Assembly: GCF_000212395.1 (NCBI RefSeq)
Contig: NC_015499.1
Location: 1,375,421 to 1,439,420, forward strand
Origin: Thermodesulfobium narugense DSM 14796
GTDB lineage: Bacteria > Thermodesulfobiota > Thermodesulfobiia > Thermodesulfobiales > Thermodesulfobiaceae
Reading direction: 5' to 3'
Length of the DNA: 64,000 bases
Shown here in pieces: positions 1 to 64,000 of this stretch. The notes beneath the pieces were generated by a model. It was not told where the DNA came from. It did not search any database and saw nothing but the letters and a program-made list of their open reading frames with translations. Both the position numbers and the translations under genes were made by a program. Position 1 is the stretch's first letter; each line of letters starts with the position of its first letter.

Positions 1-998
1 CCAATTTTTGCTTGTCTCAAAACTACCCTTGCAGCTTCAATATCATCGTTCCAAAGGCCATAGTTAACGTTATCGTATCCAACTGGTTCATCAGATATAG
101 TCCAGCTTATACCGGCAGCATCAAATAATATAGCAAATGCAGCTGGATTTTCGTGCCATGAAACGAATTCACCCGCATTATGAAGCAGTAATATTTCAGC
201 ACCTTTCTTATTAATGGGGAATTTAATCTTAATTCCTGTTTTTTCATATGTATCTTCTTCAACAAACTCTAAATAGTCCTTTAGCGCCATCGGTGAAAGC
301 CCGGTAGAAGAACCAATTGTTAGTTGTAACCGAGAACCCTTCTCCAATATTTCAACCGGAGAAATTCCCAATTCTTGGCTTAAAAGAACCCTAATTTCTC
401 TTGCAAGATAACCATTATCTATACCAACAGGACATCTTTGTGCACATCTTCTACAAAGATTGCATCTATGAGCTAATTCTGCCAATCTATATATAGTTTT
501 CCAATTAAGATCTACATCAGCACCTACAAAAGATCCTAAAAGCTTGCCCTCAGGTGTAAAATATTTCTTGTATATTCTCCTTAGTATTTCTATTCGATAA
601 GTCGGTCTATAAATTTCTTGTCTTCCGCTAGCGATAAACACATGACATGCTTCAGAACAGGTTTGGCATCTTACGCAATAATCCAAACCAGTTTTCAAAA
701 TTTGCAACATAGTCCAATTATTTTTCGGATCTAAAAGCTTCTCAAAACCACTTAAAAATTTTCTGACGATCTCGTTCTCTTCTTCTTTAGTTTTGGGCGG
801 GTACAAATTACTTAGTGCTATATGACCATCTAGATACCAATCATATGTATTTTTTATTTTATCGCTGGTTGGCTCAAGTGGAGTTTCTTCATTTTTATCT
901 ATACCTAGAATATCTATCAAGTCATCCATTTCGATAGGAGCCATGGGTTCGTTAAGATCTTTTGATATATCTCTAAATGGCGGTCTTTTTATTGCCAT
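1..998 (-). CDS. DsrK/HdrD-like Fe-S protein, C-terminus cut by window edge
   Basis: The reading frame opens with ATG at 998 and stays open to base 1, giving about 332 residues; the C-terminus lies outside the window. Two ferredoxin-type cysteine groups are visible, YCVRCQTCSEACHVF and RCNLCRRCAQRCPVGID, each able to hold a 4Fe-4S cluster. The segment between them (ILRRIYKKYFTPEGKLLG) closely parallels the same part of the DsrK encoded at 40293-41798, so this is a DsrK paralogue. The CCG domains that would hold the catalytic cluster should lie beyond the edge. It overlaps the upstream DsrM-like gene by 26 bases, so the two are translated together. The likely role is the cytoplasmic catalytic subunit of a membrane quinone-thiol/disulfide oxidoreductase; the exact partner is unknown. 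Confidence 0.85.
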   Translation of the reverse strand, partial: MAIKRPPFRDISKDLNEPMAPIEMDDLIDILGIDKNEETPLEPTSDKIKNTYDWYLDGHIALSNLYPPKTKEEENEIVRKFLSGFEKLLDPKNNWTMLQILKTGLDYCVRCQTCSEACHVFIASGRQEIYRPTYRIEILRRIYKKYFTPEGKLLGSFVGADVDLNWKTIYRLAELAHRCNLCRRCAQRCPVGIDNGYLAREIRVLLSQELGISPVEILEKGSRLQLTIGSSTGLSPMALKDYLEFVEEDTYEKTGIKIKFPINKKGAEILLLHNAGEFVSWHENPAAFAILFDAAGISWTISDEPVGYDNVNYGLWNDDIEAARVVLRQAKI

Positions 999-1893
999 TA
1001 TTATTTCCCCTTTCTTCTACTTTAAGATTAGTAGCTACCTCAGCCCACGACGCGCCAGGAATAGCATGAGGAGCAGACCAGAACTGTTTGTATTTTAGTT
1101 GTTCTTGAAGAATTAAATCAATTTTTTTTCCTTTCATATTCAGAGCATCATCCCACATAATAGCGTGCCATGTCCAATACTTTATTGGAGCGTGCATAAA
1201 TTTCGAAAATGGAAAATATAATAGGAAAAACTGAAACAAAAAAAATTGAACAGTTACCAACAAGGATACGTGTGAATATTTAAAAGTGATAATAGAGTTT
1301 AAATATTTTAAAATATCGTGATTAACATCGAACAAAAAAACAGATAATGTGGCAACAAACATAGCAAAAAGCAAAAACAGGTTGAAGAAATCCAAGGGTG
1401 TAGTATAAAATCTTAATTCTTCCGAAAATATCCTCTTTAAAATCAAAAGGAAAGATCCTAAAGTTCCAAATATTCCTGATACAATACCCAAAATGCTTGA
1501 TAACTGTATTAAATAATAAAAAGGCCAAAAAATAGAAAGTACTGATAAGAAAATCCAACCAAATAACAAATACAATCCCCAATGCAAAAGTAAAGAGGGA
1601 AACCAAAGACCATAAATATTGTATTCTTTTACCCTACTCAAGAAAAGAACTTCTTTAAGAATTTCGATTATATCGTTTACCCATATATGCTTTAGCCCCT
1701 TTTTAGACTCTTCAACGTAGTTTGCCTCTTCCATATAACTACCACCATAACTGTGGTTTGGATCGTGAGCTACTGGATATAGCTCTGCCCTTAAATGTAA
1801 GGGCATATTGTTGATCTTTAGTAACTTAATGAAAGATCCAAGAAAAAAACATATTACAGAAAACCACGCAAAATAGATCATAAATTGGCTCAA
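973..1893 (-). CDS. DsrM-like / nitrate reductase gamma-like membrane cytochrome b subunit
   Basis: A 306-residue membrane protein of the NarI/DsrM/HdrE type that would carry b hemes and exchange electrons with quinone, passing them to the Fe-S subunit encoded next to it (1-998). There is one N-terminal helix, then a hydrophilic stretch of about 65 residues, then several long hydrophobic helices. The ending FPFSKFMHAPIKYWTWH matches the FPFSKLMHS region of DsrM at 41802-42611. The start is TTG at 1893, preceded by AAAGGAGG at good spacing. The upstream stretch to 2087 is AT-rich and probably holds the promoter, but no convincing -35 could be chosen. The soluble N-terminal insert distinguishes it from the dsr-operon copy, so a different partner or thiol substrate is possible. 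Confidence 0.8.
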   Translation of the reverse strand: MSQFMIYFAWFSVICFFLGSFIKLLKINNMPLHLRAELYPVAHDPNHSYGGSYMEEANYVEESKKGLKHIWVNDIIEILKEVLFLSRVKEYNIYGLWFPSLLLHWGLYLLFGWIFLSVLSIFWPFYYLIQLSSILGIVSGIFGTLGSFLLILKRIFSEELRFYTTPLDFFNLFLLFAMFVATLSVFLFDVNHDILKYLNSIITFKYSHVSLLVTVQFFLFQFFLLYFPFSKFMHAPIKYWTWHAIMWDDALNMKGKKIDLILQEQLKYKQFWSAPHAIPGASWAEVATNLKVEERGNNNGNKKTAI

Positions 1894-2087
1894 TGTTACC
1901 TCCTTTGTTTGAAGTGATGTCTATAGAAAATTTATTTTATCACATTAATTCAATGTATTATTAAAAAAATTATTATTTTCATATTTTACTGAAAATTCAG
2001 TCTAAACATTTTTTTTGAATTTGGCTTGATATCAGATAAACTAAAAGCTTATTTTAATAAAGTCAAAAATTAAAGTTATATTTTAAA

Positions 2088-2144
2088 AAAATAAACTGGC
2101 ACTATGCTTTCAAATTTCTTGCAGCATAGTACCAGTTTATTTTA
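2088..2144 (-). terminator. Strong rho-independent terminator of the hdr-mvh operon
   Basis: An inverted repeat with arms 2090-2108 and 2123-2141 and one mismatch (base 2100 against 2131) encloses a 14-base loop. Read on the minus strand it is followed by a run of U residues. It lies 17 bases past the stop of the hydrogenase protease gene and ends the hdrA-to-protease transcript. The plus-strand flank is also U-rich, so it may work both ways. Confidence 0.85.
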
Positions 2145-2160
2145 GAGCTGTCTAAATTCT

Positions 2161-2652
2161 TTAAACTTTATTCCTTTCAGAATTATTAAGCAAGCTTACA
2201 ATTCTTTTTACTACCTCATCAATTGCCTTTTGTACCATAGGAGTGCAATCCGTTCCAAATGTTTCTGTATCTAAGAGTTCTATAGTAAAAATCCTTATGT
2301 CTTTTGGCATATCATTACCCAGAATTTCCATCCCAATCTTTAACGTTGATGATAGAGATATATTATGAGATCCAGAATATGTAAGAGTATGCGACAAATC
2401 CTTAGGGGATATCTCCTTTATGGTGCCCGGAGCATCCCCTAAGCGTATCCCATCAATAATAAATGCTCTTTCATATCCATATAGCGCATCTAATACATCA
2501 AAATCAGTAGTCATCAAAATATGCGTATCCACTAAGCCCTCTAACTTTTTAGCCACTTTAATTCCCACTGAATCATCACTTAGCACAGGATTGCCAATAC
2601 CTAAGACTACTGTTTTGCCTTTTCTTTCAATACTCCTTTTGTCAAAATCCAA
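2161..2652 (-). CDS. [NiFe]-hydrogenase maturation protease (HyaD/HybD family)
   Basis: A 163-residue endopeptidase that would remove the C-terminal tail of the hydrogenase large subunit once nickel has been inserted. The family pattern is clear: GIGNPVLSDDSVG near residues 18-30, IIDGIR with Asp67, and SGSHNIS with His96, which are the usual metal-sensing positions. It is the last gene of the hdr-mvh operon and sits 25 bases after mvhA. MvhA carries a 26-residue tail after its C-terminal metal-binding motif, the expected substrate. The start is a TTG at 2652 after AGGTAGG. A strong terminator follows. Confidence 0.92.
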   Translation of the reverse strand: MDFDKRSIERKGKTVVLGIGNPVLSDDSVGIKVAKKLEGLVDTHILMTTDFDVLDALYGYERAFIIDGIRLGDAPGTIKEISPKDLSHTLTYSGSHNISLSSTLKIGMEILGNDMPKDIRIFTIELLDTETFGTDCTPMVQKAIDEVVKRIVSLLNNSERNKV

Positions 2653-2677
2653 AACAATTACCTACCTAAATTATCTC

Positions 2678-4210
2678 TTAAAAATTCTTAAGTGTCTTAT
2701 ACAGTTTGCCTTCGCAATCGTATATGTCTATCTGCAAGGGGTCTCTGCCTGGAAGCGCATGAGTAGCACAAGCAAGACAAAGATCATATGGCCTATAAGC
2801 TAACTCTACCATATTAAGCAATCCTTCATTCACTACTCCATTCTTAATGAAGTTTTGTGCAGCACGCTTTACAGCTACATTTATTGGACCTTTATTGTGC
2901 GTTGTGGCTACAATAAGATTTGCCTTTTCTACAATACCCTTTTCATCAGTTACATAATGATGGATTAACGTGCCTCTTGGAGCTTCTACTATCCCTACCC
3001 CTTCAGATGCAGGTCCTAACTTTGACCTTACATCTGGATTGCACAAAGATTCATCTTTAGCTATTTCGCGAATATTTTCAGCAGCGCAAAGAAGCTCTAT
3101 AGCTCTTGCCCAGTGATAACCCATAATATTGTGAACGGGTTTGTGTCCAAAAACGTCAAACATCTTCTCGTAGGCTTGCTGAGCCAATGGGGTAGGCATT
3201 CCACTTGCCACATTCAGTCTTGGAAGCGGACCAACACTATAAAGGCTTGTATCTGGTCCATCAACCACACCCTTCCAACCTTTTTGTTTCAAATACGGCA
3301 TCTTCAGGTAACTCCATGGTAGAACTCTTTCGGAAATATAGTTAAGGTATTCTTTACCCTTAAACCTTGCAATCTCTTTACCATTTGTATCTATAAATTT
3401 CTGCGTGCCATCATAAAAGGCTACTTTGTCGTTTTCATCTACAGAACCAAGATAATTGGTAACTACCTTATATACATCTCCTGTAACCAGCTTTACATAT
3501 TCAGGGTTTTTAAGAACCACATCTTCAAAAATCTTCAAGGTTAGTTGACCCAACTCTACCATTTCTTCTGCTAGAGCCATTATTTCTTTTCTTTCATCTT
3601 GAGTTACCCTCTTTGACCAGCCACCTGGAAGAGCTGCAACTGGATGTATAGGTTTGCCACCTAGCATCTCCAAAATTTTAACTGCTGCATATCTTTTCTT
3701 CAAAACTAATTTTCCAGTTTCAGCACCAACAGCATTAACTAAGCCTATAAGATTTCTCTCAGCAGGATTAGCCGTTGGACCTACTACAAAATCGGGAAAA
3801 CCAAGAGCATATAATATTGCAGCGTGATCTTCCACATAGTGCGCGTTGAAGAATAACTCTCTAATCTTACGGGCTGTAGGAGTGGGCTCTACATTATAAA
3901 CTCCATCGGATGCCTTCATAGAAGCAGTGAAGTGCACTGCACGACATACTCCACAAATAGTTGAAACTGTTCTTGGAACTTCTTCTATTGGCATCCCTTG
4001 CACGAAACGCTCATATCCTCTAAGCTCAACTACCTGAAAGAAAGCGTTATCTACATTTCCTTTCTCGTCTAAGAATATGCTTATTTTGCCATGGCCCTCA
4101 AGACGAGTCATAGGATTAATTTCAATCTTTGTCAAACCCATATCATTTCTCACTCCTTCTTTACTTTTCTGTCCACCGTGGAAAAAGCTTAAGATTCCCG
4201 AAAAGTCCAC
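2678..4210 (-). CDS. mvhA: F420-non-reducing (MvhA-type) [NiFe]-hydrogenase large subunit
   Basis: The catalytic subunit that oxidises H2 for the Mvh-Hdr complex in the cytoplasm. The N-terminal nickel motif ICGVCRAVH (Cys86, Cys89 when counted from 4210) and the C-terminal motif DLCLACATH (Cys478, Cys481, His484) supply the four Ni-Fe ligands. The 26 residues after His484 should be removed by the protease encoded next. Two starts are possible. GTG at 4210 follows a G-rich AAGGGGGG and gives 510 residues. ATG at 4141 follows AAGGAG with long spacing and gives 487 residues beginning MGLTKIEINP, which matches the usual family N-terminus. The outer start is given here; the inner one is at least as likely. 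It follows mvhG after a gap of up to 160 bases. Confidence 0.95.
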   Translation of the reverse strand: MDFSGILSFFHGGQKSKEGVRNDMGLTKIEINPMTRLEGHGKISIFLDEKGNVDNAFFQVVELRGYERFVQGMPIEEVPRTVSTICGVCRAVHFTASMKASDGVYNVEPTPTARKIRELFFNAHYVEDHAAILYALGFPDFVVGPTANPAERNLIGLVNAVGAETGKLVLKKRYAAVKILEMLGGKPIHPVAALPGGWSKRVTQDERKEIMALAEEMVELGQLTLKIFEDVVLKNPEYVKLVTGDVYKVVTNYLGSVDENDKVAFYDGTQKFIDTNGKEIARFKGKEYLNYISERVLPWSYLKMPYLKQKGWKGVVDGPDTSLYSVGPLPRLNVASGMPTPLAQQAYEKMFDVFGHKPVHNIMGYHWARAIELLCAAENIREIAKDESLCNPDVRSKLGPASEGVGIVEAPRGTLIHHYVTDEKGIVEKANLIVATTHNKGPINVAVKRAAQNFIKNGVVNEGLLNMVELAYRPYDLCLACATHALPGRDPLQIDIYDCEGKLYKTLKNF

Positions 4211-4302
4211 CTATCTTCCCCCCTTAGGTACAGAAATATAGGTTTTTGTTTCCCTCATCAAGAAAACTATGGGATATACTTCATAATTAATAAGTATCAT
4301 CT

Positions 4303-5271
4303 CTATGCCTTTTTTACTTTTTTGCCCAACATAGACGAAGGAAGCGAGTAACGATAGAACAATTTTACTGGGCTAGGTATTTGCTCTACCAGCTCTTCAT
4401 TATCAAGTATTGAAGCTATAGCGCTTATTGCTCTCAATCCAAAGTCTTTTACTCCAGGTATTGGTCCGCCGCAACCAGCACATGGAATGTTTACTTTAGT
4501 ACAAAGAGCCCCACAGTCTCCCTGAGTAATAGGTCCCAGACACATATAACCCTGCTGAAGCAGGCACTTATTTTCATCTGGATCTCCTTCTATTGTCCTT
4601 CTAACTTCTTTTACCGTCTCTCTCTTTTCATCTGTATTCCTTGGATTTCTCGGACAAACATCACACACAGCCTTGCCATTAGTTATCCATGAACCTTTAG
4701 GAGGCAGTTCACCTTTCAAAATAGCGACAAGGGCATTTAGTACCACAGAATGATGGGGTGGACATCCTCCAATAAAGTAATCAACATCAATCACTGACTG
4801 AATAGGCCTTACATAAGGATAAAATTCAGGCAGTGTCAGATCATACTTTCCATCCATAAGATATTGAGGTTGAGGGGTTACACCATCTGGATTGTCGGTA
4901 CTAAAGGTGTCAAAATATGCAGTTTGGAATATATCTTCTTTTGTGTGCATATTCGCCATACCAGGAATTCCACCCATCGAAGCGCATGCTCCATAAGCAA
5001 CAACCACGTTGCATTTTGCTCTCATAACCTTAGACATATGTTCATGTTCGCTTAAGCGAATCATACCAGAAATTAGTCCCACATCAACCGATTTATCGGG
5101 CATTGCCTCTAAGTCTTTGTATTTTACATCGGCAACTGTAGGCGCCCAAAACACTACTTCAAGAGAGGGCAGCACGTCTACAAGGGTTTCTGAGATATCA
5201 ACTATAGCCATATCGCATCCGCCACAGGCTCCTGCCATCAAAACGGCTAATCTAAGTTTCTTATCTGCCAT
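4303..5271 (-). CDS. mvhG: MvhG-type [NiFe]-hydrogenase small subunit
   Basis: A 322-residue Fe-S subunit that carries electrons from the Ni-Fe site of MvhA toward MvhD. The N-terminal GACGGCD (Cys16, Cys19) begins the proximal cluster site, and further cysteines occur at VAYGACASMGG, GGCPPHHS, CDVCPRNPR and CAGCGGPIPG. There is no Tat signal peptide, which fits a cytoplasmic group 3 enzyme. Its ATG overlaps the stop codon of mvhD by one base (TAATG), indicating translational coupling. It lies in the order mvhD-mvhG-mvhA, the same set used by hydrogenotrophic methanogens. Confidence 0.95.
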   Translation of the reverse strand: MADKKLRLAVLMAGACGGCDMAIVDISETLVDVLPSLEVVFWAPTVADVKYKDLEAMPDKSVDVGLISGMIRLSEHEHMSKVMRAKCNVVVAYGACASMGGIPGMANMHTKEDIFQTAYFDTFSTDNPDGVTPQPQYLMDGKYDLTLPEFYPYVRPIQSVIDVDYFIGGCPPHHSVVLNALVAILKGELPPKGSWITNGKAVCDVCPRNPRNTDEKRETVKEVRRTIEGDPDENKCLLQQGYMCLGPITQGDCGALCTKVNIPCAGCGGPIPGVKDFGLRAISAIASILDNEELVEQIPSPVKLFYRYSLPSSMLGKKVKKA

Positions 5272-5687
5272 TACACTCCCTCCTTCACTTTGCAGGGTCC
5301 CAACTCTCTAACGTTCTTTTCAAAAGCAGTCATAGCTTCAGCAAATCTCTTCCCCTCAGAGCCAGAAATCCATTCTAATTGAAATCTTTCTTTCTCTATC
5401 CCCATGTCAATAAGAATACGTTTTAACAGATCGAATCTCCTTATAGCTTTATAATTTCCCTCTTTGTAATGGCAGTCTCCTGGGTGACATCCTCCAATAA
5501 AGACTCCATCAGCCCCTCTTTTAAAAGCCTCCACCACAAATTCAGGTTCTACCCTACCGCTACAAGGGACTCGTATTATCTTTATATTTGCTGGATAATC
5601 ATAACGCAAGCTTCCTGCAAGATCAGCCCCCTGATAAGTACACCAGTTACATGCAAAAACTATTAAGTTAGGCGTCCATTCGCTCAT
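5271..5687 (-). CDS. mvhD: MvhD-type electron-transfer subunit linking hydrogenase to HdrA
   Basis: A 138-residue protein of the FlpD/MvhD family, which in methanogens holds a 2Fe-2S cluster and passes electrons from MvhG to HdrA. Cysteines at 13, 16, 42, 67 and 72 (FACNWCTYQG, VPCSGRV, GGCHPGDC) match the family pattern. Its place between hdrB and mvhG mirrors the physical link between the Hdr and Mvh halves. It is coupled to mvhG by a one-base overlap. Confidence 0.93.
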   Translation of the reverse strand: MSEWTPNLIVFACNWCTYQGADLAGSLRYDYPANIKIIRVPCSGRVEPEFVVEAFKRGADGVFIGGCHPGDCHYKEGNYKAIRRFDLLKRILIDMGIEKERFQLEWISGSEGKRFAEAMTAFEKNVRELGPCKVKEGV

Positions 5688-5709
5688 AATTTATTGAACC
5701 TCCATAATA

Positions 5710-6603
5710 CTAATTTATCTTCTTTAGCTTTCCTAATATTCCATTCAGATCCGTTGTGCTAAGTCCTACAACCTGCTGCGGATCCGCCCCCAAACAAAGA
5801 GCCAATAACTGTACATAGTGAACAGAAGGTATCTCATAATCAATCATCTTATCTTTCTTCATAGGAGCCTGAGCAGTGTCAAACTGGATTAAGCAAGAGC
5901 TGCATCCTGTAACCAAAAGATCTGCCTTTATTTCATCTTTCATAGAATCAAGTTTAGTTTTTACCAACTTGTAGGAAGCCTCAACGTTTGTAGAACGCAT
6001 TCCTCCCATTCCGCAACAATCTATAATGCGACTATAATAAGGAGCAGAAGCTCCCAATGCTTCACACAACTCCCTTAGCATAACTGGATGAAATGGATCC
6101 CTTTCCCCCTCTAAATATGCTTCACTTGGCCAAAGTGAATGACAACCTGGTTGAACACCAATAGTCACTCCCTCTAAATTATATTTCAATGCATTTTTAA
6201 TTCTCTCAATGCCTATTTCGTTGTACAAAAAGTTGGTTGCAAGTCTAATTCTTGTAGTTCCCTTATATTCTTTTCCAATTGCCTTAAGCATCTCGTTAAC
6301 TTTTTCTTTAAGTTCTGGTTTTTTATCTAGTTTATATTTAGTCTCAGACAAGCTCCCATAGCAACTGCCACAAACCGTAACCATATCAACATTCTTTTCT
6401 TCAGAAATTATAAAGTTACGTGCACCTAAAGCGTACCAACCAGCCTCGTCAACAGAAGGCATTGTCCCCCAGGTTGGACAACAGGATTGGCCATCCAGAT
6501 CGTCAATTTCAACGTTAAGAGCATTTAAAACGAAACGAAATGCCTTTTCTAGATCTGGTCTATTAAATGCGGTATTACATCCTATAAAAAATCCTACTTT
6601 CAT
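5710..6603 (-). CDS. hdrB: Heterodisulfide reductase subunit B (HdrB)
   Basis: A 297-residue protein with two CCG domains, the site where noncubane 4Fe-4S clusters reduce a disulfide. The first domain shows QSCCPTWG and CGSCYGS; the second shows QPGCHS, IDCCGMGG and VTGCSSC. In methanogens the substrate is CoM-S-S-CoB. Here the real substrate is unknown, and the DsrC disulfide or trisulfide is an attractive but unproven candidate. It starts four bases after the hdrC stop. The absence of a membrane anchor gene nearby indicates the soluble HdrABC type. Confidence 0.93.
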   Translation of the reverse strand: MKVGFFIGCNTAFNRPDLEKAFRFVLNALNVEIDDLDGQSCCPTWGTMPSVDEAGWYALGARNFIISEEKNVDMVTVCGSCYGSLSETKYKLDKKPELKEKVNEMLKAIGKEYKGTTRIRLATNFLYNEIGIERIKNALKYNLEGVTIGVQPGCHSLWPSEAYLEGERDPFHPVMLRELCEALGASAPYYSRIIDCCGMGGMRSTNVEASYKLVKTKLDSMKDEIKADLLVTGCSSCLIQFDTAQAPMKKDKMIDYEIPSVHYVQLLALCLGADPQQVVGLSTTDLNGILGKLKKIN

Positions 6604-6606
6604 CGG

Positions 6607-7173
6607 CTACACCTCACAACAAGTGACATCAGATAAACCTGAATCCATTGGAATAATTCCCAACGAAGACAAGGCTGACTTGTTCATTAGAATTCTTAGT
6701 TCTTTTAGAGCCTGTGCATTACTTGCCGTTGTAGGAGGCTTTTCCGGCAAACCTATTTTCTTCCTAATTTCCCCTGCGTTAGAAAAGTATACAGCATGAC
6801 CCACATCATATAGGGATTTTAAGCCTTCTACTGCAAGGGTTGGCAACGCAAACTCTCTAATTGCAGAACGCCTCATTGCCATAACCACGCCGAAAGGCTC
6901 TACCTTTCTTGGGCATACCTCAGTACATCTATTGCATGCTTGACAAGCCCAGATCGAGCTATCGTCAAGCAAGATCTCCTTTTGACCTATTAGAATTGAC
7001 TGAATAATACGTTTATTAAAAAATTCAAAGCCCGCAAGAACCATTGGACACGCAGCGGCACACTTAGCGCACTGGATACAATCCAATAATTCCTCTGCTC
7101 CAAGTTTCATTATCTCATCAGAAAAACCTAGCTCACCCTCTGAAATATTAAGAACTTCTATTGCTTCAGCCAC
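6607..7173 (-). CDS. hdrC: Heterodisulfide reductase subunit C (HdrC)
   Basis: A 188-residue protein with two 4Fe-4S motifs, CIQCAKCAAACP and CQACNRCTEVCP, that relays electrons from HdrA to HdrB. Length and motif spacing are normal for HdrC. It is preceded by a good ribosome site (AAGGAGGTG) and lies 14 bases after the small ferredoxin gene, inside the hdrA-ferredoxin-hdrC-hdrB-mvhDGA operon. Confidence 0.93.
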   Translation of the reverse strand: MAEAIEVLNISEGELGFSDEIMKLGAEELLDCIQCAKCAAACPMVLAGFEFFNKRIIQSILIGQKEILLDDSSIWACQACNRCTEVCPRKVEPFGVVMAMRRSAIREFALPTLAVEGLKSLYDVGHAVYFSNAGEIRKKIGLPEKPPTTASNAQALKELRILMNKSALSSLGIIPMDSGLSDVTCCEV

Positions 7174-7187
7174 TAACGTTCACCTCC

Positions 7188-7466
7188 TTAAAAAGTCAAA
7201 TTCTCTATTTGAGATTCAATTTCTTCAGTAGTAAAGCCCTCTAAAATTATTGCTCTAGAAGGACATGCAGCCACACATACCCCACATCCTGTACAAAGTG
7301 CTGGGTCTATGTGCGCCCTCTTCTTGCCCTTGTATTCTATCCAGGTAATAGCAGAGTAAGAACATAATGGCAAGCAAACACCACATCCACTACATTTATC
7401 AGGATTAATTTCTGAGACTAAAGCTTCGATGTTATCTGTAAGTTTAGGGATCTCAGTTACTGCCAT
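7188..7466 (-). CDS. Stand-alone 2x[4Fe-4S] ferredoxin copied from the HdrA C-terminus
   Basis: A 92-residue protein with two clusters: CSGCGVCLPLC and CTGCGVCVAACP. Nearly its whole length matches the last 80 or so residues of HdrA, down to the shared ending FTTE-IESQIE-LTF, and the genes share a 52-base identical run at an exact 300-base offset. It sits between hdrA and hdrC, 21 bases after hdrA. It may act as an extra or exchangeable electron carrier for the bifurcating complex, perhaps as the ferredoxin acceptor; this is inference. Confidence 0.85.
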   Translation of the reverse strand: MAVTEIPKLTDNIEALVSEINPDKCSGCGVCLPLCSYSAITWIEYKGKKRAHIDPALCTGCGVCVAACPSRAIILEGFTTEEIESQIENLTF

Positions 7467-7700
7467 TACCGTTCACCTCCTCATTTTTTAAAAAGTAAGG
7501 GCCTCTATTTGTGATTCAATTTGTTCAGTTGTAAAGCCGTGCAAAGTTATTGCCCTAGAAGGACATGCTGAAGCACATACCCCACATCCTGTACAAAGTG
7601 CTGGGTCTATGTGCGCCCTCTTCTTATCACCATATTCCTTCCAACTAATAGCAGAGTATGGACAAAGCGGGAGACATATACCGCATCCGCTACATTTGTC
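7198..7700. repeat. Tandem duplication: ferredoxin gene and 3' end of hdrA
   Basis: Bases 7198-7400 align with 7498-7700 at a constant 300-base offset. The stretch 7274-7325 is identical to 7574-7625 (52 bases), with scattered differences around it. This is a recent partial duplication of the hdrA 3' end that made a separate ferredoxin gene, or a gene conversion that keeps the two alike. Confidence 0.85.
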
Positions 7701-9524
7701 AGGGTTAACCTCAGAAATTAAAGGCTCTACTACAACTCTGCCTGCAGTCAATGGCACTGCTGCTGCTGCAGCTGCTGCTCTAGCTTGAGATACGCTTTCT
7801 GGAATATCTTTTGGCCCTTGAGCGCAGCCAGCGATGTAGATCCCTTTAACTGAGGTCTCTACAGGATAGAGCTTAGTATGTAATTCTTTTAGGAACCCTT
7901 CTCCACCACATTGTATTCCAAGCTTTCTTCCAAGCTCTTCTATTCCAGGTGGAGGCTCGATTGCTGTAGCAAGAATAACCATATCAGATTCTAATTCCAC
8001 AGGAGCTCCCATATCAACGTCATATGCGCGCACGCGCAAACGATCGCCTGGTAACTCGTCTACCCCTCCCACACGGCCTCTTATCACTCTGATACCAAGT
8101 TCTCTGCAGTAAGTATAATATTCCTCAAAATCCTTACCTGCAGTACGCACGTCGATAAAGAATATATAGACGTTAAGATCTGGATATTTCTCTTTAATTA
8201 ATCTTGCCTCTTTTAACATATACATACAACAAACTTTGGAACAATAGCGATGATAATTCTTATCTCTGCTACCCACACATGAAATGAATGCAACTGTCTT
8301 GGGATGCTGATTGTCAGATGGTCTAAGAAGTTCGCCTTCCGTTGGACCAGTAGCAGAAAGTATTCTTTCAAACTGCAGCGAAGTAAGTACATTAGGCGAT
8401 TGAGGAGAATACTCTTTGAATGGAGTCTTGTCCATAGCCTTAAATCCAGTTGCTGCGATAATCGTGCCAACTTTTATTTCAATTATTTGACCGTTAGGAT
8501 CCCATGGTTTAGATCTATCGCATGCACCAGTTGGACACGCCTTTTCACAAGGAGCCAAAATTGGCTCTCCCGTTTTTGGATGAGTTTTTGGTTGAGTTCC
8601 AATAGTTCTGGCTGCACAGTTCAAACAGTGATCTATATCTACCACTGCCTTTTTGGGCACAGCCTGAGGAAATTCAATATATACGGCCTTTCTTTTGTCC
8701 ATATTTTCATTAAACTCATTATCTACTTTGCCTGGACAGGCCTCTACACAAGCACCACAACCAGTGCATTTATCCCAATCAATATAGGTCTGCTTTTTAC
8801 GCACAAGAACTTTGAAATTTCCTATAGATCCATCTATTGATTCCACTTCTGAATAAGTCAGAAGTTCAATATTTGGGTGCGTTCCAGCCGAAACCATTAT
8901 TGGAGTCAAAATACATGCTGAACAATCGTTTGTAGGGAAAGTTTTATCAAGTTTTGCCATATTTCCGCCAATTGAGGGTTGCCTGTCAAGTAGATAAACC
9001 TTATAGCCCATATTGGCAATATCAAGAGCAGCAAAAATGCCTGATACACCCGCCCCAATCACGAGAGTAGCTTTTGTGACATCGACATAAGAATCTTCTA
9101 AAGGTTCAGCTAATCTTACTTTAGCTACAGCACTTGCAACCAATTTTTTTGCTTTCTCTGTAGCCCCTGCTTTGTCATGCCAGTGTGCCCAGCTATCCTG
9201 GTCTCTAATATTAGCCATTTCAAAGAAATACTTGTTTAAGCCTGCATCTGCTACAGCTTTTCTAAAGATTGGTTCGTGAGTTCTGGGCGTACACGCAGCA
9301 ACAACAACTCTGTTTACAACACCATTTCTAATGTCTTCTTTGATTAACTCCTGCCCTGGGTCAGAACACATAAACATGTAATCTCTTGCAATGGCAACGT
9401 TGGGTAAAGATTCAGCAAATTTTCTGACCGCTTCGACGTCTACTGCACCTGCGATATTTTCACCGCAATGACATACGTAGACACCAATTTTAAGAGCATC
9501 TTCCCCGCTAGCACTCATACTCAT
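7488..9524 (-). CDS. hdrA: Heterodisulfide reductase subunit A (HdrA), flavin electron-bifurcating
   Basis: A 678-residue FAD protein that splits electrons from hydrogenase between ferredoxin and the HdrB disulfide site. In order: an N-terminal cysteine region (VCHCGEN, about 17-23), the FAD-binding fold (VIGAGVSG, about 155-162), the HdrA-type NDCSAC (199-204), a ferredoxin motif CTGCGACVEACP (253-264), a further cysteine set around 300-335, and a C-terminal two-cluster ferredoxin domain (about 610-670). It is the first gene of the operon, with a strong promoter at 9561-9589 and AAGGAGG before the ATG. The C-terminal ferredoxin domain is duplicated as the next gene. Confidence 0.95.
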   Translation of the reverse strand: MSMSASGEDALKIGVYVCHCGENIAGAVDVEAVRKFAESLPNVAIARDYMFMCSDPGQELIKEDIRNGVVNRVVVAACTPRTHEPIFRKAVADAGLNKYFFEMANIRDQDSWAHWHDKAGATEKAKKLVASAVAKVRLAEPLEDSYVDVTKATLVIGAGVSGIFAALDIANMGYKVYLLDRQPSIGGNMAKLDKTFPTNDCSACILTPIMVSAGTHPNIELLTYSEVESIDGSIGNFKVLVRKKQTYIDWDKCTGCGACVEACPGKVDNEFNENMDKRKAVYIEFPQAVPKKAVVDIDHCLNCAARTIGTQPKTHPKTGEPILAPCEKACPTGACDRSKPWDPNGQIIEIKVGTIIAATGFKAMDKTPFKEYSPQSPNVLTSLQFERILSATGPTEGELLRPSDNQHPKTVAFISCVGSRDKNYHRYCSKVCCMYMLKEARLIKEKYPDLNVYIFFIDVRTAGKDFEEYYTYCRELGIRVIRGRVGGVDELPGDRLRVRAYDVDMGAPVELESDMVILATAIEPPPGIEELGRKLGIQCGGEGFLKELHTKLYPVETSVKGIYIAGCAQGPKDIPESVSQARAAAAAAAVPLTAGRVVVEPLISEVNPDKCSGCGICLPLCPYSAISWKEYGDKKRAHIDPALCTGCGVCASACPSRAITLHGFTTEQIESQIEALTF

Positions 9525-9560
9525 CCCTCCTTGAGATTTTATAAAAACCGTCCTAAATTA

Positions 9561-9589
9561 AGTTTAAACTACTGATATACTAGTGTCAA
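9561..9589 (-). promoter_or_regulatory. Sigma-70 type promoter of the hdr-mvh operon
   Basis: On the minus strand a perfect -35 TTGACA (9584-9589) is followed after 17 bases by -10 TAAACT (9561-9566). Transcription would begin near 9554, about 30 bases before the hdrA ATG. It is among the best matches to the consensus in the window, in keeping with strong expression. Confidence 0.75.
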
Positions 9590-9890
9590 TTGTGATTTAA
9601 ACAATTAAAAATAAAAATATAATTATTCAATTTTCACTAAAAAATTAATTTAATTATTAAAATAGCTTTATTTAAAGCCATTAAATTAATATAGATAGGT
9701 TAAAATATTTATAAAATTAACTAATAACGCAGTTTTACTTATACATTAATAAATAAAGCTTATTATAAAAATAAGCCATCAATTTTATAACGAAATTTTG
9801 ATATCCGTTGGTAAATTTTTTTTAAAATTTTACAAACCATTGTAAATTATTTAAAATAAGTAAAACTAATAAAGAAGGAGTAAAAATTCT
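9590..9890. other. AT-rich divergent intergenic region between hdrA and valS
   Basis: With the hdrA leader this is a 366-base gap without a gene, almost entirely A/T. It contains several short imperfect palindromes (for example near 9650-9700 and 9808-9838). AAGGAG lies just before the valS ATG. No T-box features, the common leader of valS in Firmicutes, could be found, and no convincing valS promoter could be chosen among many AT-rich candidates. Confidence 0.5.
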
Positions 9891-12518
9891 ATGGACAAAA
9901 CATACCAACACAACATTACAGAGCAAAAAGTATTAAATTTTTGGCTAGAAAATCATATTTATCATGCTGATGTAAATTCTGACAAAAAAGCTTTTTCCAT
10001 AGTAATACCCCCGCCAAATGTAACAGGGTCTCTACACTTAGGGCATGCTCTTGATGATACGCTTCAAGACATAATTTGCAGGTATAAGAGGTTAAGAGGG
10101 TACGAAGTGTTATGGCTACCAGGAACAGATCATGCAGGTATAGCCACCCAAAACGTCGTTGAAAAAATGTTACAAAAGAAAGGCATTACCAGACATCAGC
10201 TTGGTAGAGAAAAGTTCGTAGAAAAGGTATGGGAATGGAAAGAACAATATGGGCAAAGAATTATTAATCAATTAAAGTCTTTAGGCGCTTCGTGTGATTG
10301 GGATAGAGAAAGGTTTACAATGGACGAGGTGCTCTCCAAATCTGTAAAAAAAGCTTTTGTAACACTTTACAATATGGGGTTGATATATAAAGGTACAAGA
10401 ATAATAAATTGGTGCCCTAGATGCTCTACTGCTTTAGCAGATCTAGAAGTAGAACATGAAGAGAAAGAAGACAAATTATATTTTGTAAGATATAGATTCT
10501 TTGAAAATCCAGATCAGTTCATTACAATAGCAACTACAAGACCTGAGACTATTTTTGCAGACACAGCGGTAGCTGTAAATCCAAAAGATGAAAGATACAA
10601 ATCTCTAATAGGGAAAAAAGTAATTGTTCCAATGTCTGAAAGAGTAGTAGAAATTATCTGTGATGAAAGAGTAGAAACAGACTTTGGCACAGGAGTTTTA
10701 AAGATAACGCCTGGGCACGATCCTACAGACTTTGAAATTGGTTTAGATCACAATCTTGAGGTATTAATAGCTATCAATTCTGATGGAAAGATGACTGAAA
10801 TTGCTGGTGAATTAAGGGGCTTAGATCGAGAAATTGCAAGAAAAAAATCTGTAGATATTCTTAGGAAAATCGGATCTCTTGAGAAGGTTGAAGATCTAAA
10901 ACACACAGTTGGGCATTGTTACAGGTGCAAAACGGTAATTGAGCCTTATGTATCTGAACAATGGTTTGTAAAAAGTGCACCTCTTGCAAAAAAAGCAATA
11001 GATGCAGTAAAAAGTGATATTATTCAATTCTTTCCAGAAAGATGGGAGAAAATATACTTCGATTGGCTTGAAAATATAAAAGATTGGTGTATATCAAGGC
11101 AGATTTGGTGGGGTCACAGGATACCTGCTTGGTATTGCAACAACTGCAATGAGATTATTGTTTCTGAAGACGAACCAAAGAAGTGTCCAAAATGTAATTC
11201 AAGCGACTTAAGACAGGATGAAGATGTATTGGATACATGGTTCTCTTCTTCACTATGGCCTTTCTCTACAATGGGATGGCCAGATAATACTCCAGAATTA
11301 AAAAAGTTCTTCCCCACAAGCGTTCTTGTTACTGGTTTTGACATAATATATTTTTGGGTAGCGAGAATGATTATGATGAGCATTGCTTTAACTGGTAAAG
11401 AGCCATTCAAAAATGTTATAATCCACGGTTTAGTAAGAGATTCTCAAGGCAGAAAAATGAGCAAATCTGTTGGAAACGTCATTGATCCGATGGATATCAT
11501 TGAAGAATCAGGTGCAGATGCACTGAGATTCTCTTTAGCTAGCCTTTCAAACCCCGCTGGCCAAGACATAAAGATGTCCAAAGAAAAGGTTAAAGGGGCG
11601 CGTAACTTCGCTAACAAGCTTTGGAATACAGCAAGATTCGTTTTAGGATACGAAAAATATTTTACTAACTACAATATATCAATTGAAGATATTAATGATA
11701 TGGAACCTGAAGACATTTGGATACTTTCAAGATCAATCTCGGTTATAAAAAATTTGTGCCAAAAATTAGATGAATATAATTTTTCGGCAGCTTCTACAGA
11801 AGTTTATAATTTTATATGGGATGAATTTTGCGATTGGTATATCGAGCTTACCAAGTTCAGAATAAATAACAATTTTAAAAGTGTACTAGCTATAAAAGTG
11901 CTATTTTATGTTTTCAAACAATCTTTAATTATGTTACATCCTTTTATGCCATTTATTACTGAAGATTTGTATAGAAGATTGCCGGAAAACAAGGGTTCAA
12001 TAACCTTTGAAACCTTGAAAAAGTTTGATTATCCGTTAAATTTAGAAAAACTTAAAAATATGAATGCTCTTATTGAAGCTACCAAATGTACACGAAAATT
12101 AAGAAGTGAATATAAGGTTGCACCAAATCATATAACTGAACCTATCTTAGTTATGTCAGATGATATTAAGAGTAACTTTATTTCTGAAATGGAAAAGTAT
12201 TGCTTTCTTACAAAATCCGAAAATCCGAAAATTTCATCGGAAATACCAACAAACTTAAAGGGGTACGCTATAGAAAGAGACTCTTCTATTACTGTCTTAT
12301 TATATCTGAAGAAGGAAGAGCAAGAAAGAAGCAGAGAATTAATAGAAAAAAATCTTCAAAAGTTGTTAAAAGAATCCGAAATTTCAGAACAAAGGTTAAG
12401 CGATCCTAACTTTTTAAATTCAGCTCCTAAGGAGGTAATAGAATCCGAAAAAGAAAAGTTAGATAACCAAAAAAAATCAATTGAAATCCTAGAAAGAAAA
12501 TTAAGTTTCTTAAAATGA
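9891..12518 (+). CDS. valS: Valine-tRNA ligase
   Basis: An 875-residue class I aminoacyl-tRNA synthetase charging tRNA-Val. HIGH motif HLGH (49-52), KMSKS (522-526), an editing domain between them, and two cysteine pairs (CYRCKT and CNNCNEI with CPKCNS) suggest bound zinc. The C-terminal 65 or so residues form the tRNA-binding coiled coil. Length is normal. It starts after AAGGAG and overlaps folC by four bases (ATGA), so the two genes are coupled; the valS-folC pair is common in bacteria. Confidence 0.97.
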   Translation: MDKTYQHNITEQKVLNFWLENHIYHADVNSDKKAFSIVIPPPNVTGSLHLGHALDDTLQDIICRYKRLRGYEVLWLPGTDHAGIATQNVVEKMLQKKGITRHQLGREKFVEKVWEWKEQYGQRIINQLKSLGASCDWDRERFTMDEVLSKSVKKAFVTLYNMGLIYKGTRIINWCPRCSTALADLEVEHEEKEDKLYFVRYRFFENPDQFITIATTRPETIFADTAVAVNPKDERYKSLIGKKVIVPMSERVVEIICDERVETDFGTGVLKITPGHDPTDFEIGLDHNLEVLIAINSDGKMTEIAGELRGLDREIARKKSVDILRKIGSLEKVEDLKHTVGHCYRCKTVIEPYVSEQWFVKSAPLAKKAIDAVKSDIIQFFPERWEKIYFDWLENIKDWCISRQIWWGHRIPAWYCNNCNEIIVSEDEPKKCPKCNSSDLRQDEDVLDTWFSSSLWPFSTMGWPDNTPELKKFFPTSVLVTGFDIIYFWVARMIMMSIALTGKEPFKNVIIHGLVRDSQGRKMSKSVGNVIDPMDIIEESGADALRFSLASLSNPAGQDIKMSKEKVKGARNFANKLWNTARFVLGYEKYFTNYNISIEDINDMEPEDIWILSRSISVIKNLCQKLDEYNFSAASTEVYNFIWDEFCDWYIELTKFRINNNFKSVLAIKVLFYVFKQSLIMLHPFMPFITEDLYRRLPENKGSITFETLKKFDYPLNLEKLKNMNALIEATKCTRKLRSEYKVAPNHITEPILVMSDDIKSNFISEMEKYCFLTKSENPKISSEIPTNLKGYAIERDSSITVLLYLKKEEQERSRELIEKNLQKLLKESEISEQRLSDPNFLNSAPKEVIESEKEKLDNQKKSIEILERKLSFLK

Positions 12519-13798
12519 GTGAAAAAAATTTTATTAATTTAATCAGAACTATTTCAGTAGAACACTGGAATTTTGGCCTTGAAAGAGTTAAAAATGCTCT
12601 TGAATTATTGGGATTAAATAAATTGCCTTACAAAACAGTACTAGTCGGCGGGACAAACGGCAAAGGTTCTACAGTTAAATTTATACAACACATATTGGTA
12701 GAACATGGTATAAAAACAGGGCTTTTTACCTCTCCTCATTTAATTGAATATAACGAGAGATTCAATATTAACTTGAACAACCTCCCCTATCCTGTTTTAA
12801 TTGAAGGACTCAATGAAATAAAAGATAAGATAAAAACCTTAAACTTAACCGAGTTTGAAGTTCTTACAATATTAGCTCTTTACTTATTCAAAAAACTCTC
12901 AGTTGACGTTTGTATTCTTGAAGTTGGTTTAGGCGGTAGACTTGACGCCACAAATGCTATAGAACCTGATATCAGCGTGTTAACGAAAATAGATATCGAT
13001 CACAGAAATTATCTCGGAAACACAATAGAAGAAATAGTAAAAGAAAAGACAAAAATTTCTAGAAAAGATAAAAAATTAATTATTGCAAAACAAAATAATG
13101 AAACCCTTAACCTAATACTTGAAGATATTGATTTGATTGGTTCAAACCCAATTTTATCAGATGACGAAGTGAAAACAAAATTTAAATCAAATAAAGTAAA
13201 GTTTATTTTTAATGAGTTTGAAACAGATTATATAACACCATCTCTTATAGCTGATTATCAGATAGAGAATATGAAGACTGCTCTTGTCACTTCTTATATC
13301 TTTTTAAGAGATTTACTTAATGTAAGATTTGAACATCAAAAATTTCAAAGGGCAATAGAGCAAACTAGCTGGCCAGGAAGATTTCAAATAATTAAAAGAA
13401 GCCCTTTATTATTGCTCGACGGATCTCACAATCCATCAGGTTTTAAAGCTTTAAGTAAATCATTAGAAAAAATTTTGAAATATGAAAAAGCAATTTTTAT
13501 TGTTGGAATTTTAAAGGATAAGGATGCAGAAAATATGATAGATAAGATTATTCCGTTTTCAAAAGAAATAATATTTACTCAGGTACCATCGAATAGAACA
13601 ATGACTTTAGAAGATTACAAAAAGATCTTTAGTAATCTTAATTTTACTTATATGAATATCGAAGAAGTAAAAATGTTTATTTTAGAACGTTGTCCTTTTG
13701 AAAACATAGTGGTCTGTGGTTCACTTTATCTGATAGGTGAGATCTTAAAAACTTTTCAGCAAAACAGCAATTCAAATATTAACTTAACTGCTAACTAA
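12515..13798 (+). CDS. folC: Folylpolyglutamate synthase / dihydrofolate synthase
   Basis: A 427-residue Mur-ligase-family ATPase that adds glutamate to folate and may also join dihydropteroate to glutamate. The P-loop GGTNGKGST is at 45-53, followed by the family signature EVGLGGRLDATN and the C-terminal DGSHNPSG. It is coupled to valS by a four-base overlap. Confidence 0.93.
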   Translation: MSEKNFINLIRTISVEHWNFGLERVKNALELLGLNKLPYKTVLVGGTNGKGSTVKFIQHILVEHGIKTGLFTSPHLIEYNERFNINLNNLPYPVLIEGLNEIKDKIKTLNLTEFEVLTILALYLFKKLSVDVCILEVGLGGRLDATNAIEPDISVLTKIDIDHRNYLGNTIEEIVKEKTKISRKDKKLIIAKQNNETLNLILEDIDLIGSNPILSDDEVKTKFKSNKVKFIFNEFETDYITPSLIADYQIENMKTALVTSYIFLRDLLNVRFEHQKFQRAIEQTSWPGRFQIIKRSPLLLLDGSHNPSGFKALSKSLEKILKYEKAIFIVGILKDKDAENMIDKIIPFSKEIIFTQVPSNRTMTLEDYKKIFSNLNFTYMNIEEVKMFILERCPFENIVVCGSLYLIGEILKTFQQNSNSNINLTAN

Positions 13799-13814
13799 AT
13801 AAAGGGGTATGAAA

Positions 13815-14171
13815 ATGAAAGAAAAGTTGAAGTTTATAATTTTTGGAATATTAGGAGGATTGGCTTCAGGACTACTTGGAATTGGGGGTGGTTTAGTATT
13901 TGTTCCTCTTTTAACAAACTATGCCGAATACTCTCAAAAAGAGGCGCATGCCACTTCGCTTGGCGCAATTATTCCTGCAGGTATTGCAGGCGCTCTTATA
14001 TACAATGTAAATGGCCTAAACAACCTTGCAGACAGCATCTATCTGGCTTTAGGAGGCATTTTAGGTGCTCAAATCGGTTCAAGAGCAATGTACAAATTTT
14101 CAAACAAATGGCTTAGAAAGGCGTTTGGAGTCTTTCTCTTATTAATGAGTATAAGGATGGTGTTAAAGTGA
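13815..14171 (+). CDS. Half-size TauE/SafE (TSUP) transporter, A-type half
   Basis: About 118 residues, half the usual length of sulfite/organosulfonate exporters of the TauE/SafE family, which normally contain two such repeats in one chain. The repeat signature GLASGLLGIGGGLVFVPLL is at the N-terminus, followed by the HATSLGAI segment and three further hydrophobic helices. A second ATG at 13815 is preferred over 13809 because AAAGGGG lies at correct spacing. Its stop overlaps the GTG of the next gene by four bases, so the halves are made together and probably pair into one transporter. The substrate could be sulfite, sulfate or an organic anion; in a sulfite reducer sulfur oxyanions are plausible. 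Confidence 0.85.
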   Translation: MKEKLKFIIFGILGGLASGLLGIGGGLVFVPLLTNYAEYSQKEAHATSLGAIIPAGIAGALIYNVNGLNNLADSIYLALGGILGAQIGSRAMYKFSNKWLRKAFGVFLLLMSIRMVLK

Positions 14172-14518
14172 ACGTTATAATATTTCTTGTCATAGGACTT
14201 TTTACAGGTATTGTTAGCGGAATGATGGGAGTTGGAGGCGGGCTTGTGATGATACCCGCAATGGTGCTTCTTATGTCTATTCCTCAAAGTATGGCACAAG
14301 GCATATCACTGGCCGCAATAGTGCCAATAAGCCTGATGGGTGCATGGGTACATTTTAAGAAGGGAGGATTAAAAAAAGACGCTATTTGGATTGGTTTAGG
14401 AGCAGTGCTTGGCGCATCTATTACAAGCAGCATAATTCCGTATATACCTATAAACGCTTTAAAAATAATATTTTCTTTAGTTTTATTTTATTTTGCTTTA
14501 AGGATGATATTGAAATAA
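14168..14518 (+). CDS. Half-size TauE/SafE (TSUP) transporter, B-type half
   Basis: A 116-residue membrane protein starting at GTG 14168 inside the end of the preceding gene. It carries its own repeat signature, GIVSGMMGVGGGLVMIPAM, and ends in a hydrophobic helix ALKIIFSLVLFYFALRMIL. It matches the second repeat of full-length TauE/SafE proteins, whereas its two neighbours resemble each other and the first repeat. The tight overlap suggests a heterodimer of the two halves. Confidence 0.85.
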   Translation: MNVIIFLVIGLFTGIVSGMMGVGGGLVMIPAMVLLMSIPQSMAQGISLAAIVPISLMGAWVHFKKGGLKKDAIWIGLGAVLGASITSSIIPYIPINALKIIFSLVLFYFALRMILK

Positions 14519-14537
14519 TTTTAAGAGGTGAAACAGT

Positions 14538-14903
14538 TTGAACAAACGCAAACTTTTACTAGTCTTCATCGGTCTGTGTGGGGGTATGGCATCTGGATTG
14601 CTTGGTATAGGTGGCGGTATAATATTTGTTCCCTTACTGATTTCAATTGCAAAATTTAATCAAAAGGATGCTCATGCTACATCAGTAGGCGCCATAGTGC
14701 CTGCTGTAATAGTCGGAGCTGCGATTTACGGATTAAACAAATTTGACAATTTAGGTGACAGCATATATTTAGGTGTAGGCGGTATTATAGGAGCTCAGAT
14801 TGGTGCAAGACTAATGTACAAAATTTCAAACAAACAGCTTAAAAAAGGGTTTGGAATTTTACTTGTAATAGTTGCTATCAGGATGATTATGTCATGGGTA
14901 TAA
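14538..14903 (+). CDS. Half-size TauE/SafE transporter, second A-type copy
   Basis: A 121-residue paralogue of the gene at 13815-14171: GGMASGLLGIGGGIIFVPLL, KDAHATSVGAIVPA and the IYLGVGGIIGAQIGARLMYK block match it almost position for position. It starts at TTG 14538 after AGAGGTG. The B-type partner that should follow is missing except for a short relic (14902-14985), so this copy may be unpaired or share the B half at 14168-14518. Confidence 0.85.
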   Translation: MNKRKLLLVFIGLCGGMASGLLGIGGGIIFVPLLISIAKFNQKDAHATSVGAIVPAVIVGAAIYGLNKFDNLGDSIYLGVGGIIGAQIGARLMYKISNKQLKKGFGILLVIVAIRMIMSWV

Positions 14904-14985
14904 TCATTGCAAAGCTATTATATCTTTTGAGATGATATTTTCCTTTATCCTTTTGTTTTTAGCAGTAAGAATGATTATTTTTTAG
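14902..14985 (+). pseudogene. Relic of a fourth (B-type) TauE/SafE half gene
   Basis: Read in frame from 14902, the last residues MIFSFILLFLAVRMIIF, ending at TAG 14983-14985, match the C-terminal helix of the B-type half (IIFSLVLFYFALRMILK). Only about 20 codons remain and there is no start region. An A-B-A-B duplication followed by deletion of most of the last B copy explains it. The TAG overlaps the ribosome site of aroQ. Confidence 0.7.
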
Positions 14986-14995
14986 GAGGTAGATT

Positions 14996-15448
14996 ATGAA
15001 GAAAATATTAGTTATAAATGGTCCAAACCTTAATATGTTAGGAACTAGGGAACCAAATATTTACGGCAGTATTACTCTACATGGTTTGGAAGAGTTAATA
15101 TTAAACTTCGCAAAGGAACTTGAAATGAAAGTAGACTTCTTTCAGTCAAATCATGAAGGCGATATTATAGATAAAATTCATAGGACTTTCGATGCATATG
15201 ATGCTTTTATAATTAATCCAGGTGCTTTCACTCACTATTCCTATGCAATAAGGGATGCTATAGCCTCAATTACTATCCCTGTTATAGAAGTACATCTCTC
15301 AAACGTTCATGCAAGAGAAGAGTTTAGAAAATCATCAGTAATAGCACCAGTTTGTCTTGGCCAAATAAGCGGATTAGGCGAACTATCCTATATAGCTGCT
15401 ATAGTTGCCCTGGACAAATATTTACAAAAGTTAGAAAAAAGGGCGTAA
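14996..15448 (+). CDS. aroQ: Type II 3-dehydroquinate dehydratase
   Basis: A 150-residue shikimate-pathway enzyme converting 3-dehydroquinate to 3-dehydroshikimate. The hallmark NGPNLNMLGTREPNIYG with catalytic Tyr23, the QSNHEG segment, NPGAFTHYS and VHLSNVHAREEFR are all present. Length is normal. It starts with ATG after AGGAGG. Confidence 0.96.
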   Translation: MKKILVINGPNLNMLGTREPNIYGSITLHGLEELILNFAKELEMKVDFFQSNHEGDIIDKIHRTFDAYDAFIINPGAFTHYSYAIRDAIASITIPVIEVHLSNVHAREEFRKSSVIAPVCLGQISGLGELSYIAAIVALDKYLQKLEKRA

Positions 15449-15498
15449 TAATTTAAATTTAATAATTATAACTATTTATTGATATTATTTTATTGAGA

Positions 15499-15801
15499 CT
15501 ACTCCTTTTCGGGCATTCCTGAATATACTATTCCGTACTTTGTAAGTATTTTTGCCTTACCTCTTACTTTCATTGCTGAAGTATTATCAGTGAACTGCGC
15601 TATCACCACTTCGCCCGCGTCAATTCTTTCAGAATGATGAAATTTTGTTTCTTTTCCTCTTGTCATACCAGATATCATTACCCCATCAGCCAAAGCTTTT
15701 ATTACTACATAATCTGCTAAGGTAGAAATAGGCTTTGTATCAAGAGGAAGCATAAAGTTTTCTACCTTTTCCTCCATGTTATTGTTATCTGATTTATCCA
15801 T
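15499..15801 (-). CDS. mtrB: trp RNA-binding attenuation protein (TRAP)
   Basis: About 100 residues; from residue 33 of the longest frame it aligns throughout with Bacillus TRAP, the 11-subunit ring that binds (G/U)AG repeats when charged with tryptophan. The tryptophan pocket is kept ([14 protein letters not shown], with the equivalents of Thr25, Thr30 and His33/34; QFTDNTSA with Thr49 and Thr52). RNA-contact residues Lys56 and Arg58 are kept (KVRG), while Lys37 is Arg. There is an extra N-terminal arm of about 25 residues. The start at 15801 (AAGG nine bases before) is preferred to 15810, which has no room for a ribosome site. It overlaps hisIE by a few bases. No trp genes lie in the window. 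Confidence 0.88.
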
Positions 15802-16444
15802 TTTTCTCATCCTTCTTTCTTCTAATTAATTCTTCATAAATATTATCAAAGCTTAAACCAAAGGTATAAAGTGAAAGAGCTAAATGAAAATATAGGTCTG
15901 TTATCTCGTAAACAAATTCACTTCTATCTTCTTTCATACCAGCTATAATTGCCTCAACAGCTTCTTCCCCAAGTTTTTGAAGTATCCTGCTTTTTCCTTT
16001 GTTAAGTAGTCTGCTAACATATGAATCTGGTTTTGGACTTTCTTCTCTATCTTTAAAAACAGAAAATAGATATGGCAAGACAGCTGACTTAGACTTTGCT
16101 TCTACTAATTTGTTATTGTCTATCTTCCTATAAAAACAGCTTCTGTTTCCTGTATGACAGGCAATTCCTCCAACTTGCTCTACCAAAACAAGAAGAGTGT
16201 CCTCATCGCAATCAATTCTTATCTCTTTAACCCTTTGGATATGACCGCTTGTCTCGCCTTTATGCCATAAGCACTTTCTCGATCTGCTGTAAAACCACGT
16301 TTCGTTAGTTTCAATTGTCTTTTTTAAGGATTCCTCGTTCATATACGCCATCATTAAAACTTCTAACGTATAAAAATCCTGAACAATAGCAGGAACCAGG
16401 CCAGAATTATCAAATTTAATTTTGGATACTATATCATCTATCAA
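15794..16444 (-). CDS. hisIE: HisIE: phosphoribosyl-AMP cyclohydrolase / phosphoribosyl-ATP pyrophosphatase
   Basis: A 216-residue fusion for steps two and three of histidine synthesis. Residues 1-110 are HisI ([33 protein letters not shown] with the metal-binding Asp and Cys residues); the rest is the helical HisE part ([19 protein letters not shown]). It begins with TTG overlapping the frr stop by four bases. No other his genes are present, so this is an isolated his gene placed in a translation operon. Confidence 0.94.
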
Positions 16445-16998
16445 TCGTTTAGTATCTCCTTTTCCTTGTTAGAAAGAAGTTTATCAATTTCTTGAATATA
16501 AGAATCCGTTATTTTTTGAAATTCGTTTTTAAATCTCTTCAGATCATCTTCTGAAATCTCTTTATTTTTTGCTCTTTTCTCCAGAATTTCAAGTTCGTCT
16601 CGCCTTATGTTTCTCACAGCTACCCTAGCCTCTTCAGCCATCTTTTTTACAACTTTTACAAGCTCCTTCCTTCTCTCTTGAGTTAGAGTAGGAATCACTA
16701 TTCTCAAAACCATCCCATCTACTTGAGGAGTAAGTCCTAAATCAGATAATCTAATTGCTTTATCCACTGCTTGAAGAGCATTCTTATCGTAAACGTTTAT
16801 GAGGAGTGTCCTTGCATCTTGTTGCGAAACATTCGCAAGTTGTTTGATGGGAACAGTGGTTCCATAATAATCAACTTTTACGTGATCTAAAAGAGCAGGA
16901 GATGCTCTTCCTGTTCTTACAGAAGCAAACTCTTTTGAAAGATTATCAACAGCTTTTGACATTCTCTGTCTTAAGTGTTCTATTTCTTTTGAATTCAA
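16441..16998 (-). CDS. frr: Ribosome recycling factor
   Basis: A 185-residue factor that splits post-termination ribosomes with EF-G. The typical N-terminus ([21 protein letters not shown]) and the [16 protein letters not shown] segment are present. It follows pyrH in the usual rpsB-tsf-pyrH-frr order. The start is TTG at 16998 after GGAGGTG. Confidence 0.96.
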
Positions 16999-17039
16999 TT
17001 AATACACCTCCTTTTTTCAGATGTTAATTGAAAAATTAT

Positions 17040-17744
17040 CTAATAAACTAGCGTGCCTACCTTTTCTCCCTTTAGAGCTTTTTCTATATTGCCAGGTTCA
17101 AGCAAACTAAACACCACTATAGGTATTTTATTATCCATACACATAGATATTGCAGTAGTGTCCATTACAGAAAGACCTTCTTTAAGCACATCCATATATT
17201 TTAGTTTATCAAACTTTACAGCACCAGGATTTAGCTTGGGATCAGCATTATAAACGCCATCAACAGACGTAGCTTTAAAAATAACATCAGCGCCAATCTC
17301 TGCTGCCCTTAATGCAGCTGCAGTATCAGTAGTAAAATAAGGACTTCCTGTCCCAGCTGCAAATATTACTACTCTACCTTTTTCTAAATGCCTTATAGCT
17401 CTACGCCTAATATACGGCTCCGCTACTTCTCTTATCTCAATTGCAGTCTGTACTCTGGTTTGAACCCCTCTTCTCTCAAGAGCATCCTGCAGAGCAAGCG
17501 CATTAATTACAGTAGCAAGCATTCCCATATGATCTGCCGTAGCTCTATCCATACCAAGAGCTACTCCCGATAACCCTCTAAAAATATTCCCCCCTCCCAC
17601 AACTATAGCAATTTGTATATCCTCATTAGAGACGTTATAAATTTGCCTTGCCAAATCGGTCAAGACTTCAGAATCAAGGCCGTATCCCTTTTTACCCATT
17701 AGCGCTTCACCGCTTAATTTCAATAAAACTCTTCTAGAACTCAT
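17040..17744 (-). CDS. pyrH: Uridylate (UMP) kinase
   Basis: A 234-residue hexameric kinase of the amino-acid-kinase fold that phosphorylates UMP to [41 protein letters not shown] and the [17 protein letters not shown] region are diagnostic. It starts with ATG after AGGAGGGGG and lies between tsf and frr. Confidence 0.96.
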
Positions 17745-17766
17745 AAGACCCCCTCCTGATAAGTTT

Positions 17767-18366
17767 TTATACGCTCTCTCCTAAAGAAAAACGAGTAAAT
17801 CTCCTTACAACAATATTTTCCCCCACTTTAGCAATCATCTGGTTTATCAAATCAGAAATCTTAATAGAAGGGTCTTTCACAAAGGGTTGTTCTAAAAGAC
17901 AAACCTCTTCATAAAATTTATTAATCCTGCCTTCTACAATTTTATCAATCATATTTTCTGGTTTGCCTTCCTGCCTTGCCTGATTTCTAAGAATTTCTTT
18001 TTCAGAATTGAGTACTTCTTCTGAAACGTGTTCTTTAGAAATATAAATGGGATTAGACGCTGCAATCTGAAGGGCAATATCATGTGCGAGATTCAAAAAT
18101 TCATCTGTTCTTGCAACAAAATCAGTCTCGCAATTAAGCTCCAAAAGTACTCCAATTTTTTTATTTTGATGAATATAAGCTTCAATTATCCCTTCTTTTG
18201 CTTCTTTGCCAGCCCTTTTAGCAGCCTTCGCAAGCCCTTTTTCTCGCAAGTATTTTATTGCTTTCTCCATATCACATGAACATTCCTGTAAAGCTTTTTT
18301 GCAGTCCATAATTCCTGCTCCAGTTCTCTCTCTTAATTCTTTAACAATTTCACTTTTTATTTCCAC
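17767..18366 (-). CDS. tsf: Translation elongation factor Ts
   Basis: A 199-residue nucleotide exchange factor for EF-Tu. The N-terminal UBA-like domain has [13 protein letters not shown], and [14 protein letters not shown] follows. It is of the short type, with a reduced second half of the core like thermophile and Thermus-type EF-Ts, rather than the roughly 280-residue enterobacterial form. The start is GTG at 18366 after AAGGAG. Confidence 0.95.
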
Positions 18367-18426
18367 TTTATATCTACTCCTTAAAAATAATTTGTTATAT
18401 AAATTTCAAATTAGTATTTATAATAT

Positions 18427-19170
18427 TTATACTGCTTCTTCAGTACTTTCCTGGAATTCTTTACTTTCAGATATTTCAATAGCATCTTGTCCTTGTTTTG
18501 CTTCTATAATTGCATCAGCAATCTTCCCAGCAATAAGCTTTATAGCCCTAATTGCATCATCATTAGCTGGAATTATACAGTCAACTAAATCGGGGTCACA
18601 ATTGGTATCTACTATACCTATAACAGGTATACCAAGCTTTCTTGCTTCAAGAACTGCTATTTGATCCTTCTTTATATCGGCTACAAATAGAGCTCCAGGC
18701 AATCTGTTCATATTTTTCATGCCTCCAAGACTGCTTTGAAGCTTAGCAAGTTCCTTTTTCAATTTCATAGCTTCTTTTATAGGATATAAATCTATTCTTC
18801 CGCTTGACTGAAGCTCTTCTAATTCTTTCAATCTTGCAATTCTGCTCGTAATTGTTACAAAATTTGTGAGTGTACCACCAAGCCATCTAGTATTTACATA
18901 AGGCGATCCACACCTTATGGCCTCTTCCTTAATAGCATCTTGAGCCTGTCTTTTAGTCCCAACAAACAAAATTTCTTCGCCTTCAGAAGCAATTTTCCTA
19001 GCAAAATCATAAGCTACTTCAAAACAACGAAGAGTTTTTTGGAGATCAATAATATAGATCCCATTTCTTGCAGTAAAGATGTAAGGTTTCATTTTAGGAT
19101 TCCACCTTCGCGTTTGGTGTCCAAAATGCACCCCTGCTTCTAAAAGCTGTTTCATAGAAATTATTGACAC
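18427..19170 (-). CDS. rpsB: 30S ribosomal protein S2
   Basis: A 247-residue small-subunit protein. The start is GTG at 19170: AAGGAGG stands five bases before it and the product begins [18 protein letters not shown], as in other bacteria. A longer in-frame extension to 19257 has no ribosome site. Motifs [10 protein letters not shown] and [11 protein letters not shown] are present. It is first in the rpsB-tsf-pyrH-frr operon. Confidence 0.96.
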
Positions 19171-19193
19171 TACAACCTCCTTAAATATACCTC

Positions 19194-19240
19194 CGCCAAA
19201 AGAAAAAAAAAATTGGCGTGCGAATTTACCGAACAATCGG
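19194..19240 (-). promoter_or_regulatory. Possible S2 leader RNA hairpins
   Basis: Two small hairpins lie just upstream of rpsB on the minus strand: a 4-bp stem with loop (19229-19240) and a 6-bp stem CGCCAA/TTGGCG with a U-rich 13-base loop (19194-19199 with 19213-19218). The second ends directly before GGCGGAGG. S2 autoregulates its own mRNA in several bacteria, so a regulatory leader is plausible but unproven. Confidence 0.35.
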
Positions 19241-19346
19241 CTAGAAAAGTTTATCACAAAACATTATATTCAGTAAAGACTCCAAATTTTCTTTTAAGTG
19301 TTAAAATAAATTAACTTCTTCTTTTCGAATTTTGGAGGATCTTTTT

Positions 19347-19829
19347 ATGGAAATAGTTTTTGTAAGGCACAGCAACGCTGAAACCATTGGCATAGAACAG
19401 AAAGATTTTGACAGAAAACTAACCCCAAAGGGTATTAAAAAAGCAAAAAAAATTGCAAAAGGCCTAAAAAAAATTTTTAACAACGAAACTGTTGAAATCT
19501 GGACTAGCCCTGCTCAAAGAGCATTCCAAACATCAAAAATAATAGCAGAAGCTTTAAAATGTGAAAATCTAAAAGAAATGGATTCTCTTTGGGAAAGTGA
19601 TTTTATAAAATTTTTGCACGATATAAAAAATATAAACGAGAACGTAAAATTAATATGCGTAGGGCATCAACCCACACTTACAGACTGGGTTAAAAGCCTT
19701 ACAGGTTCAATAGTACCATTTAAGAAGTGTTCATGTTTAAGCATCACAATAGATCCCACAAATCCTCATTCTGGAACTCTTAATTGGCTCTTTGATGTAA
19801 AATTTATAGAAAAGATTTTAGATATTTAA
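19347..19829 (+). CDS. SixA-like histidine phosphatase family protein
   Basis: A 160-residue member of the branch-2/SixA group of histidine phosphatases. The catalytic RHS (Arg7-His8) stands near the N-terminus in place of the usual RHG, and the second histidine is in VGHQPTLTDW. The target may be a phosphohistidine on a signalling protein, but small-molecule substrates cannot be excluded. The ATG at 19347 is chosen because GGAGG lies eight bases upstream; an in-frame TTG at 19332 includes that ribosome site. It ends four bases into the convergent rubredoxin gene. Confidence 0.8.
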   Translation: MEIVFVRHSNAETIGIEQKDFDRKLTPKGIKKAKKIAKGLKKIFNNETVEIWTSPAQRAFQTSKIIAEALKCENLKEMDSLWESDFIKFLHDIKNINENVKLICVGHQPTLTDWVKSLTGSIVPFKKCSCLSITIDPTNPHSGTLNWLFDVKFIEKILDI

Positions 19830-20011
19830 ATTTTGCCCTGGTAATCTTCTTCGTTCTTACCCTCTTTAAATGTATCTTTCGCTGCATCACACCATGGACA
19901 TTTCCAATCTTGAGTCAAGTCTTCAAATGGGGTGCCAGGAGGAATACCGTTTTCAAGATCGCCAAAATTTGGATTGTATTCATAACCACACATACAATGA
20001 AAAATTTTCAA
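19826..20011 (-). CDS. Rubredoxin with unusual C-x-C first metal knuckle
   Basis: A 61-residue one-iron electron carrier used in anaerobes for oxygen and peroxide defence or as a redox partner. The body is typical: GYEYNP, NGIPPGTPFEDL, DWKCPWCDAAK. The iron ligands would be Cys6, Cys8, Cys38 and Cys41. The first pair is spaced C-M-C-G instead of the normal C-x2-C-G, and the glycine after the last cysteine is Asp. TTG at 20011 is taken as start (GGAGG five bases before); an upstream TTG at 20023 contains the ribosome site. Whether the site still binds iron tetrahedrally is open. Confidence 0.85.
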   Translation of the reverse strand: MKIFHCMCGYEYNPNFGDLENGIPPGTPFEDLTQDWKCPWCDAAKDTFKEGKNEEDYQGKI

Positions 20012-20069
20012 GTTTACCTCCAATTAAATTAATTCTTATTATCATTATAACAAAATTAAAGGAGAGAGG

Positions 20070-20828
20070 ATGTTAAGAAAAAAAGTTTGTAAAAAATGCA
20101 ATACGATAAATTTTGCTGATGCAAAGTTTTGTAGAAATTGTGGCAGTCCATTAATAACGGCCCCGAAAGACATAATAAATGAATCAAATAACATCAAAAA
20201 CGATGATTTCAAACTTTCTACACCAATTGGAGGTCCTGCGTGGGCCTTTCAATTACTACTTTCAAATTGGGCAAAAAAACATGAAGAAAAATATTCAAAA
20301 TATATTAATAATATTAATAAATTCAAACCATTAAAAACTTTATTATATTCAATTGTCCTGGCAAAAAATATCTATAAGGAGTTTGTTTTCGATAAAAAAA
20401 ACAACAGTTTAGCCTTAATTTATATAAGCTTATATACCTTAAATTTTCTAATCGGATACATTTTTTCTCTAAGCTTCAAGGCAAATTTTTTATTAATAGC
20501 AGTACTCTTAAGCTTCACAGAAGCTATAATAATATTTTTTAAAATTTTAGCATCACAGTTTTTGGTCTACACGCTTATTAGGGTATCTTTCCCAAGTGAT
20601 TTGTTCATAAGACTAATTGCTATTACATGTGCACCATTATTTATTAGCTTTATACCCTATAGTTGGGAAATTTTGAAAATTTATATATTTTTTACTCAAG
20701 CAATTGGTATTAGGGATATAACAAATTGTTCAACATCAAAGTCTTTTTTCATAAGCCTATGTTTATCACTAGTAGACGTCATTATTTGGGGAACACTTAG
20801 CCCTTATATCCACTCTATTAAGTTTTAG
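20070..20828 (+). CDS. Zinc-ribbon membrane protein of unknown function (Yip1-like)
   Basis: 252 residues. The N-terminus is a double-zinc-ribbon type knuckle (Cys7, Cys10, Cys21, Cys24: VCKKCNT, FCRNCGSPL). After a polar linker of about 80 residues, the second half holds about five hydrophobic helices spread like the Yip1 domain family. The function is not known; such proteins are often small membrane proteins of the envelope. It starts with ATG after GGAGAG, divergent from rubredoxin and upstream of lon on the same strand. Confidence 0.65.
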   Translation: MLRKKVCKKCNTINFADAKFCRNCGSPLITAPKDIINESNNIKNDDFKLSTPIGGPAWAFQLLLSNWAKKHEEKYSKYINNINKFKPLKTLLYSIVLAKNIYKEFVFDKKNNSLALIYISLYTLNFLIGYIFSLSFKANFLLIAVLLSFTEAIIIFFKILASQFLVYTLIRVSFPSDLFIRLIAITCAPLFISFIPYSWEILKIYIFFTQAIGIRDITNCSTSKSFFISLCLSLVDVIIWGTLSPYIHSIKF

Positions 20829-20907
20829 ATTTATTAAAAAATTGTTATATAATCTAAAATAGTATTATAGAGTCTTTAAACTAAAAATCTGGAAGAGAGG
20901 AAGCAGT

Positions 20908-23268
20908 GTGGATAAAGATACAAAGGATATAAAAGAAAATCAAAACGAAGTAAAAGAATTGCCCTATAGGGAGTTACCTCTTATACCTTTAAAGGATACG
21001 GTAATTTTTCCTCATATGGTAGTACCTCTTTTTATAGGAAGAGATAAATCTCTCAAAGCACTTGAAGAGGCAATGCTAAAGTATGAAAAACACGTTTTAG
21101 TAGTTTCTCAAAAAAAACCTGATGAAGAGGCCGAAGTAGAAGGCCTGTATCAAGTTGGGGTAATAGCAAACATACTTCAAATATTAAAATTGCCTGATGG
21201 TCATGCAAGAATAGTTGTGCAAGGAACTGATAGAGCAAAAATTCTATCATTTAAACAAACCGATCCTTTTTTCCTTGTTGAATTTGAAAAATTAGAGGAA
21301 GAAGATTCAAAAGACCCAGAAATTGAAGCAATGGTAAGAATCCTTATCAGCAAATTTGAAGAGGCCACAAAACTTGGAAAAAATATTCCAAGCGAAGCTG
21401 TAATAGCTATATATAATATAAGTGAACCATCAAGACTATCTGAATACATAGCCACTCATCTCATAAATAGCACAGAAGAAAAACAACTTATTCTTGAAAC
21501 AACTGACTTAAAAGAAAAATTAAAAAAGTTACTTAAATATGTCCAGAAAGAAATTTCTATTCTAGAAGTAGAATCTAGAATCAAAAATCAAATAAATCAG
21601 GAAATGGAAAAACATCAAAAGGAGTTTTATCTTAGAGAACAAATAAAAGCAATACAGAAAGAACTTGGAGAAGCTGAAGAAAAACAAGTAGAACTAGAAG
21701 ATCTTAAAAACAAAGTTAAAGAAGCAAAAATGCCTCCAGAAGTAGAAAAAAAGGTTTACAAGGAAATCTCCAGACTTGAAAAAATGCCTTCTACTTCCGC
21801 AGAAGTTCCAGTAATTAGAACTTATCTAGATTGGGTCATAAATCTCCCGTGGTCAAAAAAATCTAAAGATAACCTTGACATAATAAAAGCAGAAAAAATC
21901 TTAGAAAGAGAACATTATGGTCTTAAGAAGGTAAAAGAGAGAATAATAGAATTTTTAGCTATAAGAAAGCTAACAAAAAGCCTTAAAGGACCAATTCTTT
22001 GTTTTGTAGGACCCCCTGGAGTGGGAAAAACTTCTCTAGGAAAATCAATCGCAGCAGCATTAAACAGAAAATTCATAAGAATTGCTCTGGGTGGCATGAG
22101 AGACGAAGCAGAAATTAGAGGACATAGAAAAACATATGTAGGAGCATTGCCAGGCAGAATTATTCAGAGTATCTCTCAGGTACAAACGAATAATCCAGTA
22201 TTTATGATGGACGAAATAGACAAAGTAGGCACTGATTTTAGAGGCGATCCAACAAGTGCCCTACTCGAAGTCCTGGATCCAGAGCAAAATCACTCATTTA
22301 CCGACCACTATTTAGAGGTTCCTTTTGATCTTTCAAACGTTATGTTTATAACTACTGCAAACCTAATTGATCCTATCCCAGAACCTTTAAGGGATAGAAT
22401 GGAGATAATAGAAATACCAGGATATACAGAAGATGAAAAAATAGAAATTGCTATAAGACATCTTTTGCCCAAACAATTGAAATTTCACGGTTTAAATAAA
22501 GAAAAAGTTAAAATTAACAAAGATGTAATTACAAAAATTATACGAGAATATACACATGAAGCAGGAGTAAGGAATTTAGAGCGAAATATCGCTTCTTTAT
22601 GCAGAAAAGCAGCCAAATTAATCGCTACTAATAAGGCAAAGAGTGTAACTTTTACAGTCAAAAATCTAGAAAAATATTTAGGGGTAGCAAAGTATAGCTA
22701 TGGTATGGCAGATGAAGTAGACAGGGTAGGTGTGGTAACAGGGCTTGCATGGACACCTAGTGGAGGAGACATCTTGTTTATCGAAACGCTAATATATCCT
22801 GGTAAAGGACAATTAACCTTAACAGGTCAACTAGGTGACGTTATGAAAGAATCAGCTCAAGCAGCACTTAGCTACATTAAATCTAATGCAAAAACGTTAA
22901 ATGTTTCTGAGGAAATTCTCAGCAAAAATGACATGCACATTCACGTGCCAGAAGGAGCAATACCAAAGGATGGCCCATCTGCAGGAGTTGCAATTGCTAC
23001 TTCAATGGTTTCAGCTCTAACTGGCAAAAAAGCAAGTAAAAACGTTGCGATGACAGGAGAAATAACGCTCAGAGGACAGGTTTTGCCAATAGGAGGGATT
23101 AGAGAAAAGCTTCTTGCAGCCCACAGAGCAGGTATTAAAAAAGTTCTAATTCCTGAAAAAAACAAAAAAGACGTTGCAGAAATTCCAAAAAATGTACTAA
23201 AAAACCTTGAAATACTTTATATTAAAGAAGTTCAAGAAGCCTTTCAGGCTACTCTTTTAGATAATTAG
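20908..23268 (+). CDS. lon: ATP-dependent protease La (Lon)
   Basis: A 786-residue AAA+ serine protease for misfolded and regulatory proteins. In order: N-terminal substrate domain (LPLIPLKDTVIFPHMVVPL), coiled-coil region, Walker A GPPGVGKT (368-375), Walker B FMMDEIDK, and C-terminal protease domain with catalytic Ser691 (PKDGPSAG) and Lys734 (GIREKLLAA). The start is GTG at 20908 after GAGAGGAAG. No CIRCE or other obvious heat-shock operator is seen upstream. Confidence 0.97.
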   Translation: MDKDTKDIKENQNEVKELPYRELPLIPLKDTVIFPHMVVPLFIGRDKSLKALEEAMLKYEKHVLVVSQKKPDEEAEVEGLYQVGVIANILQILKLPDGHARIVVQGTDRAKILSFKQTDPFFLVEFEKLEEEDSKDPEIEAMVRILISKFEEATKLGKNIPSEAVIAIYNISEPSRLSEYIATHLINSTEEKQLILETTDLKEKLKKLLKYVQKEISILEVESRIKNQINQEMEKHQKEFYLREQIKAIQKELGEAEEKQVELEDLKNKVKEAKMPPEVEKKVYKEISRLEKMPSTSAEVPVIRTYLDWVINLPWSKKSKDNLDIIKAEKILEREHYGLKKVKERIIEFLAIRKLTKSLKGPILCFVGPPGVGKTSLGKSIAAALNRKFIRIALGGMRDEAEIRGHRKTYVGALPGRIIQSISQVQTNNPVFMMDEIDKVGTDFRGDPTSALLEVLDPEQNHSFTDHYLEVPFDLSNVMFITTANLIDPIPEPLRDRMEIIEIPGYTEDEKIEIAIRHLLPKQLKFHGLNKEKVKINKDVITKIIREYTHEAGVRNLERNIASLCRKAAKLIATNKAKSVTFTVKNLEKYLGVAKYSYGMADEVDRVGVVTGLAWTPSGGDILFIETLIYPGKGQLTLTGQLGDVMKESAQAALSYIKSNAKTLNVSEEILSKNDMHIHVPEGAIPKDGPSAGVAIATSMVSALTGKKASKNVAMTGEITLRGQVLPIGGIREKLLAAHRAGIKKVLIPEKNKKDVAEIPKNVLKNLEILYIKEVQEAFQATLLDN

Positions 23269-23312
23269 ACAAAAAACGTTGTCAGATATATTTGAGAACA
23301 TAATGTCTCACA

Positions 23313-24245
23313 ATGATTAAATTAATCTTAGCTCATATAAAACGAGAAATTTTTCTAGTAGTTTTTATCATATTTATTGGAACATTTGGTTATATGTTTT
23401 TAGAACACTACACTCCGATCGAAGCACTCTTTATGACCGTTATAACAATAACAACAGTTGGGTACGAAGAAGTAAAACCTCTTGACAATACAGGAATGCT
23501 ATTTAGCATAGTATTAATATTATCAAGTTTTGGAACTTTTGCGTTTGCTATTTCAAGAATAATAGATTATATTTTTGGTTCATATCTCGAAGAAAGAGAG
23601 AAAATAAAGATGGAAAACAAGTTAAAAACTCTTAAGGATCATATTATAATATGCGGCTATGGCAGAATGGGTTCTGTTGTTGCAAGGGAACTGAGAAAAA
23701 ACAAAAAGGAAGTAGTAATAATAGAGAATAACCCTCAAACATGTGAACTTGCAAAAAAAGACGGGTTTATCGCTATTGAAGGCAATGCCACAAATGATGA
23801 AATGTTAATAAAAGCTGGGGTAAAAGCAGCAAAATCAATAATAGCAATTACCTCATCAGAGCCAGATAATGGCTTTATAAGTCTTTCCGCAAAAAAACTA
23901 AATCCAAAGATATTAGTTATAAGCAGAGCCAGTAACGCAGAATGGATATCAAAACTACACCTTGCTGGCGCAGATGAAGTAATATCTCCACATACCTTTG
24001 GCGCAAGAAGAATTGTAAACTTTATTCTAAGTCCAGGAGTTGTAGAATTTCTTGATATTCTAAGAGACGAAAATATCGACATTTTCATGGAGGAATTAAC
24101 TGTCAAGCCAAATTCAATACTAAATGGTAAAACCTTTAAATCCTGGGAAGAATTAAGATTATTTTTAGACGTCCCATCCTTGATTCCTTTAACTTTTTGT
24201 ATTGAAAAATATAACAAGTGTCCTATAACGAAGAATTTACACTAA
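23313..24245 (+). CDS. Two-helix potassium channel with RCK/TrkA-N domain, C-terminus frameshifted
   Basis: 310 residues as read. Two membrane helices flank a pore loop with the K+ filter TTVGYEEV (about 47-54), followed by a cytoplasmic Rossmann RCK domain (IICGYGRMGSVVARELR, VVIIENNP, ITSSEPDNGF). This is the MthK/Kch-like plan for a gated K+ channel. The chain goes out of phase around residue 298: the expected RCK_C ending continues in the -1 frame to 24328. The start ATG has no obvious ribosome site. The gene may be inactive, slightly shortened, or subject to recoding. Confidence 0.85.
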   Translation: MIKLILAHIKREIFLVVFIIFIGTFGYMFLEHYTPIEALFMTVITITTVGYEEVKPLDNTGMLFSIVLILSSFGTFAFAISRIIDYIFGSYLEEREKIKMENKLKTLKDHIIICGYGRMGSVVARELRKNKKEVVIIENNPQTCELAKKDGFIAIEGNATNDEMLIKAGVKAAKSIIAITSSEPDNGFISLSAKKLNPKILVISRASNAEWISKLHLAGADEVISPHTFGARRIVNFILSPGVVEFLDILRDENIDIFMEELTVKPNSILNGKTFKSWEELRLFLDVPSLIPLTFCIEKYNKCPITKNLH

Positions 24246-24328
24246 AAGAATCTGATAAAATAATTATAATCGGTTCCAAATCAGATATAGAAAGAGTTAA
24301 CAAATTTGTACTGGGAAATAGTAATTAA
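24206..24328 (+). pseudogene. Out-of-frame RCK_C (TrkA-C) tail of the potassium channel
   Basis: In the -1 frame relative to the channel gene, after a stop at 24203-24205, the sequence reads SYNEEFTLKESDKIIIIG followed by SKSDIERVNKFVLG and a stop at 24326-24328. This is the standard last strand and helix of a TrkA-C domain (the LKEGDxIIIIG pattern). A single-base deletion between 24206 and 24245 would explain the break. No canonical X XXY YYZ slippery heptamer is in the correct phase there. Confidence 0.75.
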
Positions 24329-24385
24329 TTATAATAATTTTTTTATTTCAATATATTTTGTGGTATTTCAAACAAATTTATACCT

Positions 24386-25411
24386 ATGAATAAATCTTTT
24401 TTAAATTTTTTACCAATATATCTTTTGATAGCTATAACAATTTTCTTGTTTGTGTTCAAAGACTTTATTATCCAGGTGCTTCTTGCTCTTATTTTTGCTA
24501 TAGTTCTATCTCCTCCAGTAGACTTTCTTGAAAAAAAGAAAATTCCAAGATTTTTTGGATCTTTAATAGTGTTTTTTTCGGTAATTTCGTTTATGGTCAT
24601 TATTTACTTGCTTACTGCGCCCATTTTAAATTTCGAAATTCAAAAGTTAGTTGCATCTTTCCCAGAATATCTTAAAAATTTTGATGATGCATTTCAAAAT
24701 TTTCTTGCCAATTTACAAATAAATCCCGGACACTATATCTGGTTAAATCTGATTCTCCAAAAATTAAGAGATCACTTTCAAGAATGGATTGGCAACGTGC
24801 TAAACGTTGTGGGTGCATCAACATTTGATTTAATAAATAAAGCCATATCTTGGTTGGTTTTTCCCATTTTGACCTTGTTTTTTATGAAAGATCTACCTAT
24901 TCTTGCTAAGGGCATTTTAGAAATATTTCCACAAAGCAAAAGAACTCTTATTACAGAAATAGGCTCTTGTCTTACGCACGGTATAAGGGCTTACGTTAAA
25001 GGACAGTTAATTTTATCCGTTATTATTGGATTTTTGACAGGCCTTGGATTATTTTTTTTAGGCATCGAATATTTTCTTCTTCTTGGCTTTCTAGCAGCTA
25101 TTTTAGAATTTATCCCTTATTTGGGGCCGATGCTTGCATCAATTCCCGCTCTTATAATTTCAATAGCAATTTCGCCCTTGAAAGCTTTCATAGTACTTAT
25201 TTTCTATATTGTACTTCATCAACTTGAGGGAGTAATAATAGCACCAAATATAATGAGCAAAAGTATTGACGTACCGCCATCTCTAGTAATAATTGTGCTT
25301 ACTATTGCAGCAGCACTTGGTTCTATTCCTGGAATGCTTTTATCCATTCCTCTTACTGCTATTTCCAAATCTCTTTATGAATACTGGCAAAAGAACCGCA
25401 CTAACAATTAA
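24386..25411 (+). CDS. AI-2E family (PerM/UPF0118) transporter
   Basis: A 341-residue membrane protein with about eight helices and the typical C-terminal signatures (LLGFLAAILEFIPYLGPML and the GSIPGMLLSIPLTA segment). Members export small molecules (autoinducer-2 in E. coli TqsA) or couple Na+/H+ exchange; the substrate here is unknown. It precedes an ABC-2 exporter on the same strand with an 18-base gap. Confidence 0.88.
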   Translation: MNKSFLNFLPIYLLIAITIFLFVFKDFIIQVLLALIFAIVLSPPVDFLEKKKIPRFFGSLIVFFSVISFMVIIYLLTAPILNFEIQKLVASFPEYLKNFDDAFQNFLANLQINPGHYIWLNLILQKLRDHFQEWIGNVLNVVGASTFDLINKAISWLVFPILTLFFMKDLPILAKGILEIFPQSKRTLITEIGSCLTHGIRAYVKGQLILSVIIGFLTGLGLFFLGIEYFLLLGFLAAILEFIPYLGPMLASIPALIISIAISPLKAFIVLIFYIVLHQLEGVIIAPNIMSKSIDVPPSLVIIVLTIAAALGSIPGMLLSIPLTAISKSLYEYWQKNRTNN

Positions 25412-25429
25412 CTTTCTTCAGGAGAAAAG

Positions 25430-26320
25430 ATGAAAGCTATACGCGTTTTTGGATTAACAAAGTCCTATAAATCAAAAACTAATGTCATTGCTGTAGATAA
25501 CTTAACCTTTGAAGTAGAAGAAGGTCAAGTCTTTTGCTTTTTAGGGCCTAATGGTGCTGGCAAAACCACTACCATAAGAATTCTCAATACGCTATTAAAA
25601 AAAGATAGAGGTCAAATCTATTTTTTTAATATTGATTTAGACAAAAAACCCCAAGAAATAAAAAATATTATCGGCGTGGTTCAACAGCACACAAACGTCG
25701 ACTCAGAACTTACTGTATGGGAAAATCTTTTAATTCATTCTATGCTTCATAAAATGAAAAAATCAATATTTGAAGAAAGAGCAATCCAACTTTTAGAAGC
25801 TATGGATATGATTGACAAAAAAGACAGGTTTGCAAATAAACTCTCAGGTGGAGAAAGGAGAAAGCTTTCTATTATTAGAGCACTTTTGCACAACCCAAAA
25901 ATTATATTTTTAGACGAACCAACTGTTGGGCTAGACACTTTTACCAGAAGAGCTATCTGGGAAGGCATAAAGCAACTTAAATTTTCCGGCAAAACGATAA
26001 TTTTAACTACTCACTACATTGAAGAAGCTCAAATGCTCTCAGATCTCGTCTTGATAATAAATAAAGGGAAGAAACTTATCGAAGAAACTCCAAATGCTTT
26101 AATAAATAGATTGGGTAGAATTACATTAGAATATCAAGAAAACGGCAAAACAACATATAAATTTTTTAACACTAGTCAAGAGGCAAAAGATTTTAGCGCA
26201 AATCTAATAAATTTAGATTCTATTCTTATCAGGGAAACAAATTTAGAAGATGTTTTCGTTACGCTGACAGGAAATGGAGGTGAAAATTATTGCAACTCTT
26301 TAGAGAAGTGTTTCCCATAG
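25430..26320 (+). CDS. ABC-2 type exporter, ATP-binding subunit (DrrA/NodI-like)
   Basis: A 296-residue ATPase with Walker A GPNGAGKTT (39-47), signature LSGGERRKLS, Walker B IIFLDEP and the switch histidine in LTTHY. The C-terminal extension (LEDVFVTLTG) is typical of the drug/polysaccharide exporter group. It overlaps the permease gene by 31 bases; together they form one exporter with unknown cargo. Confidence 0.92.
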   Translation: MKAIRVFGLTKSYKSKTNVIAVDNLTFEVEEGQVFCFLGPNGAGKTTTIRILNTLLKKDRGQIYFFNIDLDKKPQEIKNIIGVVQQHTNVDSELTVWENLLIHSMLHKMKKSIFEERAIQLLEAMDMIDKKDRFANKLSGGERRKLSIIRALLHNPKIIFLDEPTVGLDTFTRRAIWEGIKQLKFSGKTIILTTHYIEEAQMLSDLVLIINKGKKLIEETPNALINRLGRITLEYQENGKTTYKFFNTSQEAKDFSANLINLDSILIRETNLEDVFVTLTGNGGENYCNSLEKCFP

Positions 26321-27054
26321 TCCTAAGAGATTTAATAGTGTTAAAAAGAAGACTCATAATACTAATTGGTTCTAACTTGATGGGGCCAATTCTATATCTT
26401 ACAGCTTTTGGCTGGGGTTTGGGTTCGCAAATTCACACTTCAGAAGGGTCATATCTTAACTTTGTTCTACCAGGCATTTTATCTCTTACGGCTATGACGT
26501 CTTCATTTAATGGTTCTGGACCTTCAATAACTATTTCAAGAATATATACCAAAACCTTTGAAGAACTCTTAATAGCCCCTATTAAAACATCAAGCATCGC
26601 CGTTGCAAAAATTATTACAGGTTTAATTAGGGGGATATTGGCCTGTATCTCTCTGATATTTGTATCCTTTTTTTACGGCGCAAATCCTTTTTTGTGGAAC
26701 GCTATATTTGTAGTTCACCTAATTTTTTGCCTTCTTATTTTTTCTTCCATGGGAGTAGTAGCCGGACTTATAGCCTCATCTCACGAAACAATGAACCGCC
26801 TTAATTCCTTTTTTATAACACCTATGGCTTTTTTAGGTGGCACCTTTTTTAATACAAGTTTATTGCCCTATCCCATAAGCCTGATTATAAGCCTACTCCC
26901 TATTACTCCATGTTCAAACGGCTTAAGGGCAGCAGCTTTGGGAAAATCTCAAAATTTAAGCTTCTTTTTCCTTGAATTTATCTGGCTTATTTTTCTTGTA
27001 AGTATTATTATCTATATCCTAAAAAACAAAGAGTTAACCACTCCATACTCATAA
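26290..27054 (+). CDS. ABC-2 type exporter, membrane subunit
   Basis: A 254-residue permease with six predicted helices and the ABC-2 ending that runs from the TPMAFLGGTFF helix to a terminal hydrophobic helix. It starts with TTG 26290 after GGAGGTG, inside the ATPase gene. Its stop is five bases from that of the convergent accA. Cargo cannot be deduced. Confidence 0.9.
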   Translation: MQLFREVFPIVLRDLIVLKRRLIILIGSNLMGPILYLTAFGWGLGSQIHTSEGSYLNFVLPGILSLTAMTSSFNGSGPSITISRIYTKTFEELLIAPIKTSSIAVAKIITGLIRGILACISLIFVSFFYGANPFLWNAIFVVHLIFCLLIFSSMGVVAGLIASSHETMNRLNSFFITPMAFLGGTFFNTSLLPYPISLIISLLPITPCSNGLRAAALGKSQNLSFFFLEFIWLIFLVSIIIYILKNKELTTPYS

Positions 27055-27059
27055 CTTTT

Positions 27060-28037
27060 TCAAGAATTTAAATCAGTGTATTTACCAATGCTTGCATACT
27101 TGTTCCACTTTCCAGCTTTTCTTTCCTCTTCGTTTAAGCTTAAAAGATTAGAAATATTTCTTGCTATACATTCCTTAGTCTTTTCTATAGTTAGATCTAT
27201 ATCTCTATGTGCCCCGCCAAGTGGCTCTTCAATTATCTCGTCAATTATTCCTAATGAAAGTAAATCATAGGATGTCATTTTAAGAGCTTTTGCTGCTTCG
27301 TCAGCAAATTTTGCATCTCTAAAAAGTATAGATGCACAACCTTCTGGCGATATAACAGAGTATACAGAGTTTTCAAGCATTGCTATTCTGTCAGCCACAG
27401 AGATTGCTAAAGCCCCGCCAGATCCACCTTCTCCAATAACAATTGCCAAAGATGGAATAGAAAGAGAACTCATAAGACAAATAGACTCAGCTATCGCATT
27501 AGACTGCCCTCTTTCTTCAGCCTCTATACCTGGATATGCGCCTGGGGTATCTATAAACGTGACCAAAGGCAGATTAAATTTTTGGGCATGTCTCATTAAC
27601 CTCATAGCCTTTCTGTAACCTTCTGGATGAGGCATTCCAAAATTTCTATACACATTGCTTTTGGTATCACTTCCTTTTTGATGCCCAATAAAAACTACGC
27701 TCAAATCAGAAAACCTTGCAACTCCACCTATTATTGAAGGATCATCGCGGTACAATCTATCTCCCTTCATCTCAAAGTAGTCATCAAAAATTCCTTTTAT
27801 AAAATCCAGGGTACTTGGTCTTTTTGGATGTCTAGCTATCTGAAGCCTTTGATAAGGAGTTAGATCTTTCATAGTAATCTTATACAAGTTCTCCACTCTT
27901 TTTTGAAGCGATTCTATCTCTCCTGTCATATCTACACCAGTTTCAGCAGATACTCTTTTTAACTCTTCAATTTTGTTATAAAGGTCTATTATTGGCTTTT
28001 CAAAATCAATATATTGGTCTTTTTTATCAATAGCCAT
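27060..28037 (-). CDS. accA: Acetyl-CoA carboxylase carboxyltransferase subunit alpha
   Basis: A 325-residue subunit that, with AccD, moves the carboxyl group from biotin to acetyl-CoA to start fatty acid synthesis. Family blocks: RHPKRPSTLDFI, FIDTPGAYPGIEAEERGQ, IVIGEGGSGGALAI, and YSVISPEGCASILFRDA. It overlaps accD by 11 bases and is the last gene of the long minus-strand operon starting near 36.9 kb. Confidence 0.97.
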   Translation of the reverse strand: MAIDKKDQYIDFEKPIIDLYNKIEELKRVSAETGVDMTGEIESLQKRVENLYKITMKDLTPYQRLQIARHPKRPSTLDFIKGIFDDYFEMKGDRLYRDDPSIIGGVARFSDLSVVFIGHQKGSDTKSNVYRNFGMPHPEGYRKAMRLMRHAQKFNLPLVTFIDTPGAYPGIEAEERGQSNAIAESICLMSSLSIPSLAIVIGEGGSGGALAISVADRIAMLENSVYSVISPEGCASILFRDAKFADEAAKALKMTSYDLLSLGIIDEIIEEPLGGAHRDIDLTIEKTKECIARNISNLLSLNEEERKAGKWNKYASIGKYTDLNS

Positions 28038-28842
28038 GCCAGATCACCAACTTTTTTAATGTCTCTTTGATAGTTTTTCTTTCGATGACAGCATCTATCA
28101 TACCATGTTCTAAAAGATATTCTGACCTTTGGAATCCTTGTGGTAATTTTTGTCTTATTGTCTGCTCTATAACTCTTGGCCCAGCAAAACCTATCAAGGC
28201 GCCAGGCTCAGCAATAATCACATCTCCCAGCATAGCAAAACTTGCAGAAACGCCTCCTGTCGTTGGATGAAGTAGTACGGAAATATAAAGTCCTTTATTC
28301 TCCTTGTATTTTCCAATAGCCATTGCAGTTTTTGCCATTTGCATAAGGGAAAGCATTCCTTCTTGCATTCTCGCTCCCCCAGACGAACTAAATAACACAA
28401 GTGCTAATTTTTTTTCTCTAGCATAGTTAGTAATTCTAAATATCTTTTCTCCTACAACAGATCCCATACTTCCGCCAATAAAGTCAAAGTCCAAAATCCC
28501 TACAGCCATCCTTCTATCCCCAATTGTACCTTCTCCAACTATTATTGCCTCTTCTTTGAGAGTTTTAGATTGAGCCTCTTTAAGTCTTTCGGAATATGGC
28601 ATCGTATCCACAAAATTAAGACTGTCTACTGGAAGAATCCCTGAGAACATTTCTTCAAAACTATCAAACGTAATGTCTATTCTCTCTTGAACGCTTAATC
28701 TAAAGTGATAATTGCAATGATGACAAACTTTAAGATTATCGTTTAATTCGCGAGTATATATTGCATTATTGCAATTCGGACATTTTGTCCAAAGACCTCC
28801 TGGTATCTCCTTTTTTTTAACATTAAAGAATTTCTCTAGCAA
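28027..28842 (-). CDS. accD: Acetyl-CoA carboxylase carboxyltransferase subunit beta
   Basis: A 271-residue partner of AccA. The N-terminal zinc ribbon (KCPNCNNAIY and CHHCNYHFR) and the crotonase-like core (LFSSSGGARMQEG, TTGGVSASFA) are complete. The start is TTG at 28842 after GAGGTG. The subunits are adjacent (accD-accA), as in Firmicutes and several other phyla. Confidence 0.97.
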   Translation of the reverse strand: MLEKFFNVKKKEIPGGLWTKCPNCNNAIYTRELNDNLKVCHHCNYHFRLSVQERIDITFDSFEEMFSGILPVDSLNFVDTMPYSERLKEAQSKTLKEEAIIVGEGTIGDRRMAVGILDFDFIGGSMGSVVGEKIFRITNYAREKKLALVLFSSSGGARMQEGMLSLMQMAKTAMAIGKYKENKGLYISVLLHPTTGGVSASFAMLGDVIIAEPGALIGFAGPRVIEQTIRQKLPQGFQRSEYLLEHGMIDAVIERKTIKETLKKLVIWHGY

Positions 28843-28846
28843 AATT

Positions 28847-29350
28847 TCACCTCAATCCTTCAAAAACAATTAATAAATATATCAAAAGAATCAAAAACTC
28901 CAAAGGGGTTTTATTTTTAAACCACTTCGTAAACGGAAAAGAGAAATTTCTTTTACAAAAGGGATAAAAAAGCTTAACACCTTTACTACCTATCATATCA
29001 AAAAAGATATGAAGCAGATAACACATACTAAAAAAAATTATAAAGCTTACAAAAAAATTAAAATCTATATTCATTAGAAATCTTAACAGAAAAGTAAACA
29101 AAAAGTCTACTATAATTACTGCAGACAAAGAGTGCCAAAAACCTCTATGCGAGAAGAAGATGCTAAAAAAAGGATTTTTCACCAAAGTAGATATCTTCGA
29201 AGTAGGCAAATCAACGTCTGGAAATAATGAACCCAAAAAACTGCCCAAAAAAACTCCAATTTCATTGAAGTTCTTCATCCATTCAGGATGATTAACATAT
29301 ATAGCAACTATGCTCCCACCTCCAACTACCAAATGAGTAAAACCTGTCAA
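28847..29350 (-). CDS. YdjM/DUF457-family membrane-bound metal-dependent hydrolase
   Basis: 167 residues with three or four hydrophobic helices and the conserved metal-site pattern: GFTHLVVG near the start, FLGSLFPDVDLP and FFSHRGFWHSL. The reaction is uncharacterised; some relatives respond to SOS damage, and this gene overlaps uvrA by four bases, so co-expression with excision repair is likely. The start is TTG. Confidence 0.8.
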   Translation of the reverse strand: MTGFTHLVVGGGSIVAIYVNHPEWMKNFNEIGVFLGSFLGSLFPDVDLPTSKISTLVKNPFFSIFFSHRGFWHSLSAVIIVDFLFTFLLRFLMNIDFNFFVSFIIFFSMCYLLHIFFDMIGSKGVKLFYPFCKRNFSFPFTKWFKNKTPLEFLILLIYLLIVFEGLR

Positions 29351-32139
29351 GATCTATCAAACCATTCTTTAAGGTATTTACCCGTAAAGGAGTTCTTTGC
29401 TTCCATTATTTCTTCTGGAGTGCCAAAAGCCACTATTTGTCCACCCTTATCTCCGCCTTCAGGACCTAAATCAATTACCATATCACTAGCATAAACTACA
29501 TCGAGGTTGTGTTCAACAACAATCACAGAGTCTCCTCTATCAACTAATCTTTGTAAAACATTAATCAGCTTTTTTATATCATCAAAATGGAGTCCTGTAG
29601 TAGGTTCATCAAGCAAATATAAAGTATGACCCCTAAACTTTTTTGTAAGTTCGTACGCAAGCTTTAGTCTTTGTGATTCCCCACCAGAAAGAGTTGTTGC
29701 ACTTTGACCCAATCTTATATAACCAAGCCCAATATCGCTCAAAACAGATAGTTTTCTAAATATTGCTGGCTGAGCAGAAAAAAATTCCTTTGCTTCATCT
29801 ACGCTCATATTCAAAACTTCAGATATATTTTTCCTTTTAAACTCAACTTTTAAAGTATCTTTTTGATATCTTGTACCATTACAAACGTCGCAAGGAACGT
29901 ATACGTCCGGCAAAAAAAGCATCTGAATTTTTTTGAAACCTTCACCTCTACAAGCTTCACACCTTCCGCCCTTTACGTTAAAACTAAAATGTCCAGGTTT
30001 AAAGCCTAATCTTTTAGATTCGGGGAGTTGAGCAAACAGGTTCCTTATGTCATCCAGTACACCAGTATATGTTGCAGGATTGGATCTCGGAGTTCTTCCA
30101 ATAGGAGATTGATCCATCAAAAGAACTCTATCAATTTTTTCAACGCCCTCAATTGATTTATATTGGCCTGGCAATTCCCTAAAACCTTTTTCTTTCTTTA
30201 TCCCTTTGTACAAAATTTCATATAAAAGAGTACTTTTCCCAGAACCAGAAACACCTGTTATAGTACAAAATGTCTTCAATGGCAAGGTTATATCAATGTT
30301 CTTTAAATTAAACTGACTTGCACCCCATATTTTTAGAAAACTATCTGTCTTTCTTCTACAAGTATTTTCTACTATCTTTAACTTCCCTGAAAGATATTTG
30401 CCTGTCAAAGTATTCGATTCGTACAACCCCTTTATATCACCTGAATAAACTACCTCTCCACCTCTTTCTCCTGCAAATGGCCCCATATCTACTACAAAAT
30501 CTGCTGCCTCAATAGTTTCCTTATCATGTTCTACTACTATAACAGTATTGCCAATAAGCGAAAGGTTTCTCAAGCTATCTACCAATCTCGATATGTCTCT
30601 TGGATGAAGTCCAATACTTGGCTCATCAAGTACATAAAGAACCCCCACCAGACCAGAACCAATTTGAGTAGCTAGTCTTAATCTTTGCACTTCCCCTCCA
30701 GAAAGCGTCATAGTAGCTCTGTCCAAAGTTAGATAATCTAAACCAAGATCAAGAAGATATTGAAGTCTCTTTCTTATTTCTTTAAAAATAGGTCTTGAAA
30801 TCTCTTCTTTTTCACGAGCATGCGCTTCGTACTCATAAATATTGTTCTCATAGTCTTCAATAAATGCCAAAATATTTTCTGGAACGAGCTTTAACAGATC
30901 AGCAATGTTCATCTTATTTATGTATACGCTAAGTGCTTCCTTTCTTAACCTTGTGCCATTGCATGAACTACAAGTTCTCATTATAAAAAAGTCCTTAAAC
31001 TCATCCCACGATTCATTAAACGACTCTGAACGTTTTCTTTCAATATATTTTGCTATACCTTCAAAAGAGTTATCCTTTTCTATATCAGAAATGTCTCCAA
31101 ATAAAAGAAGATTTATTTCTTCAGGACTTAGCGTTTTTACAGGTTTACTAATACTTATGCCATGTGATCTAGCAAAACTTAACAAATTATATAAGTAATA
31201 TTGATTATATCTCCCTCTAAAGACTCTTACAGCCCCTTCTTGTAGAGACAAATTCATATCAAAAACCTTATCAGGATCTAATTCTTCTACAAATCCCAAC
31301 CCATTACACGCTGGACAGGCTCCATACGGGCTGTTAAAAGAGAAAAGTCTTGGACTCAATTCTACAAGGCTAAAACCACATTTTGGGCAGGATAGTTTTT
31401 CACTATACAAATCAAATTGACCATCTTTTCTCTGGACTCTGATTACACCATTTCCAACTTCCAAAGCTAACCTAACAGCTTCGCTTAATCTTTTTGTTTT
31501 ATCACTGCTAAGCGTTACTTCATCAATTACTAAAATTATAGTGTGTTTTTTATTCTTATCTAAAGTAACATCTTCTTCAGAAATATCATAAGTCTTTGAA
31601 TCAATTATCATCTTAAAAAAGCCCTGTTTTCTATATCTATTAATTAAGTCTTTAAACTCACCCTTTCTTCCATCAATTAGAACTGAAGTTATCATTATTA
31701 ATTCCTCTGGATATTTTTTGTATAAATCACTAACTATCTCATCTAAAGAAGTTGCCTTTATAGGAATATTGCAATTTGGGCAATATGCTACCCCAATTCT
31801 TGCAAAAAGCAGTCTAAAATAATCATATATCTCTGTAAGAGTTCCCACAGTAGATCGAGGATTGTGTGTCATACCCCTTTGATCTATAGAAACTGCAGGA
31901 GAAAGTCCCTCAATAGATTCGACCTGTGGCTTTTTCAACTGCCCTAGAAATTGTCTGGCATAAACTGACAAAGACTCAGCATATCTTCTTTGTCCTTCTG
32001 CGTAAAGCGTGTCAAAAGCAAGAGACGACTTTCCAGATCCTGACACTCCTGTAAAAACAACAAATTTGTTTCTTGGAATATCTAAATTCACATTCTTTAG
32101 ATTGTTTTCCTTTGCACCTCTAATTTTTATATAATCCAC
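29347..32139 (-). CDS. uvrA: UvrABC excinuclease subunit A
   Basis: A 930-residue damage-recognition ATPase of nucleotide excision repair. It has two ABC modules, each with Walker A GVSGSGKS (near residues 31 and about 640) and signature LSGGE, plus zinc sites CPKC/CPAC and CEAC/CDVC. Length is normal. The start is GTG at 32139. It lies downstream of nadD with a 25-base gap. uvrB and uvrC are not in the window. Confidence 0.97.
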   Translation of the reverse strand: MDYIKIRGAKENNLKNVNLDIPRNKFVVFTGVSGSGKSSLAFDTLYAEGQRRYAESLSVYARQFLGQLKKPQVESIEGLSPAVSIDQRGMTHNPRSTVGTLTEIYDYFRLLFARIGVAYCPNCNIPIKATSLDEIVSDLYKKYPEELIMITSVLIDGRKGEFKDLINRYRKQGFFKMIIDSKTYDISEEDVTLDKNKKHTIILVIDEVTLSSDKTKRLSEAVRLALEVGNGVIRVQRKDGQFDLYSEKLSCPKCGFSLVELSPRLFSFNSPYGACPACNGLGFVEELDPDKVFDMNLSLQEGAVRVFRGRYNQYYLYNLLSFARSHGISISKPVKTLSPEEINLLLFGDISDIEKDNSFEGIAKYIERKRSESFNESWDEFKDFFIMRTCSSCNGTRLRKEALSVYINKMNIADLLKLVPENILAFIEDYENNIYEYEAHAREKEEISRPIFKEIRKRLQYLLDLGLDYLTLDRATMTLSGGEVQRLRLATQIGSGLVGVLYVLDEPSIGLHPRDISRLVDSLRNLSLIGNTVIVVEHDKETIEAADFVVDMGPFAGERGGEVVYSGDIKGLYESNTLTGKYLSGKLKIVENTCRRKTDSFLKIWGASQFNLKNIDITLPLKTFCTITGVSGSGKSTLLYEILYKGIKKEKGFRELPGQYKSIEGVEKIDRVLLMDQSPIGRTPRSNPATYTGVLDDIRNLFAQLPESKRLGFKPGHFSFNVKGGRCEACRGEGFKKIQMLFLPDVYVPCDVCNGTRYQKDTLKVEFKRKNISEVLNMSVDEAKEFFSAQPAIFRKLSVLSDIGLGYIRLGQSATTLSGGESQRLKLAYELTKKFRGHTLYLLDEPTTGLHFDDIKKLINVLQRLVDRGDSVIVVEHNLDVVYASDMVIDLGPEGGDKGGQIVAFGTPEEIMEAKNSFTGKYLKEWFDRS

Positions 32140-32164
32140 AAATACCTCATTAAGTGAATCTAAA

Positions 32165-32770
32165 TTATTTATATAAGTTAAATCTTTTAATATATTCTAT
32201 AGTAGAAGGATCAAGAAACTCAGATAAGTTCTCATTTAACGCTATTTTCTTTCTAATTAGATTTGATGAAACATCGGGTATGTCAACTTCAAAGAAATCT
32301 ATATTACGAAAAATTCTTTCAGGTAACTTTTCAATTGATTTATCTTTACCGACATTTCTTTTGAAAACCGCAAACTTACAAATTTTCAATATATCATCAA
32401 TTTTATACCATTTTGGTAAAGAAAGTGCAGTGTCCAAACCCATAACAAAATACAGTTGTGAATCAGAATATTTTTTCTTGATATCTATTAGAGTAAGATA
32501 AGTGTAAGAAGGTTCTTTTCTAATTAATTCCAAATCGCTTAGTATATACCTTTTCTCATTTTTTATGCACTCATAAAGCATACACCATCGGTGAAAATCG
32601 CTACCATAAATCTTATTTTTTAAAGGAGATCTCTTAGCAGGGATCCAAAAAAAAATATCTGGGTCAAGAATGCTAAGCGCACTTTGCCCTAATTTTAAGT
32701 GGCCAATATGAACTGGATCGAAAGTACCACCTAAAATAGCTATTCTATGTTCTAATTTGACCATTTCCAA
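32165..32770 (-). CDS. nadD: Nicotinate-nucleotide adenylyltransferase
   Basis: A 201-residue enzyme making deamido-NAD+ from nicotinate mononucleotide. The nucleotidyltransferase signature GGTFDPVHIGHL and the C-terminal DVSSNLIRKKI (SSTxIR type) are present. It overlaps proA by 26 bases. TTG at 32770 or ATG at 32764 may be the start; neither has a strong ribosome site. A place after obg-proB-proA is common for nadD. Confidence 0.93.
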   Translation of the reverse strand: MEMVKLEHRIAILGGTFDPVHIGHLKLGQSALSILDPDIFFWIPAKRSPLKNKIYGSDFHRWCMLYECIKNEKRYILSDLELIRKEPSYTYLTLIDIKKKYSDSQLYFVMGLDTALSLPKWYKIDDILKICKFAVFKRNVGKDKSIEKLPERIFRNIDFFEVDIPDVSSNLIRKKIALNENLSEFLDPSTIEYIKRFNLYK

Positions 32771-34010
32771 ATATAACGTATTTCATTGTAGTTAGTGCCT
32801 CAAGACCCATAGGTCCTCTTACATGAAGTTTTTGAGTACTTATCCCTACTTCTGCACCAAATCCAAATTCACCACCATCTGTAAACCTCGTTGATGCGTT
32901 AGCATAAACCGCACTAGCATCAACATCTCTCAGGAATCTTCTAATGCTTGAATAGTTTTCTGAGACTATGGCTTCAGAATGTTTAGAACCATATTTGTTA
33001 ATATGGCTTATAGCTTCTCTTAAATCTTTAACTATCTTAATAGCAACAATTAAATCGTGATATTCTTTATACCAATCTTCTTCAGTAGCTAAAATCGCGT
33101 CCTTTACGTATTTCAGAGTTTGCTGACATCCTCTTATTTGTACATCTCTTTTTTTAAACTCCATAACCAGAGGCACAAGTATATTCGATGCTATATTTTT
33201 ATGAATAAGAACCTTCTCAATAGAATTACATACAGATGGTCTTTGCGTCTTGGCGTTTATCGCTATTTTTAAAGCCATTTCAACGTTAGCTGACTCGTCT
33301 ATATATAAGTGACAATTACCTATACCAGTTTCAATCACTGGGATATAAGAATTCTCAACAACATGTTTAATTAAGCCTTCTGAACCTCTTGGAATAATTA
33401 CATCTATAAATCCTCTTTGTTTTAAAAGTACATCCACTGCAGATCTATCAGTAGTTTCTATAAATTGAACTGCTCTTTCATCTATCTCTGCCTCTTTTAG
33501 CGATTCTTTAATAAGCTCTACAAGTACTTTGTTTGTACTTATAACTTCACTACCACCTTTCAAAATTACTGCATTTCCAGATTTAATAGCAAGGGTTGTG
33601 ATCTCAATAGTTACATTTGGTCTTGCCTCATATATTACTCCTATACATCCAAGAGGCACTCTTTTACAATAAATTTCAAGTCCATTTGGTCTTTTCACAC
33701 CAAATATTACGCTTCCAATAGGATCTGGAAGATAGGAAACCTTTTTGCAGCCTTCAGCCATCTGCACAATTCTTTTGTGATCCAAAAGCATTCTATCAAT
33801 TAAGCTAGAAGATATTCCCCTCTGTCTGGCAGCTTCTATATCTGAAGCGTTAGCGCTTATAATGTTCTTTTCGCTTTCAATTAACTTTTTTGACAAAATG
33901 TTTAAAAAATTATTTTTAGTGTTTGTATCTAAAGATGCAATGTTGTAAGTTGATTCCTTTCCCTCTCTACACAATTTTTCCACATATTCTTTAATTTCAC
34001 CAGTCTCCAT
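32745..34010 (-). CDS. proA: Gamma-glutamyl phosphate reductase
   Basis: About 421 residues; the second enzyme of proline synthesis, reducing glutamyl-5-phosphate to the semialdehyde with NADPH. It has the aldehyde-dehydrogenase fold with catalytic cysteine in TQRPSVCNSIEK and the family ending FGFGAEVGISTQKLHVRGPMG. ATG at 34010 is preferred because GGGAGG lies between it and an upstream ATG at 34034. Confidence 0.96.
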   Translation of the reverse strand: METGEIKEYVEKLCREGKESTYNIASLDTNTKNNFLNILSKKLIESEKNIISANASDIEAARQRGISSSLIDRMLLDHKRIVQMAEGCKKVSYLPDPIGSVIFGVKRPNGLEIYCKRVPLGCIGVIYEARPNVTIEITTLAIKSGNAVILKGGSEVISTNKVLVELIKESLKEAEIDERAVQFIETTDRSAVDVLLKQRGFIDVIIPRGSEGLIKHVVENSYIPVIETGIGNCHLYIDESANVEMALKIAINAKTQRPSVCNSIEKVLIHKNIASNILVPLVMEFKKRDVQIRGCQQTLKYVKDAILATEEDWYKEYHDLIVAIKIVKDLREAISHINKYGSKHSEAIVSENYSSIRRFLRDVDASAVYANASTRFTDGGEFGFGAEVGISTQKLHVRGPMGLEALTTMKYVIFGNGQIRT

Positions 34011-34034
34011 AATTATTAAACCTCCCCTAGACAT

Positions 34035-35117
34035 TTAGATAATTATCATATAATCTTTGTGAACTATCTCATCAGAAAATTTATAACCCAGAATACCATA
34101 AATATTCCTAGTATTAGACCCCTTTATTCTTAAAATTTCATTAGACGAATAATTGGTTAACCCTTTCGCAACAATATTACCAGATTGATCAGAAATTTCA
34201 ATAATATCAGCCCTTTTAAAATTGCCAACAACATCAATAACGCCCGATGGCAAAAGACTTTTATTTTTAAAGAGGGCCTCCTTTGCTCCCTGATCAATCA
34301 CAATTTTACCCTTAGTTCTACTATTGTGTTTTAACCATGACATCTTTTGCGAACTCTTTGTAGATGGCTCAAAAAACGTGCCTATATTAATAACCTTATC
34401 TACCATATTGAAAAATTCTTTTATTTTTTTATTAGAAATAATGTATACAGAAATCCCCGCATCAGTTGCTATCTGTGCTGCCTTAAGTTTTGTATACATC
34501 CCGCCAGTACCAAATTTTGAATTTGTTTGACCAGCAATATTAAAAAGTTCGCTGTCAATTTTTTTAACTTTCTTGATAAGGGTACTTGGATCATCTTTAT
34601 TCATATAAAGCCCATCAACGTCAGTAAAGATAGTAAGGATATTCGCTTTAACCAATAAGGAAACAAGAGCAGAAAGCGTATCGTTATCTCCTATTTTTAT
34701 CTCTTCTACGGCAACAGTATCGTTTTCATTTATAATGGGTATAATATTTGACTTTAATAAGACCTTAAAAGTATTCTGGATATTTAGAAATCTTTCACGA
34801 TTAGATAAATCCGTAGCCGTAAACAAAAGCTGTGCACATTGAATATTCCTCTTATCAAAAGCCTTTTTGTAGGCGTTCATCAAATAAAGTTGCCCTACGG
34901 AAGCTGCAGCCTGCTTTTCAGGAATTGATTTTGGATTTTTTATATTAGTATAAAATTTTCCAAGGCCTATTGCCCCTGACGAAACAAGGACAAATTTGAG
35001 CCCTTTTTTAATATTTAGTGACACGCCTTCAGCAATCATATCGATGAATTCTTCATTAATAGAGTTTTGTCTAATTATCGAGGATGTACCAATTTTCAAA
35101 ACAATTCTCATATTCAT
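34035..35117 (-). CDS. proB: Glutamate 5-kinase
   Basis: A 360-residue first enzyme of proline synthesis. The N-terminal amino-acid-kinase domain (VLKIGTSSI, VSSGAIGLG, NENDTVAVEEIKIGDND, FGTGGMYTKL) is followed by a C-terminal PUA domain from about residue 275. It starts at 35117 or two codons later. It is coupled to proA downstream and follows obg. Confidence 0.96.
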   Translation of the reverse strand: MNMRIVLKIGTSSIIRQNSINEEFIDMIAEGVSLNIKKGLKFVLVSSGAIGLGKFYTNIKNPKSIPEKQAAASVGQLYLMNAYKKAFDKRNIQCAQLLFTATDLSNRERFLNIQNTFKVLLKSNIIPIINENDTVAVEEIKIGDNDTLSALVSLLVKANILTIFTDVDGLYMNKDDPSTLIKKVKKIDSELFNIAGQTNSKFGTGGMYTKLKAAQIATDAGISVYIISNKKIKEFFNMVDKVINIGTFFEPSTKSSQKMSWLKHNSRTKGKIVIDQGAKEALFKNKSLLPSGVIDVVGNFKRADIIEISDQSGNIVAKGLTNYSSNEILRIKGSNTRNIYGILGYKFSDEIVHKDYMIII

Positions 35118-35162
35118 TTAAACTTTGCCCCTATAAAGCATCTTCCTCACGGATAAAAATTT

Positions 35163-36173
35163 TTAAACAAGAATTTTTGATTCAGAAACAGATTCTAAAA
35201 TTATATTCTTTAAAGCCTCAATACTAGTCTTATCAAAAGTACTTATAGAATAAACCTGCTCGTTTAGTCCTTTAAAATAAATTAAAAGTTTATTTTCTGT
35301 GTTTTTATCGATTAAATCGCGTTTATTTAGCAAAATTATTCTCTTTTTTTGTAACAAATTCTTATTATACTGCTCTAGTTCTTTTATAATTATATTATAA
35401 TACTTTATTGGATCCAAACTTGCATCTAGAACAAATATAAGAAAATTAGAACGCTCTATGTGTCTTAAGAATATATTTCCCAAACCTTTACCTTTGCTTG
35501 CCCCTTCAATAATTCCAGGAATATCAGCCAAAACTATTGACTTTTCATCGTTTGATAATACTCCAAGAACTGGTTTTATAGTTGTAAAAGAGTATTCACC
35601 CACAATTGCTTTGGCATTCGTCAAAGCATTTAAAAGCGAAGACTTACCAGCATTAGGAAATCCTATTAAAGAGGCGTCTGCAATAATTTTTAATTCTAGT
35701 AAAACGTTTTTTTCCTCACCAGGTTCTCCATCTTGAGCATAATGGGGAACTCTGTTCGTAGGCGTGGCAAAGTTAGAATTACCCAATCCTCCTTTTCCAC
35801 CCTTTGCAACCAAAAAAACTTTTCCATTATAATCAAGATCGCATATGATTTCGTTTGTATCCAGGTCTCTAACCAATGTTCCAATAGGCACATTAATGTA
35901 TAAATCTTGAGCATCTTTCCCATGCATTTTTTTGGAAGATCCAGGTTCTCCGTTCTTTCCCCTAAACTCTTGATTGGATTTAAAAAAGGACAGATCGCTT
36001 ACTTCTCTGCTAGCAACAAGATATATGTTCGCGCCTCGTCCACCGTCTCCACCATCTGGTCCACCCTTTGGAACATATTTCTCCTTCCTAAAGCTTACAC
36101 ATCCTCTTCCACCATGCCCCCCCACAAATTTCACTCTAGCAGTATCAGGAAAGATATACGATCTTAAAGACAT
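35163..36173 (-). CDS. obg: Obg family GTPase
   Basis: A 336-residue ribosome-assembly and stress GTPase. The glycine-rich N-terminal Obg fold (VKFVGGHGGRGCVSFRKEK) is followed by the G domain: GFPNAGKSS, DIPGIIEGAS, and NKRD. The C-terminal OCT domain found in Bacillus Obg is absent, giving the short form. It follows rplU and rpmA as in most bacteria. The gap to rpmA is six bases and no clear ribosome site precedes the ATG, which suggests coupling. Confidence 0.96.
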   Translation of the reverse strand: MSLRSYIFPDTARVKFVGGHGGRGCVSFRKEKYVPKGGPDGGDGGRGANIYLVASREVSDLSFFKSNQEFRGKNGEPGSSKKMHGKDAQDLYINVPIGTLVRDLDTNEIICDLDYNGKVFLVAKGGKGGLGNSNFATPTNRVPHYAQDGEPGEEKNVLLELKIIADASLIGFPNAGKSSLLNALTNAKAIVGEYSFTTIKPVLGVLSNDEKSIVLADIPGIIEGASKGKGLGNIFLRHIERSNFLIFVLDASLDPIKYYNIIIKELEQYNKNLLQKKRIILLNKRDLIDKNTENKLLIYFKGLNEQVYSISTFDKTSIEALKNIILESVSESKILV

Positions 36174-36179
36174 ACAATT

Positions 36180-36431
36180 CTAATTAGGAATAATTTCAGC
36201 TACTACTTTTCCGGCTTTCTTTATAAAATTAACCTTACCATCGATCTTAGCAAAAATAGTATAATCTCTTCCTACTCCAACATTATTTCCTGGGTGAATT
36301 TTTGTTCCACGTTGCCTTGCAATAATGGAGCCAGCACTTACCACCTCTCCACCATATACTTTAACCCCAAGATATTGAGGATTGCTATCTCTTCCGTTTC
36401 TAGAACTGCCTCCACCTTTTTTGGACGCCAT
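36180..36431 (-). CDS. rpmA: 50S ribosomal protein L27
   Basis: 83 residues beginning directly with [15 protein letters not shown], the mature L27 N-terminus that reaches the peptidyl transferase centre. There is no cleavable extension, and no prp-type protease gene lies between rplU and rpmA, unlike in Firmicutes. It starts with ATG after AGGAGAGG. Confidence 0.97.
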
Positions 36432-36468
36432 TTAAACCACCTCTCCTAAAGTAACTTAAGATAATAAC

Positions 36469-36756
36469 TTATATTTTAGAAACTCTTAATAAGGTAAACT
36501 TTTGTCTATTGCCCTTTTTATTTCTATAACCCTTTTTTGGTCTATATTTAAAAGCTATCACTGTTCTCTCCTTACCGCTTCCTTCAACGAGTGTCTCAAC
36601 ATTTGAAGTTCTAATTTCTGGTTCTTCATCAAAAACTAGAGCATTTTCAACAACAAACTTTTCACCAACACTTAAACCTTCTATAAAGGGTACCTTAATT
36701 TTATCACCAGGAGCAGCCAAAAATTCTTTGCCCCTAATTTTTAAAACGTAAACCAC
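36469..36756 (-). CDS. rplU: 50S ribosomal protein L21
   Basis: A 95-residue large-subunit protein (GDKIKVPFIEG, VIAFKYRPKKGYRNKKGNRQ). The GTG start follows AAGGAGG. It is the first protein gene of the long operon; a tRNA-Ser gene lies 24 bases upstream on the same strand with no terminator between. Confidence 0.96.
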   Translation of the reverse strand: MVYVLKIRGKEFLAAPGDKIKVPFIEGLSVGEKFVVENALVFDEEPEIRTSNVETLVEGSGKERTVIAFKYRPKKGYRNKKGNRQKFTLLRVSKI

Positions 36757-36780
36757 TATTTATTCCTCCTTAAAAAAATA

Positions 36781-36872
36781 TGGCGGAGAGAGAGGGATTC
36801 GAACCCTCGAAGCAGTTTTAGCCGCTTACTCCCTTAGCAGGGGAGCGCCTTCGACCTCTCGGCCATCTCTCC
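36781..36872 (-). tRNA. tRNA-Ser (anticodon GCT)
   Basis: On the minus strand a 92-base class II tRNA folds with a 7-bp acceptor stem (GGAGAGA/TCTCTCC), an anticodon stem CTCCC/GGGAG enclosing loop CTGCTAA (anticodon GCT, decoding AGC/AGU), a long variable arm, a TTCGAATC T-loop and an encoded 3' CCA. It lies at the head of the rplU operon, 24 bases before the rplU start. Confidence 0.97.
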
Positions 36873-36884
36873 ATCAGCAGGAAA

Positions 36885-36912
36885 ATTATAACAAAAAAAC
36901 AAACTTTTGCAA
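36885..36912 (-). promoter_or_regulatory. Promoter of tRNA-Ser and the rplU-to-accA operon
   Basis: On the minus strand -35 TTGCAA (36907-36912), a 16-base spacer and a perfect -10 TATAAT (36885-36890). Transcription would start about five bases before the tRNA 5' end. No other promoter was recognised in the 24 bases between the tRNA and rplU. Confidence 0.75.
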
Positions 36913-36998
36913 ATGACTTAGTGTGGTATTATATCACATTTTTTAAAATCTTATTTTAATATTTATGTAGATAAAACTATATTAACAAGAAACTAAAA

Positions 36999-37028
36999 GC
37001 GCGCAACCATAAAAATATAGCTGCGCGC
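36999..37028 (-). terminator. Terminator after the small ferredoxin gene
   Basis: A 7-bp all-GC-rich stem, GCGCGCA (36999-37005) with TGCGCGC (37022-37028), separated by 16 bases and followed on the minus strand by UUUUAGUUU. It lies 13 bases past the ferredoxin stop. Confidence 0.7.
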
Positions 37029-37040
37029 ATATAATAATTT

Positions 37041-37229
37041 TTAGAGCTCAGTTACCGTAACTGCACCAGTTGGGCAAACCGAAACGCAAGTCATGCACCC
37101 TACACAATCATCTGCCCTTGTTGGCTGAGACTTGCCGTTGACCATGTCAAAAACCTGATTTGGGCAATTATCTGCGCATGCACCATCTCCGTTACAAGTA
37201 TCCTGATCTACTTTTACTACATAAACCAT
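37041..37229 (-). CDS. Small ferredoxin ([4Fe-4S] type)
   Basis: 62 residues with two cysteine sets. The C-terminal one is a standard 4Fe-4S motif (CVGCMTCVSVCP). The N-terminal one reads CNGDGACADNCP, with five residues between its first two cysteines, so it may hold a 3Fe-4S or altered 4Fe-4S cluster. It stands alone between the dsr terminator and its own terminator, with its own promoter, so it is expressed apart from the dsr operon. It may serve as electron carrier for sulfite reduction or for the Hdr complex. Confidence 0.9.
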   Translation of the reverse strand: MVYVVKVDQDTCNGDGACADNCPNQVFDMVNGKSQPTRADDCVGCMTCVSVCPTGAVTVTEL

Positions 37230-37246
37230 GAAAATTACCTCCTTCG

Positions 37247-37275
37247 AATATATTAAACGAAATACATTTTATCAA
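37247..37275 (-). promoter_or_regulatory. Promoter of the small ferredoxin gene
   Basis: On the minus strand -35 TTGATA (37270-37275), a 17-base spacer and -10 TATATT (37247-37252), directly after the dsr terminator and just before GGAGG and the ATG at 37229. The leader would be very short. Confidence 0.7.
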
Positions 37276-37291
37276 ATTTAAATAAATAAAT

Positions 37292-37322
37292 AAATACCTC
37301 CCTCTGGTTGAGGGAGGTATTT
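37292..37322 (-). terminator. Terminator of the dsr operon
   Basis: A perfect 13-bp stem (37292-37304 with 37310-37322) and a 5-base loop, followed on the minus strand by a UUAUUUAUUU-type tail. It is 15 bases past the dsrD stop and separates the dsr operon from the ferredoxin gene. Confidence 0.9.
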
Positions 37323-37336
37323 GAATTTAACGTTAA

Positions 37337-37570
37337 TTATTTAGGCGTATAGTGCCAATTCGGATCGTTGTGATACTCATCCTTAAGGACTACAAATGAA
37401 GTAGTCACGTAAATGTATTCAACTATCCCTTCATTAGCCAATTCAGCAATAGCAGCATCTACAGCCTTTTTGTCTTCACCAATTTTCTCAGCAATTTGCC
37501 TATTTTTTGCCTGCTTAACAGTTTTCAAATAATCACATATCTTAATCTTGATCGATGGATCAGCAGCCAT
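37337..37570 (-). CDS. dsrD: Dissimilatory sulfite reductase accessory protein DsrD
   Basis: A 77-residue winged-helix protein found with dsrAB in sulfate and sulfite reducers. In Archaeoglobus it has been shown to stimulate sulfite reduction by DsrAB. Family hallmarks are the KIKICDYLK start, the KNRQIAEKIGEDKK helix-turn-helix region and the aromatic tail (NDPNWHYTPK). It is the last gene of the dsr operon, after dsrB. Its presence indicates a reductive rather than sulfur-oxidising Dsr pathway. Confidence 0.95.
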   Translation of the reverse strand: MAADPSIKIKICDYLKTVKQAKNRQIAEKIGEDKKAVDAAIAELANEGIVEYIYVTTSFVVLKDEYHNDPNWHYTPK

Positions 37571-37606
37571 CTATTCTCACCGCCTTTATTTTAAGAGCCA
37601 ATTTAA

Positions 37607-38665
37607 TTACCACTTAAATGTAGCAGTGGAGCGGAAGGTTGGAACGGAGAAGATGTAATCGTCAATATGCTTATCGGTAAATGGCAAGCCTGTAACCTTG
37701 AAGAACTTCTCCCAACCAATTCTATTAATCCACTCGCCGTAACGCTCTCCTTCCTTTGCATCCTTTGCATAGACATCTATAAGCAACCTTATAGTCTTAA
37801 CTAAAGTTGGCCACCTTGGAGGTTCATTTGGAATATAAGGAACAGCCAATTTAGAAAACATCGCTGGATGCCTTGCGTCAGAGACTTTACCGCCTACAAA
37901 TATTGCAGCTCCATCGTTCTTTGGATCAAAAATTGGCATTGCAGGACACATAGTATAACAGTTACCACAATACATACACCTTTCATCATTTACTACAACT
38001 GATTTTTTGGCTGGTTCTGGTCTGATTGCCCTTGTTGGGCATGCAGCTACTACGTTTGGTATCTCGCACATCTTAGAGACTTTATCGTCCTGGACTTTTG
38101 GCGGTACTCTATGAACGCCTACTATAGCAACATCAGAGCAATGGACTGCACCGCACATATTTAAGCAGCATGCCAGAGCAAGCCTAAGTCTAGCTGGAAG
38201 TTTCGCTTCCTTATAATACTCATAAACCTCGTCCATGACAGATTTTACTATACCAGACGCATCAATTGCAGGGGTATGGCAGTGAATCCAACCCTGAGTA
38301 TGAAGCATGTTTGAAATGGTGTTTCCTACGCCACCTGGTGTGAACCCCATCGCATGAAGATCTGCCTTGAGGGGTTCAATGTTGGCCTCGTCTTCAATAA
38401 GAAATTCAACTGAGTGTCTGCTGGTAAACCTGAAGAACCCACCGCAATATTTATCAGCAAGATCGCAAAAAGCTCTCAATGTGTCCACGTGCAAAAGCCT
38501 TGGGGTCGCAGCTCTAACCGTATAAAGCTTTTCACCACTTTCCGATACGTGAACTAACGTTCCAGTATCCAAAACTTCGTGGTATTTCCATTTGCCATAA
38601 TTTCTCTTACAAAGATCGGACATCATGTCCAAATATTTTGGTGGTCCAAAATCTGTTTTAACCAT
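37607..38665 (-). CDS. dsrB: Dissimilatory sulfite reductase subunit beta (DsrB)
   Basis: A 352-residue catalytic partner holding the active siroheme. The cluster ligands corresponding to Cys151, Cys188, Cys189 and Cys193 of Desulfovibrio vulgaris DsrB are all present (Cys129, Cys166, Cys167, Cys171; CCLNMC). An inserted ferredoxin domain follows ([18 protein letters not shown], 209-240). The ATG overlaps the dsrA stop by one base. It reduces sulfite, with DsrC taking over the sulfur. Confidence 0.97.
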
Positions 38666-39855
38666 TATTGGTTCACCTCCTCTTTGTCCCAGAAGTAGAA
38701 TGGATTGGTTCGTGGATGCAAGACCATCTGAGGAACAGCAGGAAGCCCTGTCGCCTTCAAGAAGCTTCTCATACCTAATCTGTAAATAAGCTCACCAACT
38801 CTTTCTCTCATCTTCCCATTCTCGTCCCACCATTCCCAGATCTTCTCGAGAAGCTCTGAAACTTCATCGTAAGGAGGCTTCATTTCCATAAATGGGACAA
38901 TAACCCATGACATAAAGGCTGACTGCAAGATTGGAGCATGACCACCAATCAAAATAGTAGCACCTGTTATCTTGCCTTGTCTAAGAGCTTTTGGCATCTT
39001 ATTTATACAGTTGTGGCACCTTACACAGTTGCTATTATCAATTGAAAGAGACTTGGTTACAGGATTATAAGAAATACACTTTGTTGGACACTTATCAACT
39101 ACTTGGCCAATAATGTCAAATCCGGCATTAACATAATTTATTACTTCAGTCCTGTTGATTTGAATATTATCCTTCCAAGTACCAATAATCGAAAAGTCAG
39201 CCCTTGCCTTTGCAGCTACACCGTCATTTGCACAGCCAGATACCTTAATTTTAAACTTATAAGGCCACATTGGTCTGTGAAGCTCGTTTTGATATCTTCT
39301 CGTCAAGGTATCACATATGTCGAGCGTGTCAATGCAAGCCCACTCGCATCTGGCTGGGCCAACGCATGCGCTTGGGGTCCTGAGGTCTGATCCTGAACCT
39401 CCAAGGTCCCAACCTTCATGTGCTAGATCATCTACAACAGGTTGCAACTGATCTGTATGGGTACCAAGCAAAATGATATCGCCCGTTGCGCCATGAAAGT
39501 TTGTCAAGCCGCTTCCACGCTTCTCCCATATGTCAAGGAGTTTCCTTAGCCTATCTGTCTTATAAAACCATCCAGCAGGCTGATTGATTCTCATAGTGTG
39601 AAACTCGGTCAATCCTGGAAATTTCTCTGGAACATCAGAATAACGACCGATTACTCCACCGCCATAACCCGTAACGCCTACAATTCCACCGTGTTTCCAG
39701 TGCGTAATCTTTTCCTCATACGACAGCTCTAACTGACCTAATAGATCATTGCAAGCATCGTTTTTTTCAGCACCCTTTTTGATCTCTTTCACAAAACTCG
39801 GAAAAGGACCGTCAAGAAGCTGATCTAACATTGGTGTTTTTCTTGTTTCTGGCAT
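38665..39855 (-). CDS. dsrA: Dissimilatory sulfite reductase subunit alpha (DsrA), with an altered cluster ligand
   Basis: A 396-residue structural partner of DsrB. The first siroheme-cluster cysteines are in CVGPARC (Cys164, Cys170) and the third is Cys208 (SGCAND). The expected fourth, four residues later (Cys225 in D. vulgaris), is Gly212 here, encoded by GGT at 39220-39222. A ferredoxin domain with CPTKC and CVRCHNC remains. The neighbouring DsrB keeps all its ligands, so the catalytic site should be intact. It starts with ATG after AAGGGGGTG. The dsrA-dsrB overlap of one base ensures equal synthesis. Confidence 0.96.
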
Positions 39856-39928
39856 TTAATCAGTACACCCCCTTAAGGTGAAATAAATTTTGTTTAAAAA
39901 AATGGGTAAGCTTATCACCTCCCCTGAA

Positions 39929-40246
39929 TTAAACACATCCTGTTGGTTTGGGTAATCCTGCAATTTTACAAGCACCCTTTGCAGGACCAGTTGGGAACAA
40001 CTCATAAATCTTCTTGAGGTCCACTCCGTTATCCTTACAGAGCTTTCTGACCATTGGAGCAATCTGGTATTTCTTAAAATAGTCGTGCAAATAATTTACT
40101 ATCTTCCAGTGCTCCTCCGTCAACTCTTCTACCTGCTCGGTTTTCGCAAGATAACGGGCTACATCCTCGTTCCACTGTTCTGGATCCTGGATGAAACCGT
40201 CCTCATCAACCTCTAATTGTTTACCATTAACTTCGATAAATGGCAT
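39929..40246 (-). CDS. dsrC: DsrC, sulfur-carrier protein of dissimilatory sulfite reduction
   Basis: A 105-residue protein whose flexible C-terminal arm (GACKIAGLPKPTGCV) carries two cysteines, Cys93 and Cys104, with ten residues between them, the signature of true DsrC as opposed to TusE. It takes sulfur from DsrAB as a trisulfide that is then reduced by DsrMK. It lies upstream of dsrA and downstream of dsrK in the same operon, with GGAGGTG before its ATG. Confidence 0.97.
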   Translation of the reverse strand: MPFIEVNGKQLEVDEDGFIQDPEQWNEDVARYLAKTEQVEELTEEHWKIVNYLHDYFKKYQIAPMVRKLCKDNGVDLKKIYELFPTGPAKGACKIAGLPKPTGCV

Positions 40247-40292
40247 AATCTAACACCTCCAAAATTTATTTTCAAAGTAAGATACAAGCATC

Positions 40293-41798
40293 TTATGACT
40301 TAGCATATTTACTCTCAGGAAAGGGGAAATCTACAATTGCATCGCCTACTAGGTCAACTAAACCTTTAATCTTTACATGATCAAGTTCACTTTTATATCC
40401 GTCATGAACTATAAAGGTATTATGCGCTTTTCCAATAGAACATATTACGACAGCTATATCTGGATTTACTGATTTATACTGTTCAGCTTTATTTTTTGAA
40501 AGCGCAATTCTTAGTTTTATGCTTTCAGGGTCATCCCACAATATTCCTGTTCCACCTCCACAACACCAGTTCATCTCTCTGTTTGGGGTCATCTCAACAA
40601 ACGATCCCTCAGGTAATATCTTTGAAAGAACATACCGGGGCTCTTCTATAAGACCACCTGCCCTAGCATTGTTGCATGAGTCGTGAAGCGTCACCCTCAT
40701 TCCTTCATACCTGGACGGATCTACTTTTATAATCCCATTATCTAACAACTCAATTAACTTGTGAACAAGGTGTACATAGTGGAACTTTTTATCAACCCAC
40801 TCTCCGTTTACAGTCTTAGTCATCATCTTCCATGTTCTCCAACCGTGAGCGCATTCGCCTAGAACAACTTCTTTACAATCTTTCATCTTAAAGGTCTGAT
40901 CTATTAGGCGCTTGTTCAACATTCTCATTGTGTTCTCGTGTAAAAACAAGCCGAAGTTACCCGTTTCTATAATATCGCTTGAAATCGTCCACCTTATTCC
41001 TGCAGCGTGCATTACCTTTGCCACACCCATCATAGTATCGGGATAAGCAAAAAAGTCTGCAGAAGAAGGGTTATAAAGTAGTTCAGCATCCCAATCATCA
41101 ACTGGAATCTTTATGTCCACTCCTGTTTCCTCTTTAAGTTCTTCTTCGAGAAATTCCACGGTATCCATAAGGCCTGGCTTAGTAATAACCATATGGTTAC
41201 CAGTCTTCCACATAGAAGTTAAAACGCTCCAGTGAAATTGAGATACAAAGCCACATTGAACAAGTATCTCTCTACCATATCTTGTAATTTCAGCAGTATC
41301 AATGCCCATAGGACAATAATATGAACACCTTCTACACTGAGAACACTGATAAAAATAATAATACATTTCTTTTAAGCCATCTAATGTAACTCTTTCTGCT
41401 CCTACAATAGGTCCAAGAATTGCGCCCTGAGTAGTAAAGTATTTTTTGTAATACCTCCTCAAGAGATCTGCTCTCATAACGGGTATATTTCTAAGCTCAC
41501 CTGTCCCTTGATAGGTGTGGCAGGCGTTAACACATGCTCCACACTTTACACAACTCTCCATATAAACCTTTAGCTGTCTGTGCTCGGACAAAACTCGAGC
41601 AAAAGCGCTCACAAAGCGAGATTCTAATTCCGTTTCATCAAAAGGTTTGTCCAATGGCTCAAGAGGATAAATCTTTGGAGCTAAAAATGGCACTAAATGC
41701 TTCTCACCCTTATCCATAGTCTGGACTGTTTTTAATCTTTCATCTTCCCACCATCTCTGAGGGAATCTTCCCTTCTCTATATTTCTATCAAAGTTCAT
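40293..41798 (-). CDS. dsrK: DsrK, catalytic Fe-S subunit of the DsrMK membrane complex
   Basis: A 501-residue cytoplasmic protein related to HdrD. It has two 4Fe-4S motifs, CVKCGACVNAC (83-93) and CSQCRRCSYYCP (about 152-163). The CCG-type region that holds the catalytic cluster is at the C-terminus (HDSCNNARAGG, MNWCCGGGTG). It takes electrons from DsrM and reduces the DsrC trisulfide. It follows dsrM by three bases. The paralogue at 1-998 shows a second such module. Confidence 0.95.
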   Translation of the reverse strand: MNFDRNIEKGRFPQRWWEDERLKTVQTMDKGEKHLVPFLAPKIYPLEPLDKPFDETELESRFVSAFARVLSEHRQLKVYMESCVKCGACVNACHTYQGTGELRNIPVMRADLLRRYYKKYFTTQGAILGPIVGAERVTLDGLKEMYYYFYQCSQCRRCSYYCPMGIDTAEITRYGREILVQCGFVSQFHWSVLTSMWKTGNHMVITKPGLMDTVEFLEEELKEETGVDIKIPVDDWDAELLYNPSSADFFAYPDTMMGVAKVMHAAGIRWTISSDIIETGNFGLFLHENTMRMLNKRLIDQTFKMKDCKEVVLGECAHGWRTWKMMTKTVNGEWVDKKFHYVHLVHKLIELLDNGIIKVDPSRYEGMRVTLHDSCNNARAGGLIEEPRYVLSKILPEGSFVEMTPNREMNWCCGGGTGILWDDPESIKLRIALSKNKAEQYKSVNPDIAVVICSIGKAHNTFIVHDGYKSELDHVKIKGLVDLVGDAIVDFPFPESKYAKS

Positions 41799-41801
41799 GC
41801 T

Positions 41802-42611
41802 CTATTTTCCTCCCTTCCATTCGCAAACCTTGCTTCTCCAGTCAAAAACCATAACTTTTCTAGGATCGTAGTTGGTTATCATCCAACGAGCGAAGAATAT
41901 GCCACATGAGTGCATAAGTTTACTAAAAGGAAAGTAAATAAGCAAGGTTTCTACGAGGAATAGATGCCAAGTAAAGATAGGGTTATCAGGAAGGGGCACA
42001 GGATGTAATGTAAAAAGACCCATTATCCATCTCTGTGCTACGTCATACTCTACTCCATAAGTAGGGTTAAATCTCATAAAGTTACCCATACAGGAAATGC
42101 CCAAAATTAACAAAACGATCAAGTAATCAATACCATCTGACATTACCCTAACAATGGGGTTAAAAAATCTTCTGAGCAAGAGATAGATCAAACTCAAACT
42201 AAGAAATATACCAGAGATGGTACCCAAAAACTCAGACATATGCAAGCTCGTTTCAGGACTTACTCCTAAAATTGTGAACTGATGTCCAAGCGTTCCGATT
42301 CCTACAATATGACCCACTATAATAAGCGCAAACGATACGTGAAATATCCATCCTCCAACCCATAAATCTGTCCATTTTCCCGTATAAACGGTTGCATTAT
42401 AAATTTTTAAAAGAATCGGTCGAAACAAAAAAGTATCAAGAAGAACCTTTATAAAAGCTCCCTCTGCGGTCTTTGGTGCTGGAAAATCCGTCAAAGGATA
42501 TACTACGGGAGCCTTCATCCACCTATAAACTTGAAGTGGAACCCCCACAAAAAATACAACAATTGCTAAATAAGAAAAAACATTACCGACTAAGAAAGAG
42601 AACCAATCCAA
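41802..42611 (-). CDS. dsrM: DsrM, membrane cytochrome b subunit
   Basis: A 269-residue membrane protein of the NarI/HdrE type with five or six helices. Histidines in the helices (His91, His101, His124 and others near 215-235) could bind b hemes. It oxidises menaquinol and feeds DsrK. There is no dsrJOP in the operon, as in many Gram-positive and deep-branching sulfate reducers, so only the minimal DsrMK complex is made. The start is TTG at 42611 after AGGGGTGAG. A canonical promoter lies upstream. Confidence 0.93.
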   Translation of the reverse strand: MDWFSFLVGNVFSYLAIVVFFVGVPLQVYRWMKAPVVYPLTDFPAPKTAEGAFIKVLLDTFLFRPILLKIYNATVYTGKWTDLWVGGWIFHVSFALIIVGHIVGIGTLGHQFTILGVSPETSLHMSEFLGTISGIFLSLSLIYLLLRRFFNPIVRVMSDGIDYLIVLLILGISCMGNFMRFNPTYGVEYDVAQRWIMGLFTLHPVPLPDNPIFTWHLFLVETLLIYFPFSKLMHSCGIFFARWMITNYDPRKVMVFDWRSKVCEWKGGK

Positions 42612-42668
42612 TAGACACTCACCCCTTCATTCAAAATTTTCACCCCATGGGTTATCACTATTATTTAA

Positions 42669-42697
42669 ACTATAACAAAATTTATTAGAATTAACAA
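42669..42697 (-). promoter_or_regulatory. Promoter of the dsrMKCABD operon
   Basis: On the minus strand -35 TTGTTA (42692-42697), a 17-base spacer and -10 TATAGT (42669-42674). The predicted leader is about 50 bases and includes an 8-base palindrome, CCCATGGG, before dsrM. No other regulatory element is recognised. Confidence 0.7.
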
Positions 42698-42769
42698 GCA
42701 AAACTTATATAACTATTAATAAAATCATATTATATTTCCATAAAAAAGACTTATTAAATAATAAATGAT

Positions 42770-43510
42770 TTATATATTTCGTTGTTTTTTCATTTCTTCT
42801 TCAAGAAGCAATCTTGCCCAGGAAGCCATGTGCTGATGCATTACTTTCCAATTGTTATACCCTTGATAAAGCCAATTTTTTATTTTTATCCTTTCGCTAT
42901 CCTTGCTATATGGGCACTCTGATTCCACAGGATTTATACCTTGAATCTTCTTTGAAAGTATCCTAATATGCTCTTCCTCAACTAAGAGAAGTGGCCTAAT
43001 TAGGTAAATATCCCTTCTTGACAAATATTTAATTGGCACAAGAACATTGGGTCTTCCATTCATAGCTATTGTCATTACTATTCCTTCTAAGAGATCGTCA
43101 AGATGATGGCCTAAAGCTAAATGTGTAGCCCCCATAATTTTTGCACCGTCTACTAATGCACCTCGTCTAAGGTGAGAACAAATGGCACAAGGAGATTCAC
43201 TTTTTGACAGGGAACTATATATATAAGATTTCCTCTCTATATATGGTATTCCATTTAAAATCAGATAATCTTTAATTTTATCGTAGCTAAAGCCAGGAAA
43301 TCCCTGATCAACAAGGACTGCACAAAGCTTATACTTTTCCTTTCGATGTCTTAAAACTTCGTTTAGAGCCCAAAGCGTTATTAAACTATCTTTACCTCCA
43401 GATAAACCAACAGCAAGAGTAGTATTATTTGGAAGTATTGAATACTTATAATCAAGCTCCAATATTTTATTAAGAGTTCTTTTAATCAGTCCCAATAATA
43501 ATACCACCAC
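42770..43510 (-). CDS. ttcA: TtcA-family tRNA thiolase (2-thiocytidine)
   Basis: A 246-residue PP-loop ATPase (SGGKDS, 37-42) with the 4Fe-4S-binding cysteines of the TtcA group (PCAICSHLRRG, Cys108 and Cys111, and a third in ESECPY near 200). It probably introduces sulfur at tRNA position C32 or a related site. It overlaps mnmA by 29 bases. The first residues may not be translated, since a TTG a few codons in has a better ribosome site (GGTGGTGG). Confidence 0.85.
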   Translation of the reverse strand: MVVLLLGLIKRTLNKILELDYKYSILPNNTTLAVGLSGGKDSLITLWALNEVLRHRKEKYKLCAVLVDQGFPGFSYDKIKDYLILNGIPYIERKSYIYSSLSKSESPCAICSHLRRGALVDGAKIMGATHLALGHHLDDLLEGIVMTIAMNGRPNVLVPIKYLSRRDIYLIRPLLLVEEEHIRILSKKIQGINPVESECPYSKDSERIKIKNWLYQGYNNWKVMHQHMASWARLLLEEEMKKQRNI

Positions 43511-44495
43511 CTAGTAGTTCTCTATTATCTAAAGAATAAAATGATGCAATCTGACCCGGAGTTGGAGCAAAGACCTTTTCATGAAAGCTTACATGCAATT
43601 TATTTTCGTTAAATTGTATATCACAGATAACAGGTTTTGCCTGATATCTTATCTGCACCAAACATCTATCTGGAAGCTCGTTAAAAAAATTAAGATCAGT
43701 TACAATTATTGAACTTTTGTAGCAAAACTCCCTTGTATTCAAGTAAACCTCATTTTTTTCGTGGTTTAAGCTCTCTACATAAAGCTTTACTGGTTCTTTG
43801 TGACCAAGTCCCCTACTTTCTCCAATTGTATAAAGATATGAGCCCAAATGATTTGCAACTACCTTGTCTTTATACAAAAATTTACCAACTTTTACTCCGC
43901 ATATATCTTGAATTAACTTTTTATATCCTTTTTTTACAAAACACAGGTCTTGACTAGATGAAATATCTTTCCAAAATGAATATTTCTCTTGCATAACCTT
44001 TTTTACATATTTCTTTGTAAAATCCCCTAGCGGAAAAATAGCGTTTTTAAGATAGATCGAAGGAACTAAAGCCAAAAAATAGCTTTGGTCCTTTTTTTCA
44101 TCAAAACCTCTAAAAATTCTAGTTATATCATCATGAAAAATTTTTACATAGTGACCTGTAGAAATATAGTCATAATTAAAGTCAGATCTTATCTTTTCCA
44201 AAATTCTAAACTTTATCTTCATATTGCAAAAAGCACAAGGATTTGGGGTATATCCCAAGAGAGTCATATTAATTGATCTGTCAACAACTTCCTTTTTAAA
44301 TTCTTTTATTGCATCGTAAAATTCAAATTTTACCCCCAAAAGTTCACCTAACATTTTTGCTCGAAAGAAGGTTTCATGATTATCAAAGAGCTTGATATAC
44401 AAACAAATTACATCAAATCCGCTGTTTCTAAGTAAGAAAGCGGTATAGAAGCTATCTATACCGCCACTAATTCCAACGATTACTCTTTTATTCAA
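43482..44495 (-). CDS. mnmA: MnmA tRNA-specific 2-thiouridylase, three-cysteine type
   Basis: A 337-residue enzyme making 2-thiouridine at wobble position 34 of Lys, Glu and Gln tRNAs. PP-loop GISGGIDS (8-15), GHYVKI and DQSYFL are typical. The cysteines are Cys87 and Cys90 (NPCAFCN) and Cys185 (DLCFV). E. coli has Asp where Cys87 stands. The C-x2-C plus C pattern suggests an Fe-S-cluster-dependent version rather than the persulfide-only one. It is a little shorter than the usual 360-370 residues. It overlaps ttcA and is followed upstream by trxA. Confidence 0.93.
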   Translation of the reverse strand: MNKRVIVGISGGIDSFYTAFLLRNSGFDVICLYIKLFDNHETFFRAKMLGELLGVKFEFYDAIKEFKKEVVDRSINMTLLGYTPNPCAFCNMKIKFRILEKIRSDFNYDYISTGHYVKIFHDDITRIFRGFDEKKDQSYFLALVPSIYLKNAIFPLGDFTKKYVKKVMQEKYSFWKDISSSQDLCFVKKGYKKLIQDICGVKVGKFLYKDKVVANHLGSYLYTIGESRGLGHKEPVKLYVESLNHEKNEVYLNTREFCYKSSIIVTDLNFFNELPDRCLVQIRYQAKPVICDIQFNENKLHVSFHEKVFAPTPGQIASFYSLDNRELLGGGIIIGTD

Positions 44496-44518
44496 TTTTC
44501 AAAAAACGATAAATTAAA

Positions 44519-44830
44519 CTAAGCTAAAAAAGGTGAGATTTCTCTTGTTATTTTTTCTTTTGCCACTGCACCAACAATTCTCTTTTGTTCTTCTCCGTCT
44601 TTATACAAAATTAATGTTGGAATACTCACAATCCTAAGACTTTGCGCAAGCGCTCTATCATTATCAACATTAACTTTACATATTTTTAGTTTTCCAGCAT
44701 ACTCTTTGTCCAATTCTTCCAGAATAGGTGCTATCATCCTACAAGGTCCACACCACGGCGCCCAAAAGTCTATCAAAGTAATTCCACTTGATATCTCATC
44801 CTTAAAGTTTAATTCGTTTAGTTCCTTCAT
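44519..44830 (-). CDS. trxA: Thioredoxin
   Basis: A 103-residue disulfide reductase with the standard active site WAPWCGPCRM and cis-proline region (VSIPTLILYKDG). ATG at 44830 (AAGGAGTG six bases before) is better than the upstream GTG. It lies 23 bases before mnmA on the same strand, so it may be co-expressed with the tRNA thiolation genes. Confidence 0.96.
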   Translation of the reverse strand: MKELNELNFKDEISSGITLIDFWAPWCGPCRMIAPILEELDKEYAGKLKICKVNVDNDRALAQSLRIVSIPTLILYKDGEEQKRIVGAVAKEKITREISPFLA

Positions 44831-44923
44831 ATTTATCACTCCTTATAAAAAATTGACATGTTTTAAGAAATATAAAAATTATCTTCAAAAATATACATAA
44901 TATATTAAACTAAATTTATATTT

Positions 44924-44952
44924 TAGACAATTATTAATAAAGATGTTAATAT
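44924..44952 (+). promoter_or_regulatory. Likely promoter of metE
   Basis: TAGACA (44924-44929), a 17-base spacer and TAATAT (44947-44952). The leader would be about 25 bases with AAGGAG, too short for a SAM or cobalamin riboswitch, and none was found in the 150-base gap. Confidence 0.5.
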
Positions 44953-44983
44953 TTATCAATTGCTTTGGAAGGAGTGAGGTTAT

Positions 44984-47248
44984 TTGTTGAAAACTAGCGT
45001 TGTAGGTTATCCAAGAATCGGTGAAAAAAGAGAACTAAAGTTTCTTTTAGAAAACTTTTGGCAGGACAAAATCGATGAAGAAGAATTTATATCAAAGTAT
45101 CATGAACTAGAACTTTCAAGATGCAAACTCCAATCAGAATTTGGCATAGACTTAATACCTGTAGGCGATATGTCAATGTACGATCACGTACTTGATACAG
45201 CTTATATGTTTGGAGTAATCCCAAAAAGGTTTGGCAAACCCAATGGCCTTGATTTATCAGTTTATTTTTCTATGGCCAGAGGATCAAAAGATGCTCCAGC
45301 AATGGAAATGACAAAGTGGTTTGATACAAATTATCACTATCTTGTACCAGAAATAGATGATGAACAAAACTTTTACTTAAATTATCCATTTGTATTAGAG
45401 TCGTTTAAAAGAGCAAAAGAAGCTGGAATTATCACAAAGCCTGTAATTTTAGGTGGTTTTACCTTTCTTAAATTATCAAAATCATATTCATCAAAAAGAT
45501 TTAAAGATCTTTTGTTAAAATTGGCTCCAATATATGTTGAATTAATTCAACTATTAGAGAAAGAAGGTGCACAATACGTTCAAATAGACGAGCCATATTT
45601 AGTTTTGGGCCTTACATCCGATGAACTAAAAATATTCAGAGAATTTTATTACAACATTTTGCCTTATTTAAGTTGCAAAACTATTTTACAAACCTATTTT
45701 GAAGGCGTACCAGAACTAGAAATGCTTTATGAATTGCCATTTAAGGGTTTTGGACTTGATTTTTGTAGGTCTGATGAAAATCTTAACAAGATTCTAAATA
45801 CAGACTTTCCTGAAAATAAGTTTTTGGTTGCAGGCTTAATAAACGGCAGAAATATCTGGAAATCAGACTTAACAAAAGTAATAAAGGTTTTGGATAAAAT
45901 TAAAACCAAAGTACATCCAGATAGGATTATACTTTCTACAAGCTGTTCTCTAATGTTCATTCCTTCCTCTGACAAAAACTCTGAGGATTTTCCTAAAGAA
46001 CTAATTAATAGGCTTTCTTTTGCAAAGGATAGACTTAAAGAGCTATATATTTTAAAGGAATTTTTAAACGGCAACAATTCTTTTTCTTCAAAGATAGAAG
46101 AATCACACAAGATATGGGAAAAAACTCCTGGAACCTTTTTCATAGAAGAAGTACACAATAAAGTAAAGAATTTAAAAAAGGAAGATTTTATAAGGAAGGA
46201 ACCCTTCGAAGAAAGATACAAAGTCCAAATGGACGAACTTAAACTTGGATTGTTTCCTACTACCACCATTGGCAGTTTCCCACAAACCAAAGAACTTAGA
46301 GCGAAAAGAGCAGCTTTCAAATCGGGTACGATTTCCAGAGAAGAGTATACTTCATATATCAAAAGCCTTATAGAAGATGTAATCAAAAAACAAGAAGAGT
46401 TGGGTCTTGACGTATTTGTACACGGCGAATTTGAAAGAACTGATATGGTAGAATTTTTTGGTGAAAAACTTCAGGGCTTTACCACCTCAAAGTTTGCTTG
46501 GGTTCAATCTTACGGTTCAAGGTGTGTAAGACCACCTATAATTTATGCTGATATTAAGAGAAACGCACCAATGACTTTGGATGAAATAATATACGCTCAA
46601 TCACTAACAAAAAAGCCCGTAAAGGGTATGCTTACAGGTCCAGTTACGATACTTAATTGGTCATTTGTAAGAGAAGACATTCCTAGAGAAGAAGTAGCAT
46701 ATCAAATAGCTCTTGCTCTTGCAGAAGAAATTTTAGATCTTGAAAAAAGCGGCATTAAAATAATTCAAATTGATGAACCAGCATTTAGAGAAGGTTTGCC
46801 TTTGAGAAAATCGAATAGAGAAAAGTATATTGATTGGGCTATAAAATCATTCAGATTGACAAATAGCAATGTAAAAAAGAATACTCAAATTCATACCCAT
46901 ATGTGTTATTCAGAGTTCAACGAAATGATTGATGCAATCTATGCTATGGACTCTGACGTAATTTCTATAGAAGCATCAAGAAGCAAAGGAGATATCCTAG
47001 AAGTTTTTGAAAAATTCAAATACGATCACGGTATAGGACTTGGAACCTATGATATCCACAGTCCGAGAGTACCATCTGTTTCCGAAATACTCGAAATATT
47101 AGAGCGATCTATAAAAGTTATTGATAAAAAGCTCATCTGGGTTAACCCTGACTGTGGTCTCAAGACAAGAGGTTGGGAAGAAACCATACCTTCACTAAAA
47201 AATATGGTTGAGGCTGCAAAAATTATGAGAGCAAGATATAATAAATAA
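44984..47248 (+). CDS. metE: Cobalamin-independent methionine synthase
   Basis: A 754-residue two-barrel enzyme that transfers the methyl group from methyl-tetrahydropteroyl-triglutamate to homocysteine. The C-terminal half holds the zinc ligands (HTHMCYSEF and NPDCGLKTR) and the start TTTIGSFPQTKELR; the N-terminal half has the family opening VVGYPRIGEKRELK. The start is one of two consecutive TTG codons after AAGGAGTG. A monocistronic transcript ends at the hairpin at 47258-47286. Confidence 0.96.
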   Translation: MLKTSVVGYPRIGEKRELKFLLENFWQDKIDEEEFISKYHELELSRCKLQSEFGIDLIPVGDMSMYDHVLDTAYMFGVIPKRFGKPNGLDLSVYFSMARGSKDAPAMEMTKWFDTNYHYLVPEIDDEQNFYLNYPFVLESFKRAKEAGIITKPVILGGFTFLKLSKSYSSKRFKDLLLKLAPIYVELIQLLEKEGAQYVQIDEPYLVLGLTSDELKIFREFYYNILPYLSCKTILQTYFEGVPELEMLYELPFKGFGLDFCRSDENLNKILNTDFPENKFLVAGLINGRNIWKSDLTKVIKVLDKIKTKVHPDRIILSTSCSLMFIPSSDKNSEDFPKELINRLSFAKDRLKELYILKEFLNGNNSFSSKIEESHKIWEKTPGTFFIEEVHNKVKNLKKEDFIRKEPFEERYKVQMDELKLGLFPTTTIGSFPQTKELRAKRAAFKSGTISREEYTSYIKSLIEDVIKKQEELGLDVFVHGEFERTDMVEFFGEKLQGFTTSKFAWVQSYGSRCVRPPIIYADIKRNAPMTLDEIIYAQSLTKKPVKGMLTGPVTILNWSFVREDIPREEVAYQIALALAEEILDLEKSGIKIIQIDEPAFREGLPLRKSNREKYIDWAIKSFRLTNSNVKKNTQIHTHMCYSEFNEMIDAIYAMDSDVISIEASRSKGDILEVFEKFKYDHGIGLGTYDIHSPRVPSVSEILEILERSIKVIDKKLIWVNPDCGLKTRGWEETIPSLKNMVEAAKIMRARYNK

Positions 47249-47257
47249 AAAATTTCT

Positions 47258-47286
47258 ACCCCGGAGAATTTTTTATTCTCTGGGGT
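47258..47286. terminator. Bidirectional terminator between metE and the helicase gene
   Basis: A 12-bp near-perfect stem (47258-47269 with 47275-47286; one mismatch) and a 5-base U-rich loop. U-rich tails occur on both sides. It lies nine bases after the metE stop and three bases after the convergent helicase stop. Confidence 0.8.
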
Positions 47287-47289
47287 TCT

Positions 47290-49131
47290 TTATCTTGCAA
47301 TAAAAACTTCCAGATAATTATCCTTTTCCCTTAAGAAGGGACTAATAGTGTTTTTCGCAAAATAGCCCCTGCTTTTCTTTGAATGTCTAGGAAATGTAAA
47401 TATAAGTCTTTGCTTAGCTCTAGTTATTGCTACGTAAAATAATCTTCTTTCTTCTTCAATTTCATCAGTCGATTGGGCCCTAAAGTGTGGGTAAACGCTC
47501 TCTATCACTGATAATAGGAATACTACGTCAAATTCCAATCCTTTTGCCGAATGAATAGTGCTTAAAATTACATTATTATTGTCAAATTCAGATTTTTCAA
47601 CCGGATCAAGAGTAAAGGCTTCAAGATATTCTACCAAATTATCATAATTAGAGCTCATATCCATGAATTTGATTAAATCTTCTTCTCTCTCTTCATAATT
47701 TTCAGGATAAAGTCTGTTCATTATATCTTTATAGAAATCAAAAACCAACTCCAAGAGGTCATGCCAATCGGTAATTTTAAATAATTTATCAAAAAAAATA
47801 TTTAATTCTTCAAGATTTTTTTCCTTAGACAATGCCTTCTTTAAGTTATCCCCACTAATCACAGCATCTTTAATCTTTTCTGCTTTTTTCTCCCCAATTC
47901 CAGGAAACATCTTTAAAATTCTGATTAGCGCTATTTCGTCCTTTGGATTTACAAAAACTCTCAAAAACGACATAAAGTCTTTAGCGTGAGCGCTTTCAGT
48001 TAACTTTTGACCACCATAAAATGAATATTTTATTCCCATTGAGTTAAGTTGGCTCTCAAGGTTTCTGCCAATATACGCTGCTCTATATAAAGCAGCTACC
48101 TTCAATCCTTTTTCGCCAAATTTTTGCATTTCTCTAGCTACATATCTTGCTTCTTCCCAGTCATCGCTAACAATTACCAATTTAGGTTTAACGTTTTCTT
48201 TTAATCTCACATTTGCTACTAACTCTTTTTTGATAGAACTATAAGAAGACTGAATAATAGAATTTGCAATATCTAAAATTTGTTGAGTTGATCTATAGTT
48301 TGAAGAAAGAATAATTTTTTCAGCGTCAAGTCTTTTAATAAAATTAAACATATTTTCATAATAAGCACCTCTAAAAGAATAAATGCTTTGAGCGTCATCG
48401 CCAACCGCACTTATCCTTGAACCCAAATCATAAAAGTAATACAGCATTTCAGCTTGAATTTGATTTGTATCCTGAAACTCATCTACTAAAACTTCGTCAA
48501 AAGGACTTTTTTCAAGAGTCTTAATTGCAAGTAATCCATACATCAAAAGATCGTCAAAATCTAGATAATTTCTTTCCTTTTTATTTAGTTCATATAAACT
48601 TATAATCTTCTTAATATCTTCAAAATTAACATATTTATATTTTCTTTGAACAATCTCAATAAAGTCTTGGTTATTATTTCTTGCGTATGAGTATAATGAT
48701 AAAATATCCTTTGGCTTAAATATTAGCGAATCAATTTTCTCTTTGCTATAGATCCTAGAAAATACCTTCTTCATCAGATCAAGAGAATCAGACTCATCAA
48801 TGATAACAAAATCATTGGTCAACCCAACCCTTTCAGAACGCCTCCTAATTATATTTGAACAAAAAGAATGAAATGTGCCAGAGTAAAGTCTATTTTTCGT
48901 ATCCTCTTCAATCAATTCTCTAACTCTTGTGGTCATTTCCCTTGCTGCCTTTTTAGTAAAGGTGAGTAGAAGATATCTTGCATCTGGATTTTCTTTTATA
49001 AGTCTTGCTGCTCTAGTTGTTAAAACTCTTGTTTTGCCAGTACCTGCTCCAGCCACTATCAAAAGCGCTCTGCTATCAGAATAAACTGCCCTTTTTTGAT
49101 CTTCATTTAAATTTAAATCCAAAATACACAC
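47290..49131 (-). CDS. UvrD/PcrA-type superfamily 1 DNA helicase
   Basis: About 610 residues with all SF1A helicase motifs in order: Q-motif LNEDQKRAV, GAGTGKT, TFTKKAAREM, DEFQDTNQ, VGDDAQSIYSFRGA, STIHSAKGLEFDVVF and VAITRAKQRL. It is about 100 residues shorter than UvrD, lacking the C-terminal extension. A role in repair or in clearing replication obstacles is likely. Its start is probably the TTG at 49122, which has GAGGTG at correct spacing, rather than the GTG at 49131. Confidence 0.92.
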   Translation of the reverse strand: MCILDLNLNEDQKRAVYSDSRALLIVAGAGTGKTRVLTTRAARLIKENPDARYLLLTFTKKAAREMTTRVRELIEEDTKNRLYSGTFHSFCSNIIRRRSERVGLTNDFVIIDESDSLDLMKKVFSRIYSKEKIDSLIFKPKDILSLYSYARNNNQDFIEIVQRKYKYVNFEDIKKIISLYELNKKERNYLDFDDLLMYGLLAIKTLEKSPFDEVLVDEFQDTNQIQAEMLYYFYDLGSRISAVGDDAQSIYSFRGAYYENMFNFIKRLDAEKIILSSNYRSTQQILDIANSIIQSSYSSIKKELVANVRLKENVKPKLVIVSDDWEEARYVAREMQKFGEKGLKVAALYRAAYIGRNLESQLNSMGIKYSFYGGQKLTESAHAKDFMSFLRVFVNPKDEIALIRILKMFPGIGEKKAEKIKDAVISGDNLKKALSKEKNLEELNIFFDKLFKITDWHDLLELVFDFYKDIMNRLYPENYEEREEDLIKFMDMSSNYDNLVEYLEAFTLDPVEKSEFDNNNVILSTIHSAKGLEFDVVFLLSVIESVYPHFRAQSTDEIEEERRLFYVAITRAKQRLIFTFPRHSKKSRGYFAKNTISPFLREKDNYLEVFIAR

Positions 49132-49230
49132 CTCTAAGTCTCAAATTATTTGAAAACTTTATTATATATTAGAATCAAAAATAGAAGTTAACAAATAATT
49201 AATATGATATTAAATTAATATGGTATTAAT

Positions 49231-49665
49231 ATGATAGAAGTCGCCATATCAGAAAATCCAAACAATACTATTCTAATATCCATTGGAGATATTTTTAATA
49301 GATCCTTTTTATCAAGTTATTCTGGAGAAAAACCTGTTATTGAGTTTATGAATTATCTTAAATTTGACGCAATGAATCTGGGATTTTCTGAAGTAATGTC
49401 AAATACATACGTGATCTCAGGCTTGTTAAAAAGGCTAAGCTTTCCTGCCATCTCTATAAACAACGAGCGATTGAAAAATATGCTTGAGTTATCAGCTTAC
49501 ACTTTCATTGAAAGAGGTGGGCTAAAAATTGCAATAATAGGCATATCAAATCCAGAAAAAGTTGCTGAATTAATACCAGGCAGTTTCATTCAACCATATA
49601 TTGATTATGCCAGAAAAGATGGAGCAGATTTAGTAATTCTTTTGAGTTCTATACCTTTAATTTAA
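49231..49665 (+). CDS. Degenerate 5'-nucleotidase-like metallophosphatase fragment
   Basis: 144 residues resembling the middle of the N-terminal catalytic domain of 5'-nucleotidases/UDP-sugar hydrolases: NTILISIGDIFNRSF, EKPVIEFMNYLKFDAMNLG and GGLKIAIIGISNPE. The usual first motif DxH is absent because the chain begins too late, the GNHE motif has become GFSE, and the protein stops where the next metal histidine should follow. It cannot be an active enzyme of this family. It may be a pseudogene or a reused fold. There is no good ribosome site before the ATG, and the flanks are AT-rich with no sign of a mobile element. Confidence 0.6.
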   Translation: MIEVAISENPNNTILISIGDIFNRSFLSSYSGEKPVIEFMNYLKFDAMNLGFSEVMSNTYVISGLLKRLSFPAISINNERLKNMLELSAYTFIERGGLKIAIIGISNPEKVAELIPGSFIQPYIDYARKDGADLVILLSSIPLI

Positions 49666-49795
49666 GTTCATCGTGAAAAAATATCGGCTTTGTTTCAATA
49701 TGTTTTATCTTTTATTTTATATATAGAAAATTTTGATATTATATTCTTGTGTTAAAATAAAGTGTTAATTTTTTGTAGAGCATAAGGAGAGAAAA

Positions 49796-51055
49796 TTGAA
49801 CTACAAAGCACCAAAAGGAACTTTTGATATTTTCGGGAAAAAAGCTAAAATTTATGAAAAAATAGAAAACGTTAGCAAAAAAATTATGAATTTGTATGGC
49901 TTTTCACAGATAAGAACTCCGATATTTGAGGACGCAGGACTTTTCGTAAGAAGTCTTGGTGAAACCTCAGATGTGGTTCAAAAAGAGATGTATCTATTCA
50001 AAGATAAAGGAGACAGATTGCTTGCTCTAAGACCAGAAGGTACAGCCCCAGTAATAAGAGCGATAATAGAAAATAAACTTGCACAAAATAGTCCGATAAA
50101 GCTCTTTTATACGGGACAGATGTTTAGATACGAAAGGCCTCAGGCAGGTAGATTTAGGCAATTTTATCAGTTTGGAGCAGAAATTGTTGGAACACACGAT
50201 CCAATTTCTGACTTTGAAATAATCGATTCTTCCATAAAAATATTAAAGGAATTAGGAGTAGAATATGAATTGCACCTTAACTCTGTAGGCTGCATGGATT
50301 GCAGAAACGTTTACAAAGAGGTTTTGCTTACTTTTTTGAAAAATCACGAAAACGAGCTTTGTGAGAACTGTAAAACCCGAATGTACAAAAACCCGCTAAG
50401 AGTTTTGGATTGCAAAGAAGATCAATGTAAACTTATAACATCAGCTGCTCCTAAAATTACAGATTATTTGTGTGATGGGTGTAAAATTCATTTTGAAAAA
50501 CTTCAGAGCTATTTAAAGAAATTTAAAATTGAATATATATTAGATCCTCGTCTTGTAAGAGGACTTGATTACTACACAAAAACTGCATTTGAAGCGCTAA
50601 ATTTCTCGCTTGGTTCACAAAATGCAGTTTTAGGTGGTGGAAGATATGATGGTTTAGCAGAAGAACTGGGAGGGAAGAATCTCCCAGGAGTAGGGTTCGC
50701 CTCAGGAATAGAAAGACTTGTTACTATTTTAGAAAGATTAGATAAAACCTATGAAAAAGAACATAAATTTATGGTAATTCCTGTAACAGAAAATGAATTT
50801 GACTTTGCTTTAGAATTTTTAGCACAATTAAGAAACTTTGTATGCTCTTTGTTTCCATACGATTATAAAAACTTAAAATCTTCTATGAAGCTTGCTTCTA
50901 AATTAGACTGTGACTACGTAGTATTAATAGGCCAAGATGAAATAAAAAATAATATGATTAGTTTAAAAAATCTTGAAAATGGCCAACAAAAGAGTTTTTC
51001 TAAAGATGAATTTCTAAATATCATAAGTAATGAGAGGTGCAATTTTGGCTTATAG
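49796..51055 (+). CDS. hisS: Histidine-tRNA ligase
   Basis: A 419-residue class II synthetase. Motifs: PKGTFDIFG, RPEGTAPVIRA, MFRYERPQAGRFRQF, LVRGLDYYTKTAFE and GGGRYDGLAEELGG. It carries extra cysteines in its insertion region (CENCKTRMY and CDGCKIHF), suggesting a zinc knuckle. The start is TTG 49796 after AAGGAG. It overlaps aspS, as in many bacteria. Confidence 0.96.
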   Translation: MNYKAPKGTFDIFGKKAKIYEKIENVSKKIMNLYGFSQIRTPIFEDAGLFVRSLGETSDVVQKEMYLFKDKGDRLLALRPEGTAPVIRAIIENKLAQNSPIKLFYTGQMFRYERPQAGRFRQFYQFGAEIVGTHDPISDFEIIDSSIKILKELGVEYELHLNSVGCMDCRNVYKEVLLTFLKNHENELCENCKTRMYKNPLRVLDCKEDQCKLITSAAPKITDYLCDGCKIHFEKLQSYLKKFKIEYILDPRLVRGLDYYTKTAFEALNFSLGSQNAVLGGGRYDGLAEELGGKNLPGVGFASGIERLVTILERLDKTYEKEHKFMVIPVTENEFDFALEFLAQLRNFVCSLFPYDYKNLKSSMKLASKLDCDYVVLIGQDEIKNNMISLKNLENGQQKSFSKDEFLNIISNERCNFGL

Positions 51056-52817
51056 AACACATACGTTAAAAGAGATAAACAGATCTTTGGAAAATAAAAC
51101 TATTACTGTATGCGGTTGGGTTAACAAAAGGAGAGACCACGGCAATCTTATATTTTTAGATATCAGAGACAGATATTCTCTTTTACAGGTTGTAGTAGAC
51201 TCAGAAAACAAAGAAACCTTTAGGAAGGCAGAAGAAATCAGATCTGAATACGTGCTGCAAATAACTGGAGAACTCAGAAAAAGACCTTTAGGCACAGAAA
51301 ATACAAAAATTTCAACCGGCGAATTTGAGTTGGTTGCAAGCAATATAAACATATTAAACAGATCAAAAGTGCCGCCATTTTCTATCTCAGATGAACAAAA
51401 AGACTACGACGAAAAATTAGGATTAAAATACAGATATCTTGATCTTAGAAGAACTGATAAAAAAGAAAATATTATAAAAAGACACCTAATCACCAATACA
51501 ATAAGAAATCACTTCTTAGAAAACGATTTTCTCGAAATAGAAACACCCTATCTTACCAAAAGCACACCTGAGGGAGCAAGAGACTTTCTTGTGCCATCAA
51601 GACTCCAACCAGGCACTTTTTATGCACTTCCTCAATCCCCTCAGCTTTTCAAGCAAATTTTGATGGTGAGCGGATTTGATAGATATTTTCAAATAGTAAG
51701 GTGCTTTAGAGATGAAGATCTAAGAGCTGATAGACAGCCAGAATTCACCCAGGTAGACGTTGAGATGTCTTTTGTAGAACCAAACGATGTAATGACCATA
51801 ACAGAAGAGCTATTCAAAAAATTAAATGTACAATTTGGCATAGAATGCGACTACCCCATTAAAAGAATAAGTTACACAGAAGCTATGAATAAATATGGAA
51901 CTGATAGACCAGATCTTAGAAATCCTCTTGAAATACTTGATTTCACTGAAATTCTAAAAGATACAAAATTAAAAATATTTAGAAGTGTAATCGAAAAAGA
52001 TGGATATATTAAGGGTTTCATATTAAAAAATAAAGAGTGTCATCCCACTAGGCCAACTCTTGAAAAGATAAACAACATGGCAAAAGATTTTGGACTTCCA
52101 GGCATTGCATGGATACTATTTGACGGATCTGAGGTAAGGTCTCCAATAGCAAAGTTTTTATCTGAAAATGAGATAAGCTCTTTTAAAAAAACATTTGACC
52201 TTGGCGACAAAGATGCTATCCTCCTTGCTGCAGGTAAAGACGGCCTTTTAGAAGCTCTTGGCTCACTAAGACTATTTCTTGGAAACGAGTTTAATTTAGT
52301 AAATGAAAGCGAATTTAAATACCTGTGGGTTGTAGACTTTCCTTTGTTTGAATACGACGAAAAAGAGAAAAGGCTAAACTCAGTTCATCATCCATTTACT
52401 GCCCCACACCCAGAAGATCTGGAAAAGTTAGACACAGATCCCCTTTCTGTTCGATCCCTTGCCTATGACATCGTTCTAAACGGAAATGAATTAGGTGGCG
52501 GAAGCATCAGAATAAACAATACTAACTTACAAAGCAAGATATTTAAGCTACTCGACATTTCGCCTGAGGAGGCACAAATAAAATTCGGCTTTCTTCTGGA
52601 AGCGCTGGAATACGGCGCCCCTCCGCACGGAGGCATTGCGCTCGGGCTCGACAGAATAACCATGCTCTTTACTGGTGCAAAATCCCTAAGAGATGTCATA
52701 GCCTTTCCTAAGACCCAGAGCGGGACCTGCCTTCTTACCGACGCACCCTCACAGGTGGACAGAAAGCAGCTTGATGAATTGTCTATCTCTGTGAATATAA
52801 AGGAAGAGCAAGGCTAA
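51045..52817 (+). CDS. aspS: Aspartate-tRNA ligase
   Basis: About 590 residues with N-terminal OB-fold anticodon domain, class II core (FRDEDLRADRQPEFTQ) and the bacterial insertion domain. TTG at 51045 preceded by GAGAGGTG is the likely start; ATG at 51030 is possible. It probably charges tRNA-Asp, and tRNA-Asn too if gatCAB is present elsewhere. Bases from about 52550 to 52765, encoding the motif 3 part (GIALGLDRITMLF), are over 50% G+C while the rest of the gene is near 33%. Confidence 0.96.
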   Translation: MAYRTHTLKEINRSLENKTITVCGWVNKRRDHGNLIFLDIRDRYSLLQVVVDSENKETFRKAEEIRSEYVLQITGELRKRPLGTENTKISTGEFELVASNINILNRSKVPPFSISDEQKDYDEKLGLKYRYLDLRRTDKKENIIKRHLITNTIRNHFLENDFLEIETPYLTKSTPEGARDFLVPSRLQPGTFYALPQSPQLFKQILMVSGFDRYFQIVRCFRDEDLRADRQPEFTQVDVEMSFVEPNDVMTITEELFKKLNVQFGIECDYPIKRISYTEAMNKYGTDRPDLRNPLEILDFTEILKDTKLKIFRSVIEKDGYIKGFILKNKECHPTRPTLEKINNMAKDFGLPGIAWILFDGSEVRSPIAKFLSENEISSFKKTFDLGDKDAILLAAGKDGLLEALGSLRLFLGNEFNLVNESEFKYLWVVDFPLFEYDEKEKRLNSVHHPFTAPHPEDLEKLDTDPLSVRSLAYDIVLNGNELGGGSIRINNTNLQSKIFKLLDISPEEAQIKFGFLLEALEYGAPPHGGIALGLDRITMLFTGAKSLRDVIAFPKTQSGTCLLTDAPSQVDRKQLDELSISVNIKEEQG

Positions 52818-53237
52818 TTATTTCTTGATATAATCCTCAGCTATATCTATAGCTCTACTTAAAAGAGAGATGTCTTCTGGGTAATCGATTATCGTTGAGG
52901 GTGTTCTATTCTCTAATATTATGGTGTTGTTATCAGAGAAAGTTTTATATTCCAGCATCCTGGTAGGTAACAAAATATCGCTTATGTCTGTAGAATACCT
53001 CTTCAGACTTTTAATAACGTCCTTATCAAAGTGTACCTCGCTTAGAACCCAGAATTTCATAGTGTGATCATTTTTGTCATATACCACGCTATCAGCATCC
53101 ACATAATCTTTTCTAACCTCTCCCGATGAAAGTGTCAGTGTTCCAACATATTGCCAGTTGGTAGCAAGGGCAGAATCTGATTTCGAAAAAGAAAATATTA
53201 TTGCAAGACCTATTACAAGAAGAAGTTTAGCTCTCAT
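52818..53237 (-). CDS. Small exported protein, possibly surface-adhesin E-like
   Basis: 139 residues. The N-terminal 25 are a signal peptide (KLLLVIGLAIIFSFS, likely cleaved after ALA). The mature part starts WQYVGTLTLSSGEVRKDYVD and then VVYDKNDHTMKFWVLSEV, a pattern seen in small periplasmic proteins related to surface-adhesin protein E. Function is unknown. Its stop abuts that of the convergent aspS. Confidence 0.65.
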   Translation of the reverse strand: MRAKLLLVIGLAIIFSFSKSDSALATNWQYVGTLTLSSGEVRKDYVDADSVVYDKNDHTMKFWVLSEVHFDKDVIKSLKRYSTDISDILLPTRMLEYKTFSDNNTIILENRTPSTIIDYPEDISLLSRAIDIAEDYIKK

Positions 53238-53284
53238 AAAATCTTCATCCCTCCTAAATTTGGCATAATATTATAATATAACAT

Positions 53285-53311
53285 AAAAAAGCCCCCTGAT
53301 TTCTCAGGGGG
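53285..53311 (-). terminator. Terminator after the broken SLH porin gene
   Basis: A perfect 8-bp GC-rich stem (53292-53299 with 53304-53311) and a 4-base loop, followed on the minus strand by six U residues. It lies 15 bases past the natural stop (53326-53328) of the porin tail, so the original gene end and its terminator are intact. Confidence 0.9.
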
Positions 53312-53325
53312 TTAAAGAAACTTTT

Positions 53326-53873
53326 TTAGAATTTTACGTCCATTTGAATATAGTATCTTTGATCCTTGTCCACTTGATCTGGATTAAATGTCCAATAAAG
53401 AGGAACAGGTTGTTTCGAAGGTATATAGCTTGTATTATAAGGTTTCTTGCCCTTCCAGTAGTCATAATTAAAGGTTAAGGTTGCGTTATTTGCAACAGGA
53501 AGGGTGTAATAGACAGTGCAGCAACCCTGACGTTTAGTGATGCCAATTCTGACTTAAACTCTTCTGCTAACTTCATAAGTGTTGCGATGTCAGTTGCATT
53601 AAGCTCTATCTTTTGATCCTGTGCATTCTGGCCCTTTTCATAGGCATCGAGCATTCTTGCAACTACCATTGCCATCTCATAACGAGTGGCTGTCCTTTCG
53701 CCCCTAAAAGTTGAGTCGCCATAACCAATGACCAATCCTTTTGCTGCTAAATCTTGCACTGCTTTGTATGCCCATGAATTAGCTGGTACATCTGAGAATG
53801 GTCCTGCCATAGCGGGTAGTGTCATAAGTATGAAAATTGATATCGCTAAAAAAACAAAAACAAATTTTTTCAA
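53326..53873 (-). pseudogene. Internally deleted, frameshifted SLH-domain outer-membrane porin
   Basis: The first part encodes a signal peptide (KKFVFVFLAISIF to PAMAG), a complete SLH domain (FSDVPANSWAYKAVQDLAAKG, YGDSTFRGERTATRYEMA) and a short coiled coil (IATLMKLAEEFKSELASLN). It then runs into nonsense and stops at 53475. The other end, in the -1 frame from about 53516 to 53326, is a beta-strand tail ending QRYYIQMDVKF, the usual C-terminal phenylalanine of an outer-membrane barrel. Most of the barrel is missing. The start is TTG 53873 (AAGGGGG) or ATG 53915 (AAAGG). SLH porins of this plan tether the outer membrane in diderm bacteria, so intact copies are expected elsewhere. Confidence 0.8.
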
Positions 53874-54209
53874 ATTTAGAGCCCCCTTCAAGGAAAAATT
53901 ATTTGTCCCCTTCATATAAACCTTTATACAGATCTCACGCCTGCTTTATAGAGATATATGCCTCCTTTTTCTGCAGAATGCATCAGATCTTTACAAAGGC
54001 TTATTTTAAATAAAAATTAAGTTAGATTTATATTAAATAAAAAAATATTTTTGTCAAATAACAATTTGGTTATATAAATTATTAATTACTTGTCACCGCT
54101 GAAATATAGTAGTAGTCTCACAATCACAGCCAATTTGATCCCACAATGTAAGAAGTGTTAGAATCTAATATCCTAAATCATTTAAACTTATACGACTTTG
54201 GAGGAAATT

Positions 54210-55121
54210 ATGAAGCGATTAGTGGTTTCAATTTTTCTAATACTATTTATCTTGATGTCAAAAAGCGCCTATGCAAACCAAGAGTTTTACGATCTGTTAA
54301 ACAACACATACACACGATACACAAATACTGAGTCTTCAATGATAGCCTACAAAGTTTTAGGCGAAAAAAATAAAAAGACCATCGTAATGTTGGAGCCTTT
54401 TTCAAGCAGCATGAACAGTTGGGATGATTCATTTGTAATGAATCTTTTGCAGAATTTCAGACTTATTTTTATAGATTATCCAGGTATCGGACAATCAAAA
54501 TTCCTTTCAAACAAAGATCCAGATATAGGCGAATTGGCACAAGCCGTAAAAAATGTCTTAAAGAATGAGAAGATAAAGAGTGCAAATATTCTTGGATATT
54601 CAATGGGAGGTTTTGTAGCTCAACAATTCGCACGGATGTACCCTGATATGGTAGATTCCCTTATATTAATAGGCACCGATGCAGGAGGATCTAGCGCTAT
54701 AAAACCTCAAGATTACGTAATAGATGCACTTTTCAACCCGTTGCCAGATTTAGAAAAGCAGGGTGAAAGAATTATGAAAGTACTTTTCCCAAAAGATGAA
54801 ATTGACAATTACAAAATTAAGATGGCACTCATTTATGAAAGATCTGCTCCTGATATTACCCCAAAAGTTTTTAACTATGAAAAACAGATAATATATAGAT
54901 GGTATCTAGATAATACCAATCAAAAGGAACTTGATGGCAAATATTTTAAAACCCTTATTCTCTCATCTGATCAAGACCTGGTAGTTCCACCCGAAAACGC
55001 ATTAATACTTCATAAGATTTTGCCAAATTCAAAATTAGTAATATTCAAAGGCGCAGGTCACGCGCTCATTTATCAAATGCCATCAGAAATATCACTAGCT
55101 ATTAGAAAATTTCTTGAGTAA
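54210..55121 (+). CDS. Exported alpha/beta hydrolase
   Basis: About 303 residues. A signal peptide (RLVVSIFLILFILMSKSAYA) is followed by an alpha/beta hydrolase fold: nucleophile elbow GYSMGG (Ser131), acid in SSDQDLVVP and histidine in GAGHALIY. Substrate unknown; esterase or lipase-like activity in the periplasm is likely. ATG at 54210 is chosen because GGAGG lies upstream; a TTG at 54198 contains it. It overlaps the convergent methyltransferase gene by 20 bases. Confidence 0.85.
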   Translation: MKRLVVSIFLILFILMSKSAYANQEFYDLLNNTYTRYTNTESSMIAYKVLGEKNKKTIVMLEPFSSSMNSWDDSFVMNLLQNFRLIFIDYPGIGQSKFLSNKDPDIGELAQAVKNVLKNEKIKSANILGYSMGGFVAQQFARMYPDMVDSLILIGTDAGGSSAIKPQDYVIDALFNPLPDLEKQGERIMKVLFPKDEIDNYKIKMALIYERSAPDITPKVFNYEKQIIYRWYLDNTNQKELDGKYFKTLILSSDQDLVVPPENALILHKILPNSKLVIFKGAGHALIYQMPSEISLAIRKFLE

Positions 55122-55698
55122 ACTTTTGCAGGTGAAGAATATAGCCTTCTTCATCATCCTTTGTATTTAGTATTGAAAATCCTTTGCTCTTTGCCGTCTC
55201 TTGTACTGTCTCAACGGGTAAAAGCACGTGATCTTTTACCTCTTCTTTTCTTGAATGAACCATATTTATATGTTCCCTTGAAGAGTTATGGAGTATTAAA
55301 ATTTCGCCTCTTCTGTCCAATAACTGTGAAGATTTTGTAAACAAGCTTTCCAAATCTCCCAAATGCGGCAAAACATTTATCATAAGGATAAGGTCAAAAA
55401 TGCCCTCCACTTCAAAAAAATTCTTTATATTAACTGTAAATCTTGCATCATGAATTCTTTCAATTGCCCTTCTAACCATCTTTGCAGATATGTCTATTGC
55501 AAACAACCTTGCAGTAGGTTTTAATCTCTTTAAAATATAGCCGGTTTCAATTCCTGTAGCACAACCAACTTCCAACACTCTTGTAAATAAATTCCAATCT
55601 ACAAGATCAAGTCCTCTCTCTAGAACATTTATATCTCCTCTTGAAAATATACTGTCCCACTCATCAGATAATCTATCAAAAAAATCTACCGTATCCAT
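55102..55698 (-). CDS. Class I SAM-dependent methyltransferase of the metal-uptake cluster
   Basis: A 198-residue methyltransferase with motif I VLEVGCATGIETG, the acidic post-I end FAIDIS, and ILMINVLPHLG. It is the last gene of the cooC-ABC cluster, 14 bases after the ATPase gene. Methyltransferases in such clusters sometimes make or modify metallophores or corrinoids, but the substrate cannot be read from the sequence. Confidence 0.8.
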   Translation of the reverse strand: MDTVDFFDRLSDEWDSIFSRGDINVLERGLDLVDWNLFTRVLEVGCATGIETGYILKRLKPTARLFAIDISAKMVRRAIERIHDARFTVNIKNFFEVEGIFDLILMINVLPHLGDLESLFTKSSQLLDRRGEILILHNSSREHINMVHSRKEEVKDHVLLPVETVQETAKSKGFSILNTKDDEEGYILHLQKFTQEIF

Positions 55699-55712
55699 TT
55701 TTCCTCCAAAAT

Positions 55713-56459
55713 TTAAAATAGTAAAAATGGCCTTCCATCGATATTTTGAATTTTTACCTTAACCCCAAAAACTTTGTTAAAGTTTTCTTCGGTTATAATT
55801 TCTAAGCCTCCTGAGGAGAATATCTTTCCATCTTTCATCAAAATAAACTTGTCAATAAATCTAAGCGCAAGATTTATATCGTGAATAGCAACTAGACACG
55901 AGATTTTCTTCTCTTTTATAATTCGTTTTATAATGTTCATCACTTCGATCTGACTCTTTATGTCAAGATTATTCGTTGGCTCATCCATAAGAATTAGTAT
56001 AGGCTCTTGAACCAATGCTCTTGCAACTATCACCTTTTGAAGCTCTCCGCCGCTTAATTCGTCAACAAATCTCATAGAAATTTCGTGGAGTGAAAGCATT
56101 TCTATAACCTTTTTTGTAATTTCAAGATCTTTATCTGATATCCCCCAGCTAACATACGGTTTCCTTCCTAGTAGTATTGCATCAAAGACTGTAAGTCTAG
56201 TAGCTTGATTCTGTTGGGAAACATAAGAAATCTTTTTGGCAACATCTGCACCTAATTCTTCTATATACTGTCCCTCAATCAATATTGTCCCTAATTTTGG
56301 TTTAAGAATTCTATTAATACACTTTATCAAAGTAGACTTGCCTACGCCATTGTTTCCAAGTATAGCAATAAGATCACCCTTTTCTATGTGAAAGCTTATA
56401 TCTTTTAACACATCAACGCTATTATAAGAAAATCTTATATCTCTGATCTGGATAAACAT
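55713..56459 (-). CDS. FecE/BtuD-type ABC transporter ATPase
   Basis: A 248-residue ATPase of the iron-siderophore/cobalamin uptake group: Walker A GNNGVGKST, signature LSGGELQKV, Walker B ILMDEPTNNLD and HDINLAL. It powers the FecCD-type permease, whose gene it overlaps by one base. The cargo is a metal complex or corrinoid. Confidence 0.92.
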   Translation of the reverse strand: MFIQIRDIRFSYNSVDVLKDISFHIEKGDLIAILGNNGVGKSTLIKCINRILKPKLGTILIEGQYIEELGADVAKKISYVSQQNQATRLTVFDAILLGRKPYVSWGISDKDLEITKKVIEMLSLHEISMRFVDELSGGELQKVIVARALVQEPILILMDEPTNNLDIKSQIEVMNIIKRIIKEKKISCLVAIHDINLALRFIDKFILMKDGKIFSSGGLEIITEENFNKVFGVKVKIQNIDGRPFLLF

Positions 56460-57508
56460 TACTTGATTTTTCCTTTTAAATATAGAATATAAATAAAAAA
56501 TGGCGCTCCCAAAAAAGATGTAACAGCTCCTATAGGCAAGATAACAGGTGACAAAATTGTTCTGCTAACTATATCAGCTATTATTAGCAAAATTGCTCCC
56601 ATAAATGCGCTGGCTGGAAGGATAAACCTGTGATCAAAGTCTATCATTCTTCTCATTGCTTGAGGCGCTACCAATCCCACAAAACCTATTATTCCTAAAA
56701 ATGAAACTATCACTGCGGTTATAAGAGAAGAGACTATCATTGATACGAATCTTATTTTGTCAACATCGATACCCAAACCCTTAGCGCTCTCATCACCTAT
56801 TTGCATAGCATTATAGTTTAGACTGTTGAGTAAAAAATACACAAAAGATAATGCTATCACGATAGTCATTATCAAGATCTCGTTCCAGTATGCTCTACCT
56901 ACATCTCCAAATGTCCAAAACACCATACTGGTTACTGCAACTTCATTTGAAAAGTACTGAAGCATTATGATCATAGCAGAAAAGAGTGCTCCAAGGGCAA
57001 CGCCTGAAAGAACTATTGACTCAGGGCTAAAGCCTTTAAATTTTGAAAGAAATACTATAGTAAAGGTAGACAAAAGAGATCCAAAAAACGCACAAACTGT
57101 TACAAAATATGGATTATTAATAATAATATTCGTACCAAGAGAACCCTGTCCCAACAACACTATTCCTACACAAGCCCCAAACGCAGCTCCCTGAGAAACA
57201 CCAAGTGTAAATGGAGATGCAAGAGGATTTCTTAAAACGTTTTGCATCACGCAACCTGCTATTGCAAGACCAAATCCAGCCACAAAGGATGACGCTATTC
57301 TTGGAAGGCGTACATTAAACAAGATCGAAGCCTCTCTTGAATTTGGATTAAAAAACGACAAAATTATATCTGAAAAACTTAGATTAAATGTGCCAATTTT
57401 TGCAGAAAATATTATAAAAAACAAAGAAATAGAAAACAAAAATATTAGAATGAAAAATTTTTTCTTATAATAACTTTTGTAATTCTTTAGAATGTCCTTT
57501 TTATCCAT
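56459..57508 (-). CDS. FecCD-family ABC transporter permease
   Basis: A 349-residue membrane protein of about ten helices. The family blocks RLPRIASSFVAGFGLAIAG, VMQNVLRNPLASPFTLGVSQGAAFG, VLSGVALG and GFVGLVAPQAMRR are clear. It is the channel for a chelated metal or vitamin B12. It lies between the binding protein and ATPase genes. Confidence 0.93.
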   Translation of the reverse strand: MDKKDILKNYKSYYKKKFFILIFLFSISLFFIIFSAKIGTFNLSFSDIILSFFNPNSREASILFNVRLPRIASSFVAGFGLAIAGCVMQNVLRNPLASPFTLGVSQGAAFGACVGIVLLGQGSLGTNIIINNPYFVTVCAFFGSLLSTFTIVFLSKFKGFSPESIVLSGVALGALFSAMIIMLQYFSNEVAVTSMVFWTFGDVGRAYWNEILIMTIVIALSFVYFLLNSLNYNAMQIGDESAKGLGIDVDKIRFVSMIVSSLITAVIVSFLGIIGFVGLVAPQAMRRMIDFDHRFILPASAFMGAILLIIADIVSRTILSPVILPIGAVTSFLGAPFFIYILYLKGKIK

Positions 57509-57513
57509 ATAAT

Positions 57514-58602
57514 CTAAAAAACTATTCTTGTGAAACCAGGATAATTTTTCACAATCTCATTAAACATTGGTTTGTCCAAAAATTCTTTAAATATTTCATT
57601 TGCTTTTGTACTAATATTTATATCAGAAAATCTATCGGGATAAATAACCTTTCCAGCAAAGTAGCTGTCTATCAAAGCTATCTCTATATTTGTAGTATAG
57701 TAGTTGAAAGGTAGCTGCCCATAAACTTTGTTTTCCTTAAAAGCCTTTAACTCATCGTAAAAAGCCTTGTTCTTTCTATAATCTTCCTTTACCAGAGAGA
57801 GTCCTCCTTCATCAATGAAGATGATATCAGGGTTCAACTTTACCAGATATTCTTTGTCAAGCATCAGGCTGCCTGAATTCTTTATTTTATCTACAACATT
57901 TTTTGCGTTTATCAAAGTAAAGGGCAAATATCTAGCCTGAGTGCTTTCAATTCCGTGAACACCAGCCATACCAAGTGCCCCTACGTAAACGCTCGGTTTT
58001 TCATCTGGTGAAATATTTTTCGTTCTACTATCTAAGTCCTCTTCTATACTCTTTATATATAAGATTAGCTGATCTGCCCTATCAGATCTTCCTGAAACCT
58101 CACCAATAATTCTTAAAGAATTAAATATATCGTTCATATCAAAGCTAGCAAATTGGCCATAGCTAAGCAATATTACAGGTATGTTTGTCTTTGACTGAAT
58201 TGCATCAGCCTGATCCTTCGTTAGATATGCAGCAAATATAACATCTGGTTTAAGTGATATGATACTTTCAAGGTTTGGGCTTGGACGAGGACCGCCCTGG
58301 CCTATTCCTGGTAGACTTCTTAACTGTGGATACGCAAGAATATACGGCCTTGAAAAAGCATCCCATTCCCTTTCAGAATCCTCTACCCCTACTACCGAGT
58401 CTGCAAGTCTCATATAAGAGATAAGTCTTAGTGCGCCAGGCCCTATTGCTACGATTCTTTTTACAGGGATTTCTTTCAGGGTAACCTTCCTTCCAAGCGC
58501 ATCAGTCACGGTTAAACTATAATTACCCTTCTGAGCTACATTATCACAGCCCGAAATAAAGAACAATGTACATATGAAAAAAAATATTTTTAAAAATTTC
58601 AT
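57514..58602 (-). CDS. FecB/BtuF-type substrate-binding lipoprotein
   Basis: 362 residues with lipobox FISGC (Cys19), so anchored in the membrane on the outer face. The helical-backbone binding fold has the typical VTDALGRKVTLKEIPVKRIVA opening and LKPDVIFAAY. It delivers an iron, nickel or cobalt complex, or corrinoid, to the FecCD permease. It directly overlaps the CooC-like gene by one base, which is the main hint that the metal may be nickel. Confidence 0.9.
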   Translation of the reverse strand: MKFLKIFFFICTLFFISGCDNVAQKGNYSLTVTDALGRKVTLKEIPVKRIVAIGPGALRLISYMRLADSVVGVEDSEREWDAFSRPYILAYPQLRSLPGIGQGGPRPSPNLESIISLKPDVIFAAYLTKDQADAIQSKTNIPVILLSYGQFASFDMNDIFNSLRIIGEVSGRSDRADQLILYIKSIEEDLDSRTKNISPDEKPSVYVGALGMAGVHGIESTQARYLPFTLINAKNVVDKIKNSGSLMLDKEYLVKLNPDIIFIDEGGLSLVKEDYRKNKAFYDELKAFKENKVYGQLPFNYYTTNIEIALIDSYFAGKVIYPDRFSDINISTKANEIFKEFLDKPMFNEIVKNYPGFTRIVF

Positions 58603-59357
58603 TACAAGATTGAATTTATAAGATTTGAGTCTTCAATAGTCAACTTTTCTCCCTTGAGATTTGCCTTTGAGATCTCACTTCTAAAGGGTAAGAAGCCATC
58701 TACCTTTATTTTTCTTTTAAGAAGCAGTTCCTCGAGTTCTGATCTACTCTCATCATTGACCTTGTTTAATATTACTTTATATGGTTTGACATGCTTTCCT
58801 TCTGAAATTAACCCTATAGTTTTCTCGCAAAGCGAAATTGATTCAAAGGAAGGCTCTATCACAAGCCATACCAGGTCTATAGCCTCGTGCACACCTCTTC
58901 CAAAGTGCTCTATTCCAGCTTCAGTATCCACCAAAACATATTGACTATCTTTAACTTTTAACTTTTTTAAAAACTCTCTTGTTACAGCTCCCATTGGACA
59001 CGCACAACCCTCCATACCGTGTTCAATCTTGCCAGTTTGAATGAAACCTATATTATCCCTCCAGGAAGAAAAATTTTTCAGGTCTTCAAAAGTGAGTTCA
59101 GTTGTAAACATCGGAGTCTTTTCTTTTCCTTCAGATTTTAAAAAAGATAAAAGTGCTTTTTTTACTTCAGCTTTACCACCAAAATATCCCATTAGGGTCT
59201 TTTCAGAATCAATGCCAAGCATGTTAGAAAGACAAAGATTAGATTCGTCGGCATCAAGGACAAAAACCTCGCCTCTTTTTGAAAGAGTGTTAGCTGCAAT
59301 TGCTGTAAGAGTGCTCTTTCCACATCCACCTCTTCCACAAACCAAAATTTTTGGCAT
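58602..59357 (-). CDS. cooC: CooC/AcsF-like nickel-insertion ATPase
   Basis: A 251-residue MinD-superfamily ATPase with deviant P-loop GRGGCGKST (8-16), LDADESN and the paired cysteines Cys118-x-Cys120 (EGCACPMG). The C-x-C corresponds to the metal-binding motif at the CooC dimer interface of Carboxydothermus. Such proteins insert nickel into carbon monoxide dehydrogenase/acetyl-CoA synthase. No CODH gene is in the window. It is the first gene of the operon with the FecBCD-type transporter and follows a structured leader. Confidence 0.88.
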   Translation of the reverse strand: MPKILVCGRGGCGKSTLTAIAANTLSKRGEVFVLDADESNLCLSNMLGIDSEKTLMGYFGGKAEVKKALLSFLKSEGKEKTPMFTTELTFEDLKNFSSWRDNIGFIQTGKIEHGMEGCACPMGAVTREFLKKLKVKDSQYVLVDTEAGIEHFGRGVHEAIDLVWLVIEPSFESISLCEKTIGLISEGKHVKPYKVILNKVNDESRSELEELLLKRKIKVDGFLPFRSEISKANLKGEKLTIEDSNLINSIL

Positions 59358-59467
59358 ATTAAACCTCCCTAAATAAAATAAGCCACAAAGGCTATTAGTA
59401 CAATCTACTCAGCAAACAGCCTTCATGGCTCCCTAAAAGAGTTCAACTCTTTATTTTTTTTATTATA
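59358..59467 (-). promoter_or_regulatory. Promoter -10 and structured leader RNA of the cooC-ABC operon
   Basis: A perfect -10 TATAAT on the minus strand (59462-59467) would start a leader of about 95 bases. It contains a small hairpin (59436-59452) and a second long one: arms 59418-59430 and 59381-59393 form 13 continuous pairs on the minus-strand RNA (two are G-U; on the other strand these would be mismatches), with an apical AGUA/UACU helix. The stem is followed by UUAUUUUAUUU, like a terminator, then the GGGAGG and ATG of cooC. No known riboswitch could be matched. Confidence 0.6.
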
Positions 59468-59597
59468 CAATAAGTTTTTAATTTTGTATTATTTTTTAAA
59501 AGTTATATAAAACTTTAATTATAATAGTAAAATAATATAATACCTGGGAAATAAATAGCTTTTTAAAATTTCAAATATTTAACTTGGAGGTTAGAAA

Positions 59598-60476
59598 ATG
59601 CAAATTAACCCACAAACTACCAAAGTAGGATTCATTGGCACAGGAGTTATGGGAAAGAGCATGGCTGGGCACATTTTAGATGCTGGATATAATCTTTTTG
59701 TCTACAATAGGACCAAATCAAAAGCTGAAGAGCTTTTGAACAAGGGGGCTGTATTTTTGCCAATTGATGAATTGGCCAGAACTTGTGATCTAGTAATAAC
59801 TATGGTTGGATTCCCAAAGGATGTTGAAGAAGTTTATTTAGGTAATAATGGTCTATTAAAAAATGCCAGAGAAAATTCAATTTTAATTGATATGACTACC
59901 TCTCCTCCTTCCCTTGCTGTAAAGATAGACATAGAAGCAAAAAAGAAGGGCGTATATTTCCTAGACGCACCTGTTTCTGGCGGGGATATTGGTGCTAAAA
60001 ATGCTACCCTCTCCATAATGGTAGGAGGAAGTGAAGAAATCTTTAATATCGTTCTTCCAATCTTTAATCTATTGGGTAAAAATATTGTTTATCAAGGAAG
60101 TGCTGGTTCAGGTCAACACACCAAAATGTGTAACCAAATTGTAATAGCAACGGGTATGATAGGTGTAGCAGAGTCGCTTTATTATGCTATAAAATCAGGA
60201 CTTGACCCTGAGAAAGTGTTAAAGAGCATTGGTGGTGGCGCTGCTGGCAGTTGGTCTCTGGTAAACCTTGGGCCAAAGATGTTAAAAGGAGATTTTGCCC
60301 CTGGATTTTATGTAAAACACTTTATAAAAGATATGAAAATAGCTCTAGATGAAGCAATAAAAATGGGATTAAAGCTCCCTGGATTAGAACTCGCTCTCTC
60401 TTTATATGAAGAACTATCAAAAATGGGCGAAGACAATAGCGGTACTCAGGCAATATTTAAGTTATATATGAAGTAA
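59598..60476 (+). CDS. Beta-hydroxyacid dehydrogenase (3-hydroxyisobutyrate dehydrogenase family)
   Basis: A 292-residue NAD(P)-dependent reductase/dehydrogenase. Nucleotide motif GFIGTGVMG (11-19), substrate motif DAPVSGGDIGAKNATL and the catalytic lysine region GSGQHTKMCNQI are complete. It may act on 3-hydroxyisobutyrate, tartronate semialdehyde, glyoxylate or succinic semialdehyde; the family cannot be split by eye. It is monocistronic, ending before the hairpin at 60486-60525. A TTGTAT-16-TATAAA promoter-like pair lies upstream near 59500. Confidence 0.88.
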   Translation: MQINPQTTKVGFIGTGVMGKSMAGHILDAGYNLFVYNRTKSKAEELLNKGAVFLPIDELARTCDLVITMVGFPKDVEEVYLGNNGLLKNARENSILIDMTTSPPSLAVKIDIEAKKKGVYFLDAPVSGGDIGAKNATLSIMVGGSEEIFNIVLPIFNLLGKNIVYQGSAGSGQHTKMCNQIVIATGMIGVAESLYYAIKSGLDPEKVLKSIGGGAAGSWSLVNLGPKMLKGDFAPGFYVKHFIKDMKIALDEAIKMGLKLPGLELALSLYEELSKMGEDNSGTQAIFKLYMK

Positions 60477-60485
60477 AACACACTA

Positions 60486-60525
60486 TTGCAACGAATAACG
60501 CTCAATTGAGCGCTATTCGTTGCAA
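60486..60525. terminator. Long perfect hairpin between convergent genes
   Basis: Arms of 18 bases (60486-60503 and 60508-60525) with a 4-base AATT loop; the one mismatch (60498 against 60513) is a G-U pair on the minus strand. It lies between the stops of the dehydrogenase (60476) and the permease (60530). U tracts are weak on both sides, so it may act as an RNA 3' end stabiliser as much as a terminator. Confidence 0.75.
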
Positions 60526-60529
60526 AAAA

Positions 60530-61180
60530 TTAATAACTTTGATAAATCATCTTCTTTTGCTGATTTCTTGCTATAACCGAAAGAGTATAGTTAATCACAA
60601 AGTAAGTTAATGCTATCATTCCAAATAGCACAAAAACCTGAGCAGGCTCAGCATATTGTCCCATAATTATCATCCCCCTACCCGTTAACTCTTCAATGCC
60701 TACAGCCCACGTAAAAGATGTATCCTTTATAGTTGTAATAAATTGTGATATAAGAGGAGGTATAACCTTTCTTATGGCTTGTGGCAAGACTATATAAATA
60801 AGCGTTTGAGTATAACTAAACCCTTGCGATGCAGCGGCCTCCCACTGACCCTTATCGATTGAGTTAAGTCCCCCTCTAACAATTTCTGCTATCATTGCGG
60901 TAGTAAAAATAGTCATAGCAAGGATGGCCGCTTGTATTGGTGGAATGGGTATCATAAATCTGCAAGCAAGTATAAACAACAAAAGTGGAATGTTTCTAAT
61001 AGAATCTATATAAATTGCAGCAATTTGACTAACAATAGGCTTTTTTGAATATTTTGCTACTCCAAGAATTATTCCAAAAAATGTACTAAAAATTATAGTA
61101 AATACTGCTATGGTAAGAGTCACCTGCAATCCTTTTAGTAAAAAAATTAAAATGTTAGGAGCAAAAAGTTCTTCTATCAT
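60530..61180 (-). CDS. Polar amino-acid ABC transporter permease (HisM/GlnP family)
   Basis: A 216-residue inner-membrane subunit with five helices and the EAA loop ([22 protein letters not shown]). It pairs with the permease encoded at 61177-61854, overlapping it by four bases. Last gene of the importer operon. Confidence 0.92.
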
Positions 61181-61854
61181 GGGTTCATCTTGGCCTTTCT
61201 TTCAAGATAGTCTGCAAACCTAGCAAGTGGTAAACAAAGGCTTAAATACAACAGACCTACTACTATATATGCTGGCCCATAGTATAGATTATTGCTTGAC
61301 CATGAATCTGCATGATACATCAGGTCTCCCCCAGCTACCATTGCCATTACTGAAGTGTTTTTTATCAAACTGACAGCCTGATTCGTTAAGGGAGGGAATA
61401 TTATTATCTTTGCCTGAGGTAAGATTATATATCTCATAGCTTGCCAGAAGGTAAAACCTTGAGAATAAGCAGCTTCCAATTGACCTCTGTGAATAGCCTG
61501 AATTCCTGCCCTTACAACCTCTGCGATATACGCTCCGTGATAAACTCCTACCCCAATTACTCCAACAGCAAAAACAGGTAGAACTATATCCAAATGTGGA
61601 AGCCCGTTATAAAGAAAAAATACCTGGATCACTAAAGGAGTATTTTGGATAAATTCAACATATATTCGATTAATTATCTTAGCGCTTCTAAATTGACTGG
61701 TTGCAAGAACTCCAAAAATTAAGCCTAATACAAGTGCTAATAAGAGGCCAAGAAATGAAACTGATATCGTAGTAACGAAACCCTCTGCAAAGATCCTCCA
61801 ATCAGAAAATAATTTCTCCCATTTAAATAATGCAAAGGGTCCCGTATCAAACAC
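61177..61854 (-). CDS. Polar amino-acid ABC transporter permease (HisQ/GlnP family)
   Basis: A 225-residue partner permease; EAA loop [22 protein letters not shown], and the N-terminal block [19 protein letters not shown] is typical. It overlaps the binding-protein gene by one base and the next permease by four. Confidence 0.92.
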
Positions 61855-62672
61855 TACTTAAGTCCCCACTTCTCCTTTAGCTTCTGAAGTGTGCCATCCT
61901 TTTGCATCTCTTCAAGAGTTGAGTTTACCAATTTAAGCAGGCCGTCATTTCCCTTTTTCATTGCTATGCCATAATTTTGTGGAGCAAACCTGTCAGGAAG
62001 TATGGTAGTAGAATCGTCCAAATAGCCATAAAGTATTGCGCCATCCGTAGAAAAGGCTTGAACTCTTCCAGATTCAAGTGCTGCCTTTATTTCTGGATAG
62101 CTAGCAAATTCAAGTACATTAACCTTTATACCCTTTGCTTTAGCCTCAGCTTCTATTGCACCCTTTGTAGTTGCACTTTGTGCAACTCCAACAGTCTTGC
62201 CATTTAAATCCGTAAAACTCTTAATTCCAGAGTCTTTCTTTACCAAAAGTGCTACCCCATCAGTAAAATATGGTATTGAAAAGTTGAAACTTTTTTCTCT
62301 CTCAGGGGTAATAGTAAAGGTTGCAATAACCATATCAACTTCACCGTTGTCCAAAAGAGGTCCTCTTGTTTTAGGTGTAACAGCAATCAGGTTAACTTTA
62401 TCGGGATTGCCAAGGATCTTTTTCGCCATTTCGTGAGCAATATCAATTTCAAAACCTTCAACTTTACCTGTTTTTGGATCTTTATATCCAAACTTTGGAA
62501 CATCGTACTTTACACCCACATTAAGAACACCGCGATCTTTTATGGCCTTAATGTCTGGCGGTACCGCTGAGCTCTCCTGAGGCTTTTGTGCTTGTTGAGA
62601 ACATCCAGCAATTACAAAGCCCAGAAGAACAATAAAGCCTAAAAATAAGAACTTCAAATTCTTCATTTTCAT
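61854..62672 (-). CDS. Polar amino-acid ABC transporter binding lipoprotein
   Basis: 272 residues with a lipoprotein signal (VIAGC, Cys24) and the family-3 solute-binding fold (GVLNVGVKYDVPKFGYKDPK and VEGFEIDIAHEMAKKI). The ligand is an amino acid, perhaps glutamate, glutamine or aspartate, but the sequence does not decide. It lies between the ATPase and permease genes. Confidence 0.92.
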   Translation of the reverse strand: MKMKNLKFLFLGFIVLLGFVIAGCSQQAQKPQESSAVPPDIKAIKDRGVLNVGVKYDVPKFGYKDPKTGKVEGFEIDIAHEMAKKILGNPDKVNLIAVTPKTRGPLLDNGEVDMVIATFTITPEREKSFNFSIPYFTDGVALLVKKDSGIKSFTDLNGKTVGVAQSATTKGAIEAEAKAKGIKVNVLEFASYPEIKAALESGRVQAFSTDGAILYGYLDDSTTILPDRFAPQNYGIAMKKGNDGLLKLVNSTLEEMQKDGTLQKLKEKWGLK

Positions 62673-62681
62673 TCCTCCTTT

Positions 62682-62704
62682 TTTGAATTTATTAAAATTT
62701 CAAA
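62682..62704 (-). other. Intercistronic hairpin between ATPase and binding-protein genes
   Basis: Arms TTTGAA/TTCAAA extended by a bulged A and TTT/AAA lie in the 44-base gap, directly before the AAGGAGG of the binding-protein gene. It may stabilise the downstream part of the mRNA or mask the ribosome site. Confidence 0.35.
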
Positions 62705-62716
62705 TGAAGACAAATC

Positions 62717-63451
62717 TTAAACCTGAATCTTATTAAGTTTTTCAAGAAAAGCTTGAGTTCTTTCGTGTTGAGGATTATTAAAAATCTGATCAGGAGTACC
62801 TGTTTCCATAATCTGACCATCGTCCATAAAAACAATTCTGTCAGCAGCTTGTTTTGCAAATCCCATTTCGTGGGTTACCACAATCATCGTCATGCCCTCT
62901 TTTGCAAGGGCTACCATAATATCAAGAACTTCCTGAATCATTTCGGGATCAAGAGCTGATGTGGGTTCATCAAACAGCAAAAGATCCGGTTTCATATTCA
63001 AAGCTCTTGCAATCGCAACTCTTTGCTGTTGCCCACCAGAAAGTTGAGACGGATATTTATTATATGCATCTTTTAAACCAACTTTCTCAAGAAGAGCAAT
63101 CGCGCTTTTTTCAACTTCATTTTTATCTCTTTTTTCAACAAGAATAGGTGCAAGCATTACATTTTCAAGCGCTGTCTTATGAGGATATAAGTTAAAATGC
63201 TGAAAAACCATGCCTATCTTTTGCCTTACTTTATTTAATTGAACTTTATTAGCAGTTATTTCTACTCCATTTACAAAGATCCTTCCTGATGAGGGTTTCT
63301 CTAAAAAGTTAATACATCTTATCAAAGTACTTTTTCCTGAACCACTAGGTCCCATTATCACTAGTCTTTCTTTAAACTTTACATGAAGATTAATATCTTT
63401 AAGAACGTGATGAGTACCAAAATACTTGTTTACATTTTCCATTTTTACCAT
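62717..63451 (-). CDS. glnQ: Polar amino-acid ABC transporter ATPase (GlnQ family)
   Basis: A 244-residue ATPase: Walker [10 protein letters not shown], signature LSGGQQQRV, Walker [15 protein letters not shown], switch THEMGFA. ATG at 63451 follows GGAGGGC; an upstream GTG at 63469 includes that site. It is the first gene of the importer operon, under a -10 element with an adjoining operator-like palindrome. Confidence 0.95.
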
Positions 63452-63495
63452 AAAATTTTTGCCCTCCACAAATAAAAAGAAAACATTTGACTTAC

Positions 63496-63526
63496 ATTAT
63501 ACATTAAAACTCGATTAAGTTTTAAT
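63496..63526. promoter_or_regulatory. Promoter -10 and palindromic operator in the glnQ-arsR divergent region
   Basis: A perfect -10 TATAAT for the minus strand lies at 63496-63501. Directly upstream is a perfect inverted repeat with 9-base arms (63503-63511 and 63518-63526) and a 6-base centre, overlapping the place of the -35. This is where a dimeric repressor such as the divergently encoded ArsR-family protein would bind. Confidence 0.55.
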
Positions 63527-63631
63527 TAAAATTTCATAAAATTTTATATAAGATATTTTTATACATTTTAAAGAAAAATTTGATATGATTATATTTAAAT
63601 CTATATTAATTTAATAACGGAGGTAAAAAAA

Positions 63632-63910
63632 TTGAATTTGGATCAGATTATTAAAATCTCTAATGCTTTAGCAAATGATTCAAGGTTTAAGATTCTTCAA
63701 TCGATCTCTTCAAACCCTAAAATTTCTTGCACTGAAGTTATCAAAGCTCTCGATATCACCCAACCCGCAGTCTCTCATCACTTAAAGATTTTAAACGATG
63801 CAGGTTTAATTGAAATAAACAGAAAGGGTCAATACGGCTTATGTTCTTTAAACAATGCCGTTCTTGAAGACTACCTAAAATCAATACAGAAAATATTTTT
63901 AAAAAAGTAA
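63632..63910 (+). CDS. ArsR-family winged-helix regulator
   Basis: 92 residues, a single winged helix-turn-helix domain: LANDSRFKILQSIS, ISCTEVIKALDITQPAVSHHLKIL (recognition helix) and GQYGLCSLNN. The metal box CxC of arsenite/cadmium sensors is absent; only Cys33 and Cys71 occur, so it may sense something else. The TTG start follows GGAGG. It is divergent from the amino-acid importer and is a candidate for its regulation. The last 90 bases of the window after it show no gene. Confidence 0.85.
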   Translation: MNLDQIIKISNALANDSRFKILQSISSNPKISCTEVIKALDITQPAVSHHLKILNDAGLIEINRKGQYGLCSLNNAVLEDYLKSIQKIFLKK

Positions 63911-64000
63911 AATAAGGGTTTTTAAATCATATTAGTTTTAAAGCATACTATAACTTTTTCTTTTGATTTTTATTACTAAAAATTAAAGAATTAACTATTT

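Follow-up and report, generated by a model that had tools for sequence, protein, structure and literature searches.

The window, a 64,000-nucleotide stretch of the Thermodesulfobium narugense genome, carries on its minus strand an operon that begins with a cooC-like gene, continues with components of a metal-chelate transporter and ends with a methyltransferase gene. Its leader holds two small hairpins, P1 and P2, and P2 doubles as the 5′ strand of a long predicted intrinsic terminator that abuts the cooC ribosome binding site. Read in the direction of transcription, the features are:

59462-59467, minus strand: predicted -10 box TATAAT, recognised by sequence
59436-59452, minus strand: P1 hairpin, AAAGAG-UUGAA-CUCUUU, with a loop ending in GAA; enriched over shuffled sequences and retained in two relatives
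59418-59430, minus strand: P2 small hairpin, AGCC-AUGAA-GGCU, with core CCAUGAAGG, the alternative to the terminator; inner-pair covariation
59381-59431, minus strand: terminator hairpin, in which 59415-59431 (including P2) pairs with 59381-59396; sequence and fold
59371-59380, minus strand: U tract of the terminator, UAUUUUAUUU, by sequence
59364-59370, minus strand: ribosome binding site of cooC, AGGGAGG, by sequence
58602-59357, minus strand: first gene, with its ATG at 59357, a CooC-like/MinD-like P-loop ATPase with a CAC motif (PF01656); the name CooC is given by likeness, no model having reached its cut-off
57514-58602, minus strand: periplasmic metal-chelate binding protein (Peripla_BP_2), Pfam match
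56459-57508, minus strand: FecCD-type permease, Pfam match
55713-56459, minus strand: ABC ATPase of the FecE type, by Pfam match and likeness
55102-55698, minus strand: SAM methyltransferase at the end of the operon, Pfam match

The promoter has a weak -35 sequence, and transcription is expected from the sequence to start at about 59455, immediately ahead of P1. The gene upstream of the leader is divergent, so there is no minus-strand gene in need of termination, as the earlier note on this DNA had pointed out. That note had also described a U-rich tail followed by the cooC ribosome site and a second hairpin in front, which correspond to the U tract and AGGGAGG listed above and to P1. Its 13-bp helix is indeed present on the minus strand, but it extends to about 16-17 bp in the minimum-energy fold, where the small capping helix it mentioned has 4 bp. 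The folding energy of the leader is -32 kcal/mol, compared with -19.7 ± 2.8 kcal/mol for dinucleotide shuffles (z = -4.45; 0 of 200 as stable), and in stepwise folding P1 and P2 form first (-12 kcal/mol), with displacement by the terminator once its 3′ arm has been made (-31 kcal/mol). As in an attenuator, a stable hairpin and U tract precede the first gene and a competing fold is available. A simple terminator scan returns no match in this leader because it accepts loops of at most 8 nt. The tiny frame MKAVC, once considered a possible leader peptide, does exist, but the frames differ among copies (MKAVC, MKVT, MKALNPRKG, MKAKA and MKASCLHGLFF, each followed by a stop) and most have no ribosome site, while the sequence in many relatives is CACGAAGG, which contains no ATG; the leader peptide is therefore rejected.

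The window genome (1.9 Mb) belongs to a small, isolated genus with three relatives among the compared genomes, in two of which the cooC leader is 80% identical. Four further units in the genus are preceded by this hairpin (AAGCCAUGAAGGC...GCYUUYRUGGCUU, then a U tract): exbB-exbD-tonB, a TonB-dependent receptor, an [FeFe] hydrogenase and cbiM of a nickel/cobalt ECF transporter. A first covariance model (R1) finds all five genus units at E < 1e-8, being built from those same copies, and its weak matches outside the genus are mostly ordinary terminators. Scanning 84,980 species genomes for a pattern of both arms and the U tract yields 47 stretches, mostly in Desulfobacterota, Clostridia and Thermodesulfovibrio, where random sequence would be expected to give fewer than one by estimate. 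A second model (R2) gives 2-10 matches at E ≤ 0.01 in each of 20 element-bearing genomes of other phyla, a few of them being one palindrome counted on both strands, and only four weak matches in 55 comparison genomes. The leader had been called an orphan; it belongs instead to a family present in the same genus and in other phyla, and the covariance search in relatives that the earlier note proposed finds the pairing conserved. The Rfam 15 scan detects no family at the element in the window and 20 relatives at the gathering cut-off and, in the window, nothing meaningful at E ≤ 10; the earlier note had recognised no NiCo or cobalamin riboswitch consensus. No earlier description is found in Rfam or in the open-access papers searched, and the element is apparently undescribed so far. 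A mobile repeat was rejected as an explanation, with copies at orthologous positions in several species and unrelated flanks, as was a trans-acting small RNA directed against the 5′ arm, for which a search allowing one mismatch in four genomes returned the elements themselves and unrelated matches, several of them intragenic. Tandem pairs of elements occur within a single leader region at L262 (422-622) and L147 (7701-7893).

The genes downstream of the element appear to share a nickel theme, with cobalt as a possible alternative. Among the 72 first downstream genes, Pfam assigns 16 to the TonB receptor plug, five each to DUF4198 and methyltransferases, four to FmdE, three each to family-5 solute-binding proteins, FecCD, CbiM and ExbB, and two each to DUF3842, TonB, ECF S component, Peripla_BP_2 and OprB. 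NikA-like proteins are also found, as is LarE (L172, named from sequence likeness only); against the nickel theme, a few elements precede genes without a known nickel link. SAM methyltransferases recur beside metal transporters under the element (also at L140, L252, L261, L263 and L273), and FmdE-like and TrmO-like genes recur likewise. The nickel reading is supported by the content of the NikR regulon that Rodionov and colleagues predicted in other delta-proteobacteria, which has the same targets: nikMQO/cbiM, nikK/nikL, outer-membrane uptake and iron-only hydrogenase (PMC545781). The element also predicts membership of a nickel regulon for DUF4198, DUF3842, FmdE-like and TrmO-like proteins and for the methyltransferases. 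A hairpin before larC-cbiM in a distant genome (G144, L083) was left out, since it lacks both P1 and an R2 match and its genome lacks CooT; it lies at about 1500-1575 and reads GGGAUC-ACGAA-GGUCCC, with a strand also able to form a terminator, a like plan with another stem.

The reading preferred here, at a probability of about 0.65, is transcription attenuation: the element would act in cis, as an RNA, on nickel-related genes, with a trans-acting factor holding P1 and P2. RNA polymerase would start just upstream, and the nascent RNA would fold into P1 and P2, with loops ending in GAA. If P2 were left unbound, its strand would pair with the downstream arm, and the long hairpin with its U tract would stop transcription before the gene. 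Were P1 and P2 instead gripped by this factor, in all likelihood a dimeric protein, the terminator could not form and the genes would be expressed. A shortage of nickel is the signal to be expected, with the system standing in for the missing NikR repressor; read-through under nickel scarcity is suggested because the targets are uptake genes. The element, defined by a consensus and a set of targets, would provide RNA-based nickel control in NikR-less sulfate reducers and clostridia, and it may be the route of nickel sensing in anaerobes lacking the usual nickel repressor.

Conservation is concentrated in the two hairpins. Across 78 unique elements the 5′ strand is conserved as CCAYGAAGG, and P2 takes the form RCC-AYGAA-GGY, with its inner pair formed in 76 of 78 (51 G-C, 19 G-U, 6 A-U, 2 A-G and 0 A-C; permutation p ~1e-4 by a statistic that ignores the kinship of sequences). 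This covariation is not built into the model, since the model pairs those positions with the far arm. Of 82 elements, 48 have within the 110 nt upstream a hairpin whose stem has 5 bp or more and whose loop, of four or five nucleotides, ends in GAA; the corresponding numbers are 3.0 ± 1.8 in shuffled sequence and 0 on the opposite strand. Its loops include AGAA, AUGAA, UGAA, AAGAA, UUGAA and others, and none of the other loop triplets tested comes near the enrichment of GAA. The TonB receptor copy of the window genome shows a compensatory change in the P1 stem relative to its relatives. Counting against the attenuation reading, the exbB and cbiM copies of the genus show no P1, about 40% of all elements lack it, and where present it stands 1 to about 90 nt from P2. 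The earlier note had left a choice between an attenuator and a riboswitch platform; the attenuator is well supported by recurrence before nickel-related genes, conserved pairing and the U tract. A riboswitch, in which the leader would bind Ni2+, Co2+ or a corrinoid directly and without a protein, remains a slim prospect, though the foremost of the alternatives: gene context would suit it and the terminator could serve as its expression platform, but the conservation is limited to two tiny GAA-ending hairpins with no junction or other conserved core, the P1-P2 distance is not fixed, and no Rfam riboswitch matches. The NiCo (czcD) riboswitch is similarly a cis-acting RNA tied to nickel or cobalt; it controls efflux genes, whereas the element lies before uptake genes and lacks both an Rfam match and a multi-helix junction. 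To judge from its sequence, the conserved part looks more like a protein-binding site than an aptamer.

Slightly less probable still is that a metal-dependent repressor binds the AAGCCATGAAGGCTT palindrome as a DNA operator downstream of the promoter, leaving the hairpin as a by-product or an independent terminator. P2 is almost palindromic as DNA and lies near the promoter, as such an operator would. The outer helix with the downstream arm, however, comprises 773 Watson-Crick, 117 G-U, 2 A-C and 21 other cells, counts that are biased toward pairing by the choice of the best-pairing partner arm, with exchanges among A-U/G-C/C-G and between U-A and C-G. The excess of G-U over A-C on the transcribed strand recurs in the inner P2 pair, and tolerance of G-U with absence of A-C is a pattern predicted by an RNA and not by a DNA palindrome; the restriction of GAA-loop hairpins to the sense strand also argues against an operator. 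The arms lie anywhere between about 5 and 35 nt apart, and an operator for a dimer with fixed spacing was rejected because of this variation. NikR itself acts on DNA at GTGTTAC-N13/14-GTAACAC (PMC545781), a fixed inverted repeat of 27-30 bp that the variable arms of the element do not reproduce. The element is in contrast an RNA signal in genomes lacking the regulator: NikR (PF08753) is absent or marginal in 24 of 24 carriers (best E 1e-4), none of which has a clear copy.

Closest to the attenuation reading in design is ANTAR antitermination (EutV, NasR, AmiR), in which a protein dimer binds a pair of hairpins and the second of these overlaps the terminator (PMC3369931). The element likewise has a pair of small hairpins whose loops are conserved, with the 5′ strand of the terminator forming the second, and here too they are probably read by a protein dimer. 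That it is an ANTAR target with unusual loops is nevertheless improbable, even though every genome of the genus encodes one ANTAR protein (the single one in the window genome, at G000:C1:953481-953636, minus strand, is a case in point). ANTAR loops have six nucleotides with A1 and G4, whereas those of the element have 4-5 nt ending in GAA (AYGAA in P2, NGAA or NNGAA in P1, with the register set by covariation); the linkers span 1 to about 90 nt against 5-12 in ANTAR targets, the element sits before nickel genes, and the ANTAR domain (PF03861) has no match in 10 of the 24 carriers, including the isolates represented by G193 and G194. Judged by sequence features, then, the element would work like a dual-hairpin attenuator yet falls outside both the ANTAR and the NikR systems. 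The type of factor proposed resembles CsrA/RsmE, a small dimeric beta protein that reads short hairpins in leaders. CsrA recognises A(N)GGA and acts mainly on translation.

For the trans-acting factor of the attenuation reading, CooT is a tentative candidate. CooT (PF10133) is encoded by 22 of 24 carriers and by 4 of 55 other genomes (Fisher p ~2e-13, for sets unmatched for nickel use), and shared nickel metabolism may be the cause of this association. The two carriers without CooT are both draft metagenome bins; four genomes have CooT without an R2 match, and a clear NikR is found in two CooT-bearing genomes without the element. Of 47 loci chosen only for carrying the element, 4 have CooT no more than about 1.5 kb away, against an estimated 0.14 expected; often it is paired with DUF3842 and both lie under the element (L171, L175/L254 and L179, in other phyla). 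A DUF3842-CooT pair also occurs in the window genome, there without an element (L312 1486-2126, minus strand; C1 at about 720.6-721.2 kb). CooT is a 7-kDa dimer that binds one nickel with a Kd of 9 nM via Cys2, and Rhodospirillum rubrum cooT mutants require extra nickel for growth on CO (PMC6006190). A search with the modelled CooT fold returned solved CooT structures and, as a weak match, RimM, but not CsrA; the predicted fold offers no direct link to RNA binding beyond the weak RimM likeness. The wider proposal, that a widespread RNA regulon replaces NikR in anaerobes and that CooT, with or without DUF3842, reads the two GAA-loop hairpins for antitermination of nickel-uptake genes, is equally speculative. 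If true, CooT would be a nickel sensor beyond its role as a CO dehydrogenase helper, and the element makes its function directly testable.

Chance likeness among ordinary terminators is the least probable explanation of all: a minority of pattern matches are intergenic like normal terminators (L137, L141, L151, L159 and L163) and the window genome has a comparable hairpin behind a tRNA gene, but the 12-nt core recurs before metal genes whose upstream neighbour is often divergent, the comparison genomes yield next to nothing, and P1 is enriched. The tRNA-associated hairpin (L101 1525-1583; also L108 and L111), AAGUC-ACGAA-GACUU with a U tract, lies between the tRNA gene and an SLH porin gene and is kept in three species; coming directly after the tRNA gene, it is probably the terminator of that gene and was treated as such. 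Near-identical transposase-like genes lie near this SLH porin gene (L101 200-1244, a shortened and split copy) and beside the hydA element (L105 9648-10901). A further long, near-perfect inverted repeat in the window, at 60487-60525 (GCAACGAATA.CGCTCAATTGAGCG.TATTCGTTGC), lies between convergent genes and is probably a two-way terminator.
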